From Arthrobacter sp. NEB 688 (GTDB lineage Bacteria; Actinomycetota; Actinomycetes; Actinomycetales; Dermatophilaceae): a DNA stretch of 64,000 bases. Both the position numbers and the translations under genes were made by a program. The notes beneath the pieces are model-generated. The model saw only the letters and a list, made by a program, of their open reading frames with translations. It did no database searches and had not been told where the DNA came from. The stretch covers positions 1 through 64,000 of the forward strand of contig NZ_CP053707.1 in assembly GCF_013201035.1 (NCBI RefSeq). The letters are read 5' to 3'. Position 1 is the stretch's first letter. The number at the start of each line of letters is the position of its first letter. Shown in pieces: positions 1-64,000 of this stretch.

Positions 1-796
1 GCTTGAAGGTCAGCCCCTCGCGGGCCTTGATCCACATCGCGTCGTCGTCCGAGTGGTGCGGCAGCTCCTTGCCGGCCGCGCGCACCTCGTCCTCGAGGTC
101 GCCCACGACCTTCTCGGCTTGCTCCATCCGGCCGTGCGTCACCATCCACCGCGGGCTCTCGGGGATGTGCCGGCGCAGGTAGATGATGCCGAGGCCGAGG
201 ACCGGGCCGATGAAGAAGGCGATGCGCCAGCCGACGTCCTGCCCGAAGCGGTCGGTGTCGAGGAGGATGGTCGAGGCGAAGGCGCCGATCGCGGCGCCGG
301 CCCAGTAGGTGCCGTTGATCGCGAGGTCGACCCGCCCGCGGAAGCGACCGGGGATCAGCTCGTCGACGGCGGAGTTGACGGCCGAGTACTCGCCGCCGAT
401 GCCCATCCCCGAGATGAAGCGGAAGAGGAGGAAGAGCGTCATGTTCGGGGCGAGGCCGGCGGCCGCCGCGGCGACGAGGTAGAGCGCCAGCGTCAGCGTG
501 AAGAGCCGCTTGCGCCCCCACGAGTCGGTGAGCCGGCCGAAGACGACCGCCCCGACCACCTGTCCGACGAGGTAGACGGTGCCGGCCAGGCCCACGTCGG
601 CCGCCGACATGTCGAGCGTCTTCTCGAAGCCGCCCGCCGCGACGATCTGGGCCTCGAGGCCGTCGAGGATCCAGGCCGTCCCGAGGCCGAAGATGACCAG
701 CCAGTGGAACTTCGTCCACGGCATGTCGTGCATGCGGGCCGGGATGAGGCTCCTGACCGGCTTCTCCTGCGTCTGCGTCGACTCCGTCGTCGTCAC
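1..796 (-). CDS. MFS transporter (metabolite:H+ symporter type), 3' end cut by window
   Basis: Membrane symporter of the major facilitator superfamily, probably for sugars or organic acids; the substrate cannot be read from sequence. The visible 265 residues hold the N-terminal half. A hydrophilic start is followed by a first helix containing GLGTAWILDGLEAQI. The loop 2-3 signature GRLTDSWGRKRLF is present, then GMGIGGEYSAVNSAVDELIP, typical of the sugar porter / aromatic acid symporter branches, and the cytoplasmic loop after helix 6 (RHIPESPRWM). The GTG start at 796 has AGGAGG 8 nt upstream (805-810); the GTG five bases further upstream runs into a stop after two codons. The C-terminal half lies outside the window. 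The 28-bp palindrome at 968-995 sits upstream and may be its operator. Confidence 0.9.
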   Translation of the reverse strand, partial: MTTTESTQTQEKPVRSLIPARMHDMPWTKFHWLVIFGLGTAWILDGLEAQIVAAGGFEKTLDMSAADVGLAGTVYLVGQVVGAVVFGRLTDSWGRKRLFTLTLALYLVAAAAAGLAPNMTLFLLFRFISGMGIGGEYSAVNSAVDELIPGRFRGRVDLAINGTYWAGAAIGAFASTILLDTDRFGQDVGWRIAFFIGPVLGLGIIYLRRHIPESPRWMVTHGRMEQAEKVVGDLEDEVRAAGKELPHHSDDDAMWIKAREGLTFK

Positions 797-967
797 GTCA
801 CGTCCCTCCTGGTGCGTCCGGGTCCTGCCAGTGGTCCCGGACGACGTCGTCCTCCCCGCGGGGAAGCCGGACGGCGAGGGAGCCGGGCATCCCAGCAACG
901 TAGACCCGTCACCCGCCGCCGGTGGGGCTGCGGTGCAGCCGGGATCCCGCTGCGGCCCAGCGGGTTT

Positions 968-995
968 GCCACCCATGACATTTGTCATGGGTGGC
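968..995. promoter_or_regulatory. 28-bp perfect palindrome, operator-like
   Basis: Arms gccacccatgaca and tgtcatgggtggc (13 bp each) surround a 2-bp centre. The core ATGACA-TT-TGTCAT is AT-rich in a very GC-rich setting, which fits a binding site for a dimeric regulator better than a terminator (no T-run, almost no loop). It lies 172 bp upstream of the MFS gene and 84 bp downstream of the small membrane protein gene, both on the minus strand. Which regulator binds it is unknown; the TetR gene at 1974 is one candidate. Confidence 0.6.
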
Positions 996-1078
996 CGGGC
1001 GCAGACATGACCGCGCCCCGACGGACGGCGGTGCAGGGGGTGCCGGATGCGTCGGGGCGCGGCGTTGCGGGGTGGGAG

Positions 1079-1327
1079 TCAGCGGCGGCGGGTGACCCGG
1101 ACCGGCTCGCCGTCGGTGGGCGCGCCGCCACGGCCACCGCGGATCTTGTGGTGCGCGTCGAGCGCGATGCCGAAGAAGAAGACGCCGAGCACGGCGAAGC
1201 GTACGTAGACGTGGAGGTACGGCGCGGCCATCCCGAGGACGACGACCATGGAGGTGAGGGCGATGGCGAGGTAGAGGATGGACCAGAAGGTCCACCGCAG
1301 GGCGGAGGCGATCGTGTCCAGCGTCAT
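1079..1327 (-). CDS. small membrane protein, 82 aa, unknown function
   Basis: I do not recognise a family. The 82-residue protein has two likely membrane segments (about residues 10-35 and 40-58, hydrophobic and aromatic-rich) and a short basic, Arg/Gly-rich C-terminal tail. The ATG at 1327 is preceded by GAGGAG at 7 nt, a good ribosome binding site, and codon third positions are GC-rich like the neighbours, so I consider it a real gene. It stands alone on the minus strand between the MFS transporter and an intergenic inverted repeat. Confidence 0.65.
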   Translation of the reverse strand: MTLDTIASALRWTFWSILYLAIALTSMVVVLGMAAPYLHVYVRFAVLGVFFFGIALDAHHKIRGGRGGAPTDGEPVRVTRRR

Positions 1328-1474
1328 GGCCCTGCTCCTCGGACGTCGGTGGCGTTAGCACGATCCTGCCGGGTTGGCGAGGTTTTCGGGAGTCTTCTGA
1401 CCGAACGTTCGACGCTCATTGGCCACTCGGCCCCCACCAGCCCCGCCCGCACCGCGACCCGCCCGGGGTCCTGC

Positions 1475-1526
1475 GCGAACGTGTGTGAAGAACGTCGTCA
1501 TGTCGACGTTCTTCACACACGTTCGC
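1475..1526. repeat. inverted repeat, family A copy 1 (23-bp arms)
   Basis: A perfect 23-bp inverted repeat with a 6-nt loop (tcatgt). The outer arm is GCGAACGTGTGTGAAGAA and its complement. The same outer arm recurs at 32066-32115 and 32139-32188 with different inner stems. Here it lies between two divergently oriented genes (the 82-aa protein and the tRNA), so it cannot be a terminator for either. Confidence 0.85.
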
Positions 1527-1609
1527 GGTGGGGGTGGCGGCGTCGGCGGGGTTCGGGCGCGGGGCGCGGAGCGGATACCCTCGGGCGCAGCCGTCCCGCG
1601 GGGCGGCGG

Positions 1610-1688
1610 TCCCCGGTTGGTCTGCTGGCAGGGCCCGCCTGACTTTGAATCAGGACAAGCGACGTAGGTTCGATTCCTACCCGGGGAG
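1610..1688 (+). tRNA. tRNA-Gln-like, anticodon TTG
   Basis: Acceptor stem tccccgg (1610-1616) pairs perfectly with ccgggga (1681-1687). A D-arm ggtc/ggcc, an anticodon stem cctga/tcagg with loop ctttgaa (anticodon TTG, Gln) and a T-arm gtagg-ttcgatt-cctac follow. The folded molecule is 79 nt, several nt longer than a usual class I tRNA: there is one extra base between D and anticodon stems and a 9-nt variable region. It could therefore be an unusual but functional tRNA-Gln or a degenerate copy. CCA is not encoded. Its last 13 nt start a 104-bp tandem repeat immediately downstream. Confidence 0.6.
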
Positions 1689-1946
1689 CCGGCGCAGCGG
1701 AGCAAGCCGGCTGCCCGGGGAGGAGTCCGGGGAGCGACGTCCGGACGGCGACGGAGGAGCCGGCCGGACGGTGCGGTGGCCTACCCGGGGAGCCGGCGCA
1801 GCGGAGCAAGCCGGCTGCCCGGGGAGGAGTCCGGGGAGCGACGTCCGGACGGCGACGGAGGAGCCGGCCGGACGGTGCGGTGGCCTACCCGGGGAGCCGG
1901 CGCAGCGGAGCAAGCCGGGGTGCCCGGGGAGCCTGCGCGGTGGCCT
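1676..1946 (+). repeat. 104-bp tandem repeat that begins with the tRNA-Gln 3' end
   Basis: Units start at 1676, 1780 and 1884, each opening with cctacccggggag, which in the first unit is the tRNA's own 3' end (1676-1688). Units 1 and 2 appear identical over 104 bp. Unit 3 matches for 35 nt, then has an internal deletion and resumes near its end (gcggtggcct). Each unit contains a short hairpin right after the tRNA piece (AGCCGGC/GCCGGCT) and a second one (GTCCGG/CCGGAC). The TetR start codon follows 28 nt after the array. Confidence 0.9.
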
Positions 1947-1973
1947 CCGCCCCGGACGCGGCAGAATGTCGGG

Positions 1974-2633
1974 GTGAGCGACGACACGGGGGCCAAGAAG
2001 TCACGCACCGCCCGGGCCCGGATGACCGGCCGCGAGCGGCGCGAGCAGCTGATCGGCGTGGGACGCAAGCACTTCGCGGACCGCGGCTTCGAGGGCGCGA
2101 CCATCGAGGAGATCGCGGCCTCGGCCGGTGTCTCCAAGCCCGTCGTCTACGAGCACTTCGGCGGCAAGGAGGGGCTCTACGCGGTCGTCGTCGACCGCGA
2201 GATCGAGTCGCTGCTCGCGGGCGTCGCCTCCGCCCTGGACTCCGACGGCACCTCCCGCCAGCTCATCGAGCGCGCCGCGCTCGCCCTGCTCGCCTACGTC
2301 GAGAGCAACTCCGACGGCTTCCGGATCCTCGTGCGCGACAGCCCGACCGGGCAGGCCACCGGCTCGTTCGCCAGCCTCATGAGCGACATCTCGAGCCAGG
2401 TCGACCACATCCTCGCGGCGCAGTTCAAGAAGCACAAGCTCGACCCCAAGGCCGCGCCGATGTACGCGCAGATGCTCGTCGGGATGGTCGCGCTGACCGG
2501 CCAGTGGTGGCTCGACAACCGCAAGTTCAAGAAGCAGGAGGTCGCGGCGCACGTCGTCAACCTCGCGTGGAACGGGCTGACCGGGCTCGAGCCGAAGCCC
2601 GCGCTGACCCCCGAGACCCTCGCGCTGGACTGA
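1974..2633 (+). CDS. TetR/AcrR family transcriptional regulator
   Basis: Dimeric DNA-binding repressor type, 219 aa. The N-terminal helix-turn-helix spans about residues 20-68, with the typical TIEEIAASAGVSKPVVYEHF core followed by GGKEGLY. The C-terminal ligand domain contains the NRKFKKQEVAAHVVNLAWNG region seen in broadly conserved actinobacterial TetR proteins of unknown ligand. The GTG at 1974 is chosen because residues upstream in the same frame are encoded by the tRNA-derived repeat and look non-coding. No gene is obviously co-transcribed; the next gene downstream (tam) is convergent. Confidence 0.85.
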   Translation: MSDDTGAKKSRTARARMTGRERREQLIGVGRKHFADRGFEGATIEEIAASAGVSKPVVYEHFGGKEGLYAVVVDREIESLLAGVASALDSDGTSRQLIERAALALLAYVESNSDGFRILVRDSPTGQATGSFASLMSDISSQVDHILAAQFKKHKLDPKAAPMYAQMLVGMVALTGQWWLDNRKFKKQEVAAHVVNLAWNGLTGLEPKPALTPETLALD

Positions 2634-2649
2634 CGCGGGGCCCGGGCCC

Positions 2650-3456
2650 TCAGCCGGCCTTGTGCGCGACGGCGAACACCCGCCGGAAGGGGAAGATGAC
2701 GCCGGCGGAGGTACGGGGGTAGGCCTCGCGCAGCGCCGCCGCGTAGGGCTCGAGGAACGCCTGGCGCTCCTCCTCGCCCTCGAGCAGGTCGAGCACGGGG
2801 CGCAGCCCGGTGGCCGTGACCCACGTGAGCACCGGGTTCTCGTCCTGCGCGTCGGGGTCGAGGACGTGCACGTACGTCGTCTCCCACGCGTCGACCTCGC
2901 AGCCCAGCCGGGCGAGCATCCGCAGGTAGGTGGCGGGCTCACCGGCCGCCGGCACGTCGAGGGCGGCCGTCAGCTCACCGCCGCGGGGGTGGCCCTCGGC
3001 GACGTCGCGCATGAGGCGGTGGCTCGGGGCGTCGAAGTTGCCCGGCACCTGCAGCGCGAACCAGCCGCCCGGGGCGAGCGCCTCGACCCACGGCACGACG
3101 AGGTCGAGGTGGCGGGGCACCCACTGGAGGGTGGAGCTCGTGACGACGACGTCGGGCGCCTGCCCGAGCGAGGCGGGGTCCCAGTCGCGCAGGTCGCTCT
3201 GCACCCACTCGACCCGCCCGGCGGGGTCGTGCTCGCGGGCGGCCTCGAGCATCGACTCGGCGGCGTCGACCCCGACGACGCGGGCGTCCGGCCACAGCGC
3301 CGCGAGCGCGAGGGTGGCCGGCCCGTGACCGCAGCCGAGGTCGACGACGAGGGCGGGGTCCTGCGCCCCGACCTGGGCGACGAGGTCGGAGAGCGGCCGC
3401 GAGCGCTCGCGGGCGAAGCGCCCGTAGGCGGACGGGTCCCAGGTGCTCGTGCTCAT
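2650..3456 (-). CDS. tam: trans-aconitate 2-methyltransferase
   Basis: SAM-dependent cytosolic enzyme that methylates trans-aconitate, the inhibitory isomer of the TCA intermediate cis-aconitate. The 268-aa protein has the class I methyltransferase fold with motif I DLGCGHGPATL at 39-49. It also has motifs characteristic of Tam: the N-terminal WDPSAYGRFARERSRPLSDL and the mid-region TSSTLQWVPRHL, plus a C-terminal YPRTSAGVIFPFRRVF. The ATG at 3456 is preceded by AGGAGG with 5-nt spacing. It is divergent from a MarR gene with an operator-like palindrome between them. This matches the tam-tamR arrangement known from Streptomyces and strongly supports the assignment. Confidence 0.88.
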   Translation of the reverse strand: MSTSTWDPSAYGRFARERSRPLSDLVAQVGAQDPALVVDLGCGHGPATLALAALWPDARVVGVDAAESMLEAAREHDPAGRVEWVQSDLRDWDPASLGQAPDVVVTSSTLQWVPRHLDLVVPWVEALAPGGWFALQVPGNFDAPSHRLMRDVAEGHPRGGELTAALDVPAAGEPATYLRMLARLGCEVDAWETTYVHVLDPDAQDENPVLTWVTATGLRPVLDLLEGEEERQAFLEPYAAALREAYPRTSAGVIFPFRRVFAVAHKAG

Positions 3457-3503
3457 CGCGACCTCCTCGACACGGGACGGCCCGCCCGACACCGGTTTCT
3501 CGA

Positions 3504-3520
3504 CGTCAAGATGTTTGACG
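3504..3520. promoter_or_regulatory. MarR-type operator between tam and tamR-like gene
   Basis: Inverted repeat CGTCAA-gatgt-TTGACG (6-bp arms) inside a wider imperfect dyad. Length and AT-richer centre fit the 16-18 bp sites of MarR proteins. It lies 18 bp before the MarR start codon and 48 bp from the tam start, so one bound dimer could control both promoters. Confidence 0.65.
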
Positions 3521-3537
3521 AGGAGTAGCATCGCGTC

Positions 3538-4035
3538 ATGGCCGCTGACGACGTCGACCGTATCGTCTCCGCCTGGCGACGCGAGCGTCCCGACGTCGAC
3601 GTCACGCCGCTCGAGGTGCTCTCGCGCGTCTCCCGCCTCGCCCGGCGCCTCGACCTCGCCCGCGGCCGCGCCTTCGCCGGCACCGGGCTCGAGGGCTGGG
3701 AGTTCGACGTCCTCTCCGCGCTGCGCCGGCGCGGCGAGCCCTACGAGATGAGCCCGGGGCAGCTCGTCGCCGAGACCCTCGTGACGAGCGGGACGATGAC
3801 CAACCGCGTCGACCGCCTCCTGGCCCGCGGCTGGGTCGAGCGCCGCCCGGACCCCGCCGACCGCCGCGGCGTCATCGTCCGGCTGACCCCCGAGGGCACG
3901 ACGGTCGTCGACGACGCGCTCGACCGGCTGCTCGCGGGCGAGCGGGAGCTCCTGGCCGAGCTCGGCCCCACCGAGCGCGACGAGCTCGCCGCGCTCCTGC
4001 GCCGGCTGCTGCGCCCCTTCGAGACCGAGCGCTGA
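3538..4035 (+). CDS. tamR: MarR family regulator, TamR-like
   Basis: 165-aa winged-helix repressor. The recognition region LVAETLVTSGTMTNRVDRL (about residues 76-94) and the wing RRPDPADRRGVIV (102-114) are clear. Family knowledge: in Streptomyces coelicolor, TamR binds the tam-tamR intergenic region and is released by trans-aconitate, citrate and related ligands, linking aconitase imbalance to tam expression. Divergent placement next to tam with a palindromic site suggests the same circuit here. The symbol is inferred from context. GAGGAG lies 12 nt before the ATG, longer than optimal, so a very short leader is possible. Confidence 0.8.
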   Translation: MAADDVDRIVSAWRRERPDVDVTPLEVLSRVSRLARRLDLARGRAFAGTGLEGWEFDVLSALRRRGEPYEMSPGQLVAETLVTSGTMTNRVDRLLARGWVERRPDPADRRGVIVRLTPEGTTVVDDALDRLLAGERELLAELGPTERDELAALLRRLLRPFETER

Positions 4036-4056
4036 GCACCTCCGGCGGCGTCGCCG

Positions 4057-5877
4057 TCAGCCGACGACGTCGGCCGCCTCGAGCCACTCCAGCTCGAGGA
4101 CCTCGCGCTCGTCGACGACTTCGCGCAGCTCGCGGTTGAGCTCGAGGACCCGGGCGTGGTCGGTGGCCGCCTTCGCCATCGCGGCGTGCAGCCGCTCCTC
4201 GCGCTCGGCGAGCCGCTGGAGCTGCTTCTCGACGCGGGCCATCGCCTTGCGCGCCTCCCGCACCTCGGCCGGGTTCGGGCCGGCCGGGGCCGCCGCCACG
4301 GGGGTCGGCGCCGCCGCGCCGGGCACCTCGCGCACGCCGCCACCGCTCGCGACGAGCTCCTGGCGCCGCCGCAGGTACTCCTCGACGCCGCCGGGCAGGT
4401 CGCGCAGGAGGCCGTCGCCGAGGAGGGCCAGCTGGCGGTCGCAGACCCGCTCGAGCAGGTAGCGGTCGTGCGAGACGACGACGAGGGTGCCGGCCCAGCC
4501 GTCGAGGAGGTCCTCGAGCGAGGTCAGCGTGTCGATGTCGAGGTCGTTGGTCGGCTCGTCGAGGAGCAGGACGTTCGGCTCGTCCATGAGCAGGCGGGTC
4601 AGCTGCAGCCGGCGGCGCTCGCCACCGCTGAGGTCGCCGACGCGGGTCTGCTGCTTGGGTCCGCTGAACCCGAGCCGCTGCGCGAGCTGGGACGCGGTGA
4701 GCTCCTTGGCGCCGAGGCGCACGACGGCCCGCACGTCCTCGACCGCCTCGATGACCCGCCGGTCGGCCCAGGCGTCGAGCTCGCGGACCTCCTGGGTCAG
4801 GTGCGCCAGGCGGACGGTGACCCCGACCTTGCGCTTGCCCGCGGCGAGCTCCGCCTCCCCCGCGAGGGCGCGCAGGAGCGTCGACTTGCCGGCGCCGTTG
4901 ACGCCGACGAGGCCCACGCGGTCGCCGGGGCCGAGGCGCCAGGTGAAGCGGTCGAGCAGGACGCGGTCGCCGACGACGAGCCGCGCGTCGAGGAGGTCGA
5001 CGACGTCCTTGCCGAGGCGGGTCGTCGCGAAGCGCATCAGCTCGACGTCGTCGCGCGCCGGCGGCTCGTCGGCGATGAGCGCGTTGGCGGCGTCGATGCG
5101 GAACTTCGGCTTGCTCGTGCGCGCGGGCGGGCCGCGGCGCAGCCACGCGAGCTCCTTGCGCAGGAGGTTGTCGCGCCGGTCGGCGACGACCCCGGCCATC
5201 CGCTCGCGCTCGGCCCGGGCGAGGACGTAGGCGGCGTACCCGCCCTCGTACTGGTGCACGTCGCCGTCCTGGACCTCCCAGGTCCGGGTCGCGACGGCGT
5301 CGAGGAACCACCGGTCGTGGGTGATGACGACGAGGCCGCGCGAGGGCCCCGCGAAACGCTGCACGAGGTGCTCGGCGAGCCAGGCGACACCCTCGACGTC
5401 GAGGTGGTTGGTCGGCTCGTCGAGGAGCAGGAGGTCCGGCGCCGCGACGAGCAGCGCGGCGAGCGCGATGCGGCGCCGCTCCCCGCCGGACAGGGGCGCG
5501 ACCGGGCCGTCGAGTCCGCCGACGAGCGGCGCGTCGAGGCCGCCGAGCAGCCCGACGAGGACGTCGCGCACCCGCGCGTCGGCCGCCCACTCGTGCTCGG
5601 CCATCCCGGCGAGGACCGACTCGCGCACGGTCGCGGCGGGGTCGAGGGTGTCGGCCTGGGTGAGGACGCCGGTGCGTAGCCCGCCGACCCGGGCCACGCG
5701 CCCGTCGTCGGGCTCGCGGTCGCCGGAGAGGACGCGCAGGAGCGTCGTCTTGCCGCCGCCGTTGCGGCCGACGACGCCGATCCGGTCACCGCCGGAGACC
5801 CCGAGCGAGAGGGAGTCGAGCACCTGGGTCGTGCCGAGGGCCAGGGAGGCGCGCTCGACGGAGACGAGACCGGCCAC
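4057..5877 (-). CDS. ABC-F family ATPase, Uup-like
   Basis: Soluble tandem ATP-binding protein of the ABC-F class, which act on the ribosome. 606 aa with two nucleotide-binding domains. The first has Walker A GRNGGGKTT at about 37-45, signature LSGGERRRIAL and LLLLDEPTNHLDVEGV. The second has GVNGAGKST, LSGGERRRLQL and LLLLDEPTNDLDIDTL. The C-terminal 65 residues form a basic/acidic coiled coil (AEVREARKAMARVEKQL onwards) typical of the Uup branch rather than of the antibiotic-resistance ABC-F proteins. The GTG start overlaps the ispE stop by one base (TAGTG), so translation is probably coupled to ispE. Confidence 0.88.
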   Translation of the reverse strand: MAGLVSVERASLALGTTQVLDSLSLGVSGGDRIGVVGRNGGGKTTLLRVLSGDREPDDGRVARVGGLRTGVLTQADTLDPAATVRESVLAGMAEHEWAADARVRDVLVGLLGGLDAPLVGGLDGPVAPLSGGERRRIALAALLVAAPDLLLLDEPTNHLDVEGVAWLAEHLVQRFAGPSRGLVVITHDRWFLDAVATRTWEVQDGDVHQYEGGYAAYVLARAERERMAGVVADRRDNLLRKELAWLRRGPPARTSKPKFRIDAANALIADEPPARDDVELMRFATTRLGKDVVDLLDARLVVGDRVLLDRFTWRLGPGDRVGLVGVNGAGKSTLLRALAGEAELAAGKRKVGVTVRLAHLTQEVRELDAWADRRVIEAVEDVRAVVRLGAKELTASQLAQRLGFSGPKQQTRVGDLSGGERRRLQLTRLLMDEPNVLLLDEPTNDLDIDTLTSLEDLLDGWAGTLVVVSHDRYLLERVCDRQLALLGDGLLRDLPGGVEEYLRRRQELVASGGGVREVPGAAAPTPVAAAPAGPNPAEVREARKAMARVEKQLQRLAEREERLHAAMAKAATDHARVLELNRELREVVDEREVLELEWLEAADVVG

Positions 5878-6806
5878 TAGTCGACCCGGTGGTGGAGGAC
5901 CTGGGCGCCGTGCACCGGGCCGGTGGCCCGCCGCACGTCGCGGACGACGCCGCTCGCCGTGAGCGCCACGGCGAGGTCGATGCCGGCCTCGGAGCCGTCG
6001 ACGAGGAAGGCGATGGTCGGGCCCGAGCCCGAGACGATGCCGCCGAGCGCCCCGTACTCCATCCCGGCCGAGAGCACCTCGGCGAGGTCGGGGCGCAGAC
6101 TGAGGGCGGCCTCCTGGAGGTCGTTGACGAGCTGCGGGGCGAGCTCGTGGGGGTCGCCGGTGCGCAGCGCGGCCATGAGGGCGGGCGTCGCGACCGGGGC
6201 CGGGACGTCCGAGCCCTCGCGCAGGCGGTCGCACTCGGCGTAGACGGCGGGGGTCGACAGGCCGCCCTCGGCGAGCGCGAGGACCCAGTGGAAGGTCCCG
6301 CGGGCGAGGACCGGCGCGAGGAGCTCGCCGCGGCCGCTGCCCATCGCGGTCCCGCCGGTGACGAGGAAGGGGACGTCGCTGCCGAGCTGGGCCGCGACCG
6401 ACTCGAGCTCGTCGCGCTCGAGGTCGAGCTCCCACAGCTGGTCGAGGGCGACGAGCGTGGCGGCGGCGTCGGCCGAGCCGCCGGCCATCCCCCCGGCGAC
6501 GGGGATGCCCTTGCGGATGCTCACGTGGACCGGGTCGGCGTCGCAGCGGCGGGCCAGCAGGCGCGCGGCGCGCAGCGCGAGGTTGTCGTCGTCGGTCGGC
6601 ACGCCGTCGGCGAGCGCCCCCGAGACCGAGACGCCCCACGCGTCCGCGGCGGCGACGGTGACCTCGTCGTAGAGGCTCACGGCCTGGTACACGGTCGACA
6701 GGTCGTGGTAGCCGTCGTCCCGGACCGGGCCGACGAGGAGCTCGAGGTTGACCTTGGCCGGGACGCGCACGGTGACGGCGCCGGGCACGATCGGGGCCGA
6801 GGTCAT
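5877..6806 (-). CDS. ispE: 4-diphosphocytidyl-2-C-methyl-D-erythritol kinase
   Basis: Fourth committed enzyme of the non-mevalonate isoprenoid pathway; phosphorylates CDP-methylerythritol using ATP in the cytosol. 309 aa. GHMP-kinase features: N-terminal VPAKVNLELLVGPVRDDGYH and the glycine-rich ATP loop IPVAGGMAGGSADAAAT (101-117). A TAGGGT -10 box precedes the ATG closely (reverse strand of 6807-6820), indicating a short or absent leader. Neighbours rsmA, rpfB and metG upstream give the canonical actinobacterial order. Confidence 0.95.
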   Translation of the reverse strand: MTSAPIVPGAVTVRVPAKVNLELLVGPVRDDGYHDLSTVYQAVSLYDEVTVAAADAWGVSVSGALADGVPTDDDNLALRAARLLARRCDADPVHVSIRKGIPVAGGMAGGSADAAATLVALDQLWELDLERDELESVAAQLGSDVPFLVTGGTAMGSGRGELLAPVLARGTFHWVLALAEGGLSTPAVYAECDRLREGSDVPAPVATPALMAALRTGDPHELAPQLVNDLQEAALSLRPDLAEVLSAGMEYGALGGIVSGSGPTIAFLVDGSEAGIDLAVALTASGVVRDVRRATGPVHGAQVLHHRVD

Positions 6807-6861
6807 GGCCTCACCCTAGCCAGAGCGACGGAGTCCGCCACGCGCAGCGTCCGTCGACCGC

Positions 6862-7749
6862 TCAGCCCTCGACGCGACGGAGAGCGGTGCGCGCGGCGGC
6901 GATCCGGGCGAAGGCCGCGACGTCGAGCTGCTCGCCCCGCGTGCGGGGGTCGACCCCGGCGGCGACGAGAGCCTCCTCCGCGGCCGGCGGGGACCCGGCC
7001 CAGCCGGCGAGGGCGGCGCGCAGGGTCTTGCGACGCTGGGCGAAGGCGGCGTCGACCACCGCGAAGACCTCGGCGCGGGTGGCGTCGGTCTCGGGGGCGG
7101 GGCGCCGGGTGAACGCGACGAGGCCGCTGTCGACGTTCGGCACCGGCCAGAACACGCTGCGCGGGACCTGGCCGGCGAGCCGGACGTCGGCGTACCAGGC
7201 GGCCTTGACGCTCGGCACGCCGTAGGTCCGCGAGCCGGGCGGGGCCGCGAGGCGCTCGGCCACCTCGAGCTGCACCATGACGAGCACGGTCCGCAGCGAG
7301 GGGAAGAGCTCGAGCATCCGCAGCACGACCGGCACCGAGACGTTGTAGGGCAGGTTGGCGACGAGCGCCGTGGGCGGCGGGCCGGGCAGCTCGGTGACGG
7401 CGAGCGCGTCGGCCGGGACGACCTCGAGGCGGTCGACGAGGCCGGGTGCCCGCGCGGCGACGGTGGCGGGCAGCTCCCGGGCGAGCGTGGGGTCGACCTC
7501 GACGGCGACGACCCGGCGCACGGCGGGCAGCAGCGCGAGGGTGAGGCTGCCGAGGCCCGGGCCGACCTCGACGACGACGTCGTCGGGCCCGACGCCGGAG
7601 ACCCGGACGATGCGCCGGACGGTGTTGCCGTCGACGACGAAGTTCTGGCCCCACTGCTTGGTCGGGCGGATGCCGAGGCGCGCGGCGACCTCGCGCACGT
7701 CCGCCGCCCCGAGGAGGGCGGCGGCGGGGGCGTTCTCGGGCTCGCTCAC
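6862..7749 (-). CDS. rsmA: 16S rRNA (adenine1518-N6/adenine1519-N6)-dimethyltransferase
   Basis: KsgA-type enzyme that dimethylates two adenines near the 3' end of 16S rRNA during 30S maturation. 295 aa from the chosen GTG. Shows [19 protein letters not shown] near the N-terminus, motif [18 protein letters not shown] and the catalytic NLPYNVSVP motif. A further in-frame GTG lies 18 nt upstream at 7767. I prefer 7749 because TAGGCT sits 6 nt before it, the leaderless spacing seen at many genes in this window. This loses only six non-conserved residues. Confidence 0.93.
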
Positions 7750-7820
7750 GCGGGTGAGCCTAGCCACGCCGGGCCCCGGCCGTGCCGCGCGGCCCCCGGA
7801 CGCCGAGGACCCCCGGACGC

Positions 7821-7854
7821 CGAGGACCCCGGGTCGCTCGACCCGGGGTCCTCG
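7821..7854. terminator. strong hairpin after rpfB
   Basis: Perfect 16-bp stem cgaggaccccgggtcg / cgacccggggtcctcg with a 2-nt loop, 37 bp past the rpfB stop. A further partial copy of the left arm (cgaggacccccgg) lies at 7804-7816. No T-run, as is usual for terminators in GC-rich actinobacteria. Confidence 0.75.
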
Positions 7855-7890
7855 GTGGTGGCGACGCGCCGCGGCGCGTCCGCCCGTGCG

Positions 7891-9318
<1,428 letters not shown>

Positions 9319-10173
9319 TCACCAGGGGCCGTAGAGCCGTTCGGCGTTCTCCGACAAGGCCTCGCAGAGCGTCGGGACGGCCACCCCGAGCACCGAGGCC
9401 ATGACCCGGACGGTGAGCGGCACGAGCATCGGGCTGTTGCTCGCCCCGCGCCACGGGTGGGGCGTCAGGTACGGCGCGTCGGTCTCGACGAGGAGCAGCT
9501 CGAGCGGGGTGACGGCCAGCGCGTCCCGCAGGTCCTTCGCGCTCTTGAACGTCACCGTGCCGCTGAAGGAGAGGTGGTAGCCCCGGGCCACGCACTCGCG
9601 GGCCATCACGAGGTCCCCCGAGAAGCAGTGCATGACCGTGCGCTCGGGGGCACCGGCGTCGGCGAGGACCCGCAGCACGTCGTCGTGCGCGTCGCGGTCG
9701 TGGATCTGCAGGGTCAGCCCGGTGCGCTGCGCGAGGTCGATGTGGGCCCGGAAGGACTCCTCCTGCAGGGCGTGCCCCTCGGGGCCGGTGCGGAAGAAGT
9801 CGAGGCCGGTCTCGCCGACGACCCGCACGCGGGGATGGGCGGCGAGCTCCTCGACGCGGGCGAGGGCGCCGTCGAGCTCACCGCGGGCGGCCAGCCCGGG
9901 CACCTCGTTGGGGTGGAGGGCGACGCCGGCGAGGACCGACGGGTACGCCTCCGCGGCCGCGACCGCGAACTCGTTGCCGACGGGGTCGCACCCCACCTGG
10001 ACGACGCGGTCGACCCCGACGCGGGCCGCGGCCCGCAGCGCCGGCCCGATGTCGCCGACCCCGATGCTCTGCCCCTCGCGGCTGATGTCGAGGTGGGTGT
10101 GGTTGTCCACGACCGGGATCGGCAGGGGGTCCGGCGCCTCGGGGTCACCCCGACGGCTCGGCTGCGAGGTCAT
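9319..10173 (-). CDS. tatD: TatD family metal-dependent hydrolase (DNase)
   Basis: Cytosolic TIM-barrel nuclease of the amidohydrolase superfamily. 284 aa with metal ligands in the expected places: VVDNHTHLD near the N-terminus, ALHPNEV, GETGLDFF, LQIHDRDAHDD, VMHCFSG and VETDAPYLTPHPWRG. The ATG at 10173 is 5 nt after the metG stop codon, so metG and tatD form a transcription unit. In actinobacteria tatD commonly sits between metG and rpfB, as here. Confidence 0.93.
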   Translation of the reverse strand: MTSQPSRRGDPEAPDPLPIPVVDNHTHLDISREGQSIGVGDIGPALRAAARVGVDRVVQVGCDPVGNEFAVAAAEAYPSVLAGVALHPNEVPGLAARGELDGALARVEELAAHPRVRVVGETGLDFFRTGPEGHALQEESFRAHIDLAQRTGLTLQIHDRDAHDDVLRVLADAGAPERTVMHCFSGDLVMARECVARGYHLSFSGTVTFKSAKDLRDALAVTPLELLLVETDAPYLTPHPWRGASNSPMLVPLTVRVMASVLGVAVPTLCEALSENAERLYGPW

Positions 10174-10178
10174 CCGGC

Positions 10179-11978
10179 TCAGCCGCCGGCGCGGGCGAGC
10201 TCGTCGTCGACGACCGACTCGTCCAGCTTGGTGAAGACGGGCGCCGGCTTGCTGATCGGCGTGCCGACGACGACCGGGCGCGACTCCCAGGTCGCGAAGC
10301 CCGTGTAGTCGCCGGTGATGACCGGCCACGAGCGACCCTCGTCCTCGGGGTCGAGGCCGGTGACGGTCTCGAGCCGGGGCATCGGCACGAGCTCGCCCAC
10401 GCCGCCGAGCACCGCGTGGACGCGGTTGGCCGCGTGCGGGAGGAACGGCGCGAGGATCGTGTTGAGGTCGGAGACGCACTGGACGAGCGTGTGCAGCACC
10501 GTCGCCAGGCGCTCGCGCTGGTCCTCGCCCTTGAGCTTGAACGGCTCGGTGCGCGAGACGTAGGCGTTGACCTCGCCGACGACGCGCATCGCCTCGGTGA
10601 TGGCCGCCTTCTGCCGGTGCCGCTCGAGCAGCCCTCCGACGGAGTCGAACCCGGCGAGGACGGCCGCACGGACCTCCTCGTCGACGGGCTCGAGGGCACC
10701 CGGCTGCGGCACCTCGCCGAAGTTCTTCGCGACCATCGCGGCCGTGCGGGAGACGAGGTTGCCCCAGCCGGCGACGAGCTCGGAGTTGTTGCGCTGCACG
10801 AAGTCGCGCCAGGTGAAGTTGGAGTCCTGGCTCTCGGGGCCGGCCGCGCAGATGAAGTAGCGGATGCCGTCGGGGCCGTAGCGCTCGAGGACGTCGCGGA
10901 CGAGGACCGTGTACCCGCGCGAGGTCGAGAACTGCTTGCCCTCCATCGTCAGGTACTCGCTGGAGACGACCTCGGTCGGCAGGTTGAGCTCGCCGTAGAC
11001 GCCGGGCTCGCCGCCGCGGGAGCCCTTCCCGGCGTAGCCGAGCAGCTCGGCCGGCCAGATCTGGCTGTGGAAGGTGATGTTGTCCTTGCCCATGAAGTAG
11101 TACGTCAGGGCCTCGGGGTCGTTCCACCACTCGCGCCAGCGCTCGGGCTCGCCCAGCCGGCGGGCCCACTCGATCGACGCCGACAGGTAGCCGATGACGG
11201 CGTCGAACCACACGTAGAGCCGCTTGGCCGGGTTGTCGACCCAGCCCTCGAGCGGCACCGGGATGCCCCAGTCGATGTCACGGGTCATCGCGCGGGGCTT
11301 GATGTCGTCGAGGATGTTGAGGCTGAACTTGATGACGTTCGGCCGCCAGGTGCCCGAGGCGTCGCGGCCGGCGAGCCACTCGCGCAGCGCGTCGGCGAGC
11401 GCCGGCAGGTCGAGGAAGAAGTGCTGGGTCTCGACGAACTCCGGCGTCTCGCCGTTGATCTTCGACCGCGGGTCGATCAGCTCCTCCGGCTCGAGCTGGT
11501 TGCCGCAGTTGTCGCACTGGTCGCCGCGCGCGTCCGGGTAGTGGCAGATCGGGCACTCGCCCTCGATGAACCGGTCGGGCAGCGTGCGCCCCGTGGACGG
11601 CGAGATCGCGCCCTGCTGGGTGCGCTCGACCATGTAGCCGTTGAGCCAGTTCTGCCGGAACAGCTCCTGCGCGACGGCGTAGTGATTGGCCGTCGTCGTG
11701 CGCGTGTAGAGGTCGTAGGTGCAGCCGAGGTCGGCGAGCTCGCCGGCGATGACCGCGTGGTTGCGGTCGACGAACTCGCGGGGGGTGACCCCGGCCTGGT
11801 CGGCGAGCACGAGGATCGGCGTCCCGTGCTCGTCGGAGCCGCTGACCATGAGCACGTCGTGCCCGGCCATCCGCATGTACCGGCTGAAGACGTCGGAGGG
11901 CACGCCGAACCCGGCGACGTGGCCGAGGTGGCGGGGCCCGTTGGCGTACGGCCAGGCGACGGCGGAGAGGACCTTCAT
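10179..11978 (-). CDS. metG: methionyl-tRNA synthetase
   Basis: Charges tRNA-Met with methionine. 599 aa class I synthetase: HIGH-equivalent HLGH at 17-20 ([15 protein letters not shown]) and a zinc-knuckle pair CPICHYPD...CDNC in the connective peptide. The anticodon-domain motif [24 protein letters not shown] is present. The KMSKS loop reads QFSTSRG, lacking the second Lys; I recall similar FSTSR variants in other actinobacterial enzymes. The start ATG follows TAGGAT by about 8 nt (leaderless-like); an upstream in-frame extension is not conserved in character. Confidence 0.95.
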
Positions 11979-12042
11979 GCCCCGAATCCTAGGCGTCGGG
12001 GGCGGGCGGTCCGCGCCGACCACCGCGCGCCGGACGCGCGGG

Positions 12043-12834
12043 TCACCGGGTCCACTCGTACGGCGTGGTCGTCGTGACCCGGACGAGCCCGGAGCGCTCG
12101 AGGATGGGGCGCGAGTACTCGGTCGAGTCGCTGTGCAGCACCGTCTTCCCGAGGCGCAGGGCGGAGCGGGCCCGGGCGGCGGTCAGCGCCCGGTAGATGC
12201 CGCGCCCGCGGTAGGCCGGCAGGGTGGCCCCGCCCCACACGCCGGCGACCTCGGTCCCCGGCACGGGCTCGAGCCGCCCCGAGCAGACGACGAGCCCGTC
12301 GGCCTCGGCCACCCACAGCTCCATGTCGGGGTCGCGGGCGAGCCGGAAGAGGAGGTCGTCGGCGCGTCGCGACGAGACGGGGTCACCGAAGGCCTCGTCG
12401 GCCGCGGCGCTCATCCGGCGCACCTGGGCCTCGTCCGTCACCCGGCGCAGCGTCACGCCGTCCGGCAGGGGCACGTCCACGGCGAGGCCGGCGGCGGGCC
12501 CCATCATCACCGACTCCTCCTCCCCCGGCAGGAAGCCGTGCGCGAGGAGCGCCTCGTGCAGGCCGGGCGCGACGTCGTGGCCGCGGGTCTTCCACTCGAC
12601 GTCGACCACCTGCGAATCGGCGCGGAAGTGCTCGAGCGCCTCGGCGACCCACCCGCGCACCGTCGCGGCGTCGGCTCCCCCGAGGTCGCGGTAGCTGATG
12701 AACCCCCGCCCACCCGGGAACGTCGCGAGCCGCAGCGGGCCGAGGCGCTCCACGGAGCTCGCGCCCGGCGTCTCGGCGTCGGTGCGGAGCTGGTCGTCGT
12801 AGACGCGCAGCAGCGCGACCGGGTCGGTGTCCAT
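12043..12834 (-). CDS. GNAT family N-acetyltransferase
   Basis: Acetyl-CoA-dependent acetyltransferase of unknown substrate, 263 aa. The acetyl-CoA-binding motif A reads [20 protein letters not shown] in the C-terminal domain, with a preceding strand EVAGVWGG. The N-terminal 120 residues are a poorly conserved second GNAT-like half. ATG at 12834. It is divergent from rtcB; no operon partner. Confidence 0.8.
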
Positions 12835-12940
12835 GCCGCGATCCTCCCGCGCGGCCGCGTCGCGGGCCACCGGGTTTCCCGGACGGCGCCCTCCCGAATT
12901 CGTTGGCGCGCTGCGGCATCGGCCTGCCACGCTCCTCCAC

Positions 12941-12959
12941 GGCCCGGACGGTCCGGGCC
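12941..12959. promoter_or_regulatory. 19-bp palindrome upstream of rtcB
   Basis: Perfect dyad ggcccggac-g-gtccgggcc, 41 bp before the rtcB start. With a single centre base it is more likely an operator than an RNA hairpin. No regulator gene is adjacent, so its role is unassigned. Confidence 0.4.
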
Positions 12960-12999
12960 ACCACGACGCACACGGACACGACAAGGAGGTGCGTCACCG

Positions 13000-14169
13000 A
13001 TGGAGAAGATCACCCCACGGCTCGTCAGCTGGGCCTCGCTGCTCGAGCCCTCGACCCTCGAGCAGGCCGAGCGCACCTCGCGCCTGCCCTTCGTCTTCCC
13101 GCACCTCGCCCTCATGCCCGACGCCCACCTGGGGCTCGGCGCGACCGTGGGCTCGGTCATCCCGACCGAGCGGGCCGTCGTGCCCGCCGCGGTCGGCGTC
13201 GACATCGGCTGCGGGATGATCGCCGTCCGCACGCAGCTGAGCCGCGAGGACCTCGCGGGTCGGGACCTCGCGCGGCTGCGCGGGAGCATCGAGCGGGCCG
13301 TCCCGCTGTCGGCGGGCGCCGCGAACCGGAAGGTCGTGGCGACGGCGCAGCCGCGGGTCGACGAGCTCGAGTCGCTCGCCGCGCAGGCGGGCTTCGACCC
13401 CGACGCACGGACCGGGCGGTGGCGCCTGCAGCTGGGGTCGCTCGGCTCGGGCAACCACTTCATCGAGGTGAGCGTCGACGAGCAGGACCGGGTGTGGGCC
13501 TTCCTCCACTCGGGCTCCCGGGGCGTCGGCAACAAGGTCGCGCAGCACCACATCGCGGTCGCCCGGCGCCTCATGGAGAAGTACTGGGTCGAGCTGCCGG
13601 ACCGCGACCTCGCCTACCTCGTCGAGGACACGCCGGAGTTCTGGTCCTACCTGCGGGAGCTGCGGTGGGCGCAGCACTACGCGCTGCTCAACCGCGAGGA
13701 GATGATGGACCGGGTGCTGCGCCAGCTGGCGGAGTGGTCCGGCACCGACCTCGTCGAGCAGGAGAGGGTCAACTGCCACCACAACTTCACCCAGGAGGAG
13801 GAGCACTGGGGTCGGACCCTCTGGGTGACCCGGAAGGGCGCCATCGAGGCCCGCGAGGGCCAGCCGGGGCTGATCCCGGGGTCGATGGGGACCCGCTCCT
13901 ACGTCGTCGAGGGGCTCGGTGACCGGATGTCGCTCTGCTCCGCGCCGCACGGTGCGGGCCGGGCCTGGTCCCGGTCGGCGGCCCGGCGGCGCTTCACGCC
14001 CGAGGAGCTGCGGGCCGCGATGGTCGGGATCGAGTACCGCGACACCGACGCGTTCCTCGACGAGATCCCGGCGGCGTACAAGGACATCGACCGGGTCATG
14101 GCGGACGCCGCCGGCCTGGTCCGGGTCCGGCACACGCTGCGCCAGCTGGTCAACGTCAAGGGCGACTGA
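13000..14169 (+). CDS. rtcB: RtcB family RNA-splicing ligase
   Basis: GTP/Mn-dependent ligase that joins RNA 2',3'-cyclic phosphate (or 3'-phosphate) ends to 5'-OH ends, used in RNA repair. 389 aa. All catalytic motifs are visible: VDIGCG at 67-72, GSGNHF at 149-154, HSGSRG at 170-175, NCHHNF at 258-263 and PHGAGR at 316-321, with His317 the expected guanylylated residue. A strong ribosome binding site AAGGAGGT lies 9 nt before the ATG. No RtcA, archease or RtcR gene is next to it. Confidence 0.95.
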   Translation: MEKITPRLVSWASLLEPSTLEQAERTSRLPFVFPHLALMPDAHLGLGATVGSVIPTERAVVPAAVGVDIGCGMIAVRTQLSREDLAGRDLARLRGSIERAVPLSAGAANRKVVATAQPRVDELESLAAQAGFDPDARTGRWRLQLGSLGSGNHFIEVSVDEQDRVWAFLHSGSRGVGNKVAQHHIAVARRLMEKYWVELPDRDLAYLVEDTPEFWSYLRELRWAQHYALLNREEMMDRVLRQLAEWSGTDLVEQERVNCHHNFTQEEEHWGRTLWVTRKGAIEAREGQPGLIPGSMGTRSYVVEGLGDRMSLCSAPHGAGRAWSRSAARRRFTPEELRAAMVGIEYRDTDAFLDEIPAAYKDIDRVMADAAGLVRVRHTLRQLVNVKGD

Positions 14170-14198
14170 CGGGGCGCCGGCCCTCGCACCCGCACCCG

Positions 14199-14246
14199 GC
14201 TACACCGCAGTCACGGTCGCTCCAGCGGCGGTGACTGCGGTGTAGC
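14199..14246. terminator. hairpin after rtcB
   Basis: Arms gctacaccgcagtcac and gtgactgcggtgtagc (16 bp, perfect) with a 16-nt partly pairing loop, 29 bp past the rtcB stop. Confidence 0.7.
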
Positions 14247-14354
14247 CCGCGCTCGCGGCCGGGGCGGGGGAACCCGCCGGGGCTACCCTGACGTCGGAGC
14301 AGCGCTGTTCCCACCCGGGTGGCCCCGGTCGCCCCCTCGCCGAAGGAGGACGCC

Positions 14355-14957
14355 GTGCTGGCTGCCCTCACCGGGACGGGCCTGTCGGCCGCCGCCGGCC
14401 TCAACGCCTACATCCCCTTCCTCGTCGTGGCGCTCGTCGCGCGCTTCACCGACCTGCTCACCCTGCCCGCGGGGTACGAGTGGATGACGAGCGGCTGGGC
14501 CATCGGGATCGGCTCGGTGCTCCTGCTGGCCGAGGTGGTCCTCGACAAGATCCCCGCCGTCGACACGGTCAACGACGCCATCCAGACCTTCATCCGGCCG
14601 GGCGTCGGCGGGCTGATCTTCTCCGCGACGAGCGCGGCCGCCGAGGTGGACCGGTCGACCTGGATGGCCGACCACCCGTGGGTCGGGGTCGTGCTCGGCG
14701 TCGTCGTCGCCGGCCTCGTGCACACCGGCAAGATGGCCGCCCGCCCGGTGGTCAACGGCGCGACCGTCGGCCTCGGCGCGCCGGTCGTCTCGACCGTCGA
14801 GGACGGCGCGTCGATCGGGCTCTCGCTCGTCGCCGTCCTCGCGCCCGTCTTCGTCGTCGTCGCGCTGGGCCTGCTCGCCTGGCTGCTCGTGTGGATGTGG
14901 CTGCGCGTGCGGGCGTGGCGGCGCTCCCGACGCCCTCCGTCCTACGCCGGCCCCTGA
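14355..14957 (+). CDS. DUF4126 family membrane protein
   Basis: Integral membrane protein of unknown function, 200 aa. It begins LAALTGTGLSAAAGLNAYIPF, the usual DUF4126 N-terminus, and has about five hydrophobic helices plus the conserved DKIPAVDTVNDAIQTFIRP segment around residues 60-80. The basic tail (RAWRRSRRPP) should be cytosolic. The GTG start has AAGGAGG 5 nt upstream. It is convergent with a lipoprotein gene 22 bp away, so no operon. Confidence 0.85.
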   Translation: MLAALTGTGLSAAAGLNAYIPFLVVALVARFTDLLTLPAGYEWMTSGWAIGIGSVLLLAEVVLDKIPAVDTVNDAIQTFIRPGVGGLIFSATSAAAEVDRSTWMADHPWVGVVLGVVVAGLVHTGKMAARPVVNGATVGLGAPVVSTVEDGASIGLSLVAVLAPVFVVVALGLLAWLLVWMWLRVRAWRRSRRPPSYAGP

Positions 14958-14979
14958 GCCCCGGCCGGCCGCGCGGCGC

Positions 14980-15765
14980 TCAGCCCTCGAGCACGGGGGG
15001 CGGCGTCGGCACCGGCAGGTCGGGGCGCTCGTCGGCGCCCGGCGCCGCCCACGTCGTCGCCCGGCCCCACGCGTCGAACGAGAGGTCGACGGCCCCGGTG
15101 CCCGTGACCACGGCGCGCAGCAGGTCCCCGCTGCCGTCGGCCGCGACCCACAGGCGGGCCCCGGTGCGGGACCGCCCGAGCCGCCACGCCGCGCGGCCGT
15201 CGAGCTCGAGCGGCACGACGAGGTCGGCGCTCGACCCGAGCCGCGCGACCGCCGGCGCGTCGAGCAGGTCGGTGACGAGGCCGCGCACCGTCTCGCGGCC
15301 CGCGCGCTCGGCCCCGTCCGCGTCGACGCGGACCCAGCGGCCGACGCGAGAGGCCGCCGTGGTGCGCACACCGAGGCCGCGCCACCACTCCACGTCGCCC
15401 GCGAGCCAGTGCTCCGCGTCGACGGTGAGCACCGCGCCGAGGCCCCGCCCCCGAGCCACCCGGACGAACCGCTGGTTCGAGCCGTCCGCCGTGCCCTCGA
15501 GCTCGATGCGGGGCGCGTCCGCCCCGGCGCCGAGCGAGCCCACGACCCGGGCGGAGTCCGCCGACAGCGCGGAGGTGCGGACGTCCGCGAGCACCTGCGC
15601 CGCGGTGGGCAGCGGCTCGGCCGGCGCCGTGGTCGAGGGCGACGGGGTGGGCTCGACCAGGCGCAGCCCGCTGCAGCCGCCCAGCACACCGGCGCCCGCG
15701 AGCGCGAGCACCGACCGGCGCCCCACGACCCGTGCTCCCCTCCCGGCCGTCTCCCCCGTCGTCAT
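14980..15765 (-). CDS. LppX/LprAFG-like lipoprotein, paralogue 1
   Basis: Predicted exported lipoprotein, 261 aa. A twin-arginine-like signal (GRRSVLALAGAGVLGG) leads to lipobox Cys31, then a Pro/Ser/Thr linker. The body resembles the LppX_LprAFG fold, a hollow half-barrel known in mycobacteria to carry lipids across the periplasm: TAAQVLADVRTSAL, then a GTADGSNQRF strand, then LWVAADGSGDLLRAVV. It shares this pattern with the lipoprotein at 16764-17531, so the two are paralogues. The TetR gene lies 15 bp upstream on the same strand and is probably co-transcribed. Confidence 0.75.
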   Translation of the reverse strand: MTTGETAGRGARVVGRRSVLALAGAGVLGGCSGLRLVEPTPSPSTTAPAEPLPTAAQVLADVRTSALSADSARVVGSLGAGADAPRIELEGTADGSNQRFVRVARGRGLGAVLTVDAEHWLAGDVEWWRGLGVRTTAASRVGRWVRVDADGAERAGRETVRGLVTDLLDAPAVARLGSSADLVVPLELDGRAAWRLGRSRTGARLWVAADGSGDLLRAVVTGTGAVDLSFDAWGRATTWAAPGADERPDLPVPTPPPVLEG

Positions 15766-15780
15766 CGCGCCCCGCCAGGC

Positions 15781-16404
15781 TCAACGGTCGTCGTGCAGGG
15801 CGCGGACGAGGAGCGGGACGGCTCCGCGCAGGAACGGCTCGCGCTCGTCGGCGGGCATCCGGACGGCGGTGACGAGCAGGCCCTCGACGGCCGCGACGAC
15901 GACGACCGCGTCCTCCGCCGGTGACTCCTTGCCGGCGAGCACCCCCATCCGCTCGACCGTGCCGAGGAGGCCGCGGCGCCAGCGCCCGAACACCTCCACG
16001 AGGTCGGGCTGGCGGGCGGCCTCGAGCGAGAGCTCGGCCTGGGCCCGGACCAGCGCGGGCTCACGCACCCAGCCGACGGTCAGCCCGGTGACCGCGGCCG
16101 AGACGGCGTCGGCGTCGCCGGCGCAGTCGACGAGCTCCTCCCCGAGCTCCTCGACCCGGCGCTCCAACGTGCCGCCGACGTGCTCGGCGAGCGCCACGAG
16201 CAGGGCGACGCGGGTGCGCAGGTAGGCGGAGCAGGTGCCCTCCGGCAGCCCGGCCCGCCGGTCGACGGCGCGGTGGGTCAGGCCCCGCAGGCCGCTCTCG
16301 GAGACGACGTCGACGGCCGCGGCCAGCAGCTCGGCCCGCCGCCCGGTCGGGACGACGGGACGGTCGGGCGGGGTCGGCGCGTCGGCGGAGGTCATCGGCG
16401 TCAT
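15781..16404 (-). CDS. TetR family regulator, divergent from a 61-aa membrane protein
   Basis: 207 aa. Helix-turn-helix at about residues 15-62: ELLAAAVDVVSESGLRGLTHRAVDRRAGLPEGTCSAYLRTRVALLVALAEHV. The GLTHRAVDRRAGLPEGT core is typical of a TetR subgroup with TetR_C-like effector domains. Two ATGs (16404, 16395) are possible; I chose the upstream one. Two near-identical dyads in the intergenic region (16461-16493) lie where it would repress both itself and the small gene at 16516. It may also control lipoprotein paralogue 1, 15 bp downstream. Confidence 0.82.
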   Translation of the reverse strand: MTPMTSADAPTPPDRPVVPTGRRAELLAAAVDVVSESGLRGLTHRAVDRRAGLPEGTCSAYLRTRVALLVALAEHVGGTLERRVEELGEELVDCAGDADAVSAAVTGLTVGWVREPALVRAQAELSLEAARQPDLVEVFGRWRRGLLGTVERMGVLAGKESPAEDAVVVVAAVEGLLVTAVRMPADEREPFLRGAVPLLVRALHDDR

Positions 16405-16460
16405 TGTGCCTGTCGCCGAGATCGGTCGGCGGCGCGGGAACATCCGCTTGCGCCGATGCC

Positions 16461-16493
16461 TTCTACATCAGTAGAATCCTCTACAGACGTAGA
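16461..16493. promoter_or_regulatory. two tandem operator dyads for TetR regulator
   Basis: Site 1 TTCTAC-atca-GTAGAA (16461-16476, perfect 6-bp arms) and site 2 TCTAC-agac-GTAGA (16480-16493). Both share CTAC-N4-GTAG and are centred 18 bp apart. The TAGAAT at 16472-16477 could be the -10 box of the small membrane gene, so binding would block the promoter. Confidence 0.8.
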
Positions 16494-16515
16494 AGAACAG
16501 GAAAGGACACCAGCC

Positions 16516-16701
16516 ATGGGAACCCTCACCGGCCTCTCGGTCATCGCCACCACCCTCCTCTGGACCAGCCTCGTGCTCGGGGTCGTCGTCGTCGGTCTGA
16601 CGCTGGCCGTCGTCCTGCCCGCGCTCGGCCGCACCCGCGAGGACCGCAAGGAGCGCCACCTCAGCATCCCGCGCTACTACGGCGTGGCCGCTGCCCACTG
16701 A
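16516..16701 (+). CDS. 61-aa single-span membrane protein under TetR control
   Basis: No family recognised. One long hydrophobic segment (about residues 7-37, LSVIATTLLWTSLVLGVVVV onward) is followed by a charged cytosolic tail GRTREDRKERHLSIPRYYGVAAAH. The ATG at 16516 has an AGGAAAGGA purine stretch upstream. Evidence that it is real: a dedicated divergent TetR, two operators in front and a strong terminator directly behind (16714-16748) that isolates it as a one-gene unit. Such small proteins may act as membrane-stress peptides or modulators of a larger transporter; that is speculation. Confidence 0.75.
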   Translation: MGTLTGLSVIATTLLWTSLVLGVVVVGLTLAVVLPALGRTREDRKERHLSIPRYYGVAAAH

Positions 16702-16713
16702 CCCACCCCACGA

Positions 16714-16748
16714 CGAGGGCCCCCGACCGCGCCGGTCGGGGGCCCTCG
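16714..16748. terminator. bidirectional terminator
   Basis: Perfect 16-bp stem cgagggcccccgaccg / cggtcgggggccctcg with a 3-nt loop, between the convergent 61-aa protein gene and lipoprotein paralogue 2. Confidence 0.85.
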
Positions 16749-16763
16749 TCACGTGCGGGTGCG

Positions 16764-17531
16764 TCAGGGGGTGACGACCTTGCTGGCCGGCGGCGCCGAG
16801 AAGGTGTCGGCGTCGTCCCAGCTGTCGAAGGTCAGCTCGCCGGAGTCCTTGCCGCCCACGACGATCTTCACGAGGCGCTCGCTCGACGGGTCGACCCAGA
16901 TCTCGCTGCCCGAGCCGTCGGAGGCGACCCAGACCTCGTCGCCGTCCTCGGTGCGCGTCTCGACGTCGCTCGTCAGCTTCTCGAGGGTCGACAGCTCGCT
17001 CTCCTCGAACATCTGGTCCAGCAGCGCACCGAGCGTCAGGTCGCCGAACTGCTGGGCGTCCGCGCCGGAGATGGCGACGTACTTGCCGACGAGCAGCTCG
17101 GCCGCGGAGGCGTCGCCGGTCTGCTCGGTCCAGAACGCCTTGTCGGCCGACATGTAGTACTTCTTCTCGACGGTGAGGATCTCGGCGGTGCCCTTGCCGA
17201 TGCCGATGCTCGTCTTCTGGTTCGAGCCGTCGGCCTGCCCCTCGATCTCGAGCTCGACCGTCTCGCCACCCTGGGTGACCTTGCCCTCGAGGTGGCCGGA
17301 CTCGGCGGCGAGCGAGGCGGCGCGCACCTTGGTGTAGAGCTCGCCCATGGTCGGCTGCTCCGGCTCGGCCGCGGCCGAGGTGGCGGGCGCCGAGGAGGTC
17401 GCGGCGGCCGCCGTGGCCTGCGGGGACGTGGTGTCGGAGGAGGAGCCGCCGCACCCGGCGAGGGCGAGGGCGACGACGGAGGCCGTGGCGAGGCCGGCGG
17501 CGGCGCGACGGGCAGGACGGATGGAGGACAT
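16764..17531 (-). CDS. LppX/LprAFG-like lipoprotein, paralogue 2
   Basis: Predicted exported lipoprotein, 255 aa. The signal peptide ends in LALAGCGG with lipid-modified Cys27, followed by a low-complexity Ser/Thr/Ala linker to about residue 58. The body shows the same order of motifs as the lipoprotein at 14980: MGELYTKVRAASL, an IEGQADGSNQK strand and VWVASDGSGSEIWVD near the end. Lipid carriage by this fold is known for mycobacterial LppX and LprG; here it is inference. Transcribed alone on the minus strand, convergent with the 61-aa gene. Confidence 0.8.
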   Translation of the reverse strand: MSSIRPARRAAAGLATASVVALALAGCGGSSSDTTSPQATAAAATSSAPATSAAAEPEQPTMGELYTKVRAASLAAESGHLEGKVTQGGETVELEIEGQADGSNQKTSIGIGKGTAEILTVEKKYYMSADKAFWTEQTGDASAAELLVGKYVAISGADAQQFGDLTLGALLDQMFEESELSTLEKLTSDVETRTEDGDEVWVASDGSGSEIWVDPSSERLVKIVVGGKDSGELTFDSWDDADTFSAPPASKVVTP

Positions 17532-17735
17532 GCAAGGACCCCTGGAGTGTGGAGGGCCGTCGGCGGTCGACGGCGGTCGTGGCGGCGCGCCCCACCGGGC
17601 GGACGCGGCGTCACTGTAACCGCCGCCTCCCACAGCACCCACGCGCGTTGCGAGATCTCGCAGGACCCGGACCCCCAGCGACCTCCCAGCCGGCGTGCAG
17701 GACCGTGGGCCCCCGGGCCACCTACGCTGGCCCGC

Positions 17736-18482
17736 ATGCCGCGCCGCCACCTCACCGAGACCTGGCTCGTGCTCGGTGTCTCGCTCGGGTCCTCCGCGAT
17801 CTACGCGCTCCTGCGGATCGTCGACCGCCTGACCCGCCCCGAGGCGCTCTCGCAGCAGACCGCCGCGATGAACACCTCCGTCACGCCGGACCGCCCGTGG
17901 CTCGACGTCGCCTACCAGCTCGTCGGCATCGGCCTCGCGCTCGTGCCGGTGCTCCTCGCGCTGCACCTCCTGCGGCGCGACGACCCCGACGAGCCGCACA
18001 CGATGGGCTTCGACCTGCGCCGGCCCGGCCAGGACCTGTGGCGGGGGGCGGCGCTCGCGGCCGTCATCGGCATCCCCGGTCTCGGTCTCTACCTCGTCGC
18101 GAAGGCGGTCGGGCTCAACACGACCGTCGCCGCGGCCAACCTCGTCGGGGCGGCGTGGTTCACCGTGCCGCTCCTCGTGCTCGCCGCGGCGCAGAACGCG
18201 GTCCTCGAGGAGACGATCATGGTCGGCTACCTCTTCCGCCGCTGGAGGCAGGCCGGCTGGGGCACGTGGCGGGTCATCGCCACCTCGGCACTCATCCGCG
18301 GCAGCTACCACCTCTACCAGGGCTTCGGCGGCTTCGTCGGCAACGTCGTCATGGGCCTGCTCTTCGGCTGGCTCTACACACGCACCAAGCGGGTCATGCC
18401 GCTCGTCGTCGCCCACACGATCCTCGACGTCGTGGCCTTCGTCGGCTACGCGCTCGTCAAGCCGCACGTCTCCTGGCTCTGA
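17736..18482 (+). CDS. CPBP family intramembrane glutamic endopeptidase-like protein
   Basis: Membrane protein of the CPBP/Abi family, 248 aa with about seven helices. Catalytic-type motifs: EE at 158-159, His192 in RGSYHLYQG and His227 in HTILD. The usual first motif EExxxR reads EETIMV here, so its Arg is absent, and the second motif lacks its Phe. It may therefore be a divergent or inactive member. TACGCT lies 7 nt before the ATG, suggesting a leaderless transcript. Substrate unknown. Confidence 0.8.
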   Translation: MPRRHLTETWLVLGVSLGSSAIYALLRIVDRLTRPEALSQQTAAMNTSVTPDRPWLDVAYQLVGIGLALVPVLLALHLLRRDDPDEPHTMGFDLRRPGQDLWRGAALAAVIGIPGLGLYLVAKAVGLNTTVAAANLVGAAWFTVPLLVLAAAQNAVLEETIMVGYLFRRWRQAGWGTWRVIATSALIRGSYHLYQGFGGFVGNVVMGLLFGWLYTRTKRVMPLVVAHTILDVVAFVGYALVKPHVSWL

Positions 18483-18562
18483 CCCCTCCCGCGCAAGCCG
18501 GTCCCCGGGAGACGATGGCCCCGGCCGTGTGACATCCGGGGGGCGAGAGGGCATGACGAGGT

Positions 18563-19114
18563 ATGAGCCCGCCGTGGACCCCTGACCGCTTCGAGGAGCT
18601 GTTCCGCTCGAGCGCCCCCGTCGTGCGCCGGTACCTGCGCCGCCACGTCGAGCCGGACGCGGTCGACGACGTGCTCGCCGAGACCTTCGCCCTCGCCTGG
18701 CGCCGGCTGGACCGGGTGCCGGAGGCCCCGCTGCCCTGGCTGCTCGTCGTGGCCCGCAACATGACCCATCGGTACCGACGCAGCCGTCGTCGCGCCGAGG
18801 CGTTGTGGTTCGAGGCGGTCCGCACCGACTGGCACCGCCCGCAGGCCTCCCCGGAGGACGGCGTGCTCCGACGCGACGACGCCCTCGTCGCGTTCGAGCA
18901 GTGCAGCGACCTCGAGCGCGAGGCCCTGCTCCTCATCGCGTGGGACGGCCTCTCGCACACCGACGCCGCCCGCGTCGCGGGATGCTCGACCCGCGCCTTC
19001 ACCGTGCGGCTGAGCCGCGCCCGCGCCCGGTTCGACCGAGCCCTCGCCGCCGAGGAGGCCGCGGACGACCGGTCCGCCACCGCCCGGCTCCTCGCCCTCC
19101 TGGAGCAGCCATGA
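18563..19114 (+). CDS. ECF-type RNA polymerase sigma factor
   Basis: 183 aa, region 2 at about residues 10-75 (FRSSAPVVRRYLRRHVEPDAVDDVLAETFALAWRRLDRVPE) and region 4 at about 112-160 (DLEREALLLIAWDGLSHTDAARVAGCSTRAFTVRLSRARARF). It directs a small stress or surface regulon. The stop codon overlaps the next start (ATGA), so the downstream membrane protein is translated with it and may act as its antagonist. An ATG ten bases upstream is in another frame and closes quickly. Confidence 0.9.
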   Translation: MSPPWTPDRFEELFRSSAPVVRRYLRRHVEPDAVDDVLAETFALAWRRLDRVPEAPLPWLLVVARNMTHRYRRSRRRAEALWFEAVRTDWHRPQASPEDGVLRRDDALVAFEQCSDLEREALLLIAWDGLSHTDAARVAGCSTRAFTVRLSRARARFDRALAAEEAADDRSATARLLALLEQP

Positions 19115-20040
19115 CCCCGACCCCCGCCGATCTCCTGGCCCGCCACGCCCCGGTGCTCGACCCGCCGGACGACCCTGCCCTGGACGCCGTGCTCGCTCGC
19201 TCCCTCACGCAGGACCCCGCGCGTCTCCCGGTCCTCCCTCCCCGGGTCCGACGACGGGTGCTGGTCGGCGCGGCGGTGGCCGCGCTGACCGGCGGGGCCG
19301 TCGCGCTGCCGGCCGTCCTGCGCCGCGACGACGCGGCGGTGCAGGCCCTGCAACGGATCGCCCGGACCGCCGGGTCCCGCCCGGCGACCCCCCTCACCCC
19401 CGGCCGCTTCATGCACCTGGTGACGATCGACAACCCCGACGGCCGGGAGTTCTGGATCACCGGGTCCCCCGGGCGGGACGTCTACCCCCGGCGGCTCGAG
19501 AGCTGGACCGCCGCGGACGGCACGATCTGGCGCCACGACACCGAGAACGACGGCCAGGAGTACTTCTACCGGTTCGACCACCAGGCCGCCGACGGGTCGC
19601 TCTCGGACGTCAGCCCGTCGACGCTGGCCGGCCTGCCGCACGACGGCGAGGAGCTGCTGCGCACCGTGCGGCGCCGCCTCGGGGCGCGCGGGGGTGACGA
19701 GCCGCCCTTCCTCTACCTCGTGGAGGCGGTGCGGGTCGGCTACGCGCCGCCGCCCGTGCAGCGGGCGCTCGTCGACGCCCTGTCGCGGCTCGACGTCAGC
19801 GGCGCCGTGAGCAGCCGCTCCGGCGACGGGCGGCCCTGCCTGCGGGTGTCCTTCACGACCGCCGAGCCCGGCGGACGCATCTCGTACCTGTGCTTCGACG
19901 AGGCGACGGCGGAGTTCGTCGAGTCCGGCGACGTCATCGACGGTCGGACCGTGTTCTCGTCGGTGGTCACCGCGCGCGGCGTCGTCGACGAGGTCCCCGC
20001 GGAGGTCGTCGAGCGCGGGGCCGGCACGCCGCAGGGCTGA
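19111..20040 (+). CDS. membrane-anchored partner of ECF sigma factor (CU044_5270-like)
   Basis: 309 aa. A cytosolic N-terminal stretch of about 45 residues with LARHAPVLDPPDDP is followed by one membrane helix (about 50-68, VLVGAAVAALTGGAVALPAVL). A large extracytoplasmic domain of about 240 residues is rich in charged and aromatic residues. This architecture and the 4-nt overlap with the sigma gene match proteins that accompany ECF factors in actinobacteria. The short cytosolic part could bind sigma, but I see no zinc-binding HxxxCxxC motif, so an anti-sigma role is unproven. Confidence 0.7.
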   Translation: MTPTPADLLARHAPVLDPPDDPALDAVLARSLTQDPARLPVLPPRVRRRVLVGAAVAALTGGAVALPAVLRRDDAAVQALQRIARTAGSRPATPLTPGRFMHLVTIDNPDGREFWITGSPGRDVYPRRLESWTAADGTIWRHDTENDGQEYFYRFDHQAADGSLSDVSPSTLAGLPHDGEELLRTVRRRLGARGGDEPPFLYLVEAVRVGYAPPPVQRALVDALSRLDVSGAVSSRSGDGRPCLRVSFTTAEPGGRISYLCFDEATAEFVESGDVIDGRTVFSSVVTARGVVDEVPAEVVERGAGTPQG

Positions 20041-20055
20041 GCCGCCGGACACGCA

Positions 20056-20101
20056 GGAGCTCCCGCGGCGCACGGGTGTTCGTGCGTGCCGCGGGAGCTC
20101 C
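20056..20101. terminator. bidirectional terminator between sigma operon and sdhB
   Basis: Perfect 14-bp stem ggagctcccgcggc / gccgcgggagctcc with an 18-nt loop that itself pairs partly (gcacg/cgtgc), in the convergent gap of 71 bp. Confidence 0.8.
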
Positions 20102-20111
20102 CGGGAGACCT

Positions 20112-20845
20112 TCAGCCGCGCAGGGCCGCGCGCAGGTCCTTGTTGAGCGTGGAGATGACGTCCTGCGGGATGCCCTTGGGGCAGGCCTGCGAGCAGGCGC
20201 CGACGTTGGTGCAGCCGCCGAAGCCCTCGTCGTCGTGCTGGTCGACCATCGAGACGACCCGGGCCATCCGCTCGGGCTGGCCCTGGGGCAGCTCGGAGAG
20301 GTGGGTGACCTTGGCGCCCATGAAGAGCATCGCCGAGGCGTTCGGGCAGGCCGCGACGCAGGCGCCGCAGCCGATGCACTCGGCCGCCATGAACGCGCGG
20401 TCGGCCGCCGGCTTCGGGACCGGGGTCGCGTGGGCGTCCGGGGCCGCACCGGTGTTGACCGAGACGTAGCCACCGGCCTGGATGATGCGGTCGAAGGCGC
20501 CGCGGTCGACGACGAGGTCCTTGATGACCGGGAAGGCGTTGGCGCGCCACGGCTCGATCGTGATGACCTCGCCGTCCTTGAAGCTGCGCATGTGCAGCTG
20601 GCAGGTCGTCGTCTTCTCGGGGCCGTGGGCCTCGCCGGAGATCATGAGCCCGCACATGCCGCAGATGCCCTCGCGACAGTCGGAGTCGAACGCGATGGGC
20701 TCCTCGCCCTTGGCGTTGAGCTGCTCGTTGAGGACGTCGAGCATCTCGAGGAAGCTCATGTCCGGGCTGATGTCGCTGACCTTGTAGGTCATCAGCTCCC
20801 CCGTGTGCCGGGGCCCGGCCTGGCGCCAGATCTTGAGGGTGAGGT

Positions 20846-20849
<4 letters not shown>
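20112..20849 (-). CDS. sdhB: succinate dehydrogenase iron-sulfur subunit
   Basis: Electron-transfer subunit of respiratory complex II, 245 aa, membrane-peripheral. The [2Fe-2S] ligands are Cys58, 63, 66 and 83 ([10 protein letters not shown]...C). The second domain has [12 protein letters not shown] and [17 protein letters not shown] for the remaining clusters. The GTG start overlaps the sdhA stop as GTGA, giving translational coupling. A downstream ATG (TYKVSDI) would remove about 20 conserved residues. Confidence 0.96.
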
Positions 20850-22846
<1,997 letters not shown>

Positions 22847-22857
22847 CGGTCAGTGCC

Positions 22858-23565
22858 TCACTTGATCAGGCCGAAGGTGATGGACAGGGGCGGGATGAGG
22901 AACCCGACGACGACGACCGCGGCGACGGCGTGGCCGACGAGCTTGGCGCGGCGGTAGGCGTGCGGGGTCGAGGTCCAGCCGAGCGTCTGCTGCGCGCTGA
23001 ACGTCCCGTGCGAGAGGTGGAACGCGAGGGCCACCATCGCGAGCACGTAGATGAGCGTGTTCCACGGGACCTGGAAGCTGGCGACGACGAGCTCGTAGGG
23101 GTTGTTCTGGATCGAGGCGCCCTGCTTGTCGCCGTTGACCGAGAACTTGAGGATCGTGAACTGCAGGAGGTGCCACACGAGGAAGAGCAGGAGGAAGACC
23201 CCGCCCCAGCGCATCCACGCCGTGCGCATCGCGGTCTTCACCGCCGCGTACTTGGTGCGGCGCGCGTTGCCGGCCCGGCTCCACAGCGTGAAGGCCGCGT
23301 ACGCGTGGCCGACGAGGCTGAGGACGAGGACGACGCGGATGACCCAGAGCAGACCGGCGTACGGGAGCATCGGCTCGCCGAGCGTGCGCAGGTGCTCGGC
23401 GTAGGTGTTGAACGACTCCTCACCGCCGAGGGCCTTGAGGTTGCCGTACATGTGCAGGAGCACGTACCCGATGAACACCAGGCCGGTCCCCGCCATGAGG
23501 ATCTTCAGGCCGATGGTGGTGCGCCGGGCCGTCGCTGCAGGTCGCGAGGATGTCTTGGTGGCCAC
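22858..23565 (-). CDS. sdhC: succinate dehydrogenase cytochrome b558 subunit
   Basis: Membrane anchor of the sdhCAB complex, 235 aa with five predicted helices. Heme-ligand candidates include His in [28 protein letters not shown] and [12 protein letters not shown] single anchor gene without sdhD matches the b558-type enzymes. The GTG start lies about 8 nt after TAGGGT, consistent with a leaderless operon promoter. It is the first gene of sdhCAB. Confidence 0.93.
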
Positions 23566-23672
23566 GAAGCGAAACCCTATCCCCGGGTCCCGACGGGATC
23601 GAGGCGTGTCGAGGGTGGGCGGGTGTGAGATGCGCCCGGTTACCCCGACGTAGACCCGGTCGGCGCGGGGTG

Positions 23673-24509
23673 TCAGCCGCGGCGGGCGGCGACGGCGGCG
23701 TCGTAGAGCACGCGCTTCGACAGCCCCGTCGCGGAGGCCACCTCGGCGCACGCGTCCTTGAGCCGCTCGCCGGCGGCGGCCCGCCGGACCACCTCCGCGA
23801 CGGCGTCCTCGAGGGTGGCCGAGGGACCGCTGGCGCCGGCGACGACCACGGTGATCTCGCCGCGGGCGTGCTCCTGCGCCCACTCCGCGAGCTCGGCCAG
23901 CCCGCCGCGGCGGACCTCCTCGTAGGTCTTGGTCAGCTCGCGGCACACCGCGGCCGGCCGGTCGGCGCCGAACGCCTCCGCCATCGCCGTCAGCGCCCGG
24001 GCGAGGCGGTGCGGCGCCTCGAAGAACACGAGGGTGCGCGGCTCGGTGGCCAGGGCCGCGAGGGTGCCGGCCCGCTCGCCCTCCTTGCGCGGCAGGAACC
24101 CCTCGAAGCAGAAGCGGTCGACCGGCAGCCCCGACACCGCGAGCGCCGTGAGGACGGCCGAGGGGCCGGGGACGGCCGTGACGCGGACGCCGGCCTCGAC
24201 GGCGGCGGCGACGAGCCGGTAGCCCGGGTCGGAGACGGACGGCATCCCGGCGTCGGTGACGACGAGGACGCGGGCGCCGGCGACGAGCTCCGGGACGAGG
24301 TCGGCGGCGCGGCCCGACTCGTTGTGCTCGTGGAAGGACAGGACCCGGCCGGTGGGCGCCACGTCGAGCTCGGCGCACAGCCGGCGCAGCCGCCGGGTGT
24401 CCTCGGCCGCGACGACGTCGGCGGTGGCGAGCTCCTCGCGCAGCCGCGGCGCGGCGTCGCGGGGGTCGCCGATCGGGGTGGCCGCGAGGACGAGGACGCC
24501 GGCGCTCAT
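23673..24509 (-). CDS. rsmI: 16S rRNA (cytidine1402-2'-O)-methyltransferase
   Basis: Methylates the ribose of C1402 in the ribosomal P site. 278 aa of the tetrapyrrole-methylase fold: LVLAATPIGDPRDAAPRL at the N-terminus, AEDTRRLRRL, SFHEHNES, VTDAGMPSVSDPGYRLV, PGPSAVLTALAVSGL and FEGFLPRKEGER. These are the diagnostic RsmI segments. It is divergent from the protein mannosyltransferase gene, as in mycobacteria. The ATG at 24509 matches the family N-terminus; an in-frame extension upstream does not. Confidence 0.95.
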   Translation of the reverse strand: MSAGVLVLAATPIGDPRDAAPRLREELATADVVAAEDTRRLRRLCAELDVAPTGRVLSFHEHNESGRAADLVPELVAGARVLVVTDAGMPSVSDPGYRLVAAAVEAGVRVTAVPGPSAVLTALAVSGLPVDRFCFEGFLPRKEGERAGTLAALATEPRTLVFFEAPHRLARALTAMAEAFGADRPAAVCRELTKTYEEVRRGGLAELAEWAQEHARGEITVVVAGASGPSATLEDAVAEVVRRAAAGERLKDACAEVASATGLSKRVLYDAAVAARRG

Positions 24510-24565
24510 CCCGCGAGTCTCGCACGCCTCCCGGGACGCACGGGCCACCCACCTACGATGTGCCG

Positions 24566-26125
24566 GTGACCCGGACCGAGGAGCTGCGCCACCGCCTGCT
24601 CGGGTACCGGCCCACCGACGTCCTCTGGGGATGGCTCGGCCCGGGGCTCATCGCCCTCGTCGGCGGCGTGCTGCGGTTCTGGCGGCTCGACCGGCCGCAG
24701 GCCCTCGTGTTCGACGAGACGTACTACGTCAAGCAGGGCTACTCGATGATCCGCTACGGCGTCGAGATGCGGACCCTGCGCTCGCTGCAGAAGCCGGACG
24801 TGCCCTTCGCGCAGGGCAACCCGGACGTCTTCTCCTCGACCGAGGGCGACTACGTCGTCCACCCGCCGGTCGGCAAGTGGGTCATCGGCGCCGGCGAGTG
24901 GCTGCTCGGCGCCGACAACGGCTGGGGCTGGCGCTTCTCCGTCGCGCTGCTCGGGACGCTGTCGATCCTCGTCGTGGGGCGCGTGGCGCGGCGGATGTTC
25001 GGGTCGACCGCGCTGGGGTGCGTCGCCGCGTTCCTCCTCGCCTTCGAGGGCCTGCACTTCGTCATGTCGCGCACCGGCATCCTCGACGTCATCGTCATGT
25101 TCTTCGCCCTGTGCGCGTTCGGGGCGCTGCTCGTCGACCGCGACCGCAGCCGCGAGGTGCTGGCCACGAAGGTCGGGGCGCTGGCCCGGGGCGAGTGGCC
25201 GCGCGGCGGCGGGCCGTGGCTCGGCTGGCGGCCGTGGCGCTGGGTGGCGGGGGTGTCGCTCGGGCTGTGCACCGGAACGAAGATCTCGGGGCTGTTCTTC
25301 CTCGCGGCCTTCGGGCTCATGACGGTGTGGTGGGACATGGGGGCGCGCCGGGCCGCGGGCGTGCGGCACTGGGCACGCGGGGCGCTGCTCGTCGACGCGC
25401 CGTTCGCGGCGGTGCAGACGGTCGTGACGGCCGCCGCGGTCTACCTCGTGTCGTGGACCGGCTGGTTCGCGACGAGCGTCGGCTACAACCGGCAGTGGGC
25501 GGAGACCAACCCGGGGCAGGGCGTGCAGTGGCTGCCGCCGGCCCTGCGCAGCCTCGTCGACTACCACCGCCAACAGTTCGGCTTCAACACGACGCTGAGC
25601 AGCCCGCACCCGTACCAGTCCAACCCCTGGTCCTGGCTGGTCCAGACGCGGCCGACGTCCTTCTACTACGAGAGCCCGACGCGCGGCGTCGACGGCTGCA
25701 CGGTCGACCAGTGCTCGCAGGCCATCAACCCGATCGGGACGATCTCGCTGTGGTGGCTCGGCATCCTCGCCCTGCTCGTCGTCCTCTGGTGGTGGCTCGT
25801 GCGCCGCGACTGGCGCGCCGGGGCCATCGCGGCGGGGATGGTCGGCGGCTACCTGCCGTGGTTCCTCTTCCAGGACCGGACGATCTTCACCTTCTACGCG
25901 GTCGCGTTCGAGCCGTACGTCGTGCTGGCGGTGACCTTCCTCATCGGGCTGTGGGTGGGGCGGCGCTCCCCCGACCCCGTGCGCTGGCGGACGCGGGTGC
26001 TCGTCGTCGGCGGGTACCTGGCGCTGACCCTCGCCCTGTTCGCGTTCTTCCACCCGGTCTACGTCGCCGACACGATCCCCTACGAGCACTGGCACTGGCG
26101 GATGTGGTTCCCCAGCTGGATCTGA
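24566..26125 (+). CDS. pmt: polyprenol-phosphate-mannose protein O-mannosyltransferase
   Basis: Membrane GT-C enzyme that transfers mannose from polyprenyl-phosphate-mannose to exported proteins. 519 aa, about ten helices. The catalytic Asp-Glu pair is at 50-51 (VFDETYYVKQGYSM), followed by HPPVGKW and the conserved loop HPYQSNPWSWLV. A TACGAT -10 box ends 7 nt before the GTG at 24566, favouring it over the GTG at 24560. Its divergent neighbour is rsmI, the known actinobacterial arrangement. Confidence 0.92.
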   Translation: MTRTEELRHRLLGYRPTDVLWGWLGPGLIALVGGVLRFWRLDRPQALVFDETYYVKQGYSMIRYGVEMRTLRSLQKPDVPFAQGNPDVFSSTEGDYVVHPPVGKWVIGAGEWLLGADNGWGWRFSVALLGTLSILVVGRVARRMFGSTALGCVAAFLLAFEGLHFVMSRTGILDVIVMFFALCAFGALLVDRDRSREVLATKVGALARGEWPRGGGPWLGWRPWRWVAGVSLGLCTGTKISGLFFLAAFGLMTVWWDMGARRAAGVRHWARGALLVDAPFAAVQTVVTAAAVYLVSWTGWFATSVGYNRQWAETNPGQGVQWLPPALRSLVDYHRQQFGFNTTLSSPHPYQSNPWSWLVQTRPTSFYYESPTRGVDGCTVDQCSQAINPIGTISLWWLGILALLVVLWWWLVRRDWRAGAIAAGMVGGYLPWFLFQDRTIFTFYAVAFEPYVVLAVTFLIGLWVGRRSPDPVRWRTRVLVVGGYLALTLALFAFFHPVYVADTIPYEHWHWRMWFPSWI

Positions 26126-26178
26126 CGGCCGCCCCCGGGTGCGGTGGGGCTGTCGGGGGCCCGGCGTAGGTTGCCGTC

Positions 26179-29100
26179 ATGTTCCTCCTCGACGACGACC
26201 AGCGGCTCGTGCTCAGCGCGAGCGACCTGCGCACGGCGTCGCAGTGCGAGTTCGCCCTCGTCGTCGGGCTCGACGTCGTCCGCGGCCTGCGCGAGGGCGT
26301 CGACGACCCCGACGACGCGATGCTGCGCCGCGTCTCGCAGCTCGGCGACCAGCACGAGAACGCCGAGCTGCGGCGCCTGCACGAGCTGTACCGCGGGCGG
26401 GTGCGGCAGCTGCCCGCGCCCCGGCCGCAGAACACCGTGGCCGGGCTGGGCGCCGCGATGGACGCGACGCTCGAGGCGCTGGCCTCCGACGCCGCCGTGC
26501 TGTCGCAGGCGACGCTCTTCGACGGCTCGTTCGTCGGGCGCGCCGACTTCCTCGAGCGCAGCGACGCCGGCTGGGTCGTCAGCGACACCAAGCTCGCCCG
26601 CCACGAGAACGTCCCCGCACTCCTCCAGGTGGCGGCCTACGCGGCGCTGCTCGAGGGGGCGGGGGTGCCGGTGGCACCCGTGGCCCGGCTCGTCCTCGGC
26701 GACGGCGAGGTGCGCGACGTGCCGCTCGGCGACGTCCTGTCCGTCTACCGGGTCCGCCGGGCCCGCCTCGAGCAGTTGCTCACCGACCACCTCGCGGGCG
26801 GCGGGCCGGCGACGTGGGGGGATGCCCGGTGGCTGGCCTGCGGGCGCTGCGCCGCGTGCACCCCCGAGGTCGAGGCGTCGCGCGACCTCCTCCTCGTCGC
26901 CGGGATGCGGGGCCCGACGCGGGCGCGCCTGCACGAGGCGGGCGTCCACACCGTCGAGCAGCTCGCCGCGCGGACCGAGCCCGTGCCCGACGTGCGGCCG
27001 GCCCAGCTCGAGCGGCTCGTCGCCCAGGCGCGGCTCCAGCTGCGCCAGGACGCCGACCCCGCCGGCGCCGTCTCCTACGAGCTCGTCGACACCGAGGCGC
27101 TGCGCCGGATGCCGGCTCCGGACGACGGCGACGTGTTCTTCGACTTCGAGGGCGACCCCCTGTGGCACGAGCGCGGCTCGGGCGACTGGGGGCTGGAGTA
27201 CCTCTTCGGGATGGTGCAGGTCGACACCGGCACACCGAGGTTCGCGACGTTCTGGGCGCACGACCGGGCCGGCGAGAAGCAGGCCCTCGTCGACTTCGTG
27301 ACCCACGTGACCGAGCGGCGGCGGCGCTTCCCCGGGCTGCACGTCTACCACTACGCGCCCTACGAGACCTCGGCCCTGCTGCGGCTCGCGGCACGGCACG
27401 GGGTCTGCGAGGACGAGGTCGACCAGCTCCTGCGCGACGGCGTCTTCGTCGACCTCTACGCGGTCGTCCGGGCCGCCCTGCGGGTGTCGCAGCGCTCGTA
27501 CTCCATCAAGAAGCTCGAGCCGCTCTACATGGAGGCCCGCGAGGAGGACGTCCAGGGCGGCGCGGAGAGCATCGTGGCGTACCACGAGTACGAGCAGGCG
27601 CTCGTCGACGGGCGCACCGAGGAGGCCCGGCGGCGCCTGCAGGACATCGCCGACTACAACGAGAAGGACTGCGAGTCGACGCTCTTCCTGCGCGACTGGC
27701 TGCTCGAGCGGCGCCGCGAGGTCTGGGGTGACGTTCCGACGCCGGCGCCCGAGGAGGTCGAGGAGGCGCCGGTCAGCGAACGGCGGCGCGCGGCCCTCGA
27801 GCTCGAGGCCGCCGTGCGGGCCCACGTCGACGGCGTCGTCGCCGCGGACCGGTCGGCCGAGCAGCAGGGCGTGGCGCTCGTCGGCTCCGCCGTGCTCTTC
27901 CACGCCCGCGAGGACAAGCCGAAGTGGCAGGAGCACTTCGAGCGCCTGCGGCTGCCGATCAGCGAGTGGCGTTCGGCTGACGGCGTGTTCGTCGTCGACG
28001 ACGTCGAGGTGGCCGAGGACTGGCACCGGCCGCCCCGCGCCCGCAAGGCCCGCCGGCGGCTGCGGCTGCACGGGGAGCCGACGCGCAACCTCCCGCTGCC
28101 GGTCGGCGCCAAGGTCTCGGCCGTCTACGCCTCGCCGACGCCCGAGGGGGTGACGGCCGGGGTGCACGACGCGCACGGGGCGAGCGGGTCCGGGCTCACC
28201 GTGGTCGCCACCGAGGACTCGCTCACCGCGTCCGGATGGGTCCGCCAGGTGCTCGAGGTCGAGGAGACCCAGCCCGGCCCGTCACCGCACGACGTCGGCC
28301 CGGTCGCGCTCGTGCCGAACGACCACGTGATGACGGCGAGCATCGACGACGCCCTCGCCGAGGTCGCCGAGCAGGTGCGCCCGGGCGGCCGCCTCCCGGT
28401 CTCGGCCGGGGCCGACCTGCTGCTGCGCCGGGCCCCGCGGCTGCGGGGCGGGGCAGCGCTGCCCGTCGCGCAGGGGCCGGGGGGCTACGTCGACGCCATC
28501 ACCGCGGCGCTGCGCGCGATGGACGACTCCTGCCTCGCGGTCCAGGGCCCCCCGGGCACGGGCAAGACGTACGTCGGGTCCCACGTCATCGCCCGGCTCG
28601 TCGAGCAGGGATGGGCCGTCGGCGTCACCGCCCAGAGCCACGCCGCCGTCGAGAACGTGCTCACGACGCTCGTCGCCACCGCCGGGGTGCCGGCCGAGCA
28701 AGTCGGCAAGGCGGGGGCCCGCACGGCCGACCCGTCGTGGACCGCGCTCGACAAGGCCGACGACCTCGCCCGGTTCGCGGCCGAGCACCGCGCCGCCGGA
28801 CGCGGCTACGTCGTCGGGGGCACGGCCTGGGACCTCACCAACACCAAGCGGGTCGGCCGCGGCGAGCTCGACCTCCTCGTCATCGACGAGGCCGGGCAGT
28901 TCTCGCTCGCCAAGGCACTCGCGGTGTCCGTGGCCGCGCAGCGCCTGCTGCTCCTCGGCGACCCGCAGCAGCTGCCCGGCGTCACGACGGGCGTGCACGC
29001 CGAGCCCGTCGACACCGCGGCGCTCGTCCACCTCGCCGGCGGGGCGTCCGTCCTGCCCGCGGAGCTCGGGTACTTCCTCGCGACGACCTGGCGGATGCAC

Positions 29101-29742
29101 CCCGCCCTCACCGCCTGCGTCTCCGACCTCGCCTACGAGGGCCGGCTGACCTCGAACGCCGCGGTCACGGCCGGGCGGACCCTCGACGGTGTCGAGCCCG
29201 GGCTGCACGTCCGCCTCGTCGAGCACCGGGACAACTCGACGCACTCCCGGGAGGAGGCCGACGCCGTGCTCGACCTCGTCCGCGACCTCCTCGGGCGCGC
29301 GTGGGTCGACCCCGGGGCGCGGGGCCCCGACGGTGCTCCGGCCGGGCCGCGCCCGCTGGGGCAGGGCGACGTCGTCGTCATCACGCCGTACAACGCCCAG
29401 GTCACCCTGCTGCGCCGGACCCTCGACGACGCCGGCCTGCCGGACGTCGCCGTCGGCACGGTCGACCGCTTCCAGGGGCAGGAGGCCGCGGTCGCCGTCC
29501 TCTCGATGGCCGCGTCCTCGCACTCCGACGTCTCGCGCGGAATGGGCTTCCTCCTCGACCGGCACCGGCTCAACGTCGCGGTGTCGCGGGGCCAGCACTC
29601 CGCGTTCGTCGTCCGCTCGCGCGTGCTCACCGACTTCTCGCCGCGCAGCGCCGACGAGCTGGTCGCGCTCGGGGCGTTCCTGCGGCTGTGCGAGGCCGCG
29701 GTCACGACGCGCCAGGTGGGCGCGCGGCAGCCGGTCGGCTGA
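26179..29742 (+). CDS. RecB-like nuclease (TM0106 family) / RNase H-like / SF1 helicase fusion
   Basis: 1187-aa predicted DNA or RNA processing enzyme. Residues 1-240 are a Cas4/RecB-type PD-(D/E)XK domain with GRADFLE and VSDTKLA (D135, K137) and a Cys cluster CGRCAAC near 221. Residues about 310-520 are an exonuclease-like RNase H fold starting FFDFEGDP and ending IADYNEKDCEST. From about 770 a UPF1/Dna2-type helicase has GPPGTGKT (about 790), VIDEAGQFSLA (about 902), GDPQQLPG, TVDRFQGQE and a LNVAVSRG end motif. Such fusions are widespread in actinobacteria; the biological role is unknown, repair or RNA surveillance being plausible. No partner gene is adjacent. Confidence 0.88.
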   Translation: MFLLDDDQRLVLSASDLRTASQCEFALVVGLDVVRGLREGVDDPDDAMLRRVSQLGDQHENAELRRLHELYRGRVRQLPAPRPQNTVAGLGAAMDATLEALASDAAVLSQATLFDGSFVGRADFLERSDAGWVVSDTKLARHENVPALLQVAAYAALLEGAGVPVAPVARLVLGDGEVRDVPLGDVLSVYRVRRARLEQLLTDHLAGGGPATWGDARWLACGRCAACTPEVEASRDLLLVAGMRGPTRARLHEAGVHTVEQLAARTEPVPDVRPAQLERLVAQARLQLRQDADPAGAVSYELVDTEALRRMPAPDDGDVFFDFEGDPLWHERGSGDWGLEYLFGMVQVDTGTPRFATFWAHDRAGEKQALVDFVTHVTERRRRFPGLHVYHYAPYETSALLRLAARHGVCEDEVDQLLRDGVFVDLYAVVRAALRVSQRSYSIKKLEPLYMEAREEDVQGGAESIVAYHEYEQALVDGRTEEARRRLQDIADYNEKDCESTLFLRDWLLERRREVWGDVPTPAPEEVEEAPVSERRRAALELEAAVRAHVDGVVAADRSAEQQGVALVGSAVLFHAREDKPKWQEHFERLRLPISEWRSADGVFVVDDVEVAEDWHRPPRARKARRRLRLHGEPTRNLPLPVGAKVSAVYASPTPEGVTAGVHDAHGASGSGLTVVATEDSLTASGWVRQVLEVEETQPGPSPHDVGPVALVPNDHVMTASIDDALAEVAEQVRPGGRLPVSAGADLLLRRAPRLRGGAALPVAQGPGGYVDAITAALRAMDDSCLAVQGPPGTGKTYVGSHVIARLVEQGWAVGVTAQSHAAVENVLTTLVATAGVPAEQVGKAGARTADPSWTALDKADDLARFAAEHRAAGRGYVVGGTAWDLTNTKRVGRGELDLLVIDEAGQFSLAKALAVSVAAQRLLLLGDPQQLPGVTTGVHAEPVDTAALVHLAGGASVLPAELGYFLATTWRMHPALTACVSDLAYEGRLTSNAAVTAGRTLDGVEPGLHVRLVEHRDNSTHSREEADAVLDLVRDLLGRAWVDPGARGPDGAPAGPRPLGQGDVVVITPYNAQVTLLRRTLDDAGLPDVAVGTVDRFQGQEAAVAVLSMAASSHSDVSRGMGFLLDRHRLNVAVSRGQHSAFVVRSRVLTDFSPRSADELVALGAFLRLCEAAVTTRQVGARQPVG

Positions 29743-29770
29743 CGCGGGCTCGCGGGGCGGGCGCGTCCGG

Positions 29771-30310
29771 CTACTCCCCGGTGCGCCCGTCGATGCACTC
29801 GCGCAGCAGGTCGGCGTGGCCGTTGTGGCGGGCGTACTCCTCGACGAGGTGCACGAGCACGTCGCGCACGGCCATCTCCTCGTCACGCCGGGTCACCGTC
29901 GAGCCGAGGTCCTCGGGGGCGAGGGTGTCGAGCCAGGCGTCGGCGGCCTCGATCTCGCGCTGCCAGGTGGCGAAGGAGTCCTCGACCATCGCGGGGTCGC
30001 CGGTCGCGCTCGTCAGCTCGAAGTCCGGGTCGTCGTGGTCCGCGTAGAGCGGGTCGGGCACCTCGAGCTGCTGGAGGACGTGCCGGAACCAGTACTGCTC
30101 GACGACCGCGAGGTGCCGCACGAGCCCGAGCAGGCTGAGCGAGCTCGGCGGCACCGAGCGCCGGGCCAGCCGCTCGGCGTCCAGCCCCTCGCACTTCAGG
30201 CGCAGGGTGAGCCGGTGGAAGGTCAGGTAGTGGCGCAGCACGGCCAGCTCCTGCACCGGCGTGCCGACGGGACGGGGGTCGGACGCGGGGTCGCTCCACA
30301 TGTCGCTCAT
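29771..30310 (-). CDS. DinB/DUF664 family protein
   Basis: 179-aa four-helix bundle related to DinB/mycothiol-dependent enzymes. Metal-ligand type His residues are in LGLVRHLAVVEQYWFRHVL and in the C-terminal LVHLVEEYARHNGHADLLREC. The C-terminal motif EYARHNGHADLLRE is diagnostic for DUF664. Function unproven; some relatives use mycothiol. ATG at 30310 chosen because the sequence before it is non-conserved in character. Convergent with the nuclease-helicase gene 28 bp away. Confidence 0.88.
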   Translation of the reverse strand: MSDMWSDPASDPRPVGTPVQELAVLRHYLTFHRLTLRLKCEGLDAERLARRSVPPSSLSLLGLVRHLAVVEQYWFRHVLQQLEVPDPLYADHDDPDFELTSATGDPAMVEDSFATWQREIEAADAWLDTLAPEDLGSTVTRRDEEMAVRDVLVHLVEEYARHNGHADLLRECIDGRTGE

Positions 30311-30368
30311 GCCGACCACCCAAGCGGGGCCGGGCCCGCCGGGCAACCGCATTCCCCGCAGACACGAC

Positions 30369-30398
30369 GAAGGGCCGGCGTCAGGACGCCGGCCCTTC
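30369..30398. terminator. hairpin after tRNA-Ala 3'-end copy
   Basis: Perfect 14-bp stem gaagggccggcgtc / gacgccggcccttc, 2-nt loop. On the minus strand it follows the 14-nt copy of the tRNA-Ala 3' end at 30406-30419, mirroring the hairpin that follows the real tRNA. Confidence 0.8.
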
Positions 30399-30405
30399 TC
30401 TCGAG

Positions 30406-30419
30406 TGGAGCTGAGGGGA
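30406..30419 (-). repeat. copy of tRNA-Ala 3' end
   Basis: tggagctgagggga (plus-strand reading) is identical to 30531-30544, the last 14 nt of tRNA-Ala, 125 bp downstream of it in the direction of transcription. A preceding base match extends it to 15 nt. Both copies are followed by a GC-rich hairpin starting with gaagg. Confidence 0.85.
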
Positions 30420-30481
30420 CCCCGTCGCGAGGAGGCGCTCCGCGCCGGCGACTCCTCCTCGAATCCCCGCGACTCGTCCCA

Positions 30482-30530
30482 CCGATGACGAAGGACCCGG
30501 CGAAAAGCGTGCCGGGTCCTTCGTCATCGG
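30482..30530. terminator. 20-bp stem abutting tRNA-Ala 3' end
   Basis: Perfect 20-bp inverted repeat ccgatgacgaaggacccggc / gccgggtccttcgtcatcgg with a 9-nt loop (gaaaagcgt). It begins at the base after the tRNA discriminator, and pairing can extend three bases into the tRNA itself (30479-30533). Confidence 0.85.
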
Positions 30531-30603
30531 TGGAGCTGAGGGGATTCGAACCCCTGGCCTTCTCATTGCGAACGAGACGCGCTACCAACTGCGCCACAGC
30601 CCC
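30531..30603 (-). tRNA. tRNA-Ala, anticodon CGC
   Basis: 73-nt cloverleaf on the minus strand: acceptor GGGGCTG/CAGCTCC with the G3-U70 wobble that identifies alanine tRNAs, D-arm GCGC/GCGC with AGTTGGTA, anticodon loop TTCGCAA (CGC, reads GCG) and T-arm AGGGG-TTCGAAT-CCCCT. Discriminator A; CCA not encoded. Confidence 0.95.
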
Positions 30604-30752
30604 GAGTGCGGAGAAACGATAACACCGCCGGGCCCCCCGTCCGAAACCGGCCCACCGCAGCGCGAGTGGTGCGCGTCGGCGGCGCCGTCGGCGCTGGTCT
30701 TCCGGCCTGCCACGCCGCGTCCGGCCTGCTCCGGACCCCCTAGAGTCGACGC

Positions 30753-32051
30753 ATGAGACTCCCCCGGCCCGGCGGCCGCCCCACCCGCGGTGGCCCCAGC
30801 GACCTGCCGAGGAGCCTGCCCACGACGGGCGTCGAGCCCCTCACCGCGCACGACCCCCGCGGTCGGGCCGAGTGGGGCGTCCCGCTCGGTGTGCGCACCG
30901 CCAGCGAGTGGGCCTGGCGGGGCATCGTCATCGGCGCCGCGCTCGGGGTCGTCCTCTGGCTGACGACCGTCCTGTCCGAGGTGGTCATCCCGATCATCGT
31001 CGCGCTGCTGCTCAGCGCCCTGCTGCACCCGGTGCACAACTTCCTCGCGCGGGCCCTGCCCCGCGGGCTCGCCGCGTTCGTCACGGTCATCGGGACGATG
31101 GCCGTCGTCTTCGGCCTCATCTCGTTCGTCGGCTCACAGCTGGGGAGCCAGCTCGGGGACATCACGACCAAGGTCACCGACGGCATCGACCAGATCCGCA
31201 GCTGGGTCCAGACCACGTTCGGCATCACCGACACCCAGCTGACCGAGTACCTCGCCAAGGCCCGTGAGTCGATGAGCTCCTCCGGGATCGGCGACACCGC
31301 CGCCGCGGCCGGGCTCACCGTCGGTCACCTCCTGACCGGCTTCTTCCTCGGCCTGTTCACGCTCTTCTTCTTCCTCTACGACGGCTCCGGCATCTGGGGC
31401 TGGGTCGTGCGCCTGGCCCCCCGCGGCGCCCGGGAGCGCGTCCACTCCTCCGGCATCATCGCCTGGGGTCAACTGGCCGCCTTCACGCGCGCGACGATCT
31501 TCGTGGCCGCGGCGGACGCCATCGGCATCGGCGTCGGCGCCGCGATCCTCGGCGTGCCGTTCGCCTCGGGCATCGCCCTGCTCGTCTTCTTCGGCGCGTT
31601 CATCCCGATCGTCGGCGCGGCCGTGTCGGGCGCGGTCGCCGTGCTCCTGGCGCTCGTCGCGCTCGGGCCGGTGCAGGCGCTCATCATGCTCGCCATCGTC
31701 ATCGGGGTGCAGCAGATGGAGAGCCACCTGCTCCAGCCGCTGCTCATCGGCCGGGCGATGCGCCTGCACCCGCTGGCCGTCATCCTCGCCATCGCCGCGG
31801 GGCTCATCCTCGCCGGCGTCATCGGCGGCCTCATCGCGGTGCCGACCGTCGCCGTGCTCAACGCGGTCGGGCACCACCTGCTCGACAACCCGGGCTCCCC
31901 GGCGCAGGAGGTCGACCCCGACGACGACATGACCGCCCGGTCGGTCCTCGGCGACGAGGCCGCCGACCGCGCCGAGCTGCACGCGGCACAGTCCGAGGCC
32001 CGTCGCCTGGGCCAGGACGTGCCCGAGGACCCGCAGCCCGAGCAGGACTGA
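30753..32051 (+). CDS. AI-2E family transporter (PerM-like permease)
   Basis: 432-aa membrane protein with about eight helices. The N-terminal pair contains VVIPIIVALLLSALLHPVHNFL. The long extracytoplasmic loop between about residues 130 and 190 is followed by FFLGLFTLFFFLYDG and the conserved GVPFASGIALLVFFGAFIPIVGA and QQMESHLLQPLLIGRA. Members include exporters of AI-2, Na+/H+ antiporters and uncharacterised permeases, so the substrate is open. TAGAGT lies 7 nt before the ATG. The acidic C-terminal 50 residues are disordered. Confidence 0.9.
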   Translation: MRLPRPGGRPTRGGPSDLPRSLPTTGVEPLTAHDPRGRAEWGVPLGVRTASEWAWRGIVIGAALGVVLWLTTVLSEVVIPIIVALLLSALLHPVHNFLARALPRGLAAFVTVIGTMAVVFGLISFVGSQLGSQLGDITTKVTDGIDQIRSWVQTTFGITDTQLTEYLAKARESMSSSGIGDTAAAAGLTVGHLLTGFFLGLFTLFFFLYDGSGIWGWVVRLAPRGARERVHSSGIIAWGQLAAFTRATIFVAAADAIGIGVGAAILGVPFASGIALLVFFGAFIPIVGAAVSGAVAVLLALVALGPVQALIMLAIVIGVQQMESHLLQPLLIGRAMRLHPLAVILAIAAGLILAGVIGGLIAVPTVAVLNAVGHHLLDNPGSPAQEVDPDDDMTARSVLGDEAADRAELHAAQSEARRLGQDVPEDPQPEQD

Positions 32052-32065
32052 CCCCCACCTCACCG

Positions 32066-32115
32066 CGAACGTGTGTGAACTCGCCGGACTTTCCCGGCGA
32101 GTTCACACACGTTCG
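32066..32115. repeat. inverted repeat, family A copy 2 (22-bp arms)
   Basis: Perfect arms cgaacgtgtgtgaactcgccgg and complement with a 6-nt loop (actttc). The outer 14 bp are the same as at 1475 and 32139, but the inner stem is different, with both sides changed together so pairing is kept. It lies 14 bp past the AI-2E gene stop and may terminate transcription here. Confidence 0.85.
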
Positions 32116-32138
32116 TGCTGGAGGACGCCGGGCTCCCC

Positions 32139-32188
32139 CGAACGTGTGTGAAGAAGCGCGGGATACCGACGTTCTTCACACACGTTCG
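32139..32188. repeat. inverted repeat, family A copy 3 (17-bp arms)
   Basis: Arms cgaacgtgtgtgaagaa and ttcttcacacacgttcg with a 16-nt unpaired middle. The arm matches copy 1 at 1475 more closely than its neighbour 24 bp away. Confidence 0.85.
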
Positions 32189-32263
32189 CGGTGACACGGG
32201 GCGCGGTCGGTCAGGCGCCGGCCGATTCGCTCAGGCGCTCGTGGTGAACGCGGGTGGGGCCGG

Positions 32264-33280
32264 TCAGGCGCCGGCGGCGCGGCGCTGGCGCAGGTCGTCC
32301 TCGCGGGCCGGGGCCTGCACCGGGGCGGCCTCGGGGGCCGTCGCGGCGGGGGCGACGGCGGGACGCTCGGCCTTGGCCTTCATCGTGTAGGTCGGGCGCG
32401 GCACGGGGACGGGCTCCCACGTGAGCGGGATGTCGTCCTCGTCGACGAGGTGGACGTACTCGATGACCGGCTCCGGCTCGGGGGCCGGAGCTGCAGGGGG
32501 CGCCTGGACCACCGGGGCGGTCTCGACGGCGGCGTCGGCGGTGACCGTGGAGCCGGCGGCGACGGCGGTCGCCGCGACCTCGGTGTCCTCGTGCTCGGTG
32601 CGGGACTCGTCCGCAGCGGCCCGGGAGCGGCGCGTGCCCGCGTCGTCGACGGACGGCGCCGCGGGACGGGAGGCAGCGGCCGGACGCGCGGCTGCAGGAC
32701 GACGACGGGCGGCGGTCGCCGGGGCGGCCGTGGCGCGACGCCGCGCCTCGTCGGCCGAGCGACGGCGCTGGGCGGAGCGGGCGGCCTGCTCGGCGCGGAC
32801 CCCGGCCCGCACCCAGCCGAAGGCGGCGAGCAGGGCGATGCCCGCGACGGCGGGGACCCAGCCGGAGACGGAGGAGAAGGCGGCCAGCGGCCCGGTGACG
32901 ACGACGGCCAGCAGCGCGCCGAGGAGCGCGAGGCCGCGCACGCGGCGCGGAGCGCCCTGGTGGGCGGCGGCCGCGGGGCGCGTCCGGACGGGGGCGGGCA
33001 CCGGTCGGGCGGAGCCGCCCTCGGCCGCCACGGCACGCTTGACGGTGACCTCGGGGCGCGCCGAGCGCGCCGGGTGCACGGAGTACGTCCGCGGCGCGGG
33101 GTCGGAGAGGTCGGTGCGCGGGATGGGGGCGCGGCGCTCGAGCACGCGCATCGCGGCGCTGAACTGCTCGACCGACCGGGCGGTCGAGAGCTGGTCGCGA
33201 CGACGGATCCAGTACTGCACGAAGTAGGCAGCCCAGACCCCGAGGAGGACGAGGAAGATCAGGCTCGACGGGGACCGCAC
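32264..33280 (-). CDS. sepX: SepX/GlpR-type divisome membrane protein
   Basis: 338 aa. An N-terminal membrane helix (SSLIFLVLLGVWAAYFVQYW) is followed directly by the hallmark RRRDQLSTARSVEQFSAAMRVLERR. A hydrophobic hairpin lies at about 115-160, and the rest is a long Ala/Pro/Arg-rich disordered tail. SepX (GlpR) supports septum formation in filamentous actinobacteria. The position at the end of the UDPGP/moeA/moaC/mog/rimJ block is the conserved context. GTG at 33280 is favoured by TACCGT 8 nt upstream. Confidence 0.82.
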   Translation of the reverse strand: MRSPSSLIFLVLLGVWAAYFVQYWIRRRDQLSTARSVEQFSAAMRVLERRAPIPRTDLSDPAPRTYSVHPARSARPEVTVKRAVAAEGGSARPVPAPVRTRPAAAAHQGAPRRVRGLALLGALLAVVVTGPLAAFSSVSGWVPAVAGIALLAAFGWVRAGVRAEQAARSAQRRRSADEARRRATAAPATAARRRPAAARPAAASRPAAPSVDDAGTRRSRAAADESRTEHEDTEVAATAVAAGSTVTADAAVETAPVVQAPPAAPAPEPEPVIEYVHLVDEDDIPLTWEPVPVPRPTYTMKAKAERPAVAPAATAPEAAPVQAPAREDDLRQRRAAGA

Positions 33281-33305
33281 GGTCCGACGGTAGGTGCCGT
33301 CGGCC

Positions 33306-34028
33306 TCAGGATTCCGCACCCGGGTCGGTGTGTCGCGGAAGTGACTGCTGTGACGGCTGTTCCGACGCCGCGATCCGGGCCAGGCGAGCGGTGAGGGGCT
33401 CGCCGCCGAGGTCCTCCACGGTCAGCGCGAACGACAGGTGGTCGCGCCAGGCGCCGTCGATGTGGAGGTACGCGGGACGCCTTCCCTCGGAACGGAACCC
33501 GAGCTTGCGCACCACCGCGAGGCTTGCCGTGTTCTCGGGGCGGACGTTGATCTCCATGCGGTGCAGCCCGACCCGGCGCAGGAGGTGGTCGCCGACGAGC
33601 GCGACGGCGGTCGGCACGACCATCTGGCCGGCGACGGCCCGGCTCACCCAGTAGCCGACCGTGCACGAGCGGAAGGAGCCGTAGACGATGGTGCCGACGT
33701 TGACCTGGCCGACGAGGCGCCCCCCGGACTCGAGCGCCAGCGGGAGGGACCGGCCGGCCGCCGCCTCCACCTCGTAGGCGGCGACGAGCTCGTCGAAGGT
33801 GCGGGCGGGAGCATCGGGGTCGGGCGAGGTCGCGTCCCACGGCTCGAGCCAGGCCGCGTTCGCCCGGCGCACGGCCTGGAAGACGGGGGCGTCCTCACGG
33901 ACGAGCGGGCGCAGCAGGACGTCGGCGCCGGTCGGGGTGGTGCCCGACAGGCGCAGCGGCCACACCCACTCCCTCGGCGCCCCGGCCGCCGGCCCGTCCC
34001 CCTCCGGACGCCGCAGCCGGCGCCACAT
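33306..34028 (-). CDS. rimJ: RimJ/RimL-type GNAT acetyltransferase
   Basis: 240 aa. Acetylates N-termini or small amines with acetyl-CoA; target unknown. Motifs: LRPLVREDAPVFQAVRRANAAWL at the N-terminus, GYWVSRAVAGQMVVPTAVAL for motif A and the C-terminal HRMEINVRPENTASLAVVRKLGFRSEG, all standard for the RimJ subgroup. The start codon overlaps the mogA stop (TGATG). The gene order within the block supports the RimJ-like label, but the biological substrate is not shown. Confidence 0.88.
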   Translation of the reverse strand: MWRRLRRPEGDGPAAGAPREWVWPLRLSGTTPTGADVLLRPLVREDAPVFQAVRRANAAWLEPWDATSPDPDAPARTFDELVAAYEVEAAAGRSLPLALESGGRLVGQVNVGTIVYGSFRSCTVGYWVSRAVAGQMVVPTAVALVGDHLLRRVGLHRMEINVRPENTASLAVVRKLGFRSEGRRPAYLHIDGAWRDHLSFALTVEDLGGEPLTARLARIAASEQPSQQSLPRHTDPGAES

Positions 34029-34525
34029 CAGTGGTCGCCCCCGCGGACCTGGTCGAGGGCGTGCGGCAGGACCTCGGCGAGGACGGCGAGGGCGTCGCGC
34101 ACCCCGCCGCTGGACCCCGGGAGGTTGACGACGAGCGTGCGCCCCGCGAGCCCCGCGAGCCCGCGCGAGAGCACCGCGGTCGGGATGCCCTGCGCCACAC
34201 CGCGCGCCCGCACGGCCTCGGCGAGTCCGGGGACCTCGCGGTCCAGCAGCGGCCGGGTGGCCTCGGGCGTGCCGTCGGTCGGCGTCAGGCCCGTCCCGCC
34301 GGTGGTCAGGAGCAGGTCGGGCCCCTCGGCGAGGGCGGCGACGAGCGCTTCGGCCACGGCCGGTCCGTCGGGGACGACCCGCGGCTCGGCGACCTCGCAG
34401 CCCCAGCCCCGCAGGGCCTCGACGATGAGGGCGCCCCCGCGGTCGGGGTAGACGCCCTGCGCGGCGCGCGTCGAGCAGGTGACGACGGCGGCGCGGCGGC
34501 CGGTGAGGTCGGGCTGCTCGCTCAT
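34028..34525 (-). CDS. mog: molybdopterin adenylyltransferase (MogA/MoaB)
   Basis: 165 aa; activates molybdopterin by adenylation before molybdate insertion. Contains VVTCSTRAAQG at the N-terminus, the substrate loop TTGGTGLTPTDGTPEAT (about 85-101) and VNLPGSSGGVRDAL. The ATG overlaps the moaC stop by 4 nt (ATGA), and the stop overlaps rimJ by one base, so it lies inside a tightly coupled operon moeA-moaC-mog-rimJ. Confidence 0.93.
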   Translation of the reverse strand: MSEQPDLTGRRAAVVTCSTRAAQGVYPDRGGALIVEALRGWGCEVAEPRVVPDGPAVAEALVAALAEGPDLLLTTGGTGLTPTDGTPEATRPLLDREVPGLAEAVRARGVAQGIPTAVLSRGLAGLAGRTLVVNLPGSSGGVRDALAVLAEVLPHALDQVRGGDH

Positions 34526-35016
34526 CGTTCCTCCTCCCAGTCCCCGGAGCGACCGCCGGACTTCGCGGTGACGCGGACGTCGGTGATGCGCGCGCGCTTG
34601 TCGACGGCCTTGACCATGTCGATGAGCCCGAGCGCGGCGACGGTGACGGCGGTCAGCGCCTCCATCTCGATGCCGGTGCGGTCGGCCGTGCGCGCCTCGG
34701 CCCGGATCTCGACGCCGTCGTCGACGACGTCGAGGTCGACCTCGACCGCGTGCACCGCGACGGGGTGCGCCAGCGGCACGAGCTCGGGGGTGCGCTTGAC
34801 GGCCTGGATGCCGGCGATCCGGGCGACCGCGAGCGCGTCGCCCTTCGGCACGGTGCCGTCGCGCAGCGCCGCGACGGCCGCCGCCGAGAGCAGCACCCGC
34901 CCCCGCGCCTCGGCCCGGCGCGCCGTGACGGCCTTCGCCGAGACGTCGACCATGTGGGCCGTGCCGTCCGGCCGGACGTGGGTCAGCCCGCTCACCGGGC
35001 GCTGGGGGTCAGCCAC
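34522..35016 (-). CDS. moaC: cyclic pyranopterin monophosphate synthase
   Basis: 164 aa; with MoaA (not in the window) makes cPMP, the first intermediate of molybdenum cofactor synthesis. Conserved segments: MVDVSAKAVTARRAEARG, KGDALAVARIAGIQAVKRTPELVPLAHP, and the catalytic-region GIEMEALTAVTVAALGLIDMVKAVDK ending in TAKSGGRSG. The GTG start lies inside the moeA 3' end (8-nt overlap). Confidence 0.95.
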   Translation of the reverse strand: MADPQRPVSGLTHVRPDGTAHMVDVSAKAVTARRAEARGRVLLSAAAVAALRDGTVPKGDALAVARIAGIQAVKRTPELVPLAHPVAVHAVEVDLDVVDDGVEIRAEARTADRTGIEMEALTAVTVAALGLIDMVKAVDKRARITDVRVTAKSGGRSGDWEEER

Positions 35017-36229
35017 AGCCCCGATGATGCCCCAGCAGCGGCAGGCAGCGGAGCCTGGCCCCCTCCTCGACCCGCCCGACCTCGGCCGGGACGACGGCCA
35101 GCGCGGTCGCCTCGGCGAGCGCCCCCAGCACGTGCGACCCCTGGCCGCCCGAGGGGACGACGACGCCGTCCCGCTCGACGACGCGGGTCATCTCGGTGCG
35201 CCCGGGGGCGGCCGGCCACGACGCGCCGGCGACGGCCTCGAAGGCGCCGTCGTCGTCGGGCTCGAGCCCGGCGAGCCGCCGCAGCGCGGGCAGGACGAAG
35301 ACGTGGAACGAGACGTACGAGCTGACCGGGTTGCCGGGGAGCGTGACGACGGGCAGGCCGCTCGCGGCGACCCGACCGCAGCCCTGGGGCATCCCGGGGC
35401 GCATCGCGACCTTGGTGAAGTCGACGCCGCCGTCGGCGGTCAGGACCTCCTTCACCGTGTCGTAGACGCCCATCGAGACGCCGCCGGTCGTGATGACGAG
35501 GTCGGGGTCGCCGTCGGGCGCCGCGAGGAAGGCGCGCACCGCGTCGGCCTCGTCGCGCAGGTGGACCCCGGCCGCGACCTCGGCGCCGGCCGCCTCGACG
35601 AGCGCGCGGAGCATCAGGTGGTTGGAGTCGACGATCTGCCCGTGCTCGAGCCGGCCGCCGACGGGGACGAGCTCGTCGCCGGTCGAGACCACGGTGACGC
35701 GCGGGCGCCGGTGGACGACGACCTCGGGGATGTTCGACGCCGCGGCGAGCGCGACGTGGCCCGGCCCGAAGCGGGTACCCGCCGTCAGCACCACCGTGCC
35801 GGCCCGGACGTCCTCGCCGCGGTGGCGCAGGTGGCGCCCGACCTCGGGCTCGAGCCGCACCGAGACCTGCTGCGCCCCACCGTCGGTCATCTCGACCGCG
35901 ACCACCGCGTCCGCGCCCTCGGGCAGGGGCGCACCGGTCATGATGCGCAGGGCGTGGCCGGGCTCGAGGACGTGCCGGGTCGTGTCGCCGGCCGCGACGT
36001 CGCCGTCGACCGGGAGGACCACCGGCGACTCCTCGCCCGCCCCGGCGAGGTCGGCGGCCCGCACGGCGTAGCCGTCCATCGCCGAGTTGTCGAAGCCCGG
36101 GAGGTCGACCAGCGCGACGGCGTCCTCCGCGAGGACCCGGCCGAGGGCGGACCCGACCGGGACGCGCTCGGAGGGAAGGGGGTCGACGAGGGAGAGCACG
36201 ACCGTTCGGTGCTCGTCGACGGTGCGCAT
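35009..36229 (-). CDS. moeA: molybdopterin molybdenumtransferase
   Basis: 406 aa; inserts molybdate into adenylated molybdopterin. The sequence shows DLPGFDNSAMDGYAVRAADL, MTGAPLPEGADAVV, VVSTGDELV, ITTGGVSMGVYDTVKEVL and LPGNPVSSYVSFHVFV, the full set for MoeA, with domain IV at the C-terminus. The ATG overlaps the stop of the UDPGP gene (TGATG), coupling cofactor synthesis to UDP-glucose synthesis in one transcript. Confidence 0.95.
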   Translation of the reverse strand: MRTVDEHRTVVLSLVDPLPSERVPVGSALGRVLAEDAVALVDLPGFDNSAMDGYAVRAADLAGAGEESPVVLPVDGDVAAGDTTRHVLEPGHALRIMTGAPLPEGADAVVAVEMTDGGAQQVSVRLEPEVGRHLRHRGEDVRAGTVVLTAGTRFGPGHVALAAASNIPEVVVHRRPRVTVVSTGDELVPVGGRLEHGQIVDSNHLMLRALVEAAGAEVAAGVHLRDEADAVRAFLAAPDGDPDLVITTGGVSMGVYDTVKEVLTADGGVDFTKVAMRPGMPQGCGRVAASGLPVVTLPGNPVSSYVSFHVFVLPALRRLAGLEPDDDGAFEAVAGASWPAAPGRTEMTRVVERDGVVVPSGGQGSHVLGALAEATALAVVPAEVGRVEEGARLRCLPLLGHHRGCG

Positions 36230-37611
36230 CAGGAGGCCCCGTCCAGCCGCGTGCCGTCCGCCAGCCGCCGGGGCTCGCCCGTGAGGTGGACGTCGCCGAC
36301 GCAGACGACGTCCGCGCCGAAGGTCACGTCGGCCTCGACCCGCAGGCTCGTGCACTCGCGCAGCGACGGTGCGCCGGAGGGGAACCGGGCCTCGAAGTCG
36401 TCGACGAGCCGGTAGGCCGGCCCGAGGTCGACGAAGGGGTCCGGGTGGTCGGTGGCCGCCTCGACGGTGGCGTCGGCGGCGAGGCGGTAGAGGTCGCTGC
36501 GGATGAGCAGGAGCTCGTTGGTCGTCTTGACCGGGCGGAACCGGCTGCGCGGCACCGCGATCGCCCGCGCGCCGTCGAAGAGCTCGACGGCTGCGCCCAT
36601 CGCCGACTCGACCTGGACGACCGGCGTCGAGGAGGGGTCGGTGGGGTCGACGGTCTTGCGGTTGACGATGATCGGCAGCCCGAGGACGCCGTCGCGCTCG
36701 TCCAGCCGGGCGGCGAGGACCTCCAGGTCGATCCACAGGTTGTTCGTGTGGAACCAGCGGTGCCGCTCGAGGTCCTGGAAGTACTCGTCCTCCCCCGGCG
36801 CCACGGCCGCGGAGTCACGCAGCACGAGGCGCCCGTCGCCGTGCCGCACGACGAGCTGGCCGCCCTTGCGGTCGTTGACGGTGCGGGCGCTCATCTCCGC
36901 GACGTAGGGGATGCCCTCGGCCGCCATCCACGCCGGAATCGCGCCGTCGCAGGTCGCGCCGAGGTTGTCGGCGTTGGAGAGGAACAGGTGGCGGAAGCCG
37001 CGTCGCCGCAGCTCCGCCAGGAGGCCGGTCGTGCGCAGCGCGACGAAGACGTCGCCGTGGCCGGGCGGGCACCACTCGAGCTCGGGGTCGGCGGGGTGCT
37101 CGACCGGGAAGAGGTCGTCGGCGCGGAGCTTGGGCTCCTTGCTCTGAAGAAAGTCCAGCGGCAGCCCGTCGACCTCGAGCCCCGGATGGCGCCGGAGGAT
37201 CTCGAGCGAGGCGTCCCGCGTCCGGAAGGAGTCCATGAGCAGGAGCGGCACCTCGACGCCGTGCTCGCGGCGCAGGGCGAGCACCTGCTCGGCGATGACG
37301 TCGAGGAAGGAGCGGCCCTCGCGGACCTCGAGCGCCGACTTCGGCCCCTGGATCCCCATGCTCGTGCCGAGACCGCCGTTGAGCTTGACGACGACGGTGC
37401 CGGCCAGCGCCTCGCGGACGGCCTCCGGCGAGAGGTCGAGGTCGGCCAGCGACGGCGGGTCGGGCAGGGGGTCGACGGTGGCCTCGGGGATGGTCCCGGT
37501 CACGTCCGCGGCGAGCTGCTCGTGGTACTGGGCGAAGACGCGGACGGCGAGCTCGTCGACCCCGGCCTCGCGCATCCTGGCCGTCGCGGCCCGGAGGGCT
37601 TCGCTGGTCAT
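36229..37611 (-). CDS. UTP-glucose-1-phosphate uridylyltransferase, eukaryote-like UDPGP family
   Basis: 460 aa. Makes UDP-glucose from UTP and glucose-1-phosphate. The nucleotide loop VVKLNGGLGTSMGIQGPKS (about 75-93), PLLLMDSFRT, FLQSKEPKLRADDLFPVE, CPPGHGDVF and FLSNADNLGA mark it as the large UDPGP family typical of eukaryotes and some actinobacteria. It is not the short bacterial GalU, so I leave the symbol blank. First gene of the moeA-moaC-mog-rimJ transcript; TAGGGT lies 7 nt before its ATG. Confidence 0.9.
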   Translation of the reverse strand: MTSEALRAATARMREAGVDELAVRVFAQYHEQLAADVTGTIPEATVDPLPDPPSLADLDLSPEAVREALAGTVVVKLNGGLGTSMGIQGPKSALEVREGRSFLDVIAEQVLALRREHGVEVPLLLMDSFRTRDASLEILRRHPGLEVDGLPLDFLQSKEPKLRADDLFPVEHPADPELEWCPPGHGDVFVALRTTGLLAELRRRGFRHLFLSNADNLGATCDGAIPAWMAAEGIPYVAEMSARTVNDRKGGQLVVRHGDGRLVLRDSAAVAPGEDEYFQDLERHRWFHTNNLWIDLEVLAARLDERDGVLGLPIIVNRKTVDPTDPSSTPVVQVESAMGAAVELFDGARAIAVPRSRFRPVKTTNELLLIRSDLYRLAADATVEAATDHPDPFVDLGPAYRLVDDFEARFPSGAPSLRECTSLRVEADVTFGADVVCVGDVHLTGEPRRLADGTRLDGAS

Positions 37612-37618
37612 GCCGCCC

Positions 37619-37628
37619 ACCCTACGAT
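37619..37628. promoter_or_regulatory. head-to-head -10 boxes of two leaderless genes
   Basis: The 10 bp accctacgat contain TACGAT (plus strand, 7 nt before the 5-FCL ATG) and TAGGGT (minus strand, 7 nt before the UDPGP ATG), overlapping by two bases. Both genes would start transcription from the same opened DNA. Confidence 0.6.
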
Positions 37629-37635
37629 GCCGGAC

Positions 37636-38211
37636 ATGCCGCAGAGCCCGAAGACCGTGCGCCGGAGGGAGCTGCGCACCCGGCGCCGCGAGATCGCCGC
37701 GGGGCGCGCGACCGGGCGTGATGCCGAGGCGCTCGCGCGCGGGGCGGGCGACCTGCTCGACCGCCTCCGGCTCGGCCCGGGCGCCGTCGTCCTCTCGTAC
37801 GAGTCGATCACCGGCGAGCCCCCGACCGGCGCGATGAACACCGCCCTCGTCGCACGCGGTGTGCGGGTGCTCGTCCCCGACACCCTCGAGGACCTCGACC
37901 TCGACTGGCACGACCTCGCCGAGTCCGACCCCGGCGCGGCCCGGCTCGGCCTCGACGCCCCCGGCCTCGCGGACCTCGTCCTCGCCCCGGGCCTGACCGT
38001 CGACGCCGACGGCACCCGGATGGGGCAGGGCGGCGGCTGCTACGACAAGGCGCTCCCCCGCCGCCGTGCCGGCGTCCCGGTCGTCGTGCTGCTGCACCCG
38101 GGCGAGCTCGACGACGACCCGCTGCCCCGCGAGGAGCACGACGTGCCCGTGGACGCGGTGCTCACCGCCGACGGGCTGACCGTCCTGCGACCGGGCGCCC
38201 TCGACCGCTGA
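37636..38211 (+). CDS. 5-formyltetrahydrofolate cyclo-ligase family protein
   Basis: 191 aa; converts 5-formyl-THF to 5,10-methenyl-THF with ATP. N-terminal basic KTVRRRELRTRRREIAAGRA, VVLSYESITGEPPTG, and the signature VDADGTRMGQGGGCYDKAL followed by HDVPVDAVLTADG. Two ATGs occur at 37627 and 37636. The first overlaps the -10 box, so I chose the second. Divergent from the UDPGP gene, as in other actinobacteria. Confidence 0.92.
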   Translation: MPQSPKTVRRRELRTRRREIAAGRATGRDAEALARGAGDLLDRLRLGPGAVVLSYESITGEPPTGAMNTALVARGVRVLVPDTLEDLDLDWHDLAESDPGAARLGLDAPGLADLVLAPGLTVDADGTRMGQGGGCYDKALPRRRAGVPVVVLLHPGELDDDPLPREEHDVPVDAVLTADGLTVLRPGALDR

Positions 38212-38222
38212 CGGCCCGGTCG

Positions 38223-38366
38223 GTGTACAGAAATCGACACTTTCGACGATTGATGCACGCCGACGGGTCTCCGGCCGCGTGCACAAATCGACGCTTTCGA
38301 CGATTGATGCACGCCGACGGGTCTCCGGCCGCGTGCACAAATCGACACTTTCGACGATTGGTGCAC
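38223..38366. repeat. three tandem 54-bp hairpin units (family B)
   Basis: Units with aaatcgac(a/g)ctttcgacgatt start at 38231, 38285 and 38339. Each folds as a hairpin of about 34 nt with near-perfect 12-bp arms (unit 3: gtgcacaaatcg / cgattggtgcac, one mismatch). Units are separated by gccgacgggtctccggccgc. They fill the convergent gap between the 5-FCL and penicillin acylase genes, and may serve as a terminator. Confidence 0.85.
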
Positions 38367-38380
38367 GCTGACGGGGCGGG

Positions 38381-40996
38381 TCAGGGGCCGCTCGGGGCGC
38401 TGTCCGGCCGCAGGGTGAGGACGTCGGGGTCGGTGCCGTCGACCGCACCCGCCGTGAACGGCCACGGACGCTGCCGCCCGGCCACCCAGTCGTCGACCTG
38501 GTCGGCGTAGTGGTCGTCCATGACGTGGCCGCTGACGCCGGTCTGGTTGACCCACGTCGAGCGGTCGAGGTCGGAGAGGTCGACGACCATCCGCATCGAC
38601 GGCGCCCAGTCGACCTCGTAGCCCTCGCTCGCGGTCCAGCCGGTGGCGTTGACGATGGCCGAGCCGCCGGGCATGTCGTACGGCCCCTCGTTGAACAGCC
38701 AGCGGACCGGCCCCGGCACCGTGTCGCCGCCGAGCACCTGGTGCTCGAGGGTCAGCCGGTGCAGCTTGCCCCAGTCCCAGCCCTGCGGGTCCTTGCCGAG
38801 CTCGGTCGTCAGCTCGAGGCGGGCCTCGACGAGCGCCTGGCGCAGGATCTCGTCACGCCCCTCGGTGATGTTGGGGGTCAGCTTGTTGTCCCACCAGTCG
38901 TTGTCCGGGTCCTCGAGGAGCCGGGTCACGGCGGCGCGCCAGCGGTCGCCGCCGTCGGACTTCATGTCGGCGGGCAGCTCGTCGTCGAACGTGAGCTCGC
39001 AGAGGTTGCGCCACACCGCGTTGTAGTACGCCGCGGCCGCCGAGGCGTCGGAGTCGGACGCCGGCGTCGTGAAGTCCCAGCCACGCAGCAGGTCACGGGC
39101 CTCCTCGGTGAAGTCGAGCAGGTCCTGCTGGCCGGTCTCGCCCTCGCGCGCCTCGAGCGGCACCTTGAGCAGCGCCGGCACGAGGGTGCGGGCGAAGAGG
39201 TCCTCGTCGTCCATCTGGACCGAGGCCATGTCGGCCGGCGTCGCCTTCTCGAGGCGGGCGAGGCGCTGCGCGATGCGGGTCGAGCGGTAGCCGTAGTCCC
39301 ACTCGGTCGTGAGGAACGGCGAGCGGCTGCCCGTCACCTCCTGGTTGGCGGCGACGATGACCCCATCCTGCGGGTCGAGCACCCACGGCAGGTCGTCGAA
39401 GGACAGGTACCCCTGCCAGTCGTAGGAGGAGTCCCAGCCGGGCGCCGGCCAGTAGCCGGGCGGGCTCTTGGCGATGGCCGCGCGGCGGATCGGCACCTGC
39501 CCGGGCGCCTGGTAGCCGATCTGCCCCTCGGTGTCGGCGTAGACGAGGTTCTGCGCCGGGACGGCGAAGGAGCGTGCGGCGGTGCGGAACTCCTCGAAGT
39601 TGCTCGCGAGGTTGAACCCGAGGATGGCATCGGCCGTCTTGCCGGGCTGCAGCCCCGTCCACGCCAGCGAGACCGCGTAGTCCTGGTTCTCGTCGCCGTC
39701 GGCCGCGGTCGGCGCCCGGCTGCCGGCGTCACGGGCGGACGCGAGGACGTCGGACATGATCGGGCCGTGCGTCGTCGCCCGGACGGTGATGCGCTGGTCG
39801 GGGTGTCCCGCGACCTTGATGGTCTCCTCGCGGGTGCTCACCGGCTCCCAGTCGCCGTCGCGGAGGTAGGTCTGGCCGACGACGCGCTCGAGGTAGAAGT
39901 CGGTCACGTCGGGGCCGAGGTTGGTGAAGCCCCAGGCGATCTTGCCGTTGTGACCGATGACGACACCGGGCACGCCGGCGAAGGAGAACCCGGAGACGTC
40001 GAGCGGGCACTCGGGACCGACCGTGCGGCAGGAGAGGCTGTTCTGGATCCAGATGCCCGGCTGGCTGACGCCGAGGTGGGGGTCGTTGGCGAGCAGCGGC
40101 TTGCCGCTCGCGGTCTTCGCCCCCGACACCACCCACGAGTTGGACCCGACCCCGTCGCCGCGCCCGACGAGCTGCGGCACCGTGTGCAGCGCCTTCTCGA
40201 CCTGCGCGTACGCGGCCTGCGCGCGGGGGCTCGTCGTCTCGTCCGCCACCGACGCGGCGGCCGGCGCCGAGCTCCGCGACCCGGGCGACCACTCGTCGGC
40301 CGAGAGGATCGGCGGGTGCGCCTGCTCGTCGTAGGAGGGGTAGATGTCGGCGATCTGGGCCCGGGCCACCCGGCCGGAGAGGCGGGCGCGGGCGAGCTCG
40401 TCGGAGTAGTCGCCGCGCAGGTCCCACGCCATCGCCTTGAGCCAGGCGAGGCTGTCGACCGGCGTCCACTCCTCGATGTCGGAGAGCGGGTTCTGCAGAC
40501 CGAGGACCGTGTACTCGGCCGAGACGTCGCCGGGGCTGCGCCCGCGCAGGTAGCGGTTGACGCCGTCGGCGTAGGCCTGGAGCACCTGGCGGGTCTCGGG
40601 CTCGAGGGTCGGCAGCTCCTCCTCGGCGATGCGCCGCCAGCCCATCGTCCGGATGACCTTGTCGGTCGTGACCCCGGCCGGGCCGACGAGCTCGGAGAGG
40701 CGGCCGGCGGTGATGTGCCGGCGCAGGTCCATCTCGAAGAAGCGCTCCTGCGCGTGGACGTAGCCCTGGGCCCGCGCGAGGTCGGTGACCGAGTCGCCGT
40801 AGATGTGCGGGACGCCGCTGTCGTCGCGCTTGACGGTGACGGCCGCCGAGAGCCCCGGGAGGGTCGCCTCGCCCGAGTGCGTCGGGAGCGAGCTGCGCAC
40901 CACCGTGACGACGAGCACGCCGGCGACCACCGCGACGACGACGATGACGGCGAGGAGTCCGACCAGGACCCGGCGGGCGACGACGAGGCGACTCAC
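38381..40996 (-). CDS. penicillin acylase family N-terminal-nucleophile hydrolase
   Basis: 871-aa exported or membrane-anchored amidase. A membrane helix at about 10-33 anchors the precursor. Self-cleavage should occur at Gly284-Ser285 (VGSNSWVV), making Ser285 the catalytic nucleophile of the beta chain; the spacer before it is Ala/Ser rich. Upstream DDSGVPHIYGDS and HAQERFFEMDLRRH are alpha-chain hallmarks, and LLANDPHLG follows in the beta chain. Substrates of this family include penicillins, acyl-homoserine lactones and acylated peptides; which applies here is unknown. GTG start with TAGTCT 8 nt upstream. Confidence 0.9.
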   Translation of the reverse strand: MSRLVVARRVLVGLLAVIVVVAVVAGVLVVTVVRSSLPTHSGEATLPGLSAAVTVKRDDSGVPHIYGDSVTDLARAQGYVHAQERFFEMDLRRHITAGRLSELVGPAGVTTDKVIRTMGWRRIAEEELPTLEPETRQVLQAYADGVNRYLRGRSPGDVSAEYTVLGLQNPLSDIEEWTPVDSLAWLKAMAWDLRGDYSDELARARLSGRVARAQIADIYPSYDEQAHPPILSADEWSPGSRSSAPAAASVADETTSPRAQAAYAQVEKALHTVPQLVGRGDGVGSNSWVVSGAKTASGKPLLANDPHLGVSQPGIWIQNSLSCRTVGPECPLDVSGFSFAGVPGVVIGHNGKIAWGFTNLGPDVTDFYLERVVGQTYLRDGDWEPVSTREETIKVAGHPDQRITVRATTHGPIMSDVLASARDAGSRAPTAADGDENQDYAVSLAWTGLQPGKTADAILGFNLASNFEEFRTAARSFAVPAQNLVYADTEGQIGYQAPGQVPIRRAAIAKSPPGYWPAPGWDSSYDWQGYLSFDDLPWVLDPQDGVIVAANQEVTGSRSPFLTTEWDYGYRSTRIAQRLARLEKATPADMASVQMDDEDLFARTLVPALLKVPLEAREGETGQQDLLDFTEEARDLLRGWDFTTPASDSDASAAAAYYNAVWRNLCELTFDDELPADMKSDGGDRWRAAVTRLLEDPDNDWWDNKLTPNITEGRDEILRQALVEARLELTTELGKDPQGWDWGKLHRLTLEHQVLGGDTVPGPVRWLFNEGPYDMPGGSAIVNATGWTASEGYEVDWAPSMRMVVDLSDLDRSTWVNQTGVSGHVMDDHYADQVDDWVAGRQRPWPFTAGAVDGTDPDVLTLRPDSAPSGP

Positions 40997-41043
40997 CCTG
41001 CGAGACTAGGACACCTCCCCCCACGAGACGAGGACGGTCCCCC

Positions 41044-42588
41044 GTGACGCAGGCGTGGTCGACGCTGCTCGCCGACGCCGTCGCGCCCACGGGGTTCACG
41101 GTCGACGACCTCACGCGCGTCCTCCTCGTCGGCAGCGTCGTCCTCGTGGTCGCCGTCGCGGCGGTCCGGCTCTCGCTGCGCTCGGGGCTGCCCTCGCTGC
41201 TCGTCTACCTCGCCATCGGGCTCGCGCTCGGCGAGAGCGGGCTCGGCATCCGGTACGACTCCGAGGAGCTGACGCAGGTCCTCGGCTACGCCGCGCTCGT
41301 CCTCATCCTCGTCGAGGGCGGCATCACGACGCGCTGGTCCGGCATCCGCGAGTCGGTCGCTCCGGCCGTGTCCCTGTCGACCGTCGGCGTGTTCGTCAGC
41401 GTCGTCGTCGTCGCCGGCGTGGCCCACGGGGTGCTCGGCTGGTCGTGGGAGGTCTCGCTGCTCATCGGCGCGGTCACCGCCTCGACGGACGCCGCCGCGG
41501 TGTTCTCGGTGCTGCGCCGCGTCCCGCTGCCGCGGCAGATCTCGGGGATGCTCGAGGCCGAGTCGGGCTTCAACGACGCCCCGGTCGTCCTCCTCGTCAC
41601 CGCGTTGGCCGCGCAGCTGACGCCCGGCGCGGAGCCGGAGGCGTGGTGGCACCTGCTGCTCCTCGCCGGCGTCGAGCTCGCCGGGGGCGCGCTCGTCGGG
41701 CTCGGGGTGGGCTGGCTCGGCGCGCGTGTCATGCGGCTCGTGGCCACCACCTCGTCGGCGCTGTTCGCGATCGGCGTCCTCGCGGTCGCGGTGCTGGCCT
41801 ACGCCGCCGCCGACACGATCCACACCTCGGGCTTCATCGCCTGCTACCTCGCGGCGCTCGTCCTCGGCAACATCACGATGCCGCACCGGCCCGCGGTCAC
41901 CGGCTTCGCGACGGCCATCGGCTGGCTCGCGCAGATCGGCCTCTTCGTCCTCCTCGGCCTGCTCGCGAGCCCGAGCGGGTTCGCCGACCAGCTCGTCCCC
42001 GCCCTCGTCGTCGGGGCGGCCGTCCTGCTCGTCGGCCGGCCCCTGTCGGTGCTCGTGTCGGTGACGCCCTTCGGCGTCCCGTGGCGGGTGCAGGCCTTCC
42101 TCTCGTGGGCCGGCCTGCGCGGCGCCGTGCCCGTCGTCCTCGCGACGGTCCCGGTGACGATGGGGACGCCGGGGGTCGAGTGGATGTTCGACCTCGTCTT
42201 CGTCCTCGTCGTCGTCTTCACGATCATCCAGGCGCCGACCCTGCCGTGGGTGGCGGCCCGGCTCGGGGTCGGGGCGCTGCACCACCGGGTCGACCTCGCC
42301 GTGGAGGCGACGCCCCTGACCGACCTCGGGGCCGAGATGCTCGAGATCGACATCGGGCCGGACTCCCGCCTCGCCGGCGTGCGGATCTTCGAGCTGCGGC
42401 TGCCGCCCGGGGCCAACGTCGCGCTCGTCGTGCGCGACGACGCCTCGTTCGTCCCCAAGGACGGCGACGTCCTGCGCCACGACGACCAGCTGCTCGTCAT
42501 CACGCCGAGCGCCGTCCGCGGCCGGGTCGAGGAGCGCCTGCACGCCGTGAGCCGCGGCGGGCGGCTCGCCGGCTGGTCCGAGGACTGA
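41044..42588 (+). CDS. potassium/proton antiporter, NhaP2-like CPA1 family
   Basis: 514-aa cation/H+ antiporter with about twelve helices up to residue 400 and a C-terminal TrkA_C regulatory domain (about 420-500, LEIDIGPDSRLAGVRIFELRLPPGANVALVVRD). The transport core contains ESGFNDAPVVLLVTALA with the conserved Asp pair region and STDAAAVFSVLRRVPLP. FLSWAGLRGAVPVVLATVPV is the usual CPA1 motif. Presence of TrkA_C points to K+ export under osmotic or pH control. GTG start; no strong ribosome binding site seen. Confidence 0.9.
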   Translation: MTQAWSTLLADAVAPTGFTVDDLTRVLLVGSVVLVVAVAAVRLSLRSGLPSLLVYLAIGLALGESGLGIRYDSEELTQVLGYAALVLILVEGGITTRWSGIRESVAPAVSLSTVGVFVSVVVVAGVAHGVLGWSWEVSLLIGAVTASTDAAAVFSVLRRVPLPRQISGMLEAESGFNDAPVVLLVTALAAQLTPGAEPEAWWHLLLLAGVELAGGALVGLGVGWLGARVMRLVATTSSALFAIGVLAVAVLAYAAADTIHTSGFIACYLAALVLGNITMPHRPAVTGFATAIGWLAQIGLFVLLGLLASPSGFADQLVPALVVGAAVLLVGRPLSVLVSVTPFGVPWRVQAFLSWAGLRGAVPVVLATVPVTMGTPGVEWMFDLVFVLVVVFTIIQAPTLPWVAARLGVGALHHRVDLAVEATPLTDLGAEMLEIDIGPDSRLAGVRIFELRLPPGANVALVVRDDASFVPKDGDVLRHDDQLLVITPSAVRGRVEERLHAVSRGGRLAGWSED

Positions 42589-42679
42589 GCGCACCCCCGG
42601 GGCCCCCGGGGTCGGCTCAGGGTCGGATCGGGTCCGACCCCCATGGCCGGCGCGCGCCCGCCGCGGAAGGGTCGTCCCC

Positions 42680-43579
42680 ATGATCACCGTGGACCACCTG
42701 ACGAAGCGCTACGGCGCCTTCACCGCCCTCGACGACGTGTCGTTCTCGGCGCGCCCCGGCCGGGTCACCGGCTTCCTCGGCCCGAACGGCGCCGGCAAGA
42801 CGACCGCCATGCGCGTCGTCGCCGGCCTCACCCCGGCCACGAGCGGCACCGCGACCGTCCTCGGCCGCCCGTACGCCGCCCTCCCGACCCCCGGCCGCCA
42901 CGTCGGCCTCCTCCTCGACGCCTCGGCGCAGCACGCGGGCCGCACCGGCCGCGAGGTGCTGACCCTCGGGGCGATCCTCACCGGCGTCGACCGCCGCCGC
43001 GTCGACGAGATGCTCGACGTCGTCGGCCTCACCGAGAAGGAGTCGCTGCGCCGGGTGCGCAACTACTCGCTCGGGATGCGCCAGCGCCTCGGCCTGGCCC
43101 ACGCCCTCCTCGGCGACCCCGAGGTCCTCGTGCTCGACGAGCCCGCCAACGGCCTCGACCCCGCGGGCATCCGCTGGATGCGCGACGTGCTGCGCGGGTA
43201 CGCCGCGCGGGGCGGCACCGTGCTGCTCAGCTCGCACCTGCTCAACGAGATCGAGCGGGTCGCCGACGACCTCGTCGTCATCGGCAACGGGCGGGTCGTC
43301 GCGGCCGGGACCACCGACGAGCTGCTCGCCGGCTCCGGCACCGTGGCCCGGTCCCTGGACGACGCCGCCCTCGCGGCGGCGCTGGGCGCGGCGGGCGTCG
43401 CGGTGTCGCCGCTGGCCACCGGCGGGCTGCTCGCCGAGACCGACGCCGACACCGTCGGCCGGGTCGCGCTGGCCGCCGGCGTCGCCCTCCGCGAGCTGCG
43501 CGCCGGCGACGAGCGAGGGCTCGAGGAGATGTTCCTCGAGCTCACCGCCACCACGGCCCGCGAGGAGGTGGCGGCATGA
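42680..43579 (+). CDS. ABC transporter ATP-binding protein
   Basis: 299-aa ATPase subunit. Walker A GPNGAGKTT (34-42), signature YSLGMRQRLGLAHALLGDP, Walker B VLVLDEPANGLDPAGI and the H-loop LLSSHLLNEIE are all present. The sequence is of the CcmA/DrrA class, used by simple exporters. ATGA overlap with the permease gene that follows makes a two-gene exporter. The cargo is not evident. Confidence 0.92.
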   Translation: MITVDHLTKRYGAFTALDDVSFSARPGRVTGFLGPNGAGKTTAMRVVAGLTPATSGTATVLGRPYAALPTPGRHVGLLLDASAQHAGRTGREVLTLGAILTGVDRRRVDEMLDVVGLTEKESLRRVRNYSLGMRQRLGLAHALLGDPEVLVLDEPANGLDPAGIRWMRDVLRGYAARGGTVLLSSHLLNEIERVADDLVVIGNGRVVAAGTTDELLAGSGTVARSLDDAALAAALGAAGVAVSPLATGGLLAETDADTVGRVALAAGVALRELRAGDERGLEEMFLELTATTAREEVAA

Positions 43580-44406
43580 GCACCACCGCCGAGGCCACCC
43601 GCCGCGCGCCGGTCGACAGCACCCCGCACGTGGCCCGCCTGCCCGAACCTCTCGCCGGCCCGCGCCCGACCCGGGGCATCCCCTTCGGCCGCCTCGTGCG
43701 CGCCGAGCTGCGCAAGATGACCGACACCCGGGCCGGGCGCTGGCTGCTCGCGGCCATCGGGGTCGTCGTCGCCGGGGCGCTCACCGTGCTCTTCGTCCAG
43801 CAGGGCGGCGAGCACCCGTTCGGCGACTACCTCCAGGCCACGACCCTCCCGATGGCGCTGCTGCTGCCGGTCGTCGGCATCCTCGCGGTGACCTCGGAGT
43901 GGTCGCAGCGCACGGCGCTGGTCACCTTCACGCTCGAGGCCCGGCGGGCCCGCGTCGCGTGGGCCAAGGTGGTCGCCGCCCTCGCCGTCGGGGTCGTCGC
44001 CGTCGCCACCTCGTTCGCGCTCGCCGCCGCCGCGCACGCCGCGGCCGTCGGGCTGCGCGGCGCCTCCGGCGACTGGGGCATCGAGGGCACCGCGCTGCTC
44101 GGGGCCGGCGGGTACGTCCTCCTCGGGATGCTCCAGGGCCTGGCCTTCGGGATGCTCCTGCGCAACACCCCGGCCGCCGTCGTCCTCTACTACGTGCTGC
44201 CGACCGGCTGGTCCATCCTCGGGTCGCTGTGGTCCGCCGCCGCGAGCGCCGGCGAGTGGCTCGACCTCAACCGCACGATGCAGCCGCTGTTCGGCGGCAG
44301 CCTCACGGGCGAGCAGTGGGCGCAGCTCGGGACCTCGGTCGGGGTCTGGGTGGTCGTGCCCCTCCTCGTCGGGCTGGTGTGGGTCAGCCGGGCCGAGGTC
44401 AAGTAG
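43576..44406 (+). CDS. ABC transporter permease
   Basis: 276-aa membrane subunit with about six helices; a soluble N-terminal 30-residue tail precedes FGRLVRAELRKMTDTRAGRWLL, the typical entry of ABC-2 type permeases. A coupling-type segment VTSEWSQRTALVTFTLEARR lies after helix 2. It is translated from an ATGA overlap with the ATPase gene and followed by a hairpin. Together they form an ABC-2 exporter of unknown substrate. Confidence 0.88.
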   Translation: MSTTAEATRRAPVDSTPHVARLPEPLAGPRPTRGIPFGRLVRAELRKMTDTRAGRWLLAAIGVVVAGALTVLFVQQGGEHPFGDYLQATTLPMALLLPVVGILAVTSEWSQRTALVTFTLEARRARVAWAKVVAALAVGVVAVATSFALAAAAHAAAVGLRGASGDWGIEGTALLGAGGYVLLGMLQGLAFGMLLRNTPAAVVLYYVLPTGWSILGSLWSAAASAGEWLDLNRTMQPLFGGSLTGEQWAQLGTSVGVWVVVPLLVGLVWVSRAEVK

Positions 44407-44424
44407 ACCCCCGACAGGGCTCGA

Positions 44425-44460
44425 CGACCCCCGGACCCGGTGCACGGGCCGGGGGTCGTC
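44425..44460. terminator. terminator after ABC exporter operon
   Basis: 11-bp perfect stem acgacccccgg / ccgggggtcgt with a 14-nt loop, 19 bp past the permease stop. Confidence 0.75.
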
Positions 44461-44603
44461 GGGGTGGGTGGGCCCGGAGTGGTCGGGGTGCGGCGCCGGC
44501 GGCCGGGCGCGGGCCGTATCCTTGGACCCGACCGCGCCGCCGCGAGACCCGCACCACCGTGAGGGGTCCGGCGGCGTCCCGATGTCGTCCGAGGAGGACC
44601 ACC

Positions 44604-44969
44604 GTGCCGACCTACGCCTACGCGTGCACCGAGTGCGACCACCGCTTCGAGGCCGTCCAGTCCTTCAGCGACGACTCCCTCACCGTGTGCCCCGAGTGCG
44701 GCGGCCGCCTGCGCAAGGTCTTCAACGCGGTCGGCATCGTCTTCAAGGGCGGCGGCTTCTACCGCACCGACTCCCGCTCGGGCAGCGGCTCGACGGGGTC
44801 CTCGTCCTCCTCCGGCTCCTCCTCCGCGTCGTCGGAGGGTTCGTCGGGCTCCTCCGGCTCGTCGGGGTCCTCGACCTCCGGCGGCTCGTCGACGTCGGGC
44901 GGGTCGACCTCGACCCCGTCGTCCACAGGGGCCTCCTCGGGCGCGTCGTCGTCCACAACCTCGGCCTGA
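44604..44969 (+). CDS. FmdB-type zinc ribbon protein with Ser/Gly-rich tail
   Basis: 121 aa. The first 55 residues are the FmdB/CxxC_CXXC_SSSS regulatory-protein domain: Cys8, Cys11, Cys29 and Cys32 form a zinc ribbon (YACTEC...CPECGG), followed by KVFNAVGIVFKGGGFYRTDSR. The rest is almost entirely Ser, Gly and Thr. The tail is typical in composition but long for the family. The GTG at 44604 has GAGGAGG 6 nt upstream. Role unknown; the name derives from a proposed regulator of formamidase genes. Confidence 0.88.
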   Translation: MPTYAYACTECDHRFEAVQSFSDDSLTVCPECGGRLRKVFNAVGIVFKGGGFYRTDSRSGSGSTGSSSSSGSSSASSEGSSGSSGSSGSSTSGGSSTSGGSTSTPSSTGASSGASSSTTSA

Positions 44970-45009
44970 CCCCTCCCGGGCGACCCCGGTCGCGACCTAG
45001 CGTCGGGGC

Positions 45010-45669
45010 ATGCCCGTCACCCTCCTCCCCGGTCTCCTCGGCCCCGGTCGCGCCGCCCGCTGGCGCCGCTCGGTGCTGCGCCGGGTGCTCGCGGCGGCGT
45101 GCCTCGCGGGGGCCGTGCTCGCCGCCCTCCACGTCGTGCGGCCTCCCCCGCCCCCGACCACGTCGGTGCTCGTCGCGACCCGCGACGTGCCGGCCGGGTC
45201 GGTCCTGGTGGCCGGCGACGTCACGTCCGCCCCGGTCCCCGTCGCCGCGCAGCAGCCGGGGGCGCTGACCGCCGTCGACACCGTGGCCGGCCGGCGGACG
45301 GCGGGGGCGCTCGCCGCCGGGGAGGCCGTCACCCGCACCCGGCTCGTGCCCAGGAGCGTGACCGAGGGGCTGCCCGCGGGGCGCGTCGCGCTGCACGTCG
45401 TCCTCGCCGACCCCGGCGCGGCCGGGTTGCTCGTGCCGGGCGGTGTGGTCGCCGTCCACCCCGGCCCGGGTGGTCCGGTGCTGGCCCGCGACGCGGTCGT
45501 GCTGTCGCTGGACCCCGCCCCGCCGCCGACCGCGTTCGGGGCCGAGCCGTCAGCGCCCACGCCGGGCGCGGTGCTGTCCCTCACCCCGGAGGCGGCCGAC
45601 CGGGTCCTCGTCGGGCACGGCGGCACCGACGGCCTCGTCACCGTGACGCTGCTGGCCACCCCCGGGTGA
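45010..45669 (+). CDS. SAF domain (CpaB/RcpC-like) protein
   Basis: 219 aa. A basic N-terminus (RAARWRRSVLRRVL) and one membrane helix (about 26-44) lead to an extracytoplasmic SAF domain with TSVLVATRDVPAGSVLVAGDV and AGRRTAGALAAGEAVTRTRL. CpaB proteins support the outer parts of Flp pili. No pilus gene lies nearby, so here it may have another role, as often in actinobacteria where it sits between fmdB and mscL. TAGCGT lies 8 nt before the ATG. Confidence 0.8.
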   Translation: MPVTLLPGLLGPGRAARWRRSVLRRVLAAACLAGAVLAALHVVRPPPPPTTSVLVATRDVPAGSVLVAGDVTSAPVPVAAQQPGALTAVDTVAGRRTAGALAAGEAVTRTRLVPRSVTEGLPAGRVALHVVLADPGAAGLLVPGGVVAVHPGPGGPVLARDAVVLSLDPAPPPTAFGAEPSAPTPGAVLSLTPEAADRVLVGHGGTDGLVTVTLLATPG

Positions 45670-45808
45670 GCGGGCCCGGGGGCCCGGCCGTCCGGCGTGG
45701 CACGGTTCCGCCGCGGCACGAGGTGCCGAGACACGCTGGGACGGGGGTCGCGGGCCGTCCGTCACCGCAATACGGTGGCCGCGTCAACCTCTGCGAAAGG
45801 GAAGCACC

Positions 45809-46186
45809 ATGTCGGGCTTCAAGAACTTCATCATGCGCGGCAACCTCGTCGAGCTCGCCGTCGCGTTCATCATCGGTGGCGCGTTCGCCACGGTCGTCAA
45901 GGGCTTCACGGACGTGCTGATCGAGGCCCTGGCCAAGGCCGGTGGCGCCCCCAACTTCGACGAGTGGCAGCCGGGCGGCTTCACCAAGGTCGGCCCCTTC
46001 CTCACGGCGCTCGTGGCGTTCGTGTTCATGGCCTTCGTCGTCTACTTCTTCGTCGTCAAGCCCTACGAGGCGGCGAAGGGCCGACTCTTCCCGAAGGAGC
46101 CCGAGGCCGAGACCATCGACCCGAACACCGAGCTGCTCAAGGAGATCCGCGACGAGCTGCGGGCCGGGCGCGGCATCGGCGGCTGA
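45809..46186 (+). CDS. mscL: large-conductance mechanosensitive channel
   Basis: 125-aa channel that opens on hypo-osmotic shock. N-terminal GFKNFIMRGNLVELAVAFIIGGAF with the pore helix, a periplasmic loop (about 35-65), TM2 FLTALVAFVFMAFVVYFFVV and the C-terminal helical bundle ELLKEIRDELRAG. Ribosome binding site GAAAGGGAAG before the ATG. The length is close to the M. tuberculosis protein. Confidence 0.96.
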   Translation: MSGFKNFIMRGNLVELAVAFIIGGAFATVVKGFTDVLIEALAKAGGAPNFDEWQPGGFTKVGPFLTALVAFVFMAFVVYFFVVKPYEAAKGRLFPKEPEAETIDPNTELLKEIRDELRAGRGIGG

Positions 46187-46205
46187 CCCCTCCTCACCAC
46201 CGCGC

Positions 46206-46238
46206 ACGGGGCGGCGACCACGACGGTCGCCGCCCCGT
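46206..46238. terminator. bidirectional terminator after mscL
   Basis: Perfect 14-bp stem acggggcggcgacc / ggtcgccgccccgt, 5-nt loop, in the convergent gap between mscL and the small gene at 46260. Confidence 0.85.
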
Positions 46239-46259
46239 CGGCGTCGGTGGGCCGGCTTT

Positions 46260-46457
46260 TTACTCCCAGTGGGGCGGCCGCTGCTCGCGCAGCCACCGGT
46301 CGTGGCCGCTCTCGCCCGGTGCGGGCTCCGCCCGCGGGGCCACCACGTCGGGGGCGTCGTCGGTGCGGGGGTTGGTCGCCGGGCGGGCGGCCCGGCGGGG
46401 CCGCCGACGACGCGGACCGGGGGGACCGCCGTCGCCCGGGTCGGTCGGCTCAGCCAC
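46260..46457 (-). CDS. 65-aa basic/proline-rich small protein coupled to the helicase
   Basis: GTG start at 46457 lies inside the 3' end of the helicase gene (8-nt overlap). The protein has a Gly/Pro/Arg-rich beginning (GPRRRRPRRAARPA), an acidic middle and a distinctive end, GHDRWLREQRPPHWE. The aromatic-rich end resembles the C-terminus of small proteins I recall downstream of this helicase in other actinobacteria; a search would confirm this. No function known. Its close coupling suggests it works with the helicase. Confidence 0.65.
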   Translation of the reverse strand: MAEPTDPGDGGPPGPRRRRPRRAARPATNPRTDDAPDVVAPRAEPAPGESGHDRWLREQRPPHWE

Positions 46458-49400
46458 CCGGGGCCTGCCGCACGCCGGCGGCGTCGAGGACCCGGGAGAC
46501 GACGCGCGCCGGGTCGCGGAAGACCTCGGTCGTCCACACCCGCACGTGGCGCCATCCGCGCCGCTCGAGCTCGTGGACGCGCACGAGGTCGCGGTCGCGG
46601 CCCGAGGAGACCCCGGCGTACGCGGGCCCGTCGCCCTCGACGGCCAGCAGGAGCCGGCCCGGGGCGCTCGGGTCCTCGACGGCGAGCTCGACCGGCAGGG
46701 CCGAGGTGCCGACGCCCTCGTGGACGACGAGGCCGTGGGCCCGCAGCCGCACGGCGAGGTCGCCGAGGACGAGCGAGGTGGTCGCTTCCGAGCGGACGAC
46801 GCCCTGCGCCCCGGCGTGCTCCTGCACGTGGGCGAGGACGGCGCGCAGCATCCGGGCACCGGAGGTGCGCAACCGGTCGGGGTCCAGCTCGTCGGCGGTG
46901 ATGGACGAGACGACGGTCAGCCCGCGGCGGGCCCGCGTCAGGGCGACCCCCAGCCGGCGGTGGCCGGTGTCGGTGCCGACCGGCCCGAAGCGGTGCAGCA
47001 CGCGCCCGTGGGGGGTCTTGCCGAAGCCGACGGTGAGGACGACGTCGTCCCAGGTCTCGCCCTGGACGTGGTCGGCGTCCCGGACCGAGAAGGCCTCGGG
47101 GCGGTCGGGGGCGAAGAACGCGGCGGTGGCGTCGTCGAGGGAGTCGACCGCCCGGCGGACGGCCTCCTCGACGAGGCGGCGGTGGCCCGGGCCGAGCGCG
47201 ATGACGACGAGCGAGCGGTCGGGACGCCGGCGGGCGTGGTCGAGGACGAGCTCGACGACCCGCTCGACCTCGGCCGGGGTGGACTCGACGGCGGCCTCGC
47301 CCTCGGCGACGACGCCGTGGCCCTCGACGAGCTCGTGGTGCAGGACCGGGTCCGTGCCGGTCCCGGGGAAGGTGACGAGCGACCCGCCGTGCAGCTCGGT
47401 GTCGACGAACGCGACGAGCCGCTCGTCCATCGCGCCGTACTGCCAGGTGAGCCGGCGGGTCGGCAGGACGTCCTCCAGGAGGTCGAGCACCGACTCCGGC
47501 TCGGCCTCGTCGGGCACGTCGACCCCCGCGGAGACGACGAACGGCACCGGCGGCAGCTGCTGCGGGTCGCCGACGAGGACGACCCGGCGGGCGCGGACGA
47601 CCGCCGCGACGGCCTCGGCGGGCGCGACGAGCGAGGCCTCGTCGACCACGACGACGTCGGCGCACTCCCCCGGGGGCAGGACGGACGGCACGGCGAGCGG
47701 GCTGAGGAGCCACACGGGGCGCACGGCCGTCGCGAGGCGCCCCACGGAGGCGAGGAGCTCGGGCAGGGCGGTGGGGCGGCGGACCCGCGCGACCTCGGCC
47801 CGCAGCCGGGTCTCCTCGTCGGGACGGGCCCGGCGGATCTCGGCGACGCGGCGCGCGACGGCGTCGAGGACGCGGGGCACCTGGCCCTCGAGGGCGAGCT
47901 GGTCGGAGTCGACGAGGGTGGCGACGGCGGCCGAGAGGCGGCGGCCGTCGAGCTCGCGCAGCGCCGGGTCCCGGGCCGACAGCTCGTCGGCGATCGAGCA
48001 CCACCAGACCCACGCGAGCTCGGTGCGCACCCGGTCGGCGGGCACGGCGCGGGCGCGCAGGTCGTCGACGAGCGCCGAGAGCCCCAGCTGCGCGAGCAGG
48101 TCGAGCCCCAGGCGGATGTCGGGAGCGGCCTCGAGCCGGTCGGCCGCGGCGTGCAGGCGGTCCATCCGGGCGGCGAGCGCCGGCAGGTCGAGCTCGACGA
48201 GGTCGAGCGCGTCGTCCTCGTGGGGCAGGCGGTCGTCGACCCAGGACGCGTCCTCGACGAGGGCGTCGTGCGCGGCCCGGGCCCGGTCGAGCTCGACGGG
48301 GATCTCGGGGCGCCCGCCGGAGCCGGCGAGCTCGCGCCAGGCGTGGCGCTGCATCTCGGCCTCGCGCAGGGCGGCGTGCAGGTCGGCCGGCGGGCGACCG
48401 GGGCGCAGGAGCGCGCGGGCCTGCCGGCGCACGCGCCAGCGCTCGAGCGCGCCGAGGTCGCTGCCCGAGGCGCGGCGCTCGGCCCCGGTCGCGGTCGCCG
48501 CGACGAGGTCGTCGAGGGGGATGTCGAAGACCTCGGGCCGGAAGACCTCGAGTGTGTCGCGGACCTGGCCGACGGTCGCGAGCACGCGGTCCCAGTCGAG
48601 CACCGTGGGGGCCAAGGGCAGGTGCACCCCGCGGAAGACGTCGGCGAGGGTGCGGCGGGTGTCGTGGACCAGCCCGGTCGCGAGCCGCTCGACGCGCTCG
48701 CGGGCCTCGGCCGCGGCCTCCGGGGTGCGCAGGTCGGCCCCGAACCACGGGTCGCCCGCGCCGTCGCCGTCCCAGGCCGCGAGGGTCGCGACGCGGGTGA
48801 GGATGTCGCCGGCCTCGGCGAGGGTGTCGCGGTCGAGACGGGCGAGCACGGCGCCCTCGACGCGCACGCGCGAGCGCGGGGCGTCCTCGAGCAGCGCGTG
48901 CCGGCTGACCTCCTCCTGCACCTCGTGCAGGGTGACGCCCCACGGGTCGCGGTGGCCGTGCAGCGCCCGCAAGTGGGTGTCGAGGAGGGCTGCGGCGTCG
49001 GCGCGCTCGCGCCGCGACCCGGGGCCGTCGGCGCCGGAGGCCGGGCGCCGGGGCTCGGACGACGGACCGGAGACCCGCTCGACGGCCCGGTCGAGGCCCT
49101 CGACGAGCGAGCGGACGACCGCGCGACGGGCGTGCCCGCCGTCGGAGAGGTCGAGCACGAGCTCGCCGAGGCCGACGTCGGCCAGCCGGTCGCGGACGGC
49201 ATCCAGCGCGGTGCGCTTCGGGGAGACGACGAGCACCCGCTGGCCGTCGGCCGCGAGCGCCGCCGCGAGGTTGGCGACGGTCTGCGACGCGCCGGTGCCG
49301 GGGGGTGCGTGGAGGAGGAGGTGGGACCCGCCCCGGACCGCCTCGACCGCCTCGCGCTGCGTGGCGTCGGCGTCGAGGACGAGGAAGTCCTCGACCGGGC

Positions 49401-50280
49401 CGCCGCCGGCCGCCCCGGCGGCCGCCGCAGGGAGGGCGTCGGGGACACCGGCGAGCGCCGCGACGACGTCGTGCGCGGCGAGCGCGTCGCCGTGCGCCGC
49501 GAGGTCGGCCACGAGCGGGGCCTTGTGGTACGGGAAGGTGCTGACGACGACGCGCGGGTCGACCGACAGGTCGCGCACCCCGTGGCACGCCTCGGCGAGC
49601 GCCGCGTAGGCCGGGTAGGGGTCGAGCGCCCCGTTCGCCGTCGCGAGCTGCTCGAGCCGGTCGGTGTCGAGGGTGATGCCGTGCTCGGACGCGAGGTAGT
49701 TGACGAGGGCCGGGTTGACCTCGAGCTCGTCTCCGGGCTCGAGCATCCAGTCGTGGCGGCGGGGGTCGGTGGGTCGGGTGGCGAGCGCCCGGAGGAAGAC
49801 CGGGGCGCCCGGCTGGCGCGGCACGACACGGCCGTCGTCGAGCACCACGGTCCAGGACGCCATCCCGACGCCCAGGAAGCAGGTGCGCACCGCGTGCTCG
49901 CGCTCGATCTCGGTCGCGGTGTCGTGGATGCGCCCGAGCCGGGTGCGGGCGTCGTCGAGGGCGTGCGGCTCGCGGACGAGCTCGGAGAGGCGGGTCGGGC
50001 GCCCGGTGAGCAGGCCGCTGCGGGCCCCGAGGTGCGCCGACGAGAGGTCGAGGGTGCCGACGGTGAGGTCGCGGTACCAGAGCAGCGTGTTCGGCCCGCC
50101 GAGCTCGACGAGCTGGCGGGTCCACCGGGCGCGCGCCTCGTCGACGCGCCGGGCCCGGAGGGTGGCGGGGTCCGGGGCGATGCTCAGGTGCCCTCCCCGC
50201 GGTTCGTCGTCGCGTGCGGCATCGGCGGCGCCGACCCGCCTGCCGGGCCGTGCGTCGCGCGCCGGTCCGCTCGCAGTCAC
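46450..50280 (-). CDS. large SF1-type helicase/nuclease with altered Walker A
   Basis: 1276 aa. The N-terminal 270 residues are a DUF4011-like region (LVELGGPNTLLWYRDLTVGTLDLS). The ATPase then follows: P-loop APPGTGASQTVANL with Ala331 where Lys is expected, VVVDEASLVAPAEAV at about 878-892, GDPQQLPPVPFV, an ADHVQGETWDDVVLTVGFGKT motif and GVALTRARRGLTVV. The last 100 residues look like a PD-(D/E)XK or VSR-type nuclease (LLLAVEGDGPAYAG... RVHELERRGWRHVRVWTTEVF). Probable DNA repair or defence protein. GTG at 50280 with TAGCCT 6 nt upstream. Confidence 0.82.
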   Translation of the reverse strand: MTASGPARDARPGRRVGAADAARDDEPRGGHLSIAPDPATLRARRVDEARARWTRQLVELGGPNTLLWYRDLTVGTLDLSSAHLGARSGLLTGRPTRLSELVREPHALDDARTRLGRIHDTATEIEREHAVRTCFLGVGMASWTVVLDDGRVVPRQPGAPVFLRALATRPTDPRRHDWMLEPGDELEVNPALVNYLASEHGITLDTDRLEQLATANGALDPYPAYAALAEACHGVRDLSVDPRVVVSTFPYHKAPLVADLAAHGDALAAHDVVAALAGVPDALPAAAAGAAGGGPVEDFLVLDADATQREAVEAVRGGSHLLLHAPPGTGASQTVANLAAALAADGQRVLVVSPKRTALDAVRDRLADVGLGELVLDLSDGGHARRAVVRSLVEGLDRAVERVSGPSSEPRRPASGADGPGSRRERADAAALLDTHLRALHGHRDPWGVTLHEVQEEVSRHALLEDAPRSRVRVEGAVLARLDRDTLAEAGDILTRVATLAAWDGDGAGDPWFGADLRTPEAAAEARERVERLATGLVHDTRRTLADVFRGVHLPLAPTVLDWDRVLATVGQVRDTLEVFRPEVFDIPLDDLVAATATGAERRASGSDLGALERWRVRRQARALLRPGRPPADLHAALREAEMQRHAWRELAGSGGRPEIPVELDRARAAHDALVEDASWVDDRLPHEDDALDLVELDLPALAARMDRLHAAADRLEAAPDIRLGLDLLAQLGLSALVDDLRARAVPADRVRTELAWVWWCSIADELSARDPALRELDGRRLSAAVATLVDSDQLALEGQVPRVLDAVARRVAEIRRARPDEETRLRAEVARVRRPTALPELLASVGRLATAVRPVWLLSPLAVPSVLPPGECADVVVVDEASLVAPAEAVAAVVRARRVVLVGDPQQLPPVPFVVSAGVDVPDEAEPESVLDLLEDVLPTRRLTWQYGAMDERLVAFVDTELHGGSLVTFPGTGTDPVLHHELVEGHGVVAEGEAAVESTPAEVERVVELVLDHARRRPDRSLVVIALGPGHRRLVEEAVRRAVDSLDDATAAFFAPDRPEAFSVRDADHVQGETWDDVVLTVGFGKTPHGRVLHRFGPVGTDTGHRRLGVALTRARRGLTVVSSITADELDPDRLRTSGARMLRAVLAHVQEHAGAQGVVRSEATTSLVLGDLAVRLRAHGLVVHEGVGTSALPVELAVEDPSAPGRLLLAVEGDGPAYAGVSSGRDRDLVRVHELERRGWRHVRVWTTEVFRDPARVVSRVLDAAGVRQAPGG

Positions 50281-50349
50281 CCCAGCAGGCTAACAACGCG
50301 CCGCCGACGCCACGGGGAGGCGCGGCGTGGGCGGGCGCTCGACGCCTCC

Positions 50350-50462
50350 GGGTCGAGGTGAAACCCGACCAGCAGAGGGTCGCCTTTCACCTCGACCCCG
50401 CCACCCCTCGTCCGGGTCGAGGTGAAACCCGACCAGCAGGAGGTCCACTTTCACCTCGACCC
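50350..50462. repeat. two tandem inverted repeats (family C)
   Basis: Two 49-bp hairpins, 64 bp apart, with identical 14-bp arms gggtcgaggtgaaa / tttcacctcgaccc (50350-50398 and 50414-50462). The loops are similar (cccgaccagcag then diverge). They lie between two minus-strand genes, upstream of the helicase and downstream of the MFS gene. Confidence 0.88.
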
Positions 50463-50478
50463 GAGCTCGGGGCCGAGG

Positions 50479-51768
50479 TCAGGCGGGGACGGGGCGCCCC
50501 TCGCGGTCCAGCGGCTCGGCCGGCACCCGGGTCGTGAGCGCGAGCACGCCGATGAGCAGCGCGAAGCCGAGCGAGGTGAGCGCGAGGGCGTGGAAGCTGA
50601 CCCGGTCGACGATGACCCCCGCGACCGCGCCCCCGCCACCGGCCGCCAGCCCCATGAGGAGGTCGGACCCGCCCTGGACGCCGGGCCGCTCGGCCGCCGC
50701 GACCGCCGAGGTCAGGAGGGTCGAGCCGGCGACGAGGGTGCAGGACCAGCCAAGGCCGAGGAGGAAGAGGCCCGCGACGAGCGTCGGCGACTCCCCCATC
50801 GGTGACGCCGACGCCAGCAGCGTCGCCGACGCGAGCACCCCGGCGCCGACGAGGGCCACGGCGCGGCCGCCGAAGCGATCGACGGCCAGCCCGGTCAGCG
50901 GCGAGAAGGCGTACATCCCGACGATGTGGATGCTGATGACCAGCCCGATGACCGTCAGCTCGGCGTGCCCGTGCGCCATGTGCAGCGGCGTCATCACCAT
51001 GACCGAGACCATGACGCCGTGCCCGAGCGCGAGGGTGAGCAGGCCGAGGCGCGCCACCGGGTGGCCGAGGGCGACGCGCAGGCCGCGGGTCACCGAGCCG
51101 TGGGTGGGCTCGCCCGGCTCGCCGCCCTCGTCGAGCGCGAGGCGCCGCGACTGCACGAGCGGGTCGGGGCGCAGCCGCACGAGGACGACGGCGATGGCGA
51201 GCAGCAGCCCGACGAGCGAGAACACGAAGGGTCCGGTCAGCCGGGGCAGGCCGAGCGCGTCGGCCACGGGGGCGCTCGGTCCGACGAGGTTCGGGCCGAG
51301 GACGCTGCCGAGGGTCGTCGCCCAGACGACGATGCTCAGGTCGCGGGCGCGACGGTCGGGCAGCGCGAGGTCCGCGGCGGCGTACCGGCTCTGGCTGTTG
51401 GCCGTCGTCGCGCCGCCGAAGAGCAGGCTCGAGACGAGCAGCAGCGCGAAGCTGCCGATGATCCCCGCGGTGACCAGGCCCACCGCACCGACCGCGGCCA
51501 GCGCGTACCCGAGGACGAGCCCCGGCCGGCGACCGTGCGCCGCCATGACCCGCGCCATCGGGATGGCGACGAGGGCCGAGCCGAGCACCTGGAAGGTCCC
51601 GCCGAGGCCGGCGAAGCGCGCCGACCCGCTGACCTCCTCGGCGAGCAGGGCGCCGACGGCGATGCCGGCCGAGAGCCCCACGCCACCGAGCACCTGCGAG
51701 CCGACGAGCGTCGTCACGGTCCGCCGCTGGAGAGTGGCGCGGTCGGCGGTCGTCACGGGGTCGGTCAC
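50479..51768 (-). CDS. MFS transporter, drug-exporter-like
   Basis: 429 aa with twelve predicted helices. The N-terminal region GSQVLGGVGLSAGIAVGALLAEEVSGSARFAGLGGTF and loop MARVMAAHGRRPGLVLGYALAAVG resemble actinobacterial multidrug-type MFS proteins; FSPLTGLAVDRFGGRAVALVG repeats the signature in the second half. A long cytosolic loop sits between helices 6 and 7. The GTG at 51768 follows the -10-like CATACT by 7 nt. The substrate is unknown. Confidence 0.88.
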   Translation of the reverse strand: MTDPVTTADRATLQRRTVTTLVGSQVLGGVGLSAGIAVGALLAEEVSGSARFAGLGGTFQVLGSALVAIPMARVMAAHGRRPGLVLGYALAAVGAVGLVTAGIIGSFALLLVSSLLFGGATTANSQSRYAAADLALPDRRARDLSIVVWATTLGSVLGPNLVGPSAPVADALGLPRLTGPFVFSLVGLLLAIAVVLVRLRPDPLVQSRRLALDEGGEPGEPTHGSVTRGLRVALGHPVARLGLLTLALGHGVMVSVMVMTPLHMAHGHAELTVIGLVISIHIVGMYAFSPLTGLAVDRFGGRAVALVGAGVLASATLLASASPMGESPTLVAGLFLLGLGWSCTLVAGSTLLTSAVAAAERPGVQGGSDLLMGLAAGGGGAVAGVIVDRVSFHALALTSLGFALLIGVLALTTRVPAEPLDREGRPVPA

Positions 51769-51873
51769 GACGGGCAGTATGCCGCCGCCGGCGACCTCGC
51801 ACCGCCCGGGTCCCGGCCCGGGCCGCGCTCGCACCCGCCGAGCGACGCCCCGTAGGCTGTCCGCGGTCTTCCC

Positions 51874-51945
51874 GCCCTCGTAGCTCAGGGGAAGAGCACT
51901 TCTCTCCTAAAGAAGGTGTCGCAGGTTCGAATCCTGCCGGGGGCA
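51874..51945 (+). tRNA. tRNA-Arg, anticodon CCT
   Basis: 72-nt cloverleaf: acceptor GCCCTCG/CGGGGGC (one G-T wobble), D-arm GCTC-AGGGGAA-GAGC, anticodon stem CTTCT/AGAAG with loop CTCCTAA (CCT, reads AGG) and T-arm GCAGG-TTCGAAT-CCTGC. CCA not encoded. Confidence 0.95.
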
Positions 51946-52089
51946 CCGAACGCACGCGCGCCAGCGCGGGCGAGCGGGGACCCCGACAGGATGACGGGAG
52001 CCGGAGACGACCGCGAGGAACGAGCGGACGGCGACGGCGGCACCTGCCGGGGGCACCCGCGCGGACGGTGGGCTCCTGCCCGGGGCACC
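51933..52089 (+). repeat. repeats of tRNA-Arg 3' end
   Basis: cctgccgggggcacc occurs as the tRNA 3' end plus two bases (51933-51947). It recurs unchanged at 52043-52057 (period 110) and with one change (cctgcccggggcacc) at 52075-52089. Just before the second copy is GGACGGCGACGG (52026-52037), the same 12-mer present inside each full unit of the tRNA-Gln array (1743, 1847). Confidence 0.85.
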
Positions 52090-52278
52090 CGTCATCGACG
52101 AACATCGAGCGATCGGCGGCAGAAGGTCATCGATCGGCAGCCACCCCGACTGGCCGCTGATCGCACCCATCGCACGGCGCGCCGACGCACCGAGGGCGTG
52201 ACGATCCTTGAGGCAATCGTGAGCGAGGCCTGAGGTTCCCGCCGGACGGCGGGCCCCGGCGCCGGGCATCGTGGACGG
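52090..52278. other. non-coding stretch after tRNA-Arg repeats
   Basis: No supported gene, terminator or repeat. A short open frame here has no ribosome binding site and no recognisable content. Confidence 0.5.
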
Positions 52279-52383
52279 ATGACGACGAGCCACCTCCTGC
52301 CCGCGCCCGGTCCCGACGGCTGGGCCGACGTCCTGCAGTTCCCGACCCGTGACCCCTGGCCGGACGAGCCGCTCGCGGCCTGA
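52279..52383 (+). CDS. possible 34-aa small ORF
   Basis: ATG to TGA encodes a 34-residue Pro/Asp/Trp-containing peptide (LLPAPGPDGWADVLQFPTRD in its middle). The in-frame codons use GC-rich third positions. No ribosome binding site is obvious, and no homologue is known to me. It lies in the gap before the GGDEF gene; it could be a real small protein or chance. Confidence 0.3.
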   Translation: MTTSHLLPAPGPDGWADVLQFPTRDPWPDEPLAA

Positions 52384-52564
52384 CCGTCCCGCGAGCCGAG
52401 CGGACCCGACGATGACCACCCGTCCCGGACCGGCAGCGGAGCACCCCCGCCGTTCGGACAGTGTTCGCCGACCGTTCGACACCGTTGTCAAGTTCTCGGC
52501 GGTGCTGCCGATGGGTCCCACGTCAAGGCGCGTCGACGGTGCGTGCCCACCCCGAGGAGGTCAG

Positions 52565-54364
52565 GTGCTGCGTCGAACGGTCGGCTTCCTCGCGCTGTAC
52601 TGCCTGGCGCTCGCCGTCGGACGCGCGACGGCCCAGCCCGAGACCCACCTCGCCCTCTTCTGGCCGGCGGCCGGTGTCGGGGTCCTCTGGGCGCTGCGCA
52701 CCGTGACGCGCCGCGAGCTCGCGCTCGCCGTGACGCTGACCGGCATCGCCGCCTCCATCGGCAACATCGTGACCGGCTTCGCGATCGGCCCGGGCCTCGT
52801 CCTCGGCCTCGGGAACCTCCTCCTCGGCCTGGTGACCACGGTGGTCTACCGGGTGGCGGCGCCGCGTCACGAGCGCCGCGGCTCGATGCGCCGGCTGTCG
52901 GAGCTGAACCGGCTCGTGCTCGCGGCGGGCGTCGCCACGCTCGCGACGAGCGCGTGCGGGTTCGTGGCCCTCACCCTCGACGAGGGGTCCGCCGCCTGGA
53001 CCGTCGGCCTCGCGATGTACCTGCGCAACCTGGCCTCCGTCGTGGTCGTCGTCGGGGCCACCCTCGGCACGCGGCAGAACCTGCAGCGGCCCACGGCCCG
53101 GCAGGCCGCCGAGGCCGTGGCGATCTTCGCCCTCACCAGCGCCGTGGCCTGGTGGGTCTTCGGCCCCGGCCAGAGCCTGCCCCTGGCCTTCCTCCCCCTC
53201 GGCCTGCTCATGTGGGCCGGCGTGCGGCTGCCGCTGCCCCTGACCGCCCTCGACGGGGCCGTCGTCGCCGTCATCCCCCTGGTGCGCCTGATGACTGGCG
53301 CGGGCGGTCCGTTCGACGCGATCGCCGCGGGTCACCTGCAGTCGCTCGTCCTGCAGGTCTACATGATGTTCGCCGCCTTCCTCGCGCTCGTCCTCGGCAC
53401 GTTCCGGGCCGAGCTGCGCTCGCTCGTCGGCAGCGTCCGCCGGGAGCACCGGTGGTCCGACCTGCTCATCGCCTACGCCCCGAGCGGCCTGCTCGTCGTG
53501 CGGCCGACCGGCCACGTCCTCCAGGCCAACCAGGCCGTCGGCGAGATCCTCCGGCGCGACCCGGCAGACCTCGTCGGGACCCGGGGCGACAGCCTCGACG
53601 ACGACCCCGCGTCCGGCCTCGGGGCCGTCCTCGCCGCCGCCGTCGCCGCCGACGGAGAGCTGATCCACGCCGAGTGGACCGCCCGCGGCCCCGTCGACGC
53701 CCTCCTCACCCTCTCGTGCAGCGCCCGCGCGGTGCCCGGACCGGACGGCGAGGTCGTCGTCCTCGTCAACGTCGTCGACGTCTCCGAGCGCCGGCGGATC
53801 GAGCAGCGGCACGCGCACGACGCGGCCCACGACCAGCTGACCGGCCTGCCCAACCGCCGCCAGCTCGACACGCTCATCTCCTGCCACGCCCAGACGGCCC
53901 GGATGCGCTCGCGCGGCGCGCTGCTGCTCATCGACCTCGACCACTTCAAGCAGGTCAACGACACCCGCGGCCACGCCGCCGGGGACACCCTGCTCGCCGA
54001 CGTCGCCCGCGTCATGGCCCGCGTCGTCGGGACCAGCGGCACCGTCGGGCGCCGCGGTGGCGACGAGTTCGAGGTGCTCCTGCCCGAGGCCGACCAGTCG
54101 GCCGCCGAGGCCGTCGCCTGGGCCCTCGTCGACGCGGTCGACAAGCACGGTCGCACGACCCAGCTCGAGCTCGGGTGCGCCGTCTCCGCGAGCATCGGCG
54201 TCGCCACCTTCGCGCAGGCGCACGCCGCCGGTCGCGACGTGCAGGCCCTCGCGGACGCCGCGATGTACTCGGCCAAGCGCACCGGCGGCAACAAGGCGCG
54301 GACGTGGCAGGGCGTCACCGAGACCGCCGCCCGCCGGGTCACGCCCCTCCCGACGAGCGCATAG
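52565..54364 (+). CDS. MASE1-PAS-GGDEF diguanylate cyclase
   Basis: 599-aa membrane sensor predicted to make c-di-GMP. A MASE1-type region of about eight helices (residues 1-275, with LALFWPAAGVGVLWALRT) is followed by a PAS domain (about 300-400) and a GGDEF domain. The domain opens at DQLTGLPNRRQLDTL and has the intact active site RRGGDEFEVLL at about 497-507 and DLDHFKQVNDTRGHAAGD. Start GTG at 52565 with GAGGAGG 4 nt upstream; the frame is open further upstream, but residues there are non-hydrophobic and atypical. Convergent with the GGDEF-EAL operon. Confidence 0.9.
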   Translation: MLRRTVGFLALYCLALAVGRATAQPETHLALFWPAAGVGVLWALRTVTRRELALAVTLTGIAASIGNIVTGFAIGPGLVLGLGNLLLGLVTTVVYRVAAPRHERRGSMRRLSELNRLVLAAGVATLATSACGFVALTLDEGSAAWTVGLAMYLRNLASVVVVVGATLGTRQNLQRPTARQAAEAVAIFALTSAVAWWVFGPGQSLPLAFLPLGLLMWAGVRLPLPLTALDGAVVAVIPLVRLMTGAGGPFDAIAAGHLQSLVLQVYMMFAAFLALVLGTFRAELRSLVGSVRREHRWSDLLIAYAPSGLLVVRPTGHVLQANQAVGEILRRDPADLVGTRGDSLDDDPASGLGAVLAAAVAADGELIHAEWTARGPVDALLTLSCSARAVPGPDGEVVVLVNVVDVSERRRIEQRHAHDAAHDQLTGLPNRRQLDTLISCHAQTARMRSRGALLLIDLDHFKQVNDTRGHAAGDTLLADVARVMARVVGTSGTVGRRGGDEFEVLLPEADQSAAEAVAWALVDAVDKHGRTTQLELGCAVSASIGVATFAQAHAAGRDVQALADAAMYSAKRTGGNKARTWQGVTETAARRVTPLPTSA

Positions 54365-54454
54365 GTCCCGGGGCTCCGACCCACCGCCCGCTCCCCCTCC
54401 TGGCGCACGTCCGCGAGGCCTCGCCCACCGTCCCCCTCGGGCGGCACCCACCAT

Positions 54455-55027
54455 CCGACTGATTGCGAGTTGTGCTGGCCGACACGCCCCGGCACGGCCC
54501 GTCGAGCGGCGGAACTCGCAATGAGTCGAGGACAGCCCGTTCGGACTGATTGCGCATCCGCCACCTCCGGAGCCCCGTGGCGGCCGGCCCCGGGTGGCGG
54601 ATGGGCAAGAAGTTGCCTGGATCCCCGAGCGTCCCCACCCGACCCGAGCATCCGAGCGGCACCCATCGCCCGATCCCTCACCTCACTGGTGCGGCACCTG
54701 CCATTCGACTGATTGCGAGTTGTGCCGGCCGACACGCCCCGGCACGGCCCGTCGAGCGGCGGAACTCGCAATGAGTCGAGGACAGCCCGTCCGGACTGAT
54801 TGCGCATCCGCCACCTCCGGAGCCCCGTGGCGGCCGGCCCCGGGTGGCGGATGGGCAAGAAGTTGCCTGGATCCCCGAGCGTCCCCACCCGACCGGAGCT
54901 CACGGGCGGCACCCACCGCCCGCCCCCTCACCCCTCGCGCCCCGCCCGCCATCCGACTCATTGCGAGTTGTGCCGCTCGACAGGCCCTGACACGGCGCGT
55001 CGAGCGGCGGATCTCGCAACCAGTCGG
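54455..55027. repeat. about 250-bp tandem repeats with nested inverted repeats (family D)
   Basis: Two full units begin at 54455 and 54705, and a third, partial unit at about 54953. Each opens with an inverted repeat: gactgattgcgagtt (54457-54471) with aactcgcaatgagtc (54513-54527), one mismatch. Inside it, unit 3 carries a second stem CCGCTCGAC / GTCGAGCGG. The rest of each full unit holds another dyad, catccgccac / gtggcggatg. Units 1 and 2 differ by a few bases only. They fill the convergent gap between the c-di-GMP genes. Confidence 0.88.
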
Positions 55028-55051
55028 GAAGGAGTGGGAGGGAGACCAGGG

Positions 55052-57289
55052 TCAGGCGCGGGCGGGCTCGGCGGCGAGGTCGCCGTCGTCCACGCTCTCG
55101 CGCTCGCGCGCGGGCCGGCCGAAGAGGTGGCCCTGCCCGAACCGGACGCCGAGCGATCGCAGGGTGTCCCACTGCTGGGCGGTCTCGACGCCCTCGGCGC
55201 ACACCGTCGAGCCCATGCTCTCGGCCCAGCCGACGAGCGTGCGCAGGTCGTGCTGGCGCTCGGGGTCCTCGAGGTCCTCGAGGAGGCCGCGGTCGAGCTT
55301 GACCACCTCGGGGCGCAGCCGCATGAAGCGCTCGGCGAGGGCGTAGCCGTGGCCCCAGTCGTCGACCGCGATGATCGCCCCCCGGGAGCGGTACACGGCG
55401 ACGACCTCGCGCACCCGGTCCCAGTCCTCGACGTCGGCCTGCTCGGTGATCTCGATGACGAGCCCCGTGAGGTCCGTGGGCAGGACCGCGCGGACCTCGT
55501 CGCTGACGAGCGCGCCGATGCTGACGTTGACCGACAGGTAGCCCTGCGGCGGACGGGCGCGCAGCGCGGCGGCGATCGCCGCCGCCTCGAGCAGCGACCC
55601 GTCCCCGATGCGGTGCGCCGCGGCGAAGACGGCCTCGGGCTCGCCCTCGGAGAAGCGGCTGAGCGCCTCGTGGCCGACGGGGTCCCCGGCGTGCAGGTCG
55701 ACGACCGGCTGCAGCGCGATGAACACCGGCGGCGTCGTGCCCCCGTGGCCCGGCCCGGCCACGCGCACGCAGCCACGCCCGGCGTGCTTGGCGTCGTAGA
55801 GGGCGCGGTCCGCGCGCTCGACCACGGCGGCGGGCTCGGCACCCGGTGACCAGCTCGCGACGCCCGCCGAGAAGCGCTGCCCCTCGGGGGTCGCGCCCAG
55901 CATCGCCTCGAGCCGACGGACGGCCTCGTCGGGGTCGGCGCCGGGCAGGAGCAGCCCGAACTCCTCCCCGCCGTAGCGGGCGAGCAGCTCGCCGGGCCGG
56001 AGCAGGGCGCTCCACGCGGCGACGGCCTCGCGCAGCAGCCGGTCGCCGGCCTGGTGGCCGTTCCGGTCGTTGTAGCGCTTGAAGTGGTCGAGGTCGACGA
56101 GGGCGACGGTGATCGGGCCGCCCGACTCCTCGGCCAGGTGGAACGCCCGCCCGAGCTCGTGGTCCCAGGTCCGACGGTTGGGGGCGCCAGTCAGCCCGTC
56201 GCTGCGCGCGAGGGCCGACAGCTGGACGGCCTGCTCCTCGACGACGCGCACGAGCACCGCGATGCGGGTGACGACGAGGAGCGAGAGGACGATCGAGCCG
56301 GCCCCGACGACGCCCCACGGGATGTCGAGGCCGAACAGCCCGACGACGAGCAGCGTCACCCCGGGCAGGGCGACGGCCGCCCCGAGCGCGGTGAGCCGTC
56401 GGCGCAGCGGCACCGCCGGGCCGGTGCGGGGCGCACCGCCGACAAGGGCGGCGCCCGAGGGCGAGCACGCGGCGGCCGCGGCCGCGAGGTACCCCAGCAT
56501 CCACAGGAGGTCGAGCCAGCGCGGCGTGTCCGCCGAGGGGTTCACGAGCGCCACCGCGTTCCACACGAGGTCGGCGGCCGTCGTCGAGACCAGGCTGAGG
56601 AGCAGCAGGCGGAAGGCGGTGTTGCGCGAGCCGACCGAGGCCCACAGCCGCACGAGGACGCCGACGAGGACGACGTCGCCGACGGGGTAGGAGGTGGCGA
56701 CGAGCCGTCCGAGCACCGAGGTCGTGGAGTCGCCGGCGATCGGGCCGACGAGGAAGGTCCCGACGACGGTGCCGAACCCGGCGGCGACGATGAGCGCCTC
56801 GAGGATCGGTGTCGGGTCCATCCCGCGCCGGCGCCCGCGGACCAGGCGCAGCAGGCCGGCGGTGAGGACGACGTACCCCGAGATGTACAGGACGTCGCTC
56901 GGGACGGGGTAGCCCGTGACGTGGACGAGGTCCTGCTCGACGGTGAACAGCACGTCGCCCGCGACCCACAGCGAGAAGCCGGAGAGGACGACGCGCCAGC
57001 CCCGGCGCCGGGCCGTCAGCCGGCGGGCGCCGGCGAAGGCGACGACCATGCAGAGGACGCCGATCACGTTGTTCGCCACGTCCTTCGGCGTGCCGGAGGG
57101 CACGGCGAAGTAGCCGGCGCACAGCGCCACCAGGACGACGAGCGCCGCGCGCAGGACGCCCGGCGTCGACCCGGTGGGGGCCGGCGCCGCGGCGAGGGCC
57201 GGCCCCTCCTCGGCCACGACGGACCCGCTCCCCCGGACCACCGCTGCTGCGTCGACGACGTCCCCCTGCCGCGCCGTCCGCGGGGTCAT
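55052..57289 (-). CDS. membrane GGDEF-EAL protein
   Basis: 745 aa. The N-terminal half has about nine membrane helices (residues 45-330). The GGDEF domain has RYGGEEFGLLL with the motif at 440-444 and DLDHFKRYNDRNGHQAGD. The EAL domain has GHEALSRF, LSVNVS, EITEQ, AVDDWGHGYA, VVKLDRG and AEGVET, so both catalytic centres look intact. It may synthesise or degrade c-di-GMP. The ATG overlaps the upstream GGDEF-EAL stop (ATGA), so the two are coupled. Confidence 0.92.
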   Translation of the reverse strand: MTPRTARQGDVVDAAAVVRGSGSVVAEEGPALAAAPAPTGSTPGVLRAALVVLVALCAGYFAVPSGTPKDVANNVIGVLCMVVAFAGARRLTARRRGWRVVLSGFSLWVAGDVLFTVEQDLVHVTGYPVPSDVLYISGYVVLTAGLLRLVRGRRRGMDPTPILEALIVAAGFGTVVGTFLVGPIAGDSTTSVLGRLVATSYPVGDVVLVGVLVRLWASVGSRNTAFRLLLLSLVSTTAADLVWNAVALVNPSADTPRWLDLLWMLGYLAAAAAACSPSGAALVGGAPRTGPAVPLRRRLTALGAAVALPGVTLLVVGLFGLDIPWGVVGAGSIVLSLLVVTRIAVLVRVVEEQAVQLSALARSDGLTGAPNRRTWDHELGRAFHLAEESGGPITVALVDLDHFKRYNDRNGHQAGDRLLREAVAAWSALLRPGELLARYGGEEFGLLLPGADPDEAVRRLEAMLGATPEGQRFSAGVASWSPGAEPAAVVERADRALYDAKHAGRGCVRVAGPGHGGTTPPVFIALQPVVDLHAGDPVGHEALSRFSEGEPEAVFAAAHRIGDGSLLEAAAIAAALRARPPQGYLSVNVSIGALVSDEVRAVLPTDLTGLVIEITEQADVEDWDRVREVVAVYRSRGAIIAVDDWGHGYALAERFMRLRPEVVKLDRGLLEDLEDPERQHDLRTLVGWAESMGSTVCAEGVETAQQWDTLRSLGVRFGQGHLFGRPARERESVDDGDLAAEPARA

Positions 57290-59469
57290 CCGACCCGTGC
57301 CTCGTCGACCAGGGGCTCGTCGGCCCGCGCCGCAGCGCCGGGGACGAGCTCCCGGGCCTGCGCGAGCGGGACCGGCCGCGACCAGAGGTAGCCCTGGCCC
57401 CGCCCGCACTCCTGCTCCTCGAGCCAGGCCGCCTGCTCGGAGGTCTCGACCCCCTCGGCGACGGTCGTCATGTGCAGCGACCGGCTCATCTCGAGGATGG
57501 CGAGGGTCACCGTGGCCGCGTGCCGGTCGGCGATGATGTCGTCGATGAAGCTCTTGTCGACCTTGAGGATGTCGACGGGCAGCTGGGAGAGGTAGGACAG
57601 CGAGCTGTACCCGGTGCCGAAGTCGTCGATGGCGATCGAGACCCCGAGGGCCCGCAGTCCCTGGAGCGACTCGGACGCGGCGGTGATGTCGTCGAGGAGC
57701 ACCGACTCGGTGATCTCGAGGACGAGGAGGGTCGGGTCGAGCGTCGTGCTCGCGAGGACCTCGGCGACCTCGGTGATGAACTCGGGCCGGGCCAGCTGCT
57801 GGGCCGACACGTTGACGGCCATCGTCACGCGGTGCGCGCCCTGGAGCTCGACGGCGGCGCGGCACGCCTCGTAGAGGACCCAGGACCCGAGGGCGACGAT
57901 CGCGCCGGAGGCCTCGGCCGCGGGGATGAACTCGTTGGGCGGGAGGAAGCCGCGCGACGGGTGCTGCCAGCGCACGAGCGCCTCGAAGCCGGTGACCTCG
58001 CGGGTGCGGAGGTTGACCGTCGGCTGGTAGTGCAGGACGAGGCCACCCTGCTCGATCGCGGTGACGAGCTCGGCCTGCAGCGTCATCCGGTCGAGGGTGA
58101 CGGCGTGCTGCGCGGCGTCGAAGACCCGCAGCGTGCCCTTGCCCTGCTCCTTGGCCCAGTACATCGCGACGTCGGCCTCGCGCAGGACGTCCTCGGCGGT
58201 CGAGGTGCGGGCGTCGGCGAGCGCGATGCCGAGGCTCGCCTTGACCGACCACGACCCGCCGTCGATGGCGACCGGCTGCGCGAGGGCCTCGAGGAGCCGC
58301 TGGCCCATCTGCTCGGCCGAGGCGCGGTCGGTGCCCTCCATGAGGACGGCGAACTCGTCGCCGCCGAGGCGGGCGGCGGTGTCGCCGGAGCGCAGGACGG
58401 CCCGCAGGCGGTCGGTGACGACGACGAGGAGCCGGTCGCCGACGGAGTGCCCGCGGGTGTCGTTGACCTGCTTGAAGTCGTCGAGGTCGAGGAACATCAC
58501 CGCGAGGGTGCCCTCGCGGCGGGCGATGGCGTGCTCGAGGCGGTCGGAGAACAGCGCGCGGTTGGCGAGGCCGGTCAGCGCGTCGTGGAAGGCCTGGTGG
58601 GAGAGCTGCTCGGCGAGCTCGTGCTGCTCGGTGACGTCGCGCAGGGTGAGGACCCAGGCCTCGACGGTCGACTCGCCGAGGAGGTTGGTCAGCGTCCCCT
58701 CGCCGACGATGGTGCGCCCGTCGGCGCGCTCGAGGCGCAGGCGGACCGGCTGGTCTCCGGTGCGGCCGTCGGTGAGGAGCGCGAGCAGGGCCGGTGCCTC
58801 GTCCCCGACGAGCTCCTTGACGTGGAGCCCGACGAGCTCGTCCGGGGTACGGCCGATGACGGCCGGCGCGGAGGGGCTGACGAACGAGATCGTGGAGTCG
58901 GCCTCGATGACGACGATGAGGTCGGCGCTGTTCTGGACGAGGGCGAGGAGGCGGCGCTCGCGCTGGTCGACGATGCGCTGCGCGGTCAGCTCGCGCTCCA
59001 GGGTGCGGTGCCGGTCGACGATGCGGCGGAACCAGGCGAACCAGCCGATGGAGACGCCGACGAGCAGGGTGGCGTGGATGGCGAAGGCGAGCCAGGCCCG
59101 GCCGGAGGACGCCTCGTCGAGCTCCTCCACGAGGGCGGCGTCGGCGGCCTCGAGCGCGGCGAGGGCCCGGGCGTCGCCGGGGCTGGTGGCGACGACGCGG
59201 GCGGCGGCGACGGCGGTCGCGCCCGCGGAGCCGGGCGAGAGGTCGAGACCCGACCGCTGCAAGCCGTCGACCTGGCGCTCGAGCGCGGCGGGCGTGCTCG
59301 CGCCGGAGGTGGCGACGGCGGAGAACGCGGAGGCAGCCTCCCGCTCGCGGTCGAGGGCGTCCCCGAGGTGCCACACACCGGTGAGGAAGGCCATCTCGAG
59401 CACGACGACGAGCAGCGTGCCCACGACGGTCGCCGTCGAGCGCAGCCTGGTCCGGCCGTCGCGGATCAT
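57286..59469 (-). CDS. membrane PAS-GGDEF-EAL protein
   Basis: 727 aa. Two membrane helices (about 9-30 and 170-190) bracket an extracytoplasmic helical sensor region of about 130 residues. Then follow a PAS domain (about 215-325, NSADLIVVIEADSTISFVSP), a GGDEF domain with RLGGDEFAVLM at 369-373 and an EAL domain with GFEALVRWQHP, NVSAQQL, EITESVL, IDDFGTGYSSL, VDKSFI and AEGVET. All catalytic residues are present. First gene of a two-gene operon; AGGAG 6 nt before the ATG. Confidence 0.93.
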   Translation of the reverse strand: MIRDGRTRLRSTATVVGTLLVVVLEMAFLTGVWHLGDALDREREAASAFSAVATSGASTPAALERQVDGLQRSGLDLSPGSAGATAVAAARVVATSPGDARALAALEAADAALVEELDEASSGRAWLAFAIHATLLVGVSIGWFAWFRRIVDRHRTLERELTAQRIVDQRERRLLALVQNSADLIVVIEADSTISFVSPSAPAVIGRTPDELVGLHVKELVGDEAPALLALLTDGRTGDQPVRLRLERADGRTIVGEGTLTNLLGESTVEAWVLTLRDVTEQHELAEQLSHQAFHDALTGLANRALFSDRLEHAIARREGTLAVMFLDLDDFKQVNDTRGHSVGDRLLVVVTDRLRAVLRSGDTAARLGGDEFAVLMEGTDRASAEQMGQRLLEALAQPVAIDGGSWSVKASLGIALADARTSTAEDVLREADVAMYWAKEQGKGTLRVFDAAQHAVTLDRMTLQAELVTAIEQGGLVLHYQPTVNLRTREVTGFEALVRWQHPSRGFLPPNEFIPAAEASGAIVALGSWVLYEACRAAVELQGAHRVTMAVNVSAQQLARPEFITEVAEVLASTTLDPTLLVLEITESVLLDDITAASESLQGLRALGVSIAIDDFGTGYSSLSYLSQLPVDILKVDKSFIDDIIADRHAATVTLAILEMSRSLHMTTVAEGVETSEQAAWLEEQECGRGQGYLWSRPVPLAQARELVPGAAARADEPLVDEARVG

Positions 59470-59771
59470 CACAGCTCCTGGTCTGGCGTCCGCGGCTCGG
59501 ACCCCACGGAAAACGCTAGGGACCCGCCGGCGTCGGGGGCGAACCGACGGGGCGCACACTGGCCGTTCGACCGAGGCGGTCTGCCCGACCGTCGGCCCGA
59601 CGTCGTCCGCACGCCGGCACTCCCCGCGCTTCCGGCGCTCCCGGCGCTCGCGCAGCCGGACCCCGCGGGTCGGCGAGGCGTTTGTGCGTCGCAGGGCGGG
59701 GTAGGTGACCGGTCGGCTGCCTTCACCACGTCGTCGGCCGCACGTTCGAGCCGGTCGTCAGGAGGTGGGTG
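59470..59771. other. divergent promoter region between c-di-GMP operon and glycosyltransferase operon
   Basis: 302 bp without a gene. On the minus strand a TAGCGT box (reverse of about 59513-59518) could be the -10 of the PAS-GGDEF-EAL gene. On the plus strand I find no clear promoter besides weak matches near 59700. Short direct CGGCGCTCC repeats (about 59630-59650) are present. Confidence 0.4.
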
Positions 59772-60896
59772 GTGGACGTCGTCGCTGCCGCCCCCCGGCG
59801 CCCGTCGGCTCCGCGCGGTCCGGCCGACCCCCTGCACGTCGTCCTCGTCGCCTCGTCGCGCTTCCCGCTCGCGGAGCCGTTCGCGGGGGGCCTGGAGTCC
59901 CTGACCTGGAATTTGTGCCGCGGGCTGCGGGAGCGCGGTGTCGAGGTGACCGTCTTCGCCGGTCCGGGGAGCGACCCCCGTCTGGCCGCCCGGGTGCTCC
60001 GGACGCAGCCGCTCGCGCTGAGCGACACCGCCCGGCAGGACGTCGCGATGCCGCCGGCGACGTGGCTGACCGAGCACCACGCCTACCTCCAGCTGATGCT
60101 CGAGCTCCAGCGTCGTGACGACGTCGACGTCGTGCACAACAACAGCCTCCACCACCTGCCGGTGGCGATGTCCGCGGCCGCGCGCGCCCCGATGGTGACG
60201 ACGCTGCACACGCCCCCGACCCCGTGGCTCGAGCCCGCCATCGCCATCGCCGACGACACCCGCTCGCGCTTCGTCGCCGTCAGCGACCACACGCGCGCCG
60301 CCTGGAGCCACGTGACCACGGCCGACGTCGTGCCCAACGGGGTCGACGTCCGGCGCTGGACGGCGGGCGGGGGCGGCGACGCCCTCGCCTGGGTCGGACG
60401 CCTGGTGCCCGAGAAGGCGCCGCACCTGGCCATCGACGCGGCCCGCGCGGCCGGTCGCCCGCTGCGGCTCGCGGGCCCCGTCGGCGACGCCGAGTACGTC
60501 GAGGCGATGGTCCGTCCGCGGCTGGGCGGCGGGATCGAGCTGCTCGGCCACCTCGGCACCGACGAGCTCGTCGAGCTCTTCGGCACGAGCGCCGCGACCC
60601 TCGTGACCCCGGTCTGGGACGAGCCGTACGGGCTCGTCGCCGCCGAGTCCCTCGCCTGCGGCACACCGGTCGTCGCGTTCGCGCGTGGGGGCCTGCCGGA
60701 GTTCGTCACCCGCGACGTCGGTCGACTCGTGCCCGGGGGCGACGTCCTCGCGGCCGCGCACATGGTCCAGGAAGCGGTCGCCCTCGACCGCGAGACCTGT
60801 CGCGCGCACGCCGTGCGGTCGTGCTCGGTCGACCGGATGGTCGACGACTACCTCGAGGTCTACGACGCGATGCTGCCCCTGCGCGGCGCCGCGTGA
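59772..60896 (+). CDS. glycosyltransferase family 4 protein
   Basis: 374-aa GT-B enzyme. N-terminal domain PLHVVLVASSRFPLAEPFAGGLESLTWNLCRGL, acceptor-side VVHNNSLHHLPV and donor-binding WDEPYGLVAAESLACGTPVVAFARGGLPEFV with the EX7E motif. NDP-sugar is the likely donor; acceptor unknown. Start: AGGAGG at 59760-59765 fits the GTG at 59772 (6-nt gap) better than the GTG at 59769. First gene of a three-gene operon with GTGA overlaps. Confidence 0.9.
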   Translation: MDVVAAAPRRPSAPRGPADPLHVVLVASSRFPLAEPFAGGLESLTWNLCRGLRERGVEVTVFAGPGSDPRLAARVLRTQPLALSDTARQDVAMPPATWLTEHHAYLQLMLELQRRDDVDVVHNNSLHHLPVAMSAAARAPMVTTLHTPPTPWLEPAIAIADDTRSRFVAVSDHTRAAWSHVTTADVVPNGVDVRRWTAGGGGDALAWVGRLVPEKAPHLAIDAARAAGRPLRLAGPVGDAEYVEAMVRPRLGGGIELLGHLGTDELVELFGTSAATLVTPVWDEPYGLVAAESLACGTPVVAFARGGLPEFVTRDVGRLVPGGDVLAAAHMVQEAVALDRETCRAHAVRSCSVDRMVDDYLEVYDAMLPLRGAA

Positions 60897-61918
60897 TCGG
60901 CTACTACGTCCACCACCACGGGCTGGGGCACCTCACGCGGATGCGCGCGGTCGCGGCGCACCTGCGCTCCCCCGTGGTCGGCCTGAGCACGCTCCCGGCG
61001 CCCGCGGGCCTCGAGGACCGCTGGGTGCGCCTGCCGGCGGACGACGACCCCGCGGGCGGCGACGACCTCGACGCCCGCGGCGTCCTGCACTGGGCCCCGG
61101 TGCACCACAGCGGCGTCCGCGAGCGGACGGCAGCGCTCACGGCGTGGGTGGCCCGGGCCCGTCCGCGCCTCGTCGTCACGGACGTCTCCGTCGAGGCGGC
61201 CCTGGCCGTCCGGCTCTGCGGGGTGCCGGTCGTCGTCGTCGCCCTGCCCGGCGAGCGCGTGGACCGCCCCCACCTGACCGCGTACGACCTCGCCGACGGC
61301 CTGCTCGCGCCGTGGCCGGAGGGAGCGCACGACGGCGGCTGGCCGACGCGGTGGAGCGACAAGGCGCACTTCGCCGGCGGGCTCTCACGCTTCGACGACC
61401 GCCCGCGGGCCGACCGGGCTCCCGAGGGCGGGCCCCGGCGTGCCCTCGTCGTGTGGGGCGGTGGTGGCACGGACGCCGGAGCGGGCGCCGTCGACGCCGC
61501 GCGCGCCGCGACGCCGGGGTGGGAGTGGACCGAGCGCAGCCCGGCCCGGCCCTCCCCCGACCTCTGGCGCGAGCTGTGCGCCGCGGACGTCGTCGTCACC
61601 CACGCGGGCCAGAACGCGGTGGCCGACGTCGCCGCCGCCCGCGCGGCGGCCGTGGTCGTGGCCCAGCAGCGCCCGTTCGGCGAGCAGGAGGCGACGGTGC
61701 GGGCGGTGCGCCGGCTGGACCTGGCCGAGGGTGCCCTCGGCTGGCCGTCGGCCGACGACTGGCCCGGCCTCCTCGAGCAAGCCACCCTCCGCGGGGGGCA
61801 GGGGTGGTCGCGCTGGAGCACAGGTCGGGGAGCCCGGGAGGCCGCGGCCTGGCTCGACTCCCTGGCCGGGCGCGGCGTCGACGCCCGCCCAGGCCGGGCT
61901 TCCGGGATGGCCTCGTGA
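60893..61918 (+). CDS. GT-B glycosyltransferase (MurG/GT28-like)
   Basis: 341 aa. Opens with a MurG-like phosphate loop, YYVHHHGLGHLTRMRAVAAHL, then VVTDVSVEAALAVRLCGVPVVVVALPGER. The C-terminal domain has VVWGGGGTDAGAG and the UDP-binding-type VVTHAGQNAVADVAAARAAAVVVAQQRPFGEQ. Such proteins transfer a sugar from a nucleotide donor; acceptor unknown. Translation starts at a GTGA overlap with the preceding glycosyltransferase. Confidence 0.82.
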   Translation: MIGYYVHHHGLGHLTRMRAVAAHLRSPVVGLSTLPAPAGLEDRWVRLPADDDPAGGDDLDARGVLHWAPVHHSGVRERTAALTAWVARARPRLVVTDVSVEAALAVRLCGVPVVVVALPGERVDRPHLTAYDLADGLLAPWPEGAHDGGWPTRWSDKAHFAGGLSRFDDRPRADRAPEGGPRRALVVWGGGGTDAGAGAVDAARAATPGWEWTERSPARPSPDLWRELCAADVVVTHAGQNAVADVAAARAAAVVVAQQRPFGEQEATVRAVRRLDLAEGALGWPSADDWPGLLEQATLRGGQGWSRWSTGRGAREAAAWLDSLAGRGVDARPGRASGMAS

Positions 61919-62742
61919 GCGCCTCCCTCGCGGTCGTCACGATCGTCCACGGTCGGCACGACCACCTGCGCGGCCAGCTGGCCGGCCTGCGCGGTCAGAC
62001 CCGCGCGCCCGACCTCCTCGTCGTCGTGGCCATGGACGACCCGGCCGTCCCGGAGGTCGTGCGGGCCGAGGTGCCGACGGGCTGGGAGGTCCGTCACGCG
62101 AGCACCGGGCGGCCGCAGGGGCGCCTGCCGCTGGCCGCCGCCCGCAACCTCGGGGTCGCCACCGCCGTCGCCGCCGGGGCCGAACACCTCGTGCTGCTCG
62201 ACGTCGACTGCGTCCCCGCCGACTCCCTCGTCGCCCGGTACGGCGAGCTGCTCGGGTCGCTGAACCCGGACGACGGGCCGACCATCCTCTGCGGCGACGT
62301 GGCGTACGAGGTGGACCCCGCCGAGGGACCACGGCCGCCGCGGTACCACCCCGCCCGACCGCGGCTCGACCCGCCGGAGGTGCGCGTCGTCGACGACGTC
62401 AACCTCTTCTGGTCACTCTCCTTCGCCGTGACGGCGAGCGACCTCGCCGCCCTCGGCGGCTTCGACGAGGGCTACGTCGGCTACGGCGCCGAGGACACCG
62501 ACGTCGGGCAGCGGCTGGCCCGCGCCGGTGGCCGGCTGCTCTTCGTCGGCGGGGCCGGGGCCGTGCACCAGTGGCACCCGAGCCCGAACCCGCCGGTGCA
62601 GCACGTCGACGACATCGTCGCCAACGCCAACCGGTTCGCCGAGGTGTGGGGGTGGTGGCCGATGACCGGGTGGCTCGAGCAGTTCGACGGGCTGGGGCTC
62701 GTGCGTCGACGGCCCGACGGTCGCTGGGTCACGACCCCCTGA
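61915..62742 (+). CDS. glycosyltransferase family 2 protein
   Basis: 275-aa GT-A enzyme. AVVTIVHGRHDHLRGQLAGL at the N-terminus, the metal-binding LVLLDVDCVPADSLV (DxD equivalent), and a C-terminal galactosyltransferase-like GGFDEGYVGYGAEDTDVGQRLARAG. No membrane helix, so it is cytosolic. GTGA overlap with the previous gene. With the two upstream enzymes it probably builds one glycan or glycosylated metabolite; no transporter or polymerase lies next to it. Confidence 0.88.
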   Translation: MSASLAVVTIVHGRHDHLRGQLAGLRGQTRAPDLLVVVAMDDPAVPEVVRAEVPTGWEVRHASTGRPQGRLPLAAARNLGVATAVAAGAEHLVLLDVDCVPADSLVARYGELLGSLNPDDGPTILCGDVAYEVDPAEGPRPPRYHPARPRLDPPEVRVVDDVNLFWSLSFAVTASDLAALGGFDEGYVGYGAEDTDVGQRLARAGGRLLFVGGAGAVHQWHPSPNPPVQHVDDIVANANRFAEVWGWWPMTGWLEQFDGLGLVRRRPDGRWVTTP

Positions 62743-62775
62743 CCGCGCCGGCGGACCGGCGTTCCCCCCGCGGGC

Positions 62776-63729
62776 TCACACGCGCTCGCGGGGCGGCGCC
62801 AGGGCCTCGCGGGCGTCGTCGGGGACGGCGACGGCGGGGCGGGTGCTGCGCTGCTCGTGCCAGGCGAGGGCGAGGACCGCCACGAGGACGACGACGAACC
62901 CGAGCCACTGCGAGCCCGTCGGCCGCGCGCCGAGGGCGGCCACCCCGACGACGACCGCCGAGACCGGGAAGGCGAGCTCGGCGAGCGTGGCCCGCGAGGC
63001 CGGGGTGTACCCGAGCGCCCGGTAGTACAGCACGAGCGCCAGCAGCCCCGGGACGAGCGCGAGCAGGAGGATGTCGACCGCCGCGTCGGTGCCCAGCGCC
63101 AGCGGGGTCGAGGTGACCATCGCGGTGACGGACAGGGTGAGCAGGCCGAGGGCGAAGCGCAGCGACGTGAGGTCGGCGAACCCGAGCTCGGCGCTGGCGG
63201 CGCGACCGAGCACCGTGCCGGCGGCCCAGAGCGCCGCGGCCCCGAGCGCGAGCAGCGCCGCCTGCGCGCTCGAGACGCCGACCGAGAGCGGGTCGGGGAA
63301 GGCCAGGAGCCACGCGCCGACGAGGGCGGGCAGCGCGAACCACAGGTAGGTCCGCCGCAGCCGCTCGCCGAGCAGGACGGCGGCCAGGGCGACGGCGATG
63401 AGGGGCTGCAGCTTCTGGAGCACCTGCGGGGTGATGGGGTCGCCGGTCGCGAAGGCGGCGGTGAACATCACGGTCGCGAGGGCCGAGGAGCCGGCGCCGA
63501 TGACGAGCACGCCCAGCTGCGTGCGCATCGAGGCGCGGGCCAGGCGACGCAGGGCGGGCAGCAGCCACCACGCGGTGAGGACCGTGAGGACGGCGTGCTC
63601 CCAGAAGACGATCGCGAGCGAGGGGTACTCGCGGGCGAGCGGCCCACGCCAGAGCGACGAGACGCCCCAGAGGGTCGCGGCCAGGGCGACGAGCCAGGTG
63701 CGGTCTCCTGCGGTGCGCGAGCGGGTCAC
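62776..63729 (-). CDS. EamA (DMT) family transporter
   Basis: 317 aa with ten predicted helices in two EamA repeats (WLVALAATLWGVSSLWRGPLAREYPSLAIVFWEH, then ALLALGAAALWAAGTVLGRAASAELG). PQVLQKLQPLIAVALAAVLLGERL is the conserved end of repeat one. Exports or imports small metabolites; substrate unknown. The GTG at 63729 has GAGGAGG 4 nt upstream. The basic, acidic-ended tail is cytosolic. Confidence 0.88.
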   Translation of the reverse strand: MTRSRTAGDRTWLVALAATLWGVSSLWRGPLAREYPSLAIVFWEHAVLTVLTAWWLLPALRRLARASMRTQLGVLVIGAGSSALATVMFTAAFATGDPITPQVLQKLQPLIAVALAAVLLGERLRRTYLWFALPALVGAWLLAFPDPLSVGVSSAQAALLALGAAALWAAGTVLGRAASAELGFADLTSLRFALGLLTLSVTAMVTSTPLALGTDAAVDILLLALVPGLLALVLYYRALGYTPASRATLAELAFPVSAVVVGVAALGARPTGSQWLGFVVVLVAVLALAWHEQRSTRPAVAVPDDAREALAPPRERV

Positions 63730-63776
63730 GCGTCCTCCTCGGGGGCGGGGCGGGGCGGGGTGCGACGGGCAGAGGT

Positions 63777-63822
63777 CCCGCACGGCCCCGGCGCGCTTTC
63801 CGGGGCGCCGGGGTCGTGCGGG
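63777..63822. terminator. terminator upstream of EamA gene
   Basis: 18-bp stem cccgcacggccccggcgc / gcgccggggtcgtgcggg with one G-U pair and a 10-nt loop; likely ends the transcript of the partial gene at 63908. Confidence 0.8.
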
Positions 63823-63907
63823 GTGGCCGGGACGGGTGGGGGGTGCACCGGTCTCCGGCCGGACGTGGACGGGCGGGCGCGTCCGCACCGACCGTCCACG
63901 GGACAGG

Positions 63908-64000
63908 TCAGGAGGCCTCGACCTTCGGCATGATGTCGTTCTTCAGCCGCTTGAGGTCGTCGAGCGTCTTCGAGACCGGCACGTCGGCGAACGGCGGCCA
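63908..64000 (-). CDS. C-terminal 30 residues of an unknown protein (cut by window)
   Basis: Only the end is visible: ...FADVPVSKTLDDLKRLKNDIMPKVEAS. The pattern of basic residues before IMPKVEA is seen at the end of several families (for example luciferase-like oxidoreductases), but 30 residues are too few for a call. The codon usage and the terminator behind it (63777-63822) support a real gene. Confidence 0.7.
   Translation of the reverse strand, partial: WPPFADVPVSKTLDDLKRLKNDIMPKVEAS

Follow-up and report, generated by a model that had tools for sequence, protein, structure and literature searches.

The gene for tRNA-Gln(TTG) near the start of the 64-kb window (the whole stretch of DNA that was analysed) is followed by a tandem repeat beginning with the gene's own 3′ end, which raises the questions of whether this is a peculiarity of a single locus or one instance of a wider class of elements, and of whether such an element works as RNA, as DNA or not at all. 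The following features were identified in this region, all on the forward strand.

1610..1690, +: tRNA-Gln(TTG), 81 nt (ARAGORN; Rfam tRNA model 41.3 bits)
1676..1931, +: tandem array, period 104, about 2.5 copies (TRF: 98% matches, score 496)
1676..1690, +: D1, the tRNA's own 3′ end (3′ strand of the T-stem, 3′ strand of the acceptor stem, G73 CC)
1687..1712, +: T, spacer hairpin directly 3′ of the tRNA, with a 7-bp stem using the last tRNA bases (by eye; partly within the predicted long pairing)
1710..1727, +: I1, inverted copy of the tRNA 3′ end, which pairs with D1 or D2
1710..1794, +: first I-E-D hairpin (covariance-model match of 62.7 bits, model R2; fold z −3.35)
1750..1758, +: apical motif GACGGAGGA in core E of unit 1
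1780..1794, +: D2, direct copy identical to the tRNA 3′ end
1814..1831, +: I2, the inverted copy of unit 2
1814..1898, +: second I-E-D hairpin (covariance-model match)
1854..1862, +: apical motif of unit 2
1884..1898, +: D3, likewise a direct copy identical to the tRNA 3′ end

The TRF score of the array is far beyond chance. The sequence-only reading of this locus had stated that units at 1676, 1780 and 1884 each start with the last 13 nt of the tRNA; this was confirmed, the shared stretch being 15 nt long, and a search of both strands of the window located this 15-nt tRNA-Gln end solely at these three positions. Its description of two identical units and an internally deleted third one was likewise accurate: units 1676–1779 and 1780–1883 are identical in 104 of 104 bp, and the copy starting at 1884, as judged by eye, matches the unit for 35 bp, then diverges, lacks the middle part and retains something resembling the unit's end. 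The spacer hairpin T recurs in each unit. Absent from that reading were the inverted copy of the tRNA end (1710–1727 and 1814–1831), the conserved core, and a further unit behind tRNA-Arg(CCT) at 51977–52057.

A coding repeat is unlikely, because the unit length of 104 is not a multiple of 3. A simple consensus scan of positions 1400–2100 revealed no promoter-like or U-tail terminator-like site. The next gene after the array encodes a TetR regulator (219 aa); the DNA 3′ of the array differs between members of the genus (by eye), and control of the TetR gene is therefore unlikely to be a common function of the element. The tRNA itself is the sole tRNA-Gln(TTG) among the 45 tRNA matches of this genome (G000; one 4.08-Mb contig). 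It is unusual in having the lowest tRNA score of the genome (41.3 bits) and a long variable region. Its sequence was found in 83 of the 147 genomes searched (G000 included), with all matches in family f1, and in 11 of the 12 genus genomes, G001 (99% complete) being the only one of the 12 in which it was not found.

The element is characterized by a set order of parts, a covarying fold, an anchored position behind tRNA genes, and arms whose sequence tracks that of the host tRNA. The order is: tRNA end (D), spacer or terminator (T), inverted copy (I), core (E) and direct copy (D), where I is a near reverse complement of the tRNA 3′ end. In the predicted fold of the whole stretch the tRNA 3′ end pairs with the downstream I, and I, E and D together are predicted to form one long hairpin composed of an I:D foot, an asymmetric internal loop, the core stems and a 9-nt tip. 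The tip is mostly GA(C/G)GRA(G/C)GA; of 42 cases, 30 have G-C and 12 have C-G as the inner pair of the tip. D starts at the edge of the T-stem, and the sequence motifs all stand in a fixed orientation relative to the tRNA.

Relative to dinucleotide shuffles, the units have the more stable fold (z −3.02 and −3.35). In an alignment of 9 chosen units, 89.2% of the cells pair and two-sided changes occur in 12 of the 25 pairs (shuffled mean 5.5), giving a covariation score of 0.342 (shuffled 0.098). With 51 distinct rows, in an alignment that was fitted to the model and leans towards it, two-sided changes were observed in 23 of 25 pairs and 298 cells (shuffled 19.3 and 93.4, respectively), and the covariation score reached 0.533, compared to 0.139 for shuffled alignments and at most 0.099 for slid controls.

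Changes in the tRNA are mirrored in the arms. In G006 the T-stem strand reads CCATC (versus CCTAC) and both D and I have changed accordingly, with one mismatch kept, while in G038 nt 59 of the T-loop is C instead of T and I has the complement. Among 53 non-redundant pairs, restricted to those whose I already matches tRNA nt 61–62, I carries the complement of T-loop nt 59 in 47 and of nt 60 in 44. The informative cases at nt 59 are Arg(TCT), where G59 is matched by C (4/4), Gln, where T59 is matched by A in six of seven (G in the other), and Gly, where T59 is matched by A in three of five. Because D lacks nt 59, I matches the tRNA itself rather than D alone. A steady A.G mismatch between I and D persists in the units of the genus.

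The copies of tRNA ends are not confined to the Gln locus. The 45 tRNA genes of G000 were tested for copies of their own ends within 200 nt (200 shuffles per tRNA), and 14 were found to have I or D at p ≤ 0.05. Eight were judged to be carriers: Gln, Arg(TCT), Arg(CCT), Leu(TAA), Pro(GGG), Pro(CGG), Ala(CGC) and Ser(TGA). I alone is significant at 0.01 in five of these; its support is weak in Ala and Arg(CCT) (0.025), and in Ser(TGA) it misses significance (0.095) while D reaches it. Glu(TTC) and Cys were rejected, their copies being explained by the next tRNA gene, and the unclear cases Val(CAC), Leu(CAG), Met and Phe were not counted. Two carriers besides Gln lie within the window.

51874..51947, +: tRNA-Arg(CCT), second carrier
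51977..52057, +: I-E-D hairpin behind tRNA-Arg(CCT) (59.2 bits)
51979..51992, +: I of this hairpin
52015, +: its apical motif GAGGAACGA
52043..52057, +: its D copy
30529..30603, −: tRNA-Ala(CGC), third and weaker carrier
30405..30468, −: tRNA-Ala(CGC) copies, partial inverted at 30459–30468 and direct at 30405–30419 (model match marginal, 13.3 bits, E 1)

The Ala(CGC) copies sit beyond a terminator-like hairpin. Model R1 gave six matches in this genome (two at Gln, and one each at Arg(TCT), Arg(CCT), Pro(CGG) and a site at E 0.25); Pro(CGG) was found although it is not part of the model, and the match at E 0.25 is located in apparent coding DNA.

Comparison with related genomes established that the element is a dispersed family rather than a single odd locus. 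The sequence-only reading had proposed an alignment of this locus in relatives, looking for a variable number of units with the tRNA piece kept, and both were observed: the tRNA-derived piece is kept within 400 nt behind the same tRNA in six of the 12 genus genomes (G000 itself, G003, G004, G005, G006 and G011), where about 1 to 2.5 units are present, and in G006 the piece changed together with the tRNA. In G007 a unit lacking D2 lies 23 kb farther along, where it follows a duplicate of the tRNA 3′ half. No unit was seen behind tRNA-Gln in G008, G009 and G010, and G002 contains other DNA there. Across the 83 Gln loci (200 shuffles each), I was significant (p ≤ 0.01) in 9 and D in 10.

The genome tallies of the wider searches are, owing to the filters of the search tool, lower bounds: R1 matched (E ≤ 0.1) in 17 of 99 genomes of the family, R2 (E ≤ 0.01) in 39 of 297 genomes and 21 of 94 genera of the order, and 14 of 394 genomes of the class had matches. 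At the family level 20 of 27 examined matches (out of 31, the four known G000 matches being omitted) lie behind a same-strand tRNA, and two of the positives, Gln of G003 and of G042, had helped to build R1. Two sets of order-level matches were examined from among all, and 21 of 26 and 19 of 22, respectively, lie behind a tRNA; at the class level this applies to 4 of 14 newly examined matches, two of them outside the order.

A search with the core DNA pattern over a named genome collection yielded 53 matches in 48 stretches. A tRNA is present less than 400 nt upstream of 29 of these matches, in 24 stretches, and a clear D copy was found in 27 of the 29. All 24 tRNA-linked stretches are actinobacterial by title (Terrabacter, Knoellia, Phycicoccus, Nostocoides, Intrasporangium, Humibacillus, Terracoccus, Actinotalea, Pseudactinotalea, Serinibacter, Miniimonas and a Micrococcales MAG). 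The remaining 24 stretches comprise 15 from other phyla, which are chance-like, and 9 from actinobacteria. Two of these nine, L237 and L243, end in apparent tRNA-Ser and tRNA-Leu ends, with no tRNA called. Thirteen isoacceptors entered the comparison of arms (Pro CGG and TGG, Gln TTG, Gly CCC, Arg TCT, CCG and CCT, Ser GCT, CGA and GGA, Leu CAA, Met, and Tyr); Ser(TGA), Leu(TAA) and Pro(GGG) bring the number to at least 16, and Ala(CGC), known by its copies only, is outside this number.

Upstream of three matches (L297, L298 and L304) there is just a fragment of a tRNA end, which looks as though an island had come between the tRNA and its flank, as in G007. In 14 other matches without a tRNA, the upstream D copy scores above 17 in none but L205 (38), and many of them are long-armed. 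L317 is a tandem repeat. In L318 the element lies 58 nt downstream of the end of an ORF, and by eye a few others are located behind stop codons; the core may thus also serve as the tip of ordinary gene-end palindromes.

The analogy with E. coli rtT, drawn in the sequence-only reading, held for the plan of the element and not for its models. The tyrT locus of E. coli K-12 has a direct copy, an inverted copy, a core and a direct copy, i.e. the same plan, and in tyrT/tyrV each of four units includes an inverted stretch similar to GGGGAAGGAT and terminates in the copied end of tRNA-Tyr. The inverted and direct copies of rtT pair at the foot of the predicted fold, as I and D do here, and both systems are tandem, with a structured core between the copies. 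The RF00391 model starts shortly before the inverted copy and extends to the copied CCA, at which the annotated ncRNA rttR ends as well. In contrast to rtT, the element has a longer core of different sequence and is found behind many tRNAs rather than in one operon. RF00391 gave no match at gathering score in the window or in 15 further carrier loci, and none up to E 5 at 1400–2000 (E. coli, as a control, was matched four times by the same search); in the opposite direction R2, run with filters off on the E. coli locus, reached at most 6.8 bits (E 1.4), with no match on the rtT sense strand. The element is built like rtT and is at most a candidate member of the RtT family; the shared plan may reflect either common descent or convergence.

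At gathering score, no Rfam 15 family covered the unit, the window gave only tRNA, and the 15 carrier loci gave only tRNA and small SRP RNA; weak sub-threshold matches of microRNA-model and plastid type were discarded as chance. To our knowledge, rtT has so far been regarded as a peculiarity of a single operon in E. coli. A literature search found no title on such tRNA-linked elements, a weak absence given that the source covers few subscription journals.

The best reading, to which we assign a rough probability of 0.45, is that of a very stable, terminator-like, rtT-like 3′ trailer, which we infer to work at the RNA level. In transcripts running past the tRNA, I would pair with D2 to give a long hairpin, whose foot would imitate the acceptor/T-stem helix of the tRNA itself and end in N73-C(C). 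The I:D2 pairing would keep I off the tRNA, and the hairpin would guard against read-through. It may also present the enzymes of 3′ maturation with a further tRNA-like end, and in this way an rtT-like RNA roughly 100 nt long might be set free. Both such a small RNA and the decoy action suggested in the sequence-only reading are putative. Covariation, fixed orientation, the tRNA-following arms, the start of D at the T-stem edge and the z-scores all speak for such a trailer, as do wobble pairs as rare as those in terminator hairpins of this genome, the same plan in rtT with an annotated rttR ending at the copied CCA, and the occurrence of some tRNA-less core hairpins behind protein genes. Against it stand the negative simple scan for a promoter-like or U-tail terminator-like site at 1400–2100, the patchy distribution (39 of 297 genomes), the lack of preference for G-U over A-C, unlike in tRNA stems, and the match of I to the tRNA at nt 59, which D2 lacks and which could harm folding of the tRNA. 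Moreover, at several loci (e.g. Ala and Pro) I-E-D is placed beyond a hairpin that is already terminator-like, and may therefore seldom be transcribed. Intrinsic terminators behind tRNAs resemble the element in being very stable and nearly all Watson-Crick; the element differs from them in its conserved tip and core, its tRNA-derived arms and its frequent position behind another hairpin, and the simple consensus scan of 1400–2100 found no hairpin followed by a U-run.

The trailer has to be weighed mainly against a working form at the level of DNA, which we consider less likely, though a serious alternative: a DNA hairpin or cruciform with a conserved tip, which at transcription-unit ends might for example bind a protein or have a topological role, any RNA being incidental. 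REP/BIME sequences are palindromes of this kind, located at transcription-unit ends and having a conserved part. The stems of the element are nearly all Watson-Crick, with G-U and A-C equally rare (22 and 19, respectively, among 1198 cells of 53 rows, as taken from the model-fitted alignment). These rows remained of 78 A3 rows after removal of tRNA rows, 13 weak or opposite-strand matches and duplicates; the A4 alignment kept 57 of the 78, cut at E 0.026. In the four apical pairs, G-U occurs once and A-C three times in 42 cases (168 cells). For comparison, the tRNA stems of the genome contain 37 G-U and 1 A-C of 750, and 18 terminator-like hairpins of the same genome contain 5 G-U and 2 A-C of 288. 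The terminators are equally poor in wobble pairs, and their rarity is therefore no mark of DNA in particular; the behaviour of the elements is that of hairpins under selection for stability. The placement of many units beyond terminator-like hairpins and the similar core hairpins with other, long arms away from tRNAs would also suit a DNA palindrome, but this explanation leaves the tRNA-following arms unexplained, and it is these arms, copying the neighbouring tRNA, that distinguish the element from REP/BIME. The Y1 transposase of REP/RAYT systems (PF01797) was found in none of the 12 genus genomes (the control matched in 5 of 14), which further argues against a DNA palindrome of this type; a REP/RAYT element was accordingly rejected.

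We regard it as unlikely that the element has no function and is a mutational by-product, I having been made by fold-back template switching and recombination with the tRNA keeping I and D alike. D-T-I is indeed a quasi-palindrome around T, and identical tandem units that track the tRNA fit homogenisation, but the core E and its tip are kept across many tRNAs and genera while the stems covary, and repair should also have erased the A.G mismatch between I and D that persists in the genus. An origin of I as a complement resembling a primer-binding site of a retroelement was also considered. Retroviral primer-binding sites are complementary to the last 18 or so nt of a tRNA, and I is likewise a complement of the tRNA end that reaches about nt 59; a retro-origin would have it end there, whereas the complementarity in Gln and Leu(TAA) extends beyond nt 58, and for Gly(CCC) nt 59 is matched in three of five cases only. 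The 3′ ends of tRNA genes are attachment sites of integrases, and copies of tRNA ends behind tRNA genes are usually annotated as marks of integrated islands. Second copies of the tRNA-Gln 3′ half (about 46–51 nt, starting near nt 30–34) are indeed present in G007, G017, G025, G052 and G076. However, D is 14–15 nt long and starts at the T-stem, the G007 unit lies on the far side of the second copy, and island insertion yields neither an inverted copy nor a conserved core; an attachment-site remnant was mostly rejected on copy length, start and the position in G007, and its probability is very low. Lower still is that of a sponge in which GGA-rich tips sequester CsrA: the tips do contain GGA or GAA motifs, and 5 of the 12 genus genomes (G000 included) encode CsrA, but G004, G006 and G011 have units without a CsrA match, and G010 and G002 have CsrA with no unit seen behind the tRNA.

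Beyond this lineage, it is possible, though we would hold it with some doubt, that distant bacteria share a hitherto overlooked tRNA 3′-flanking hairpin with a lineage-specific core and with arms continually rewritten to match the last ~17 nt of the neighbouring tRNA. E. coli rtT would be its sole earlier example and the Micrococcales would carry it behind at least 16 isoacceptors, and the hairpins would yield tRNA-end-mimicking RNAs or sites acting on maturation or read-through. A tRNA-following, covarying element of the rtT plan behind many tRNAs turns rtT into a testable class, in which the RNA product, the effect on tRNA 3′ processing or termination, and whatever keeps the arms matched to the tRNA are open to test.

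Several further observations were made in the course of this analysis. In G007, G025 and G052 the second copy of the tRNA-Gln 3′ half is located on the same contig, 4–23 kb away, in the manner of an island-integration site. The CsrA gene of G000, present here in an actinobacterium, occupies positions 231425–231577 of the genome. L313, L315, L318, L320 and L324, in genomes of other families of the class, are long palindromes that have a GCGAGGAACGAGC tip but no called tRNA in the vicinity; their arms vary between sites. A long, near-perfect palindrome of another type (GAACGTGTGTGAAGAACGTC plus its complement) lies upstream of tRNA-Gln at 1477–1524 and again at 32140–32187; similar ones follow Leu(TAA) and Leu(CAG) in G000 and the array in G003, and constitute a separate dispersed repeat. 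The window also contains two further tandem arrays, at 38231–38375 (period 54, 2.7 copies, 95% matches) and at 54433–55026 (period 250, 2.4 copies, 89% matches).
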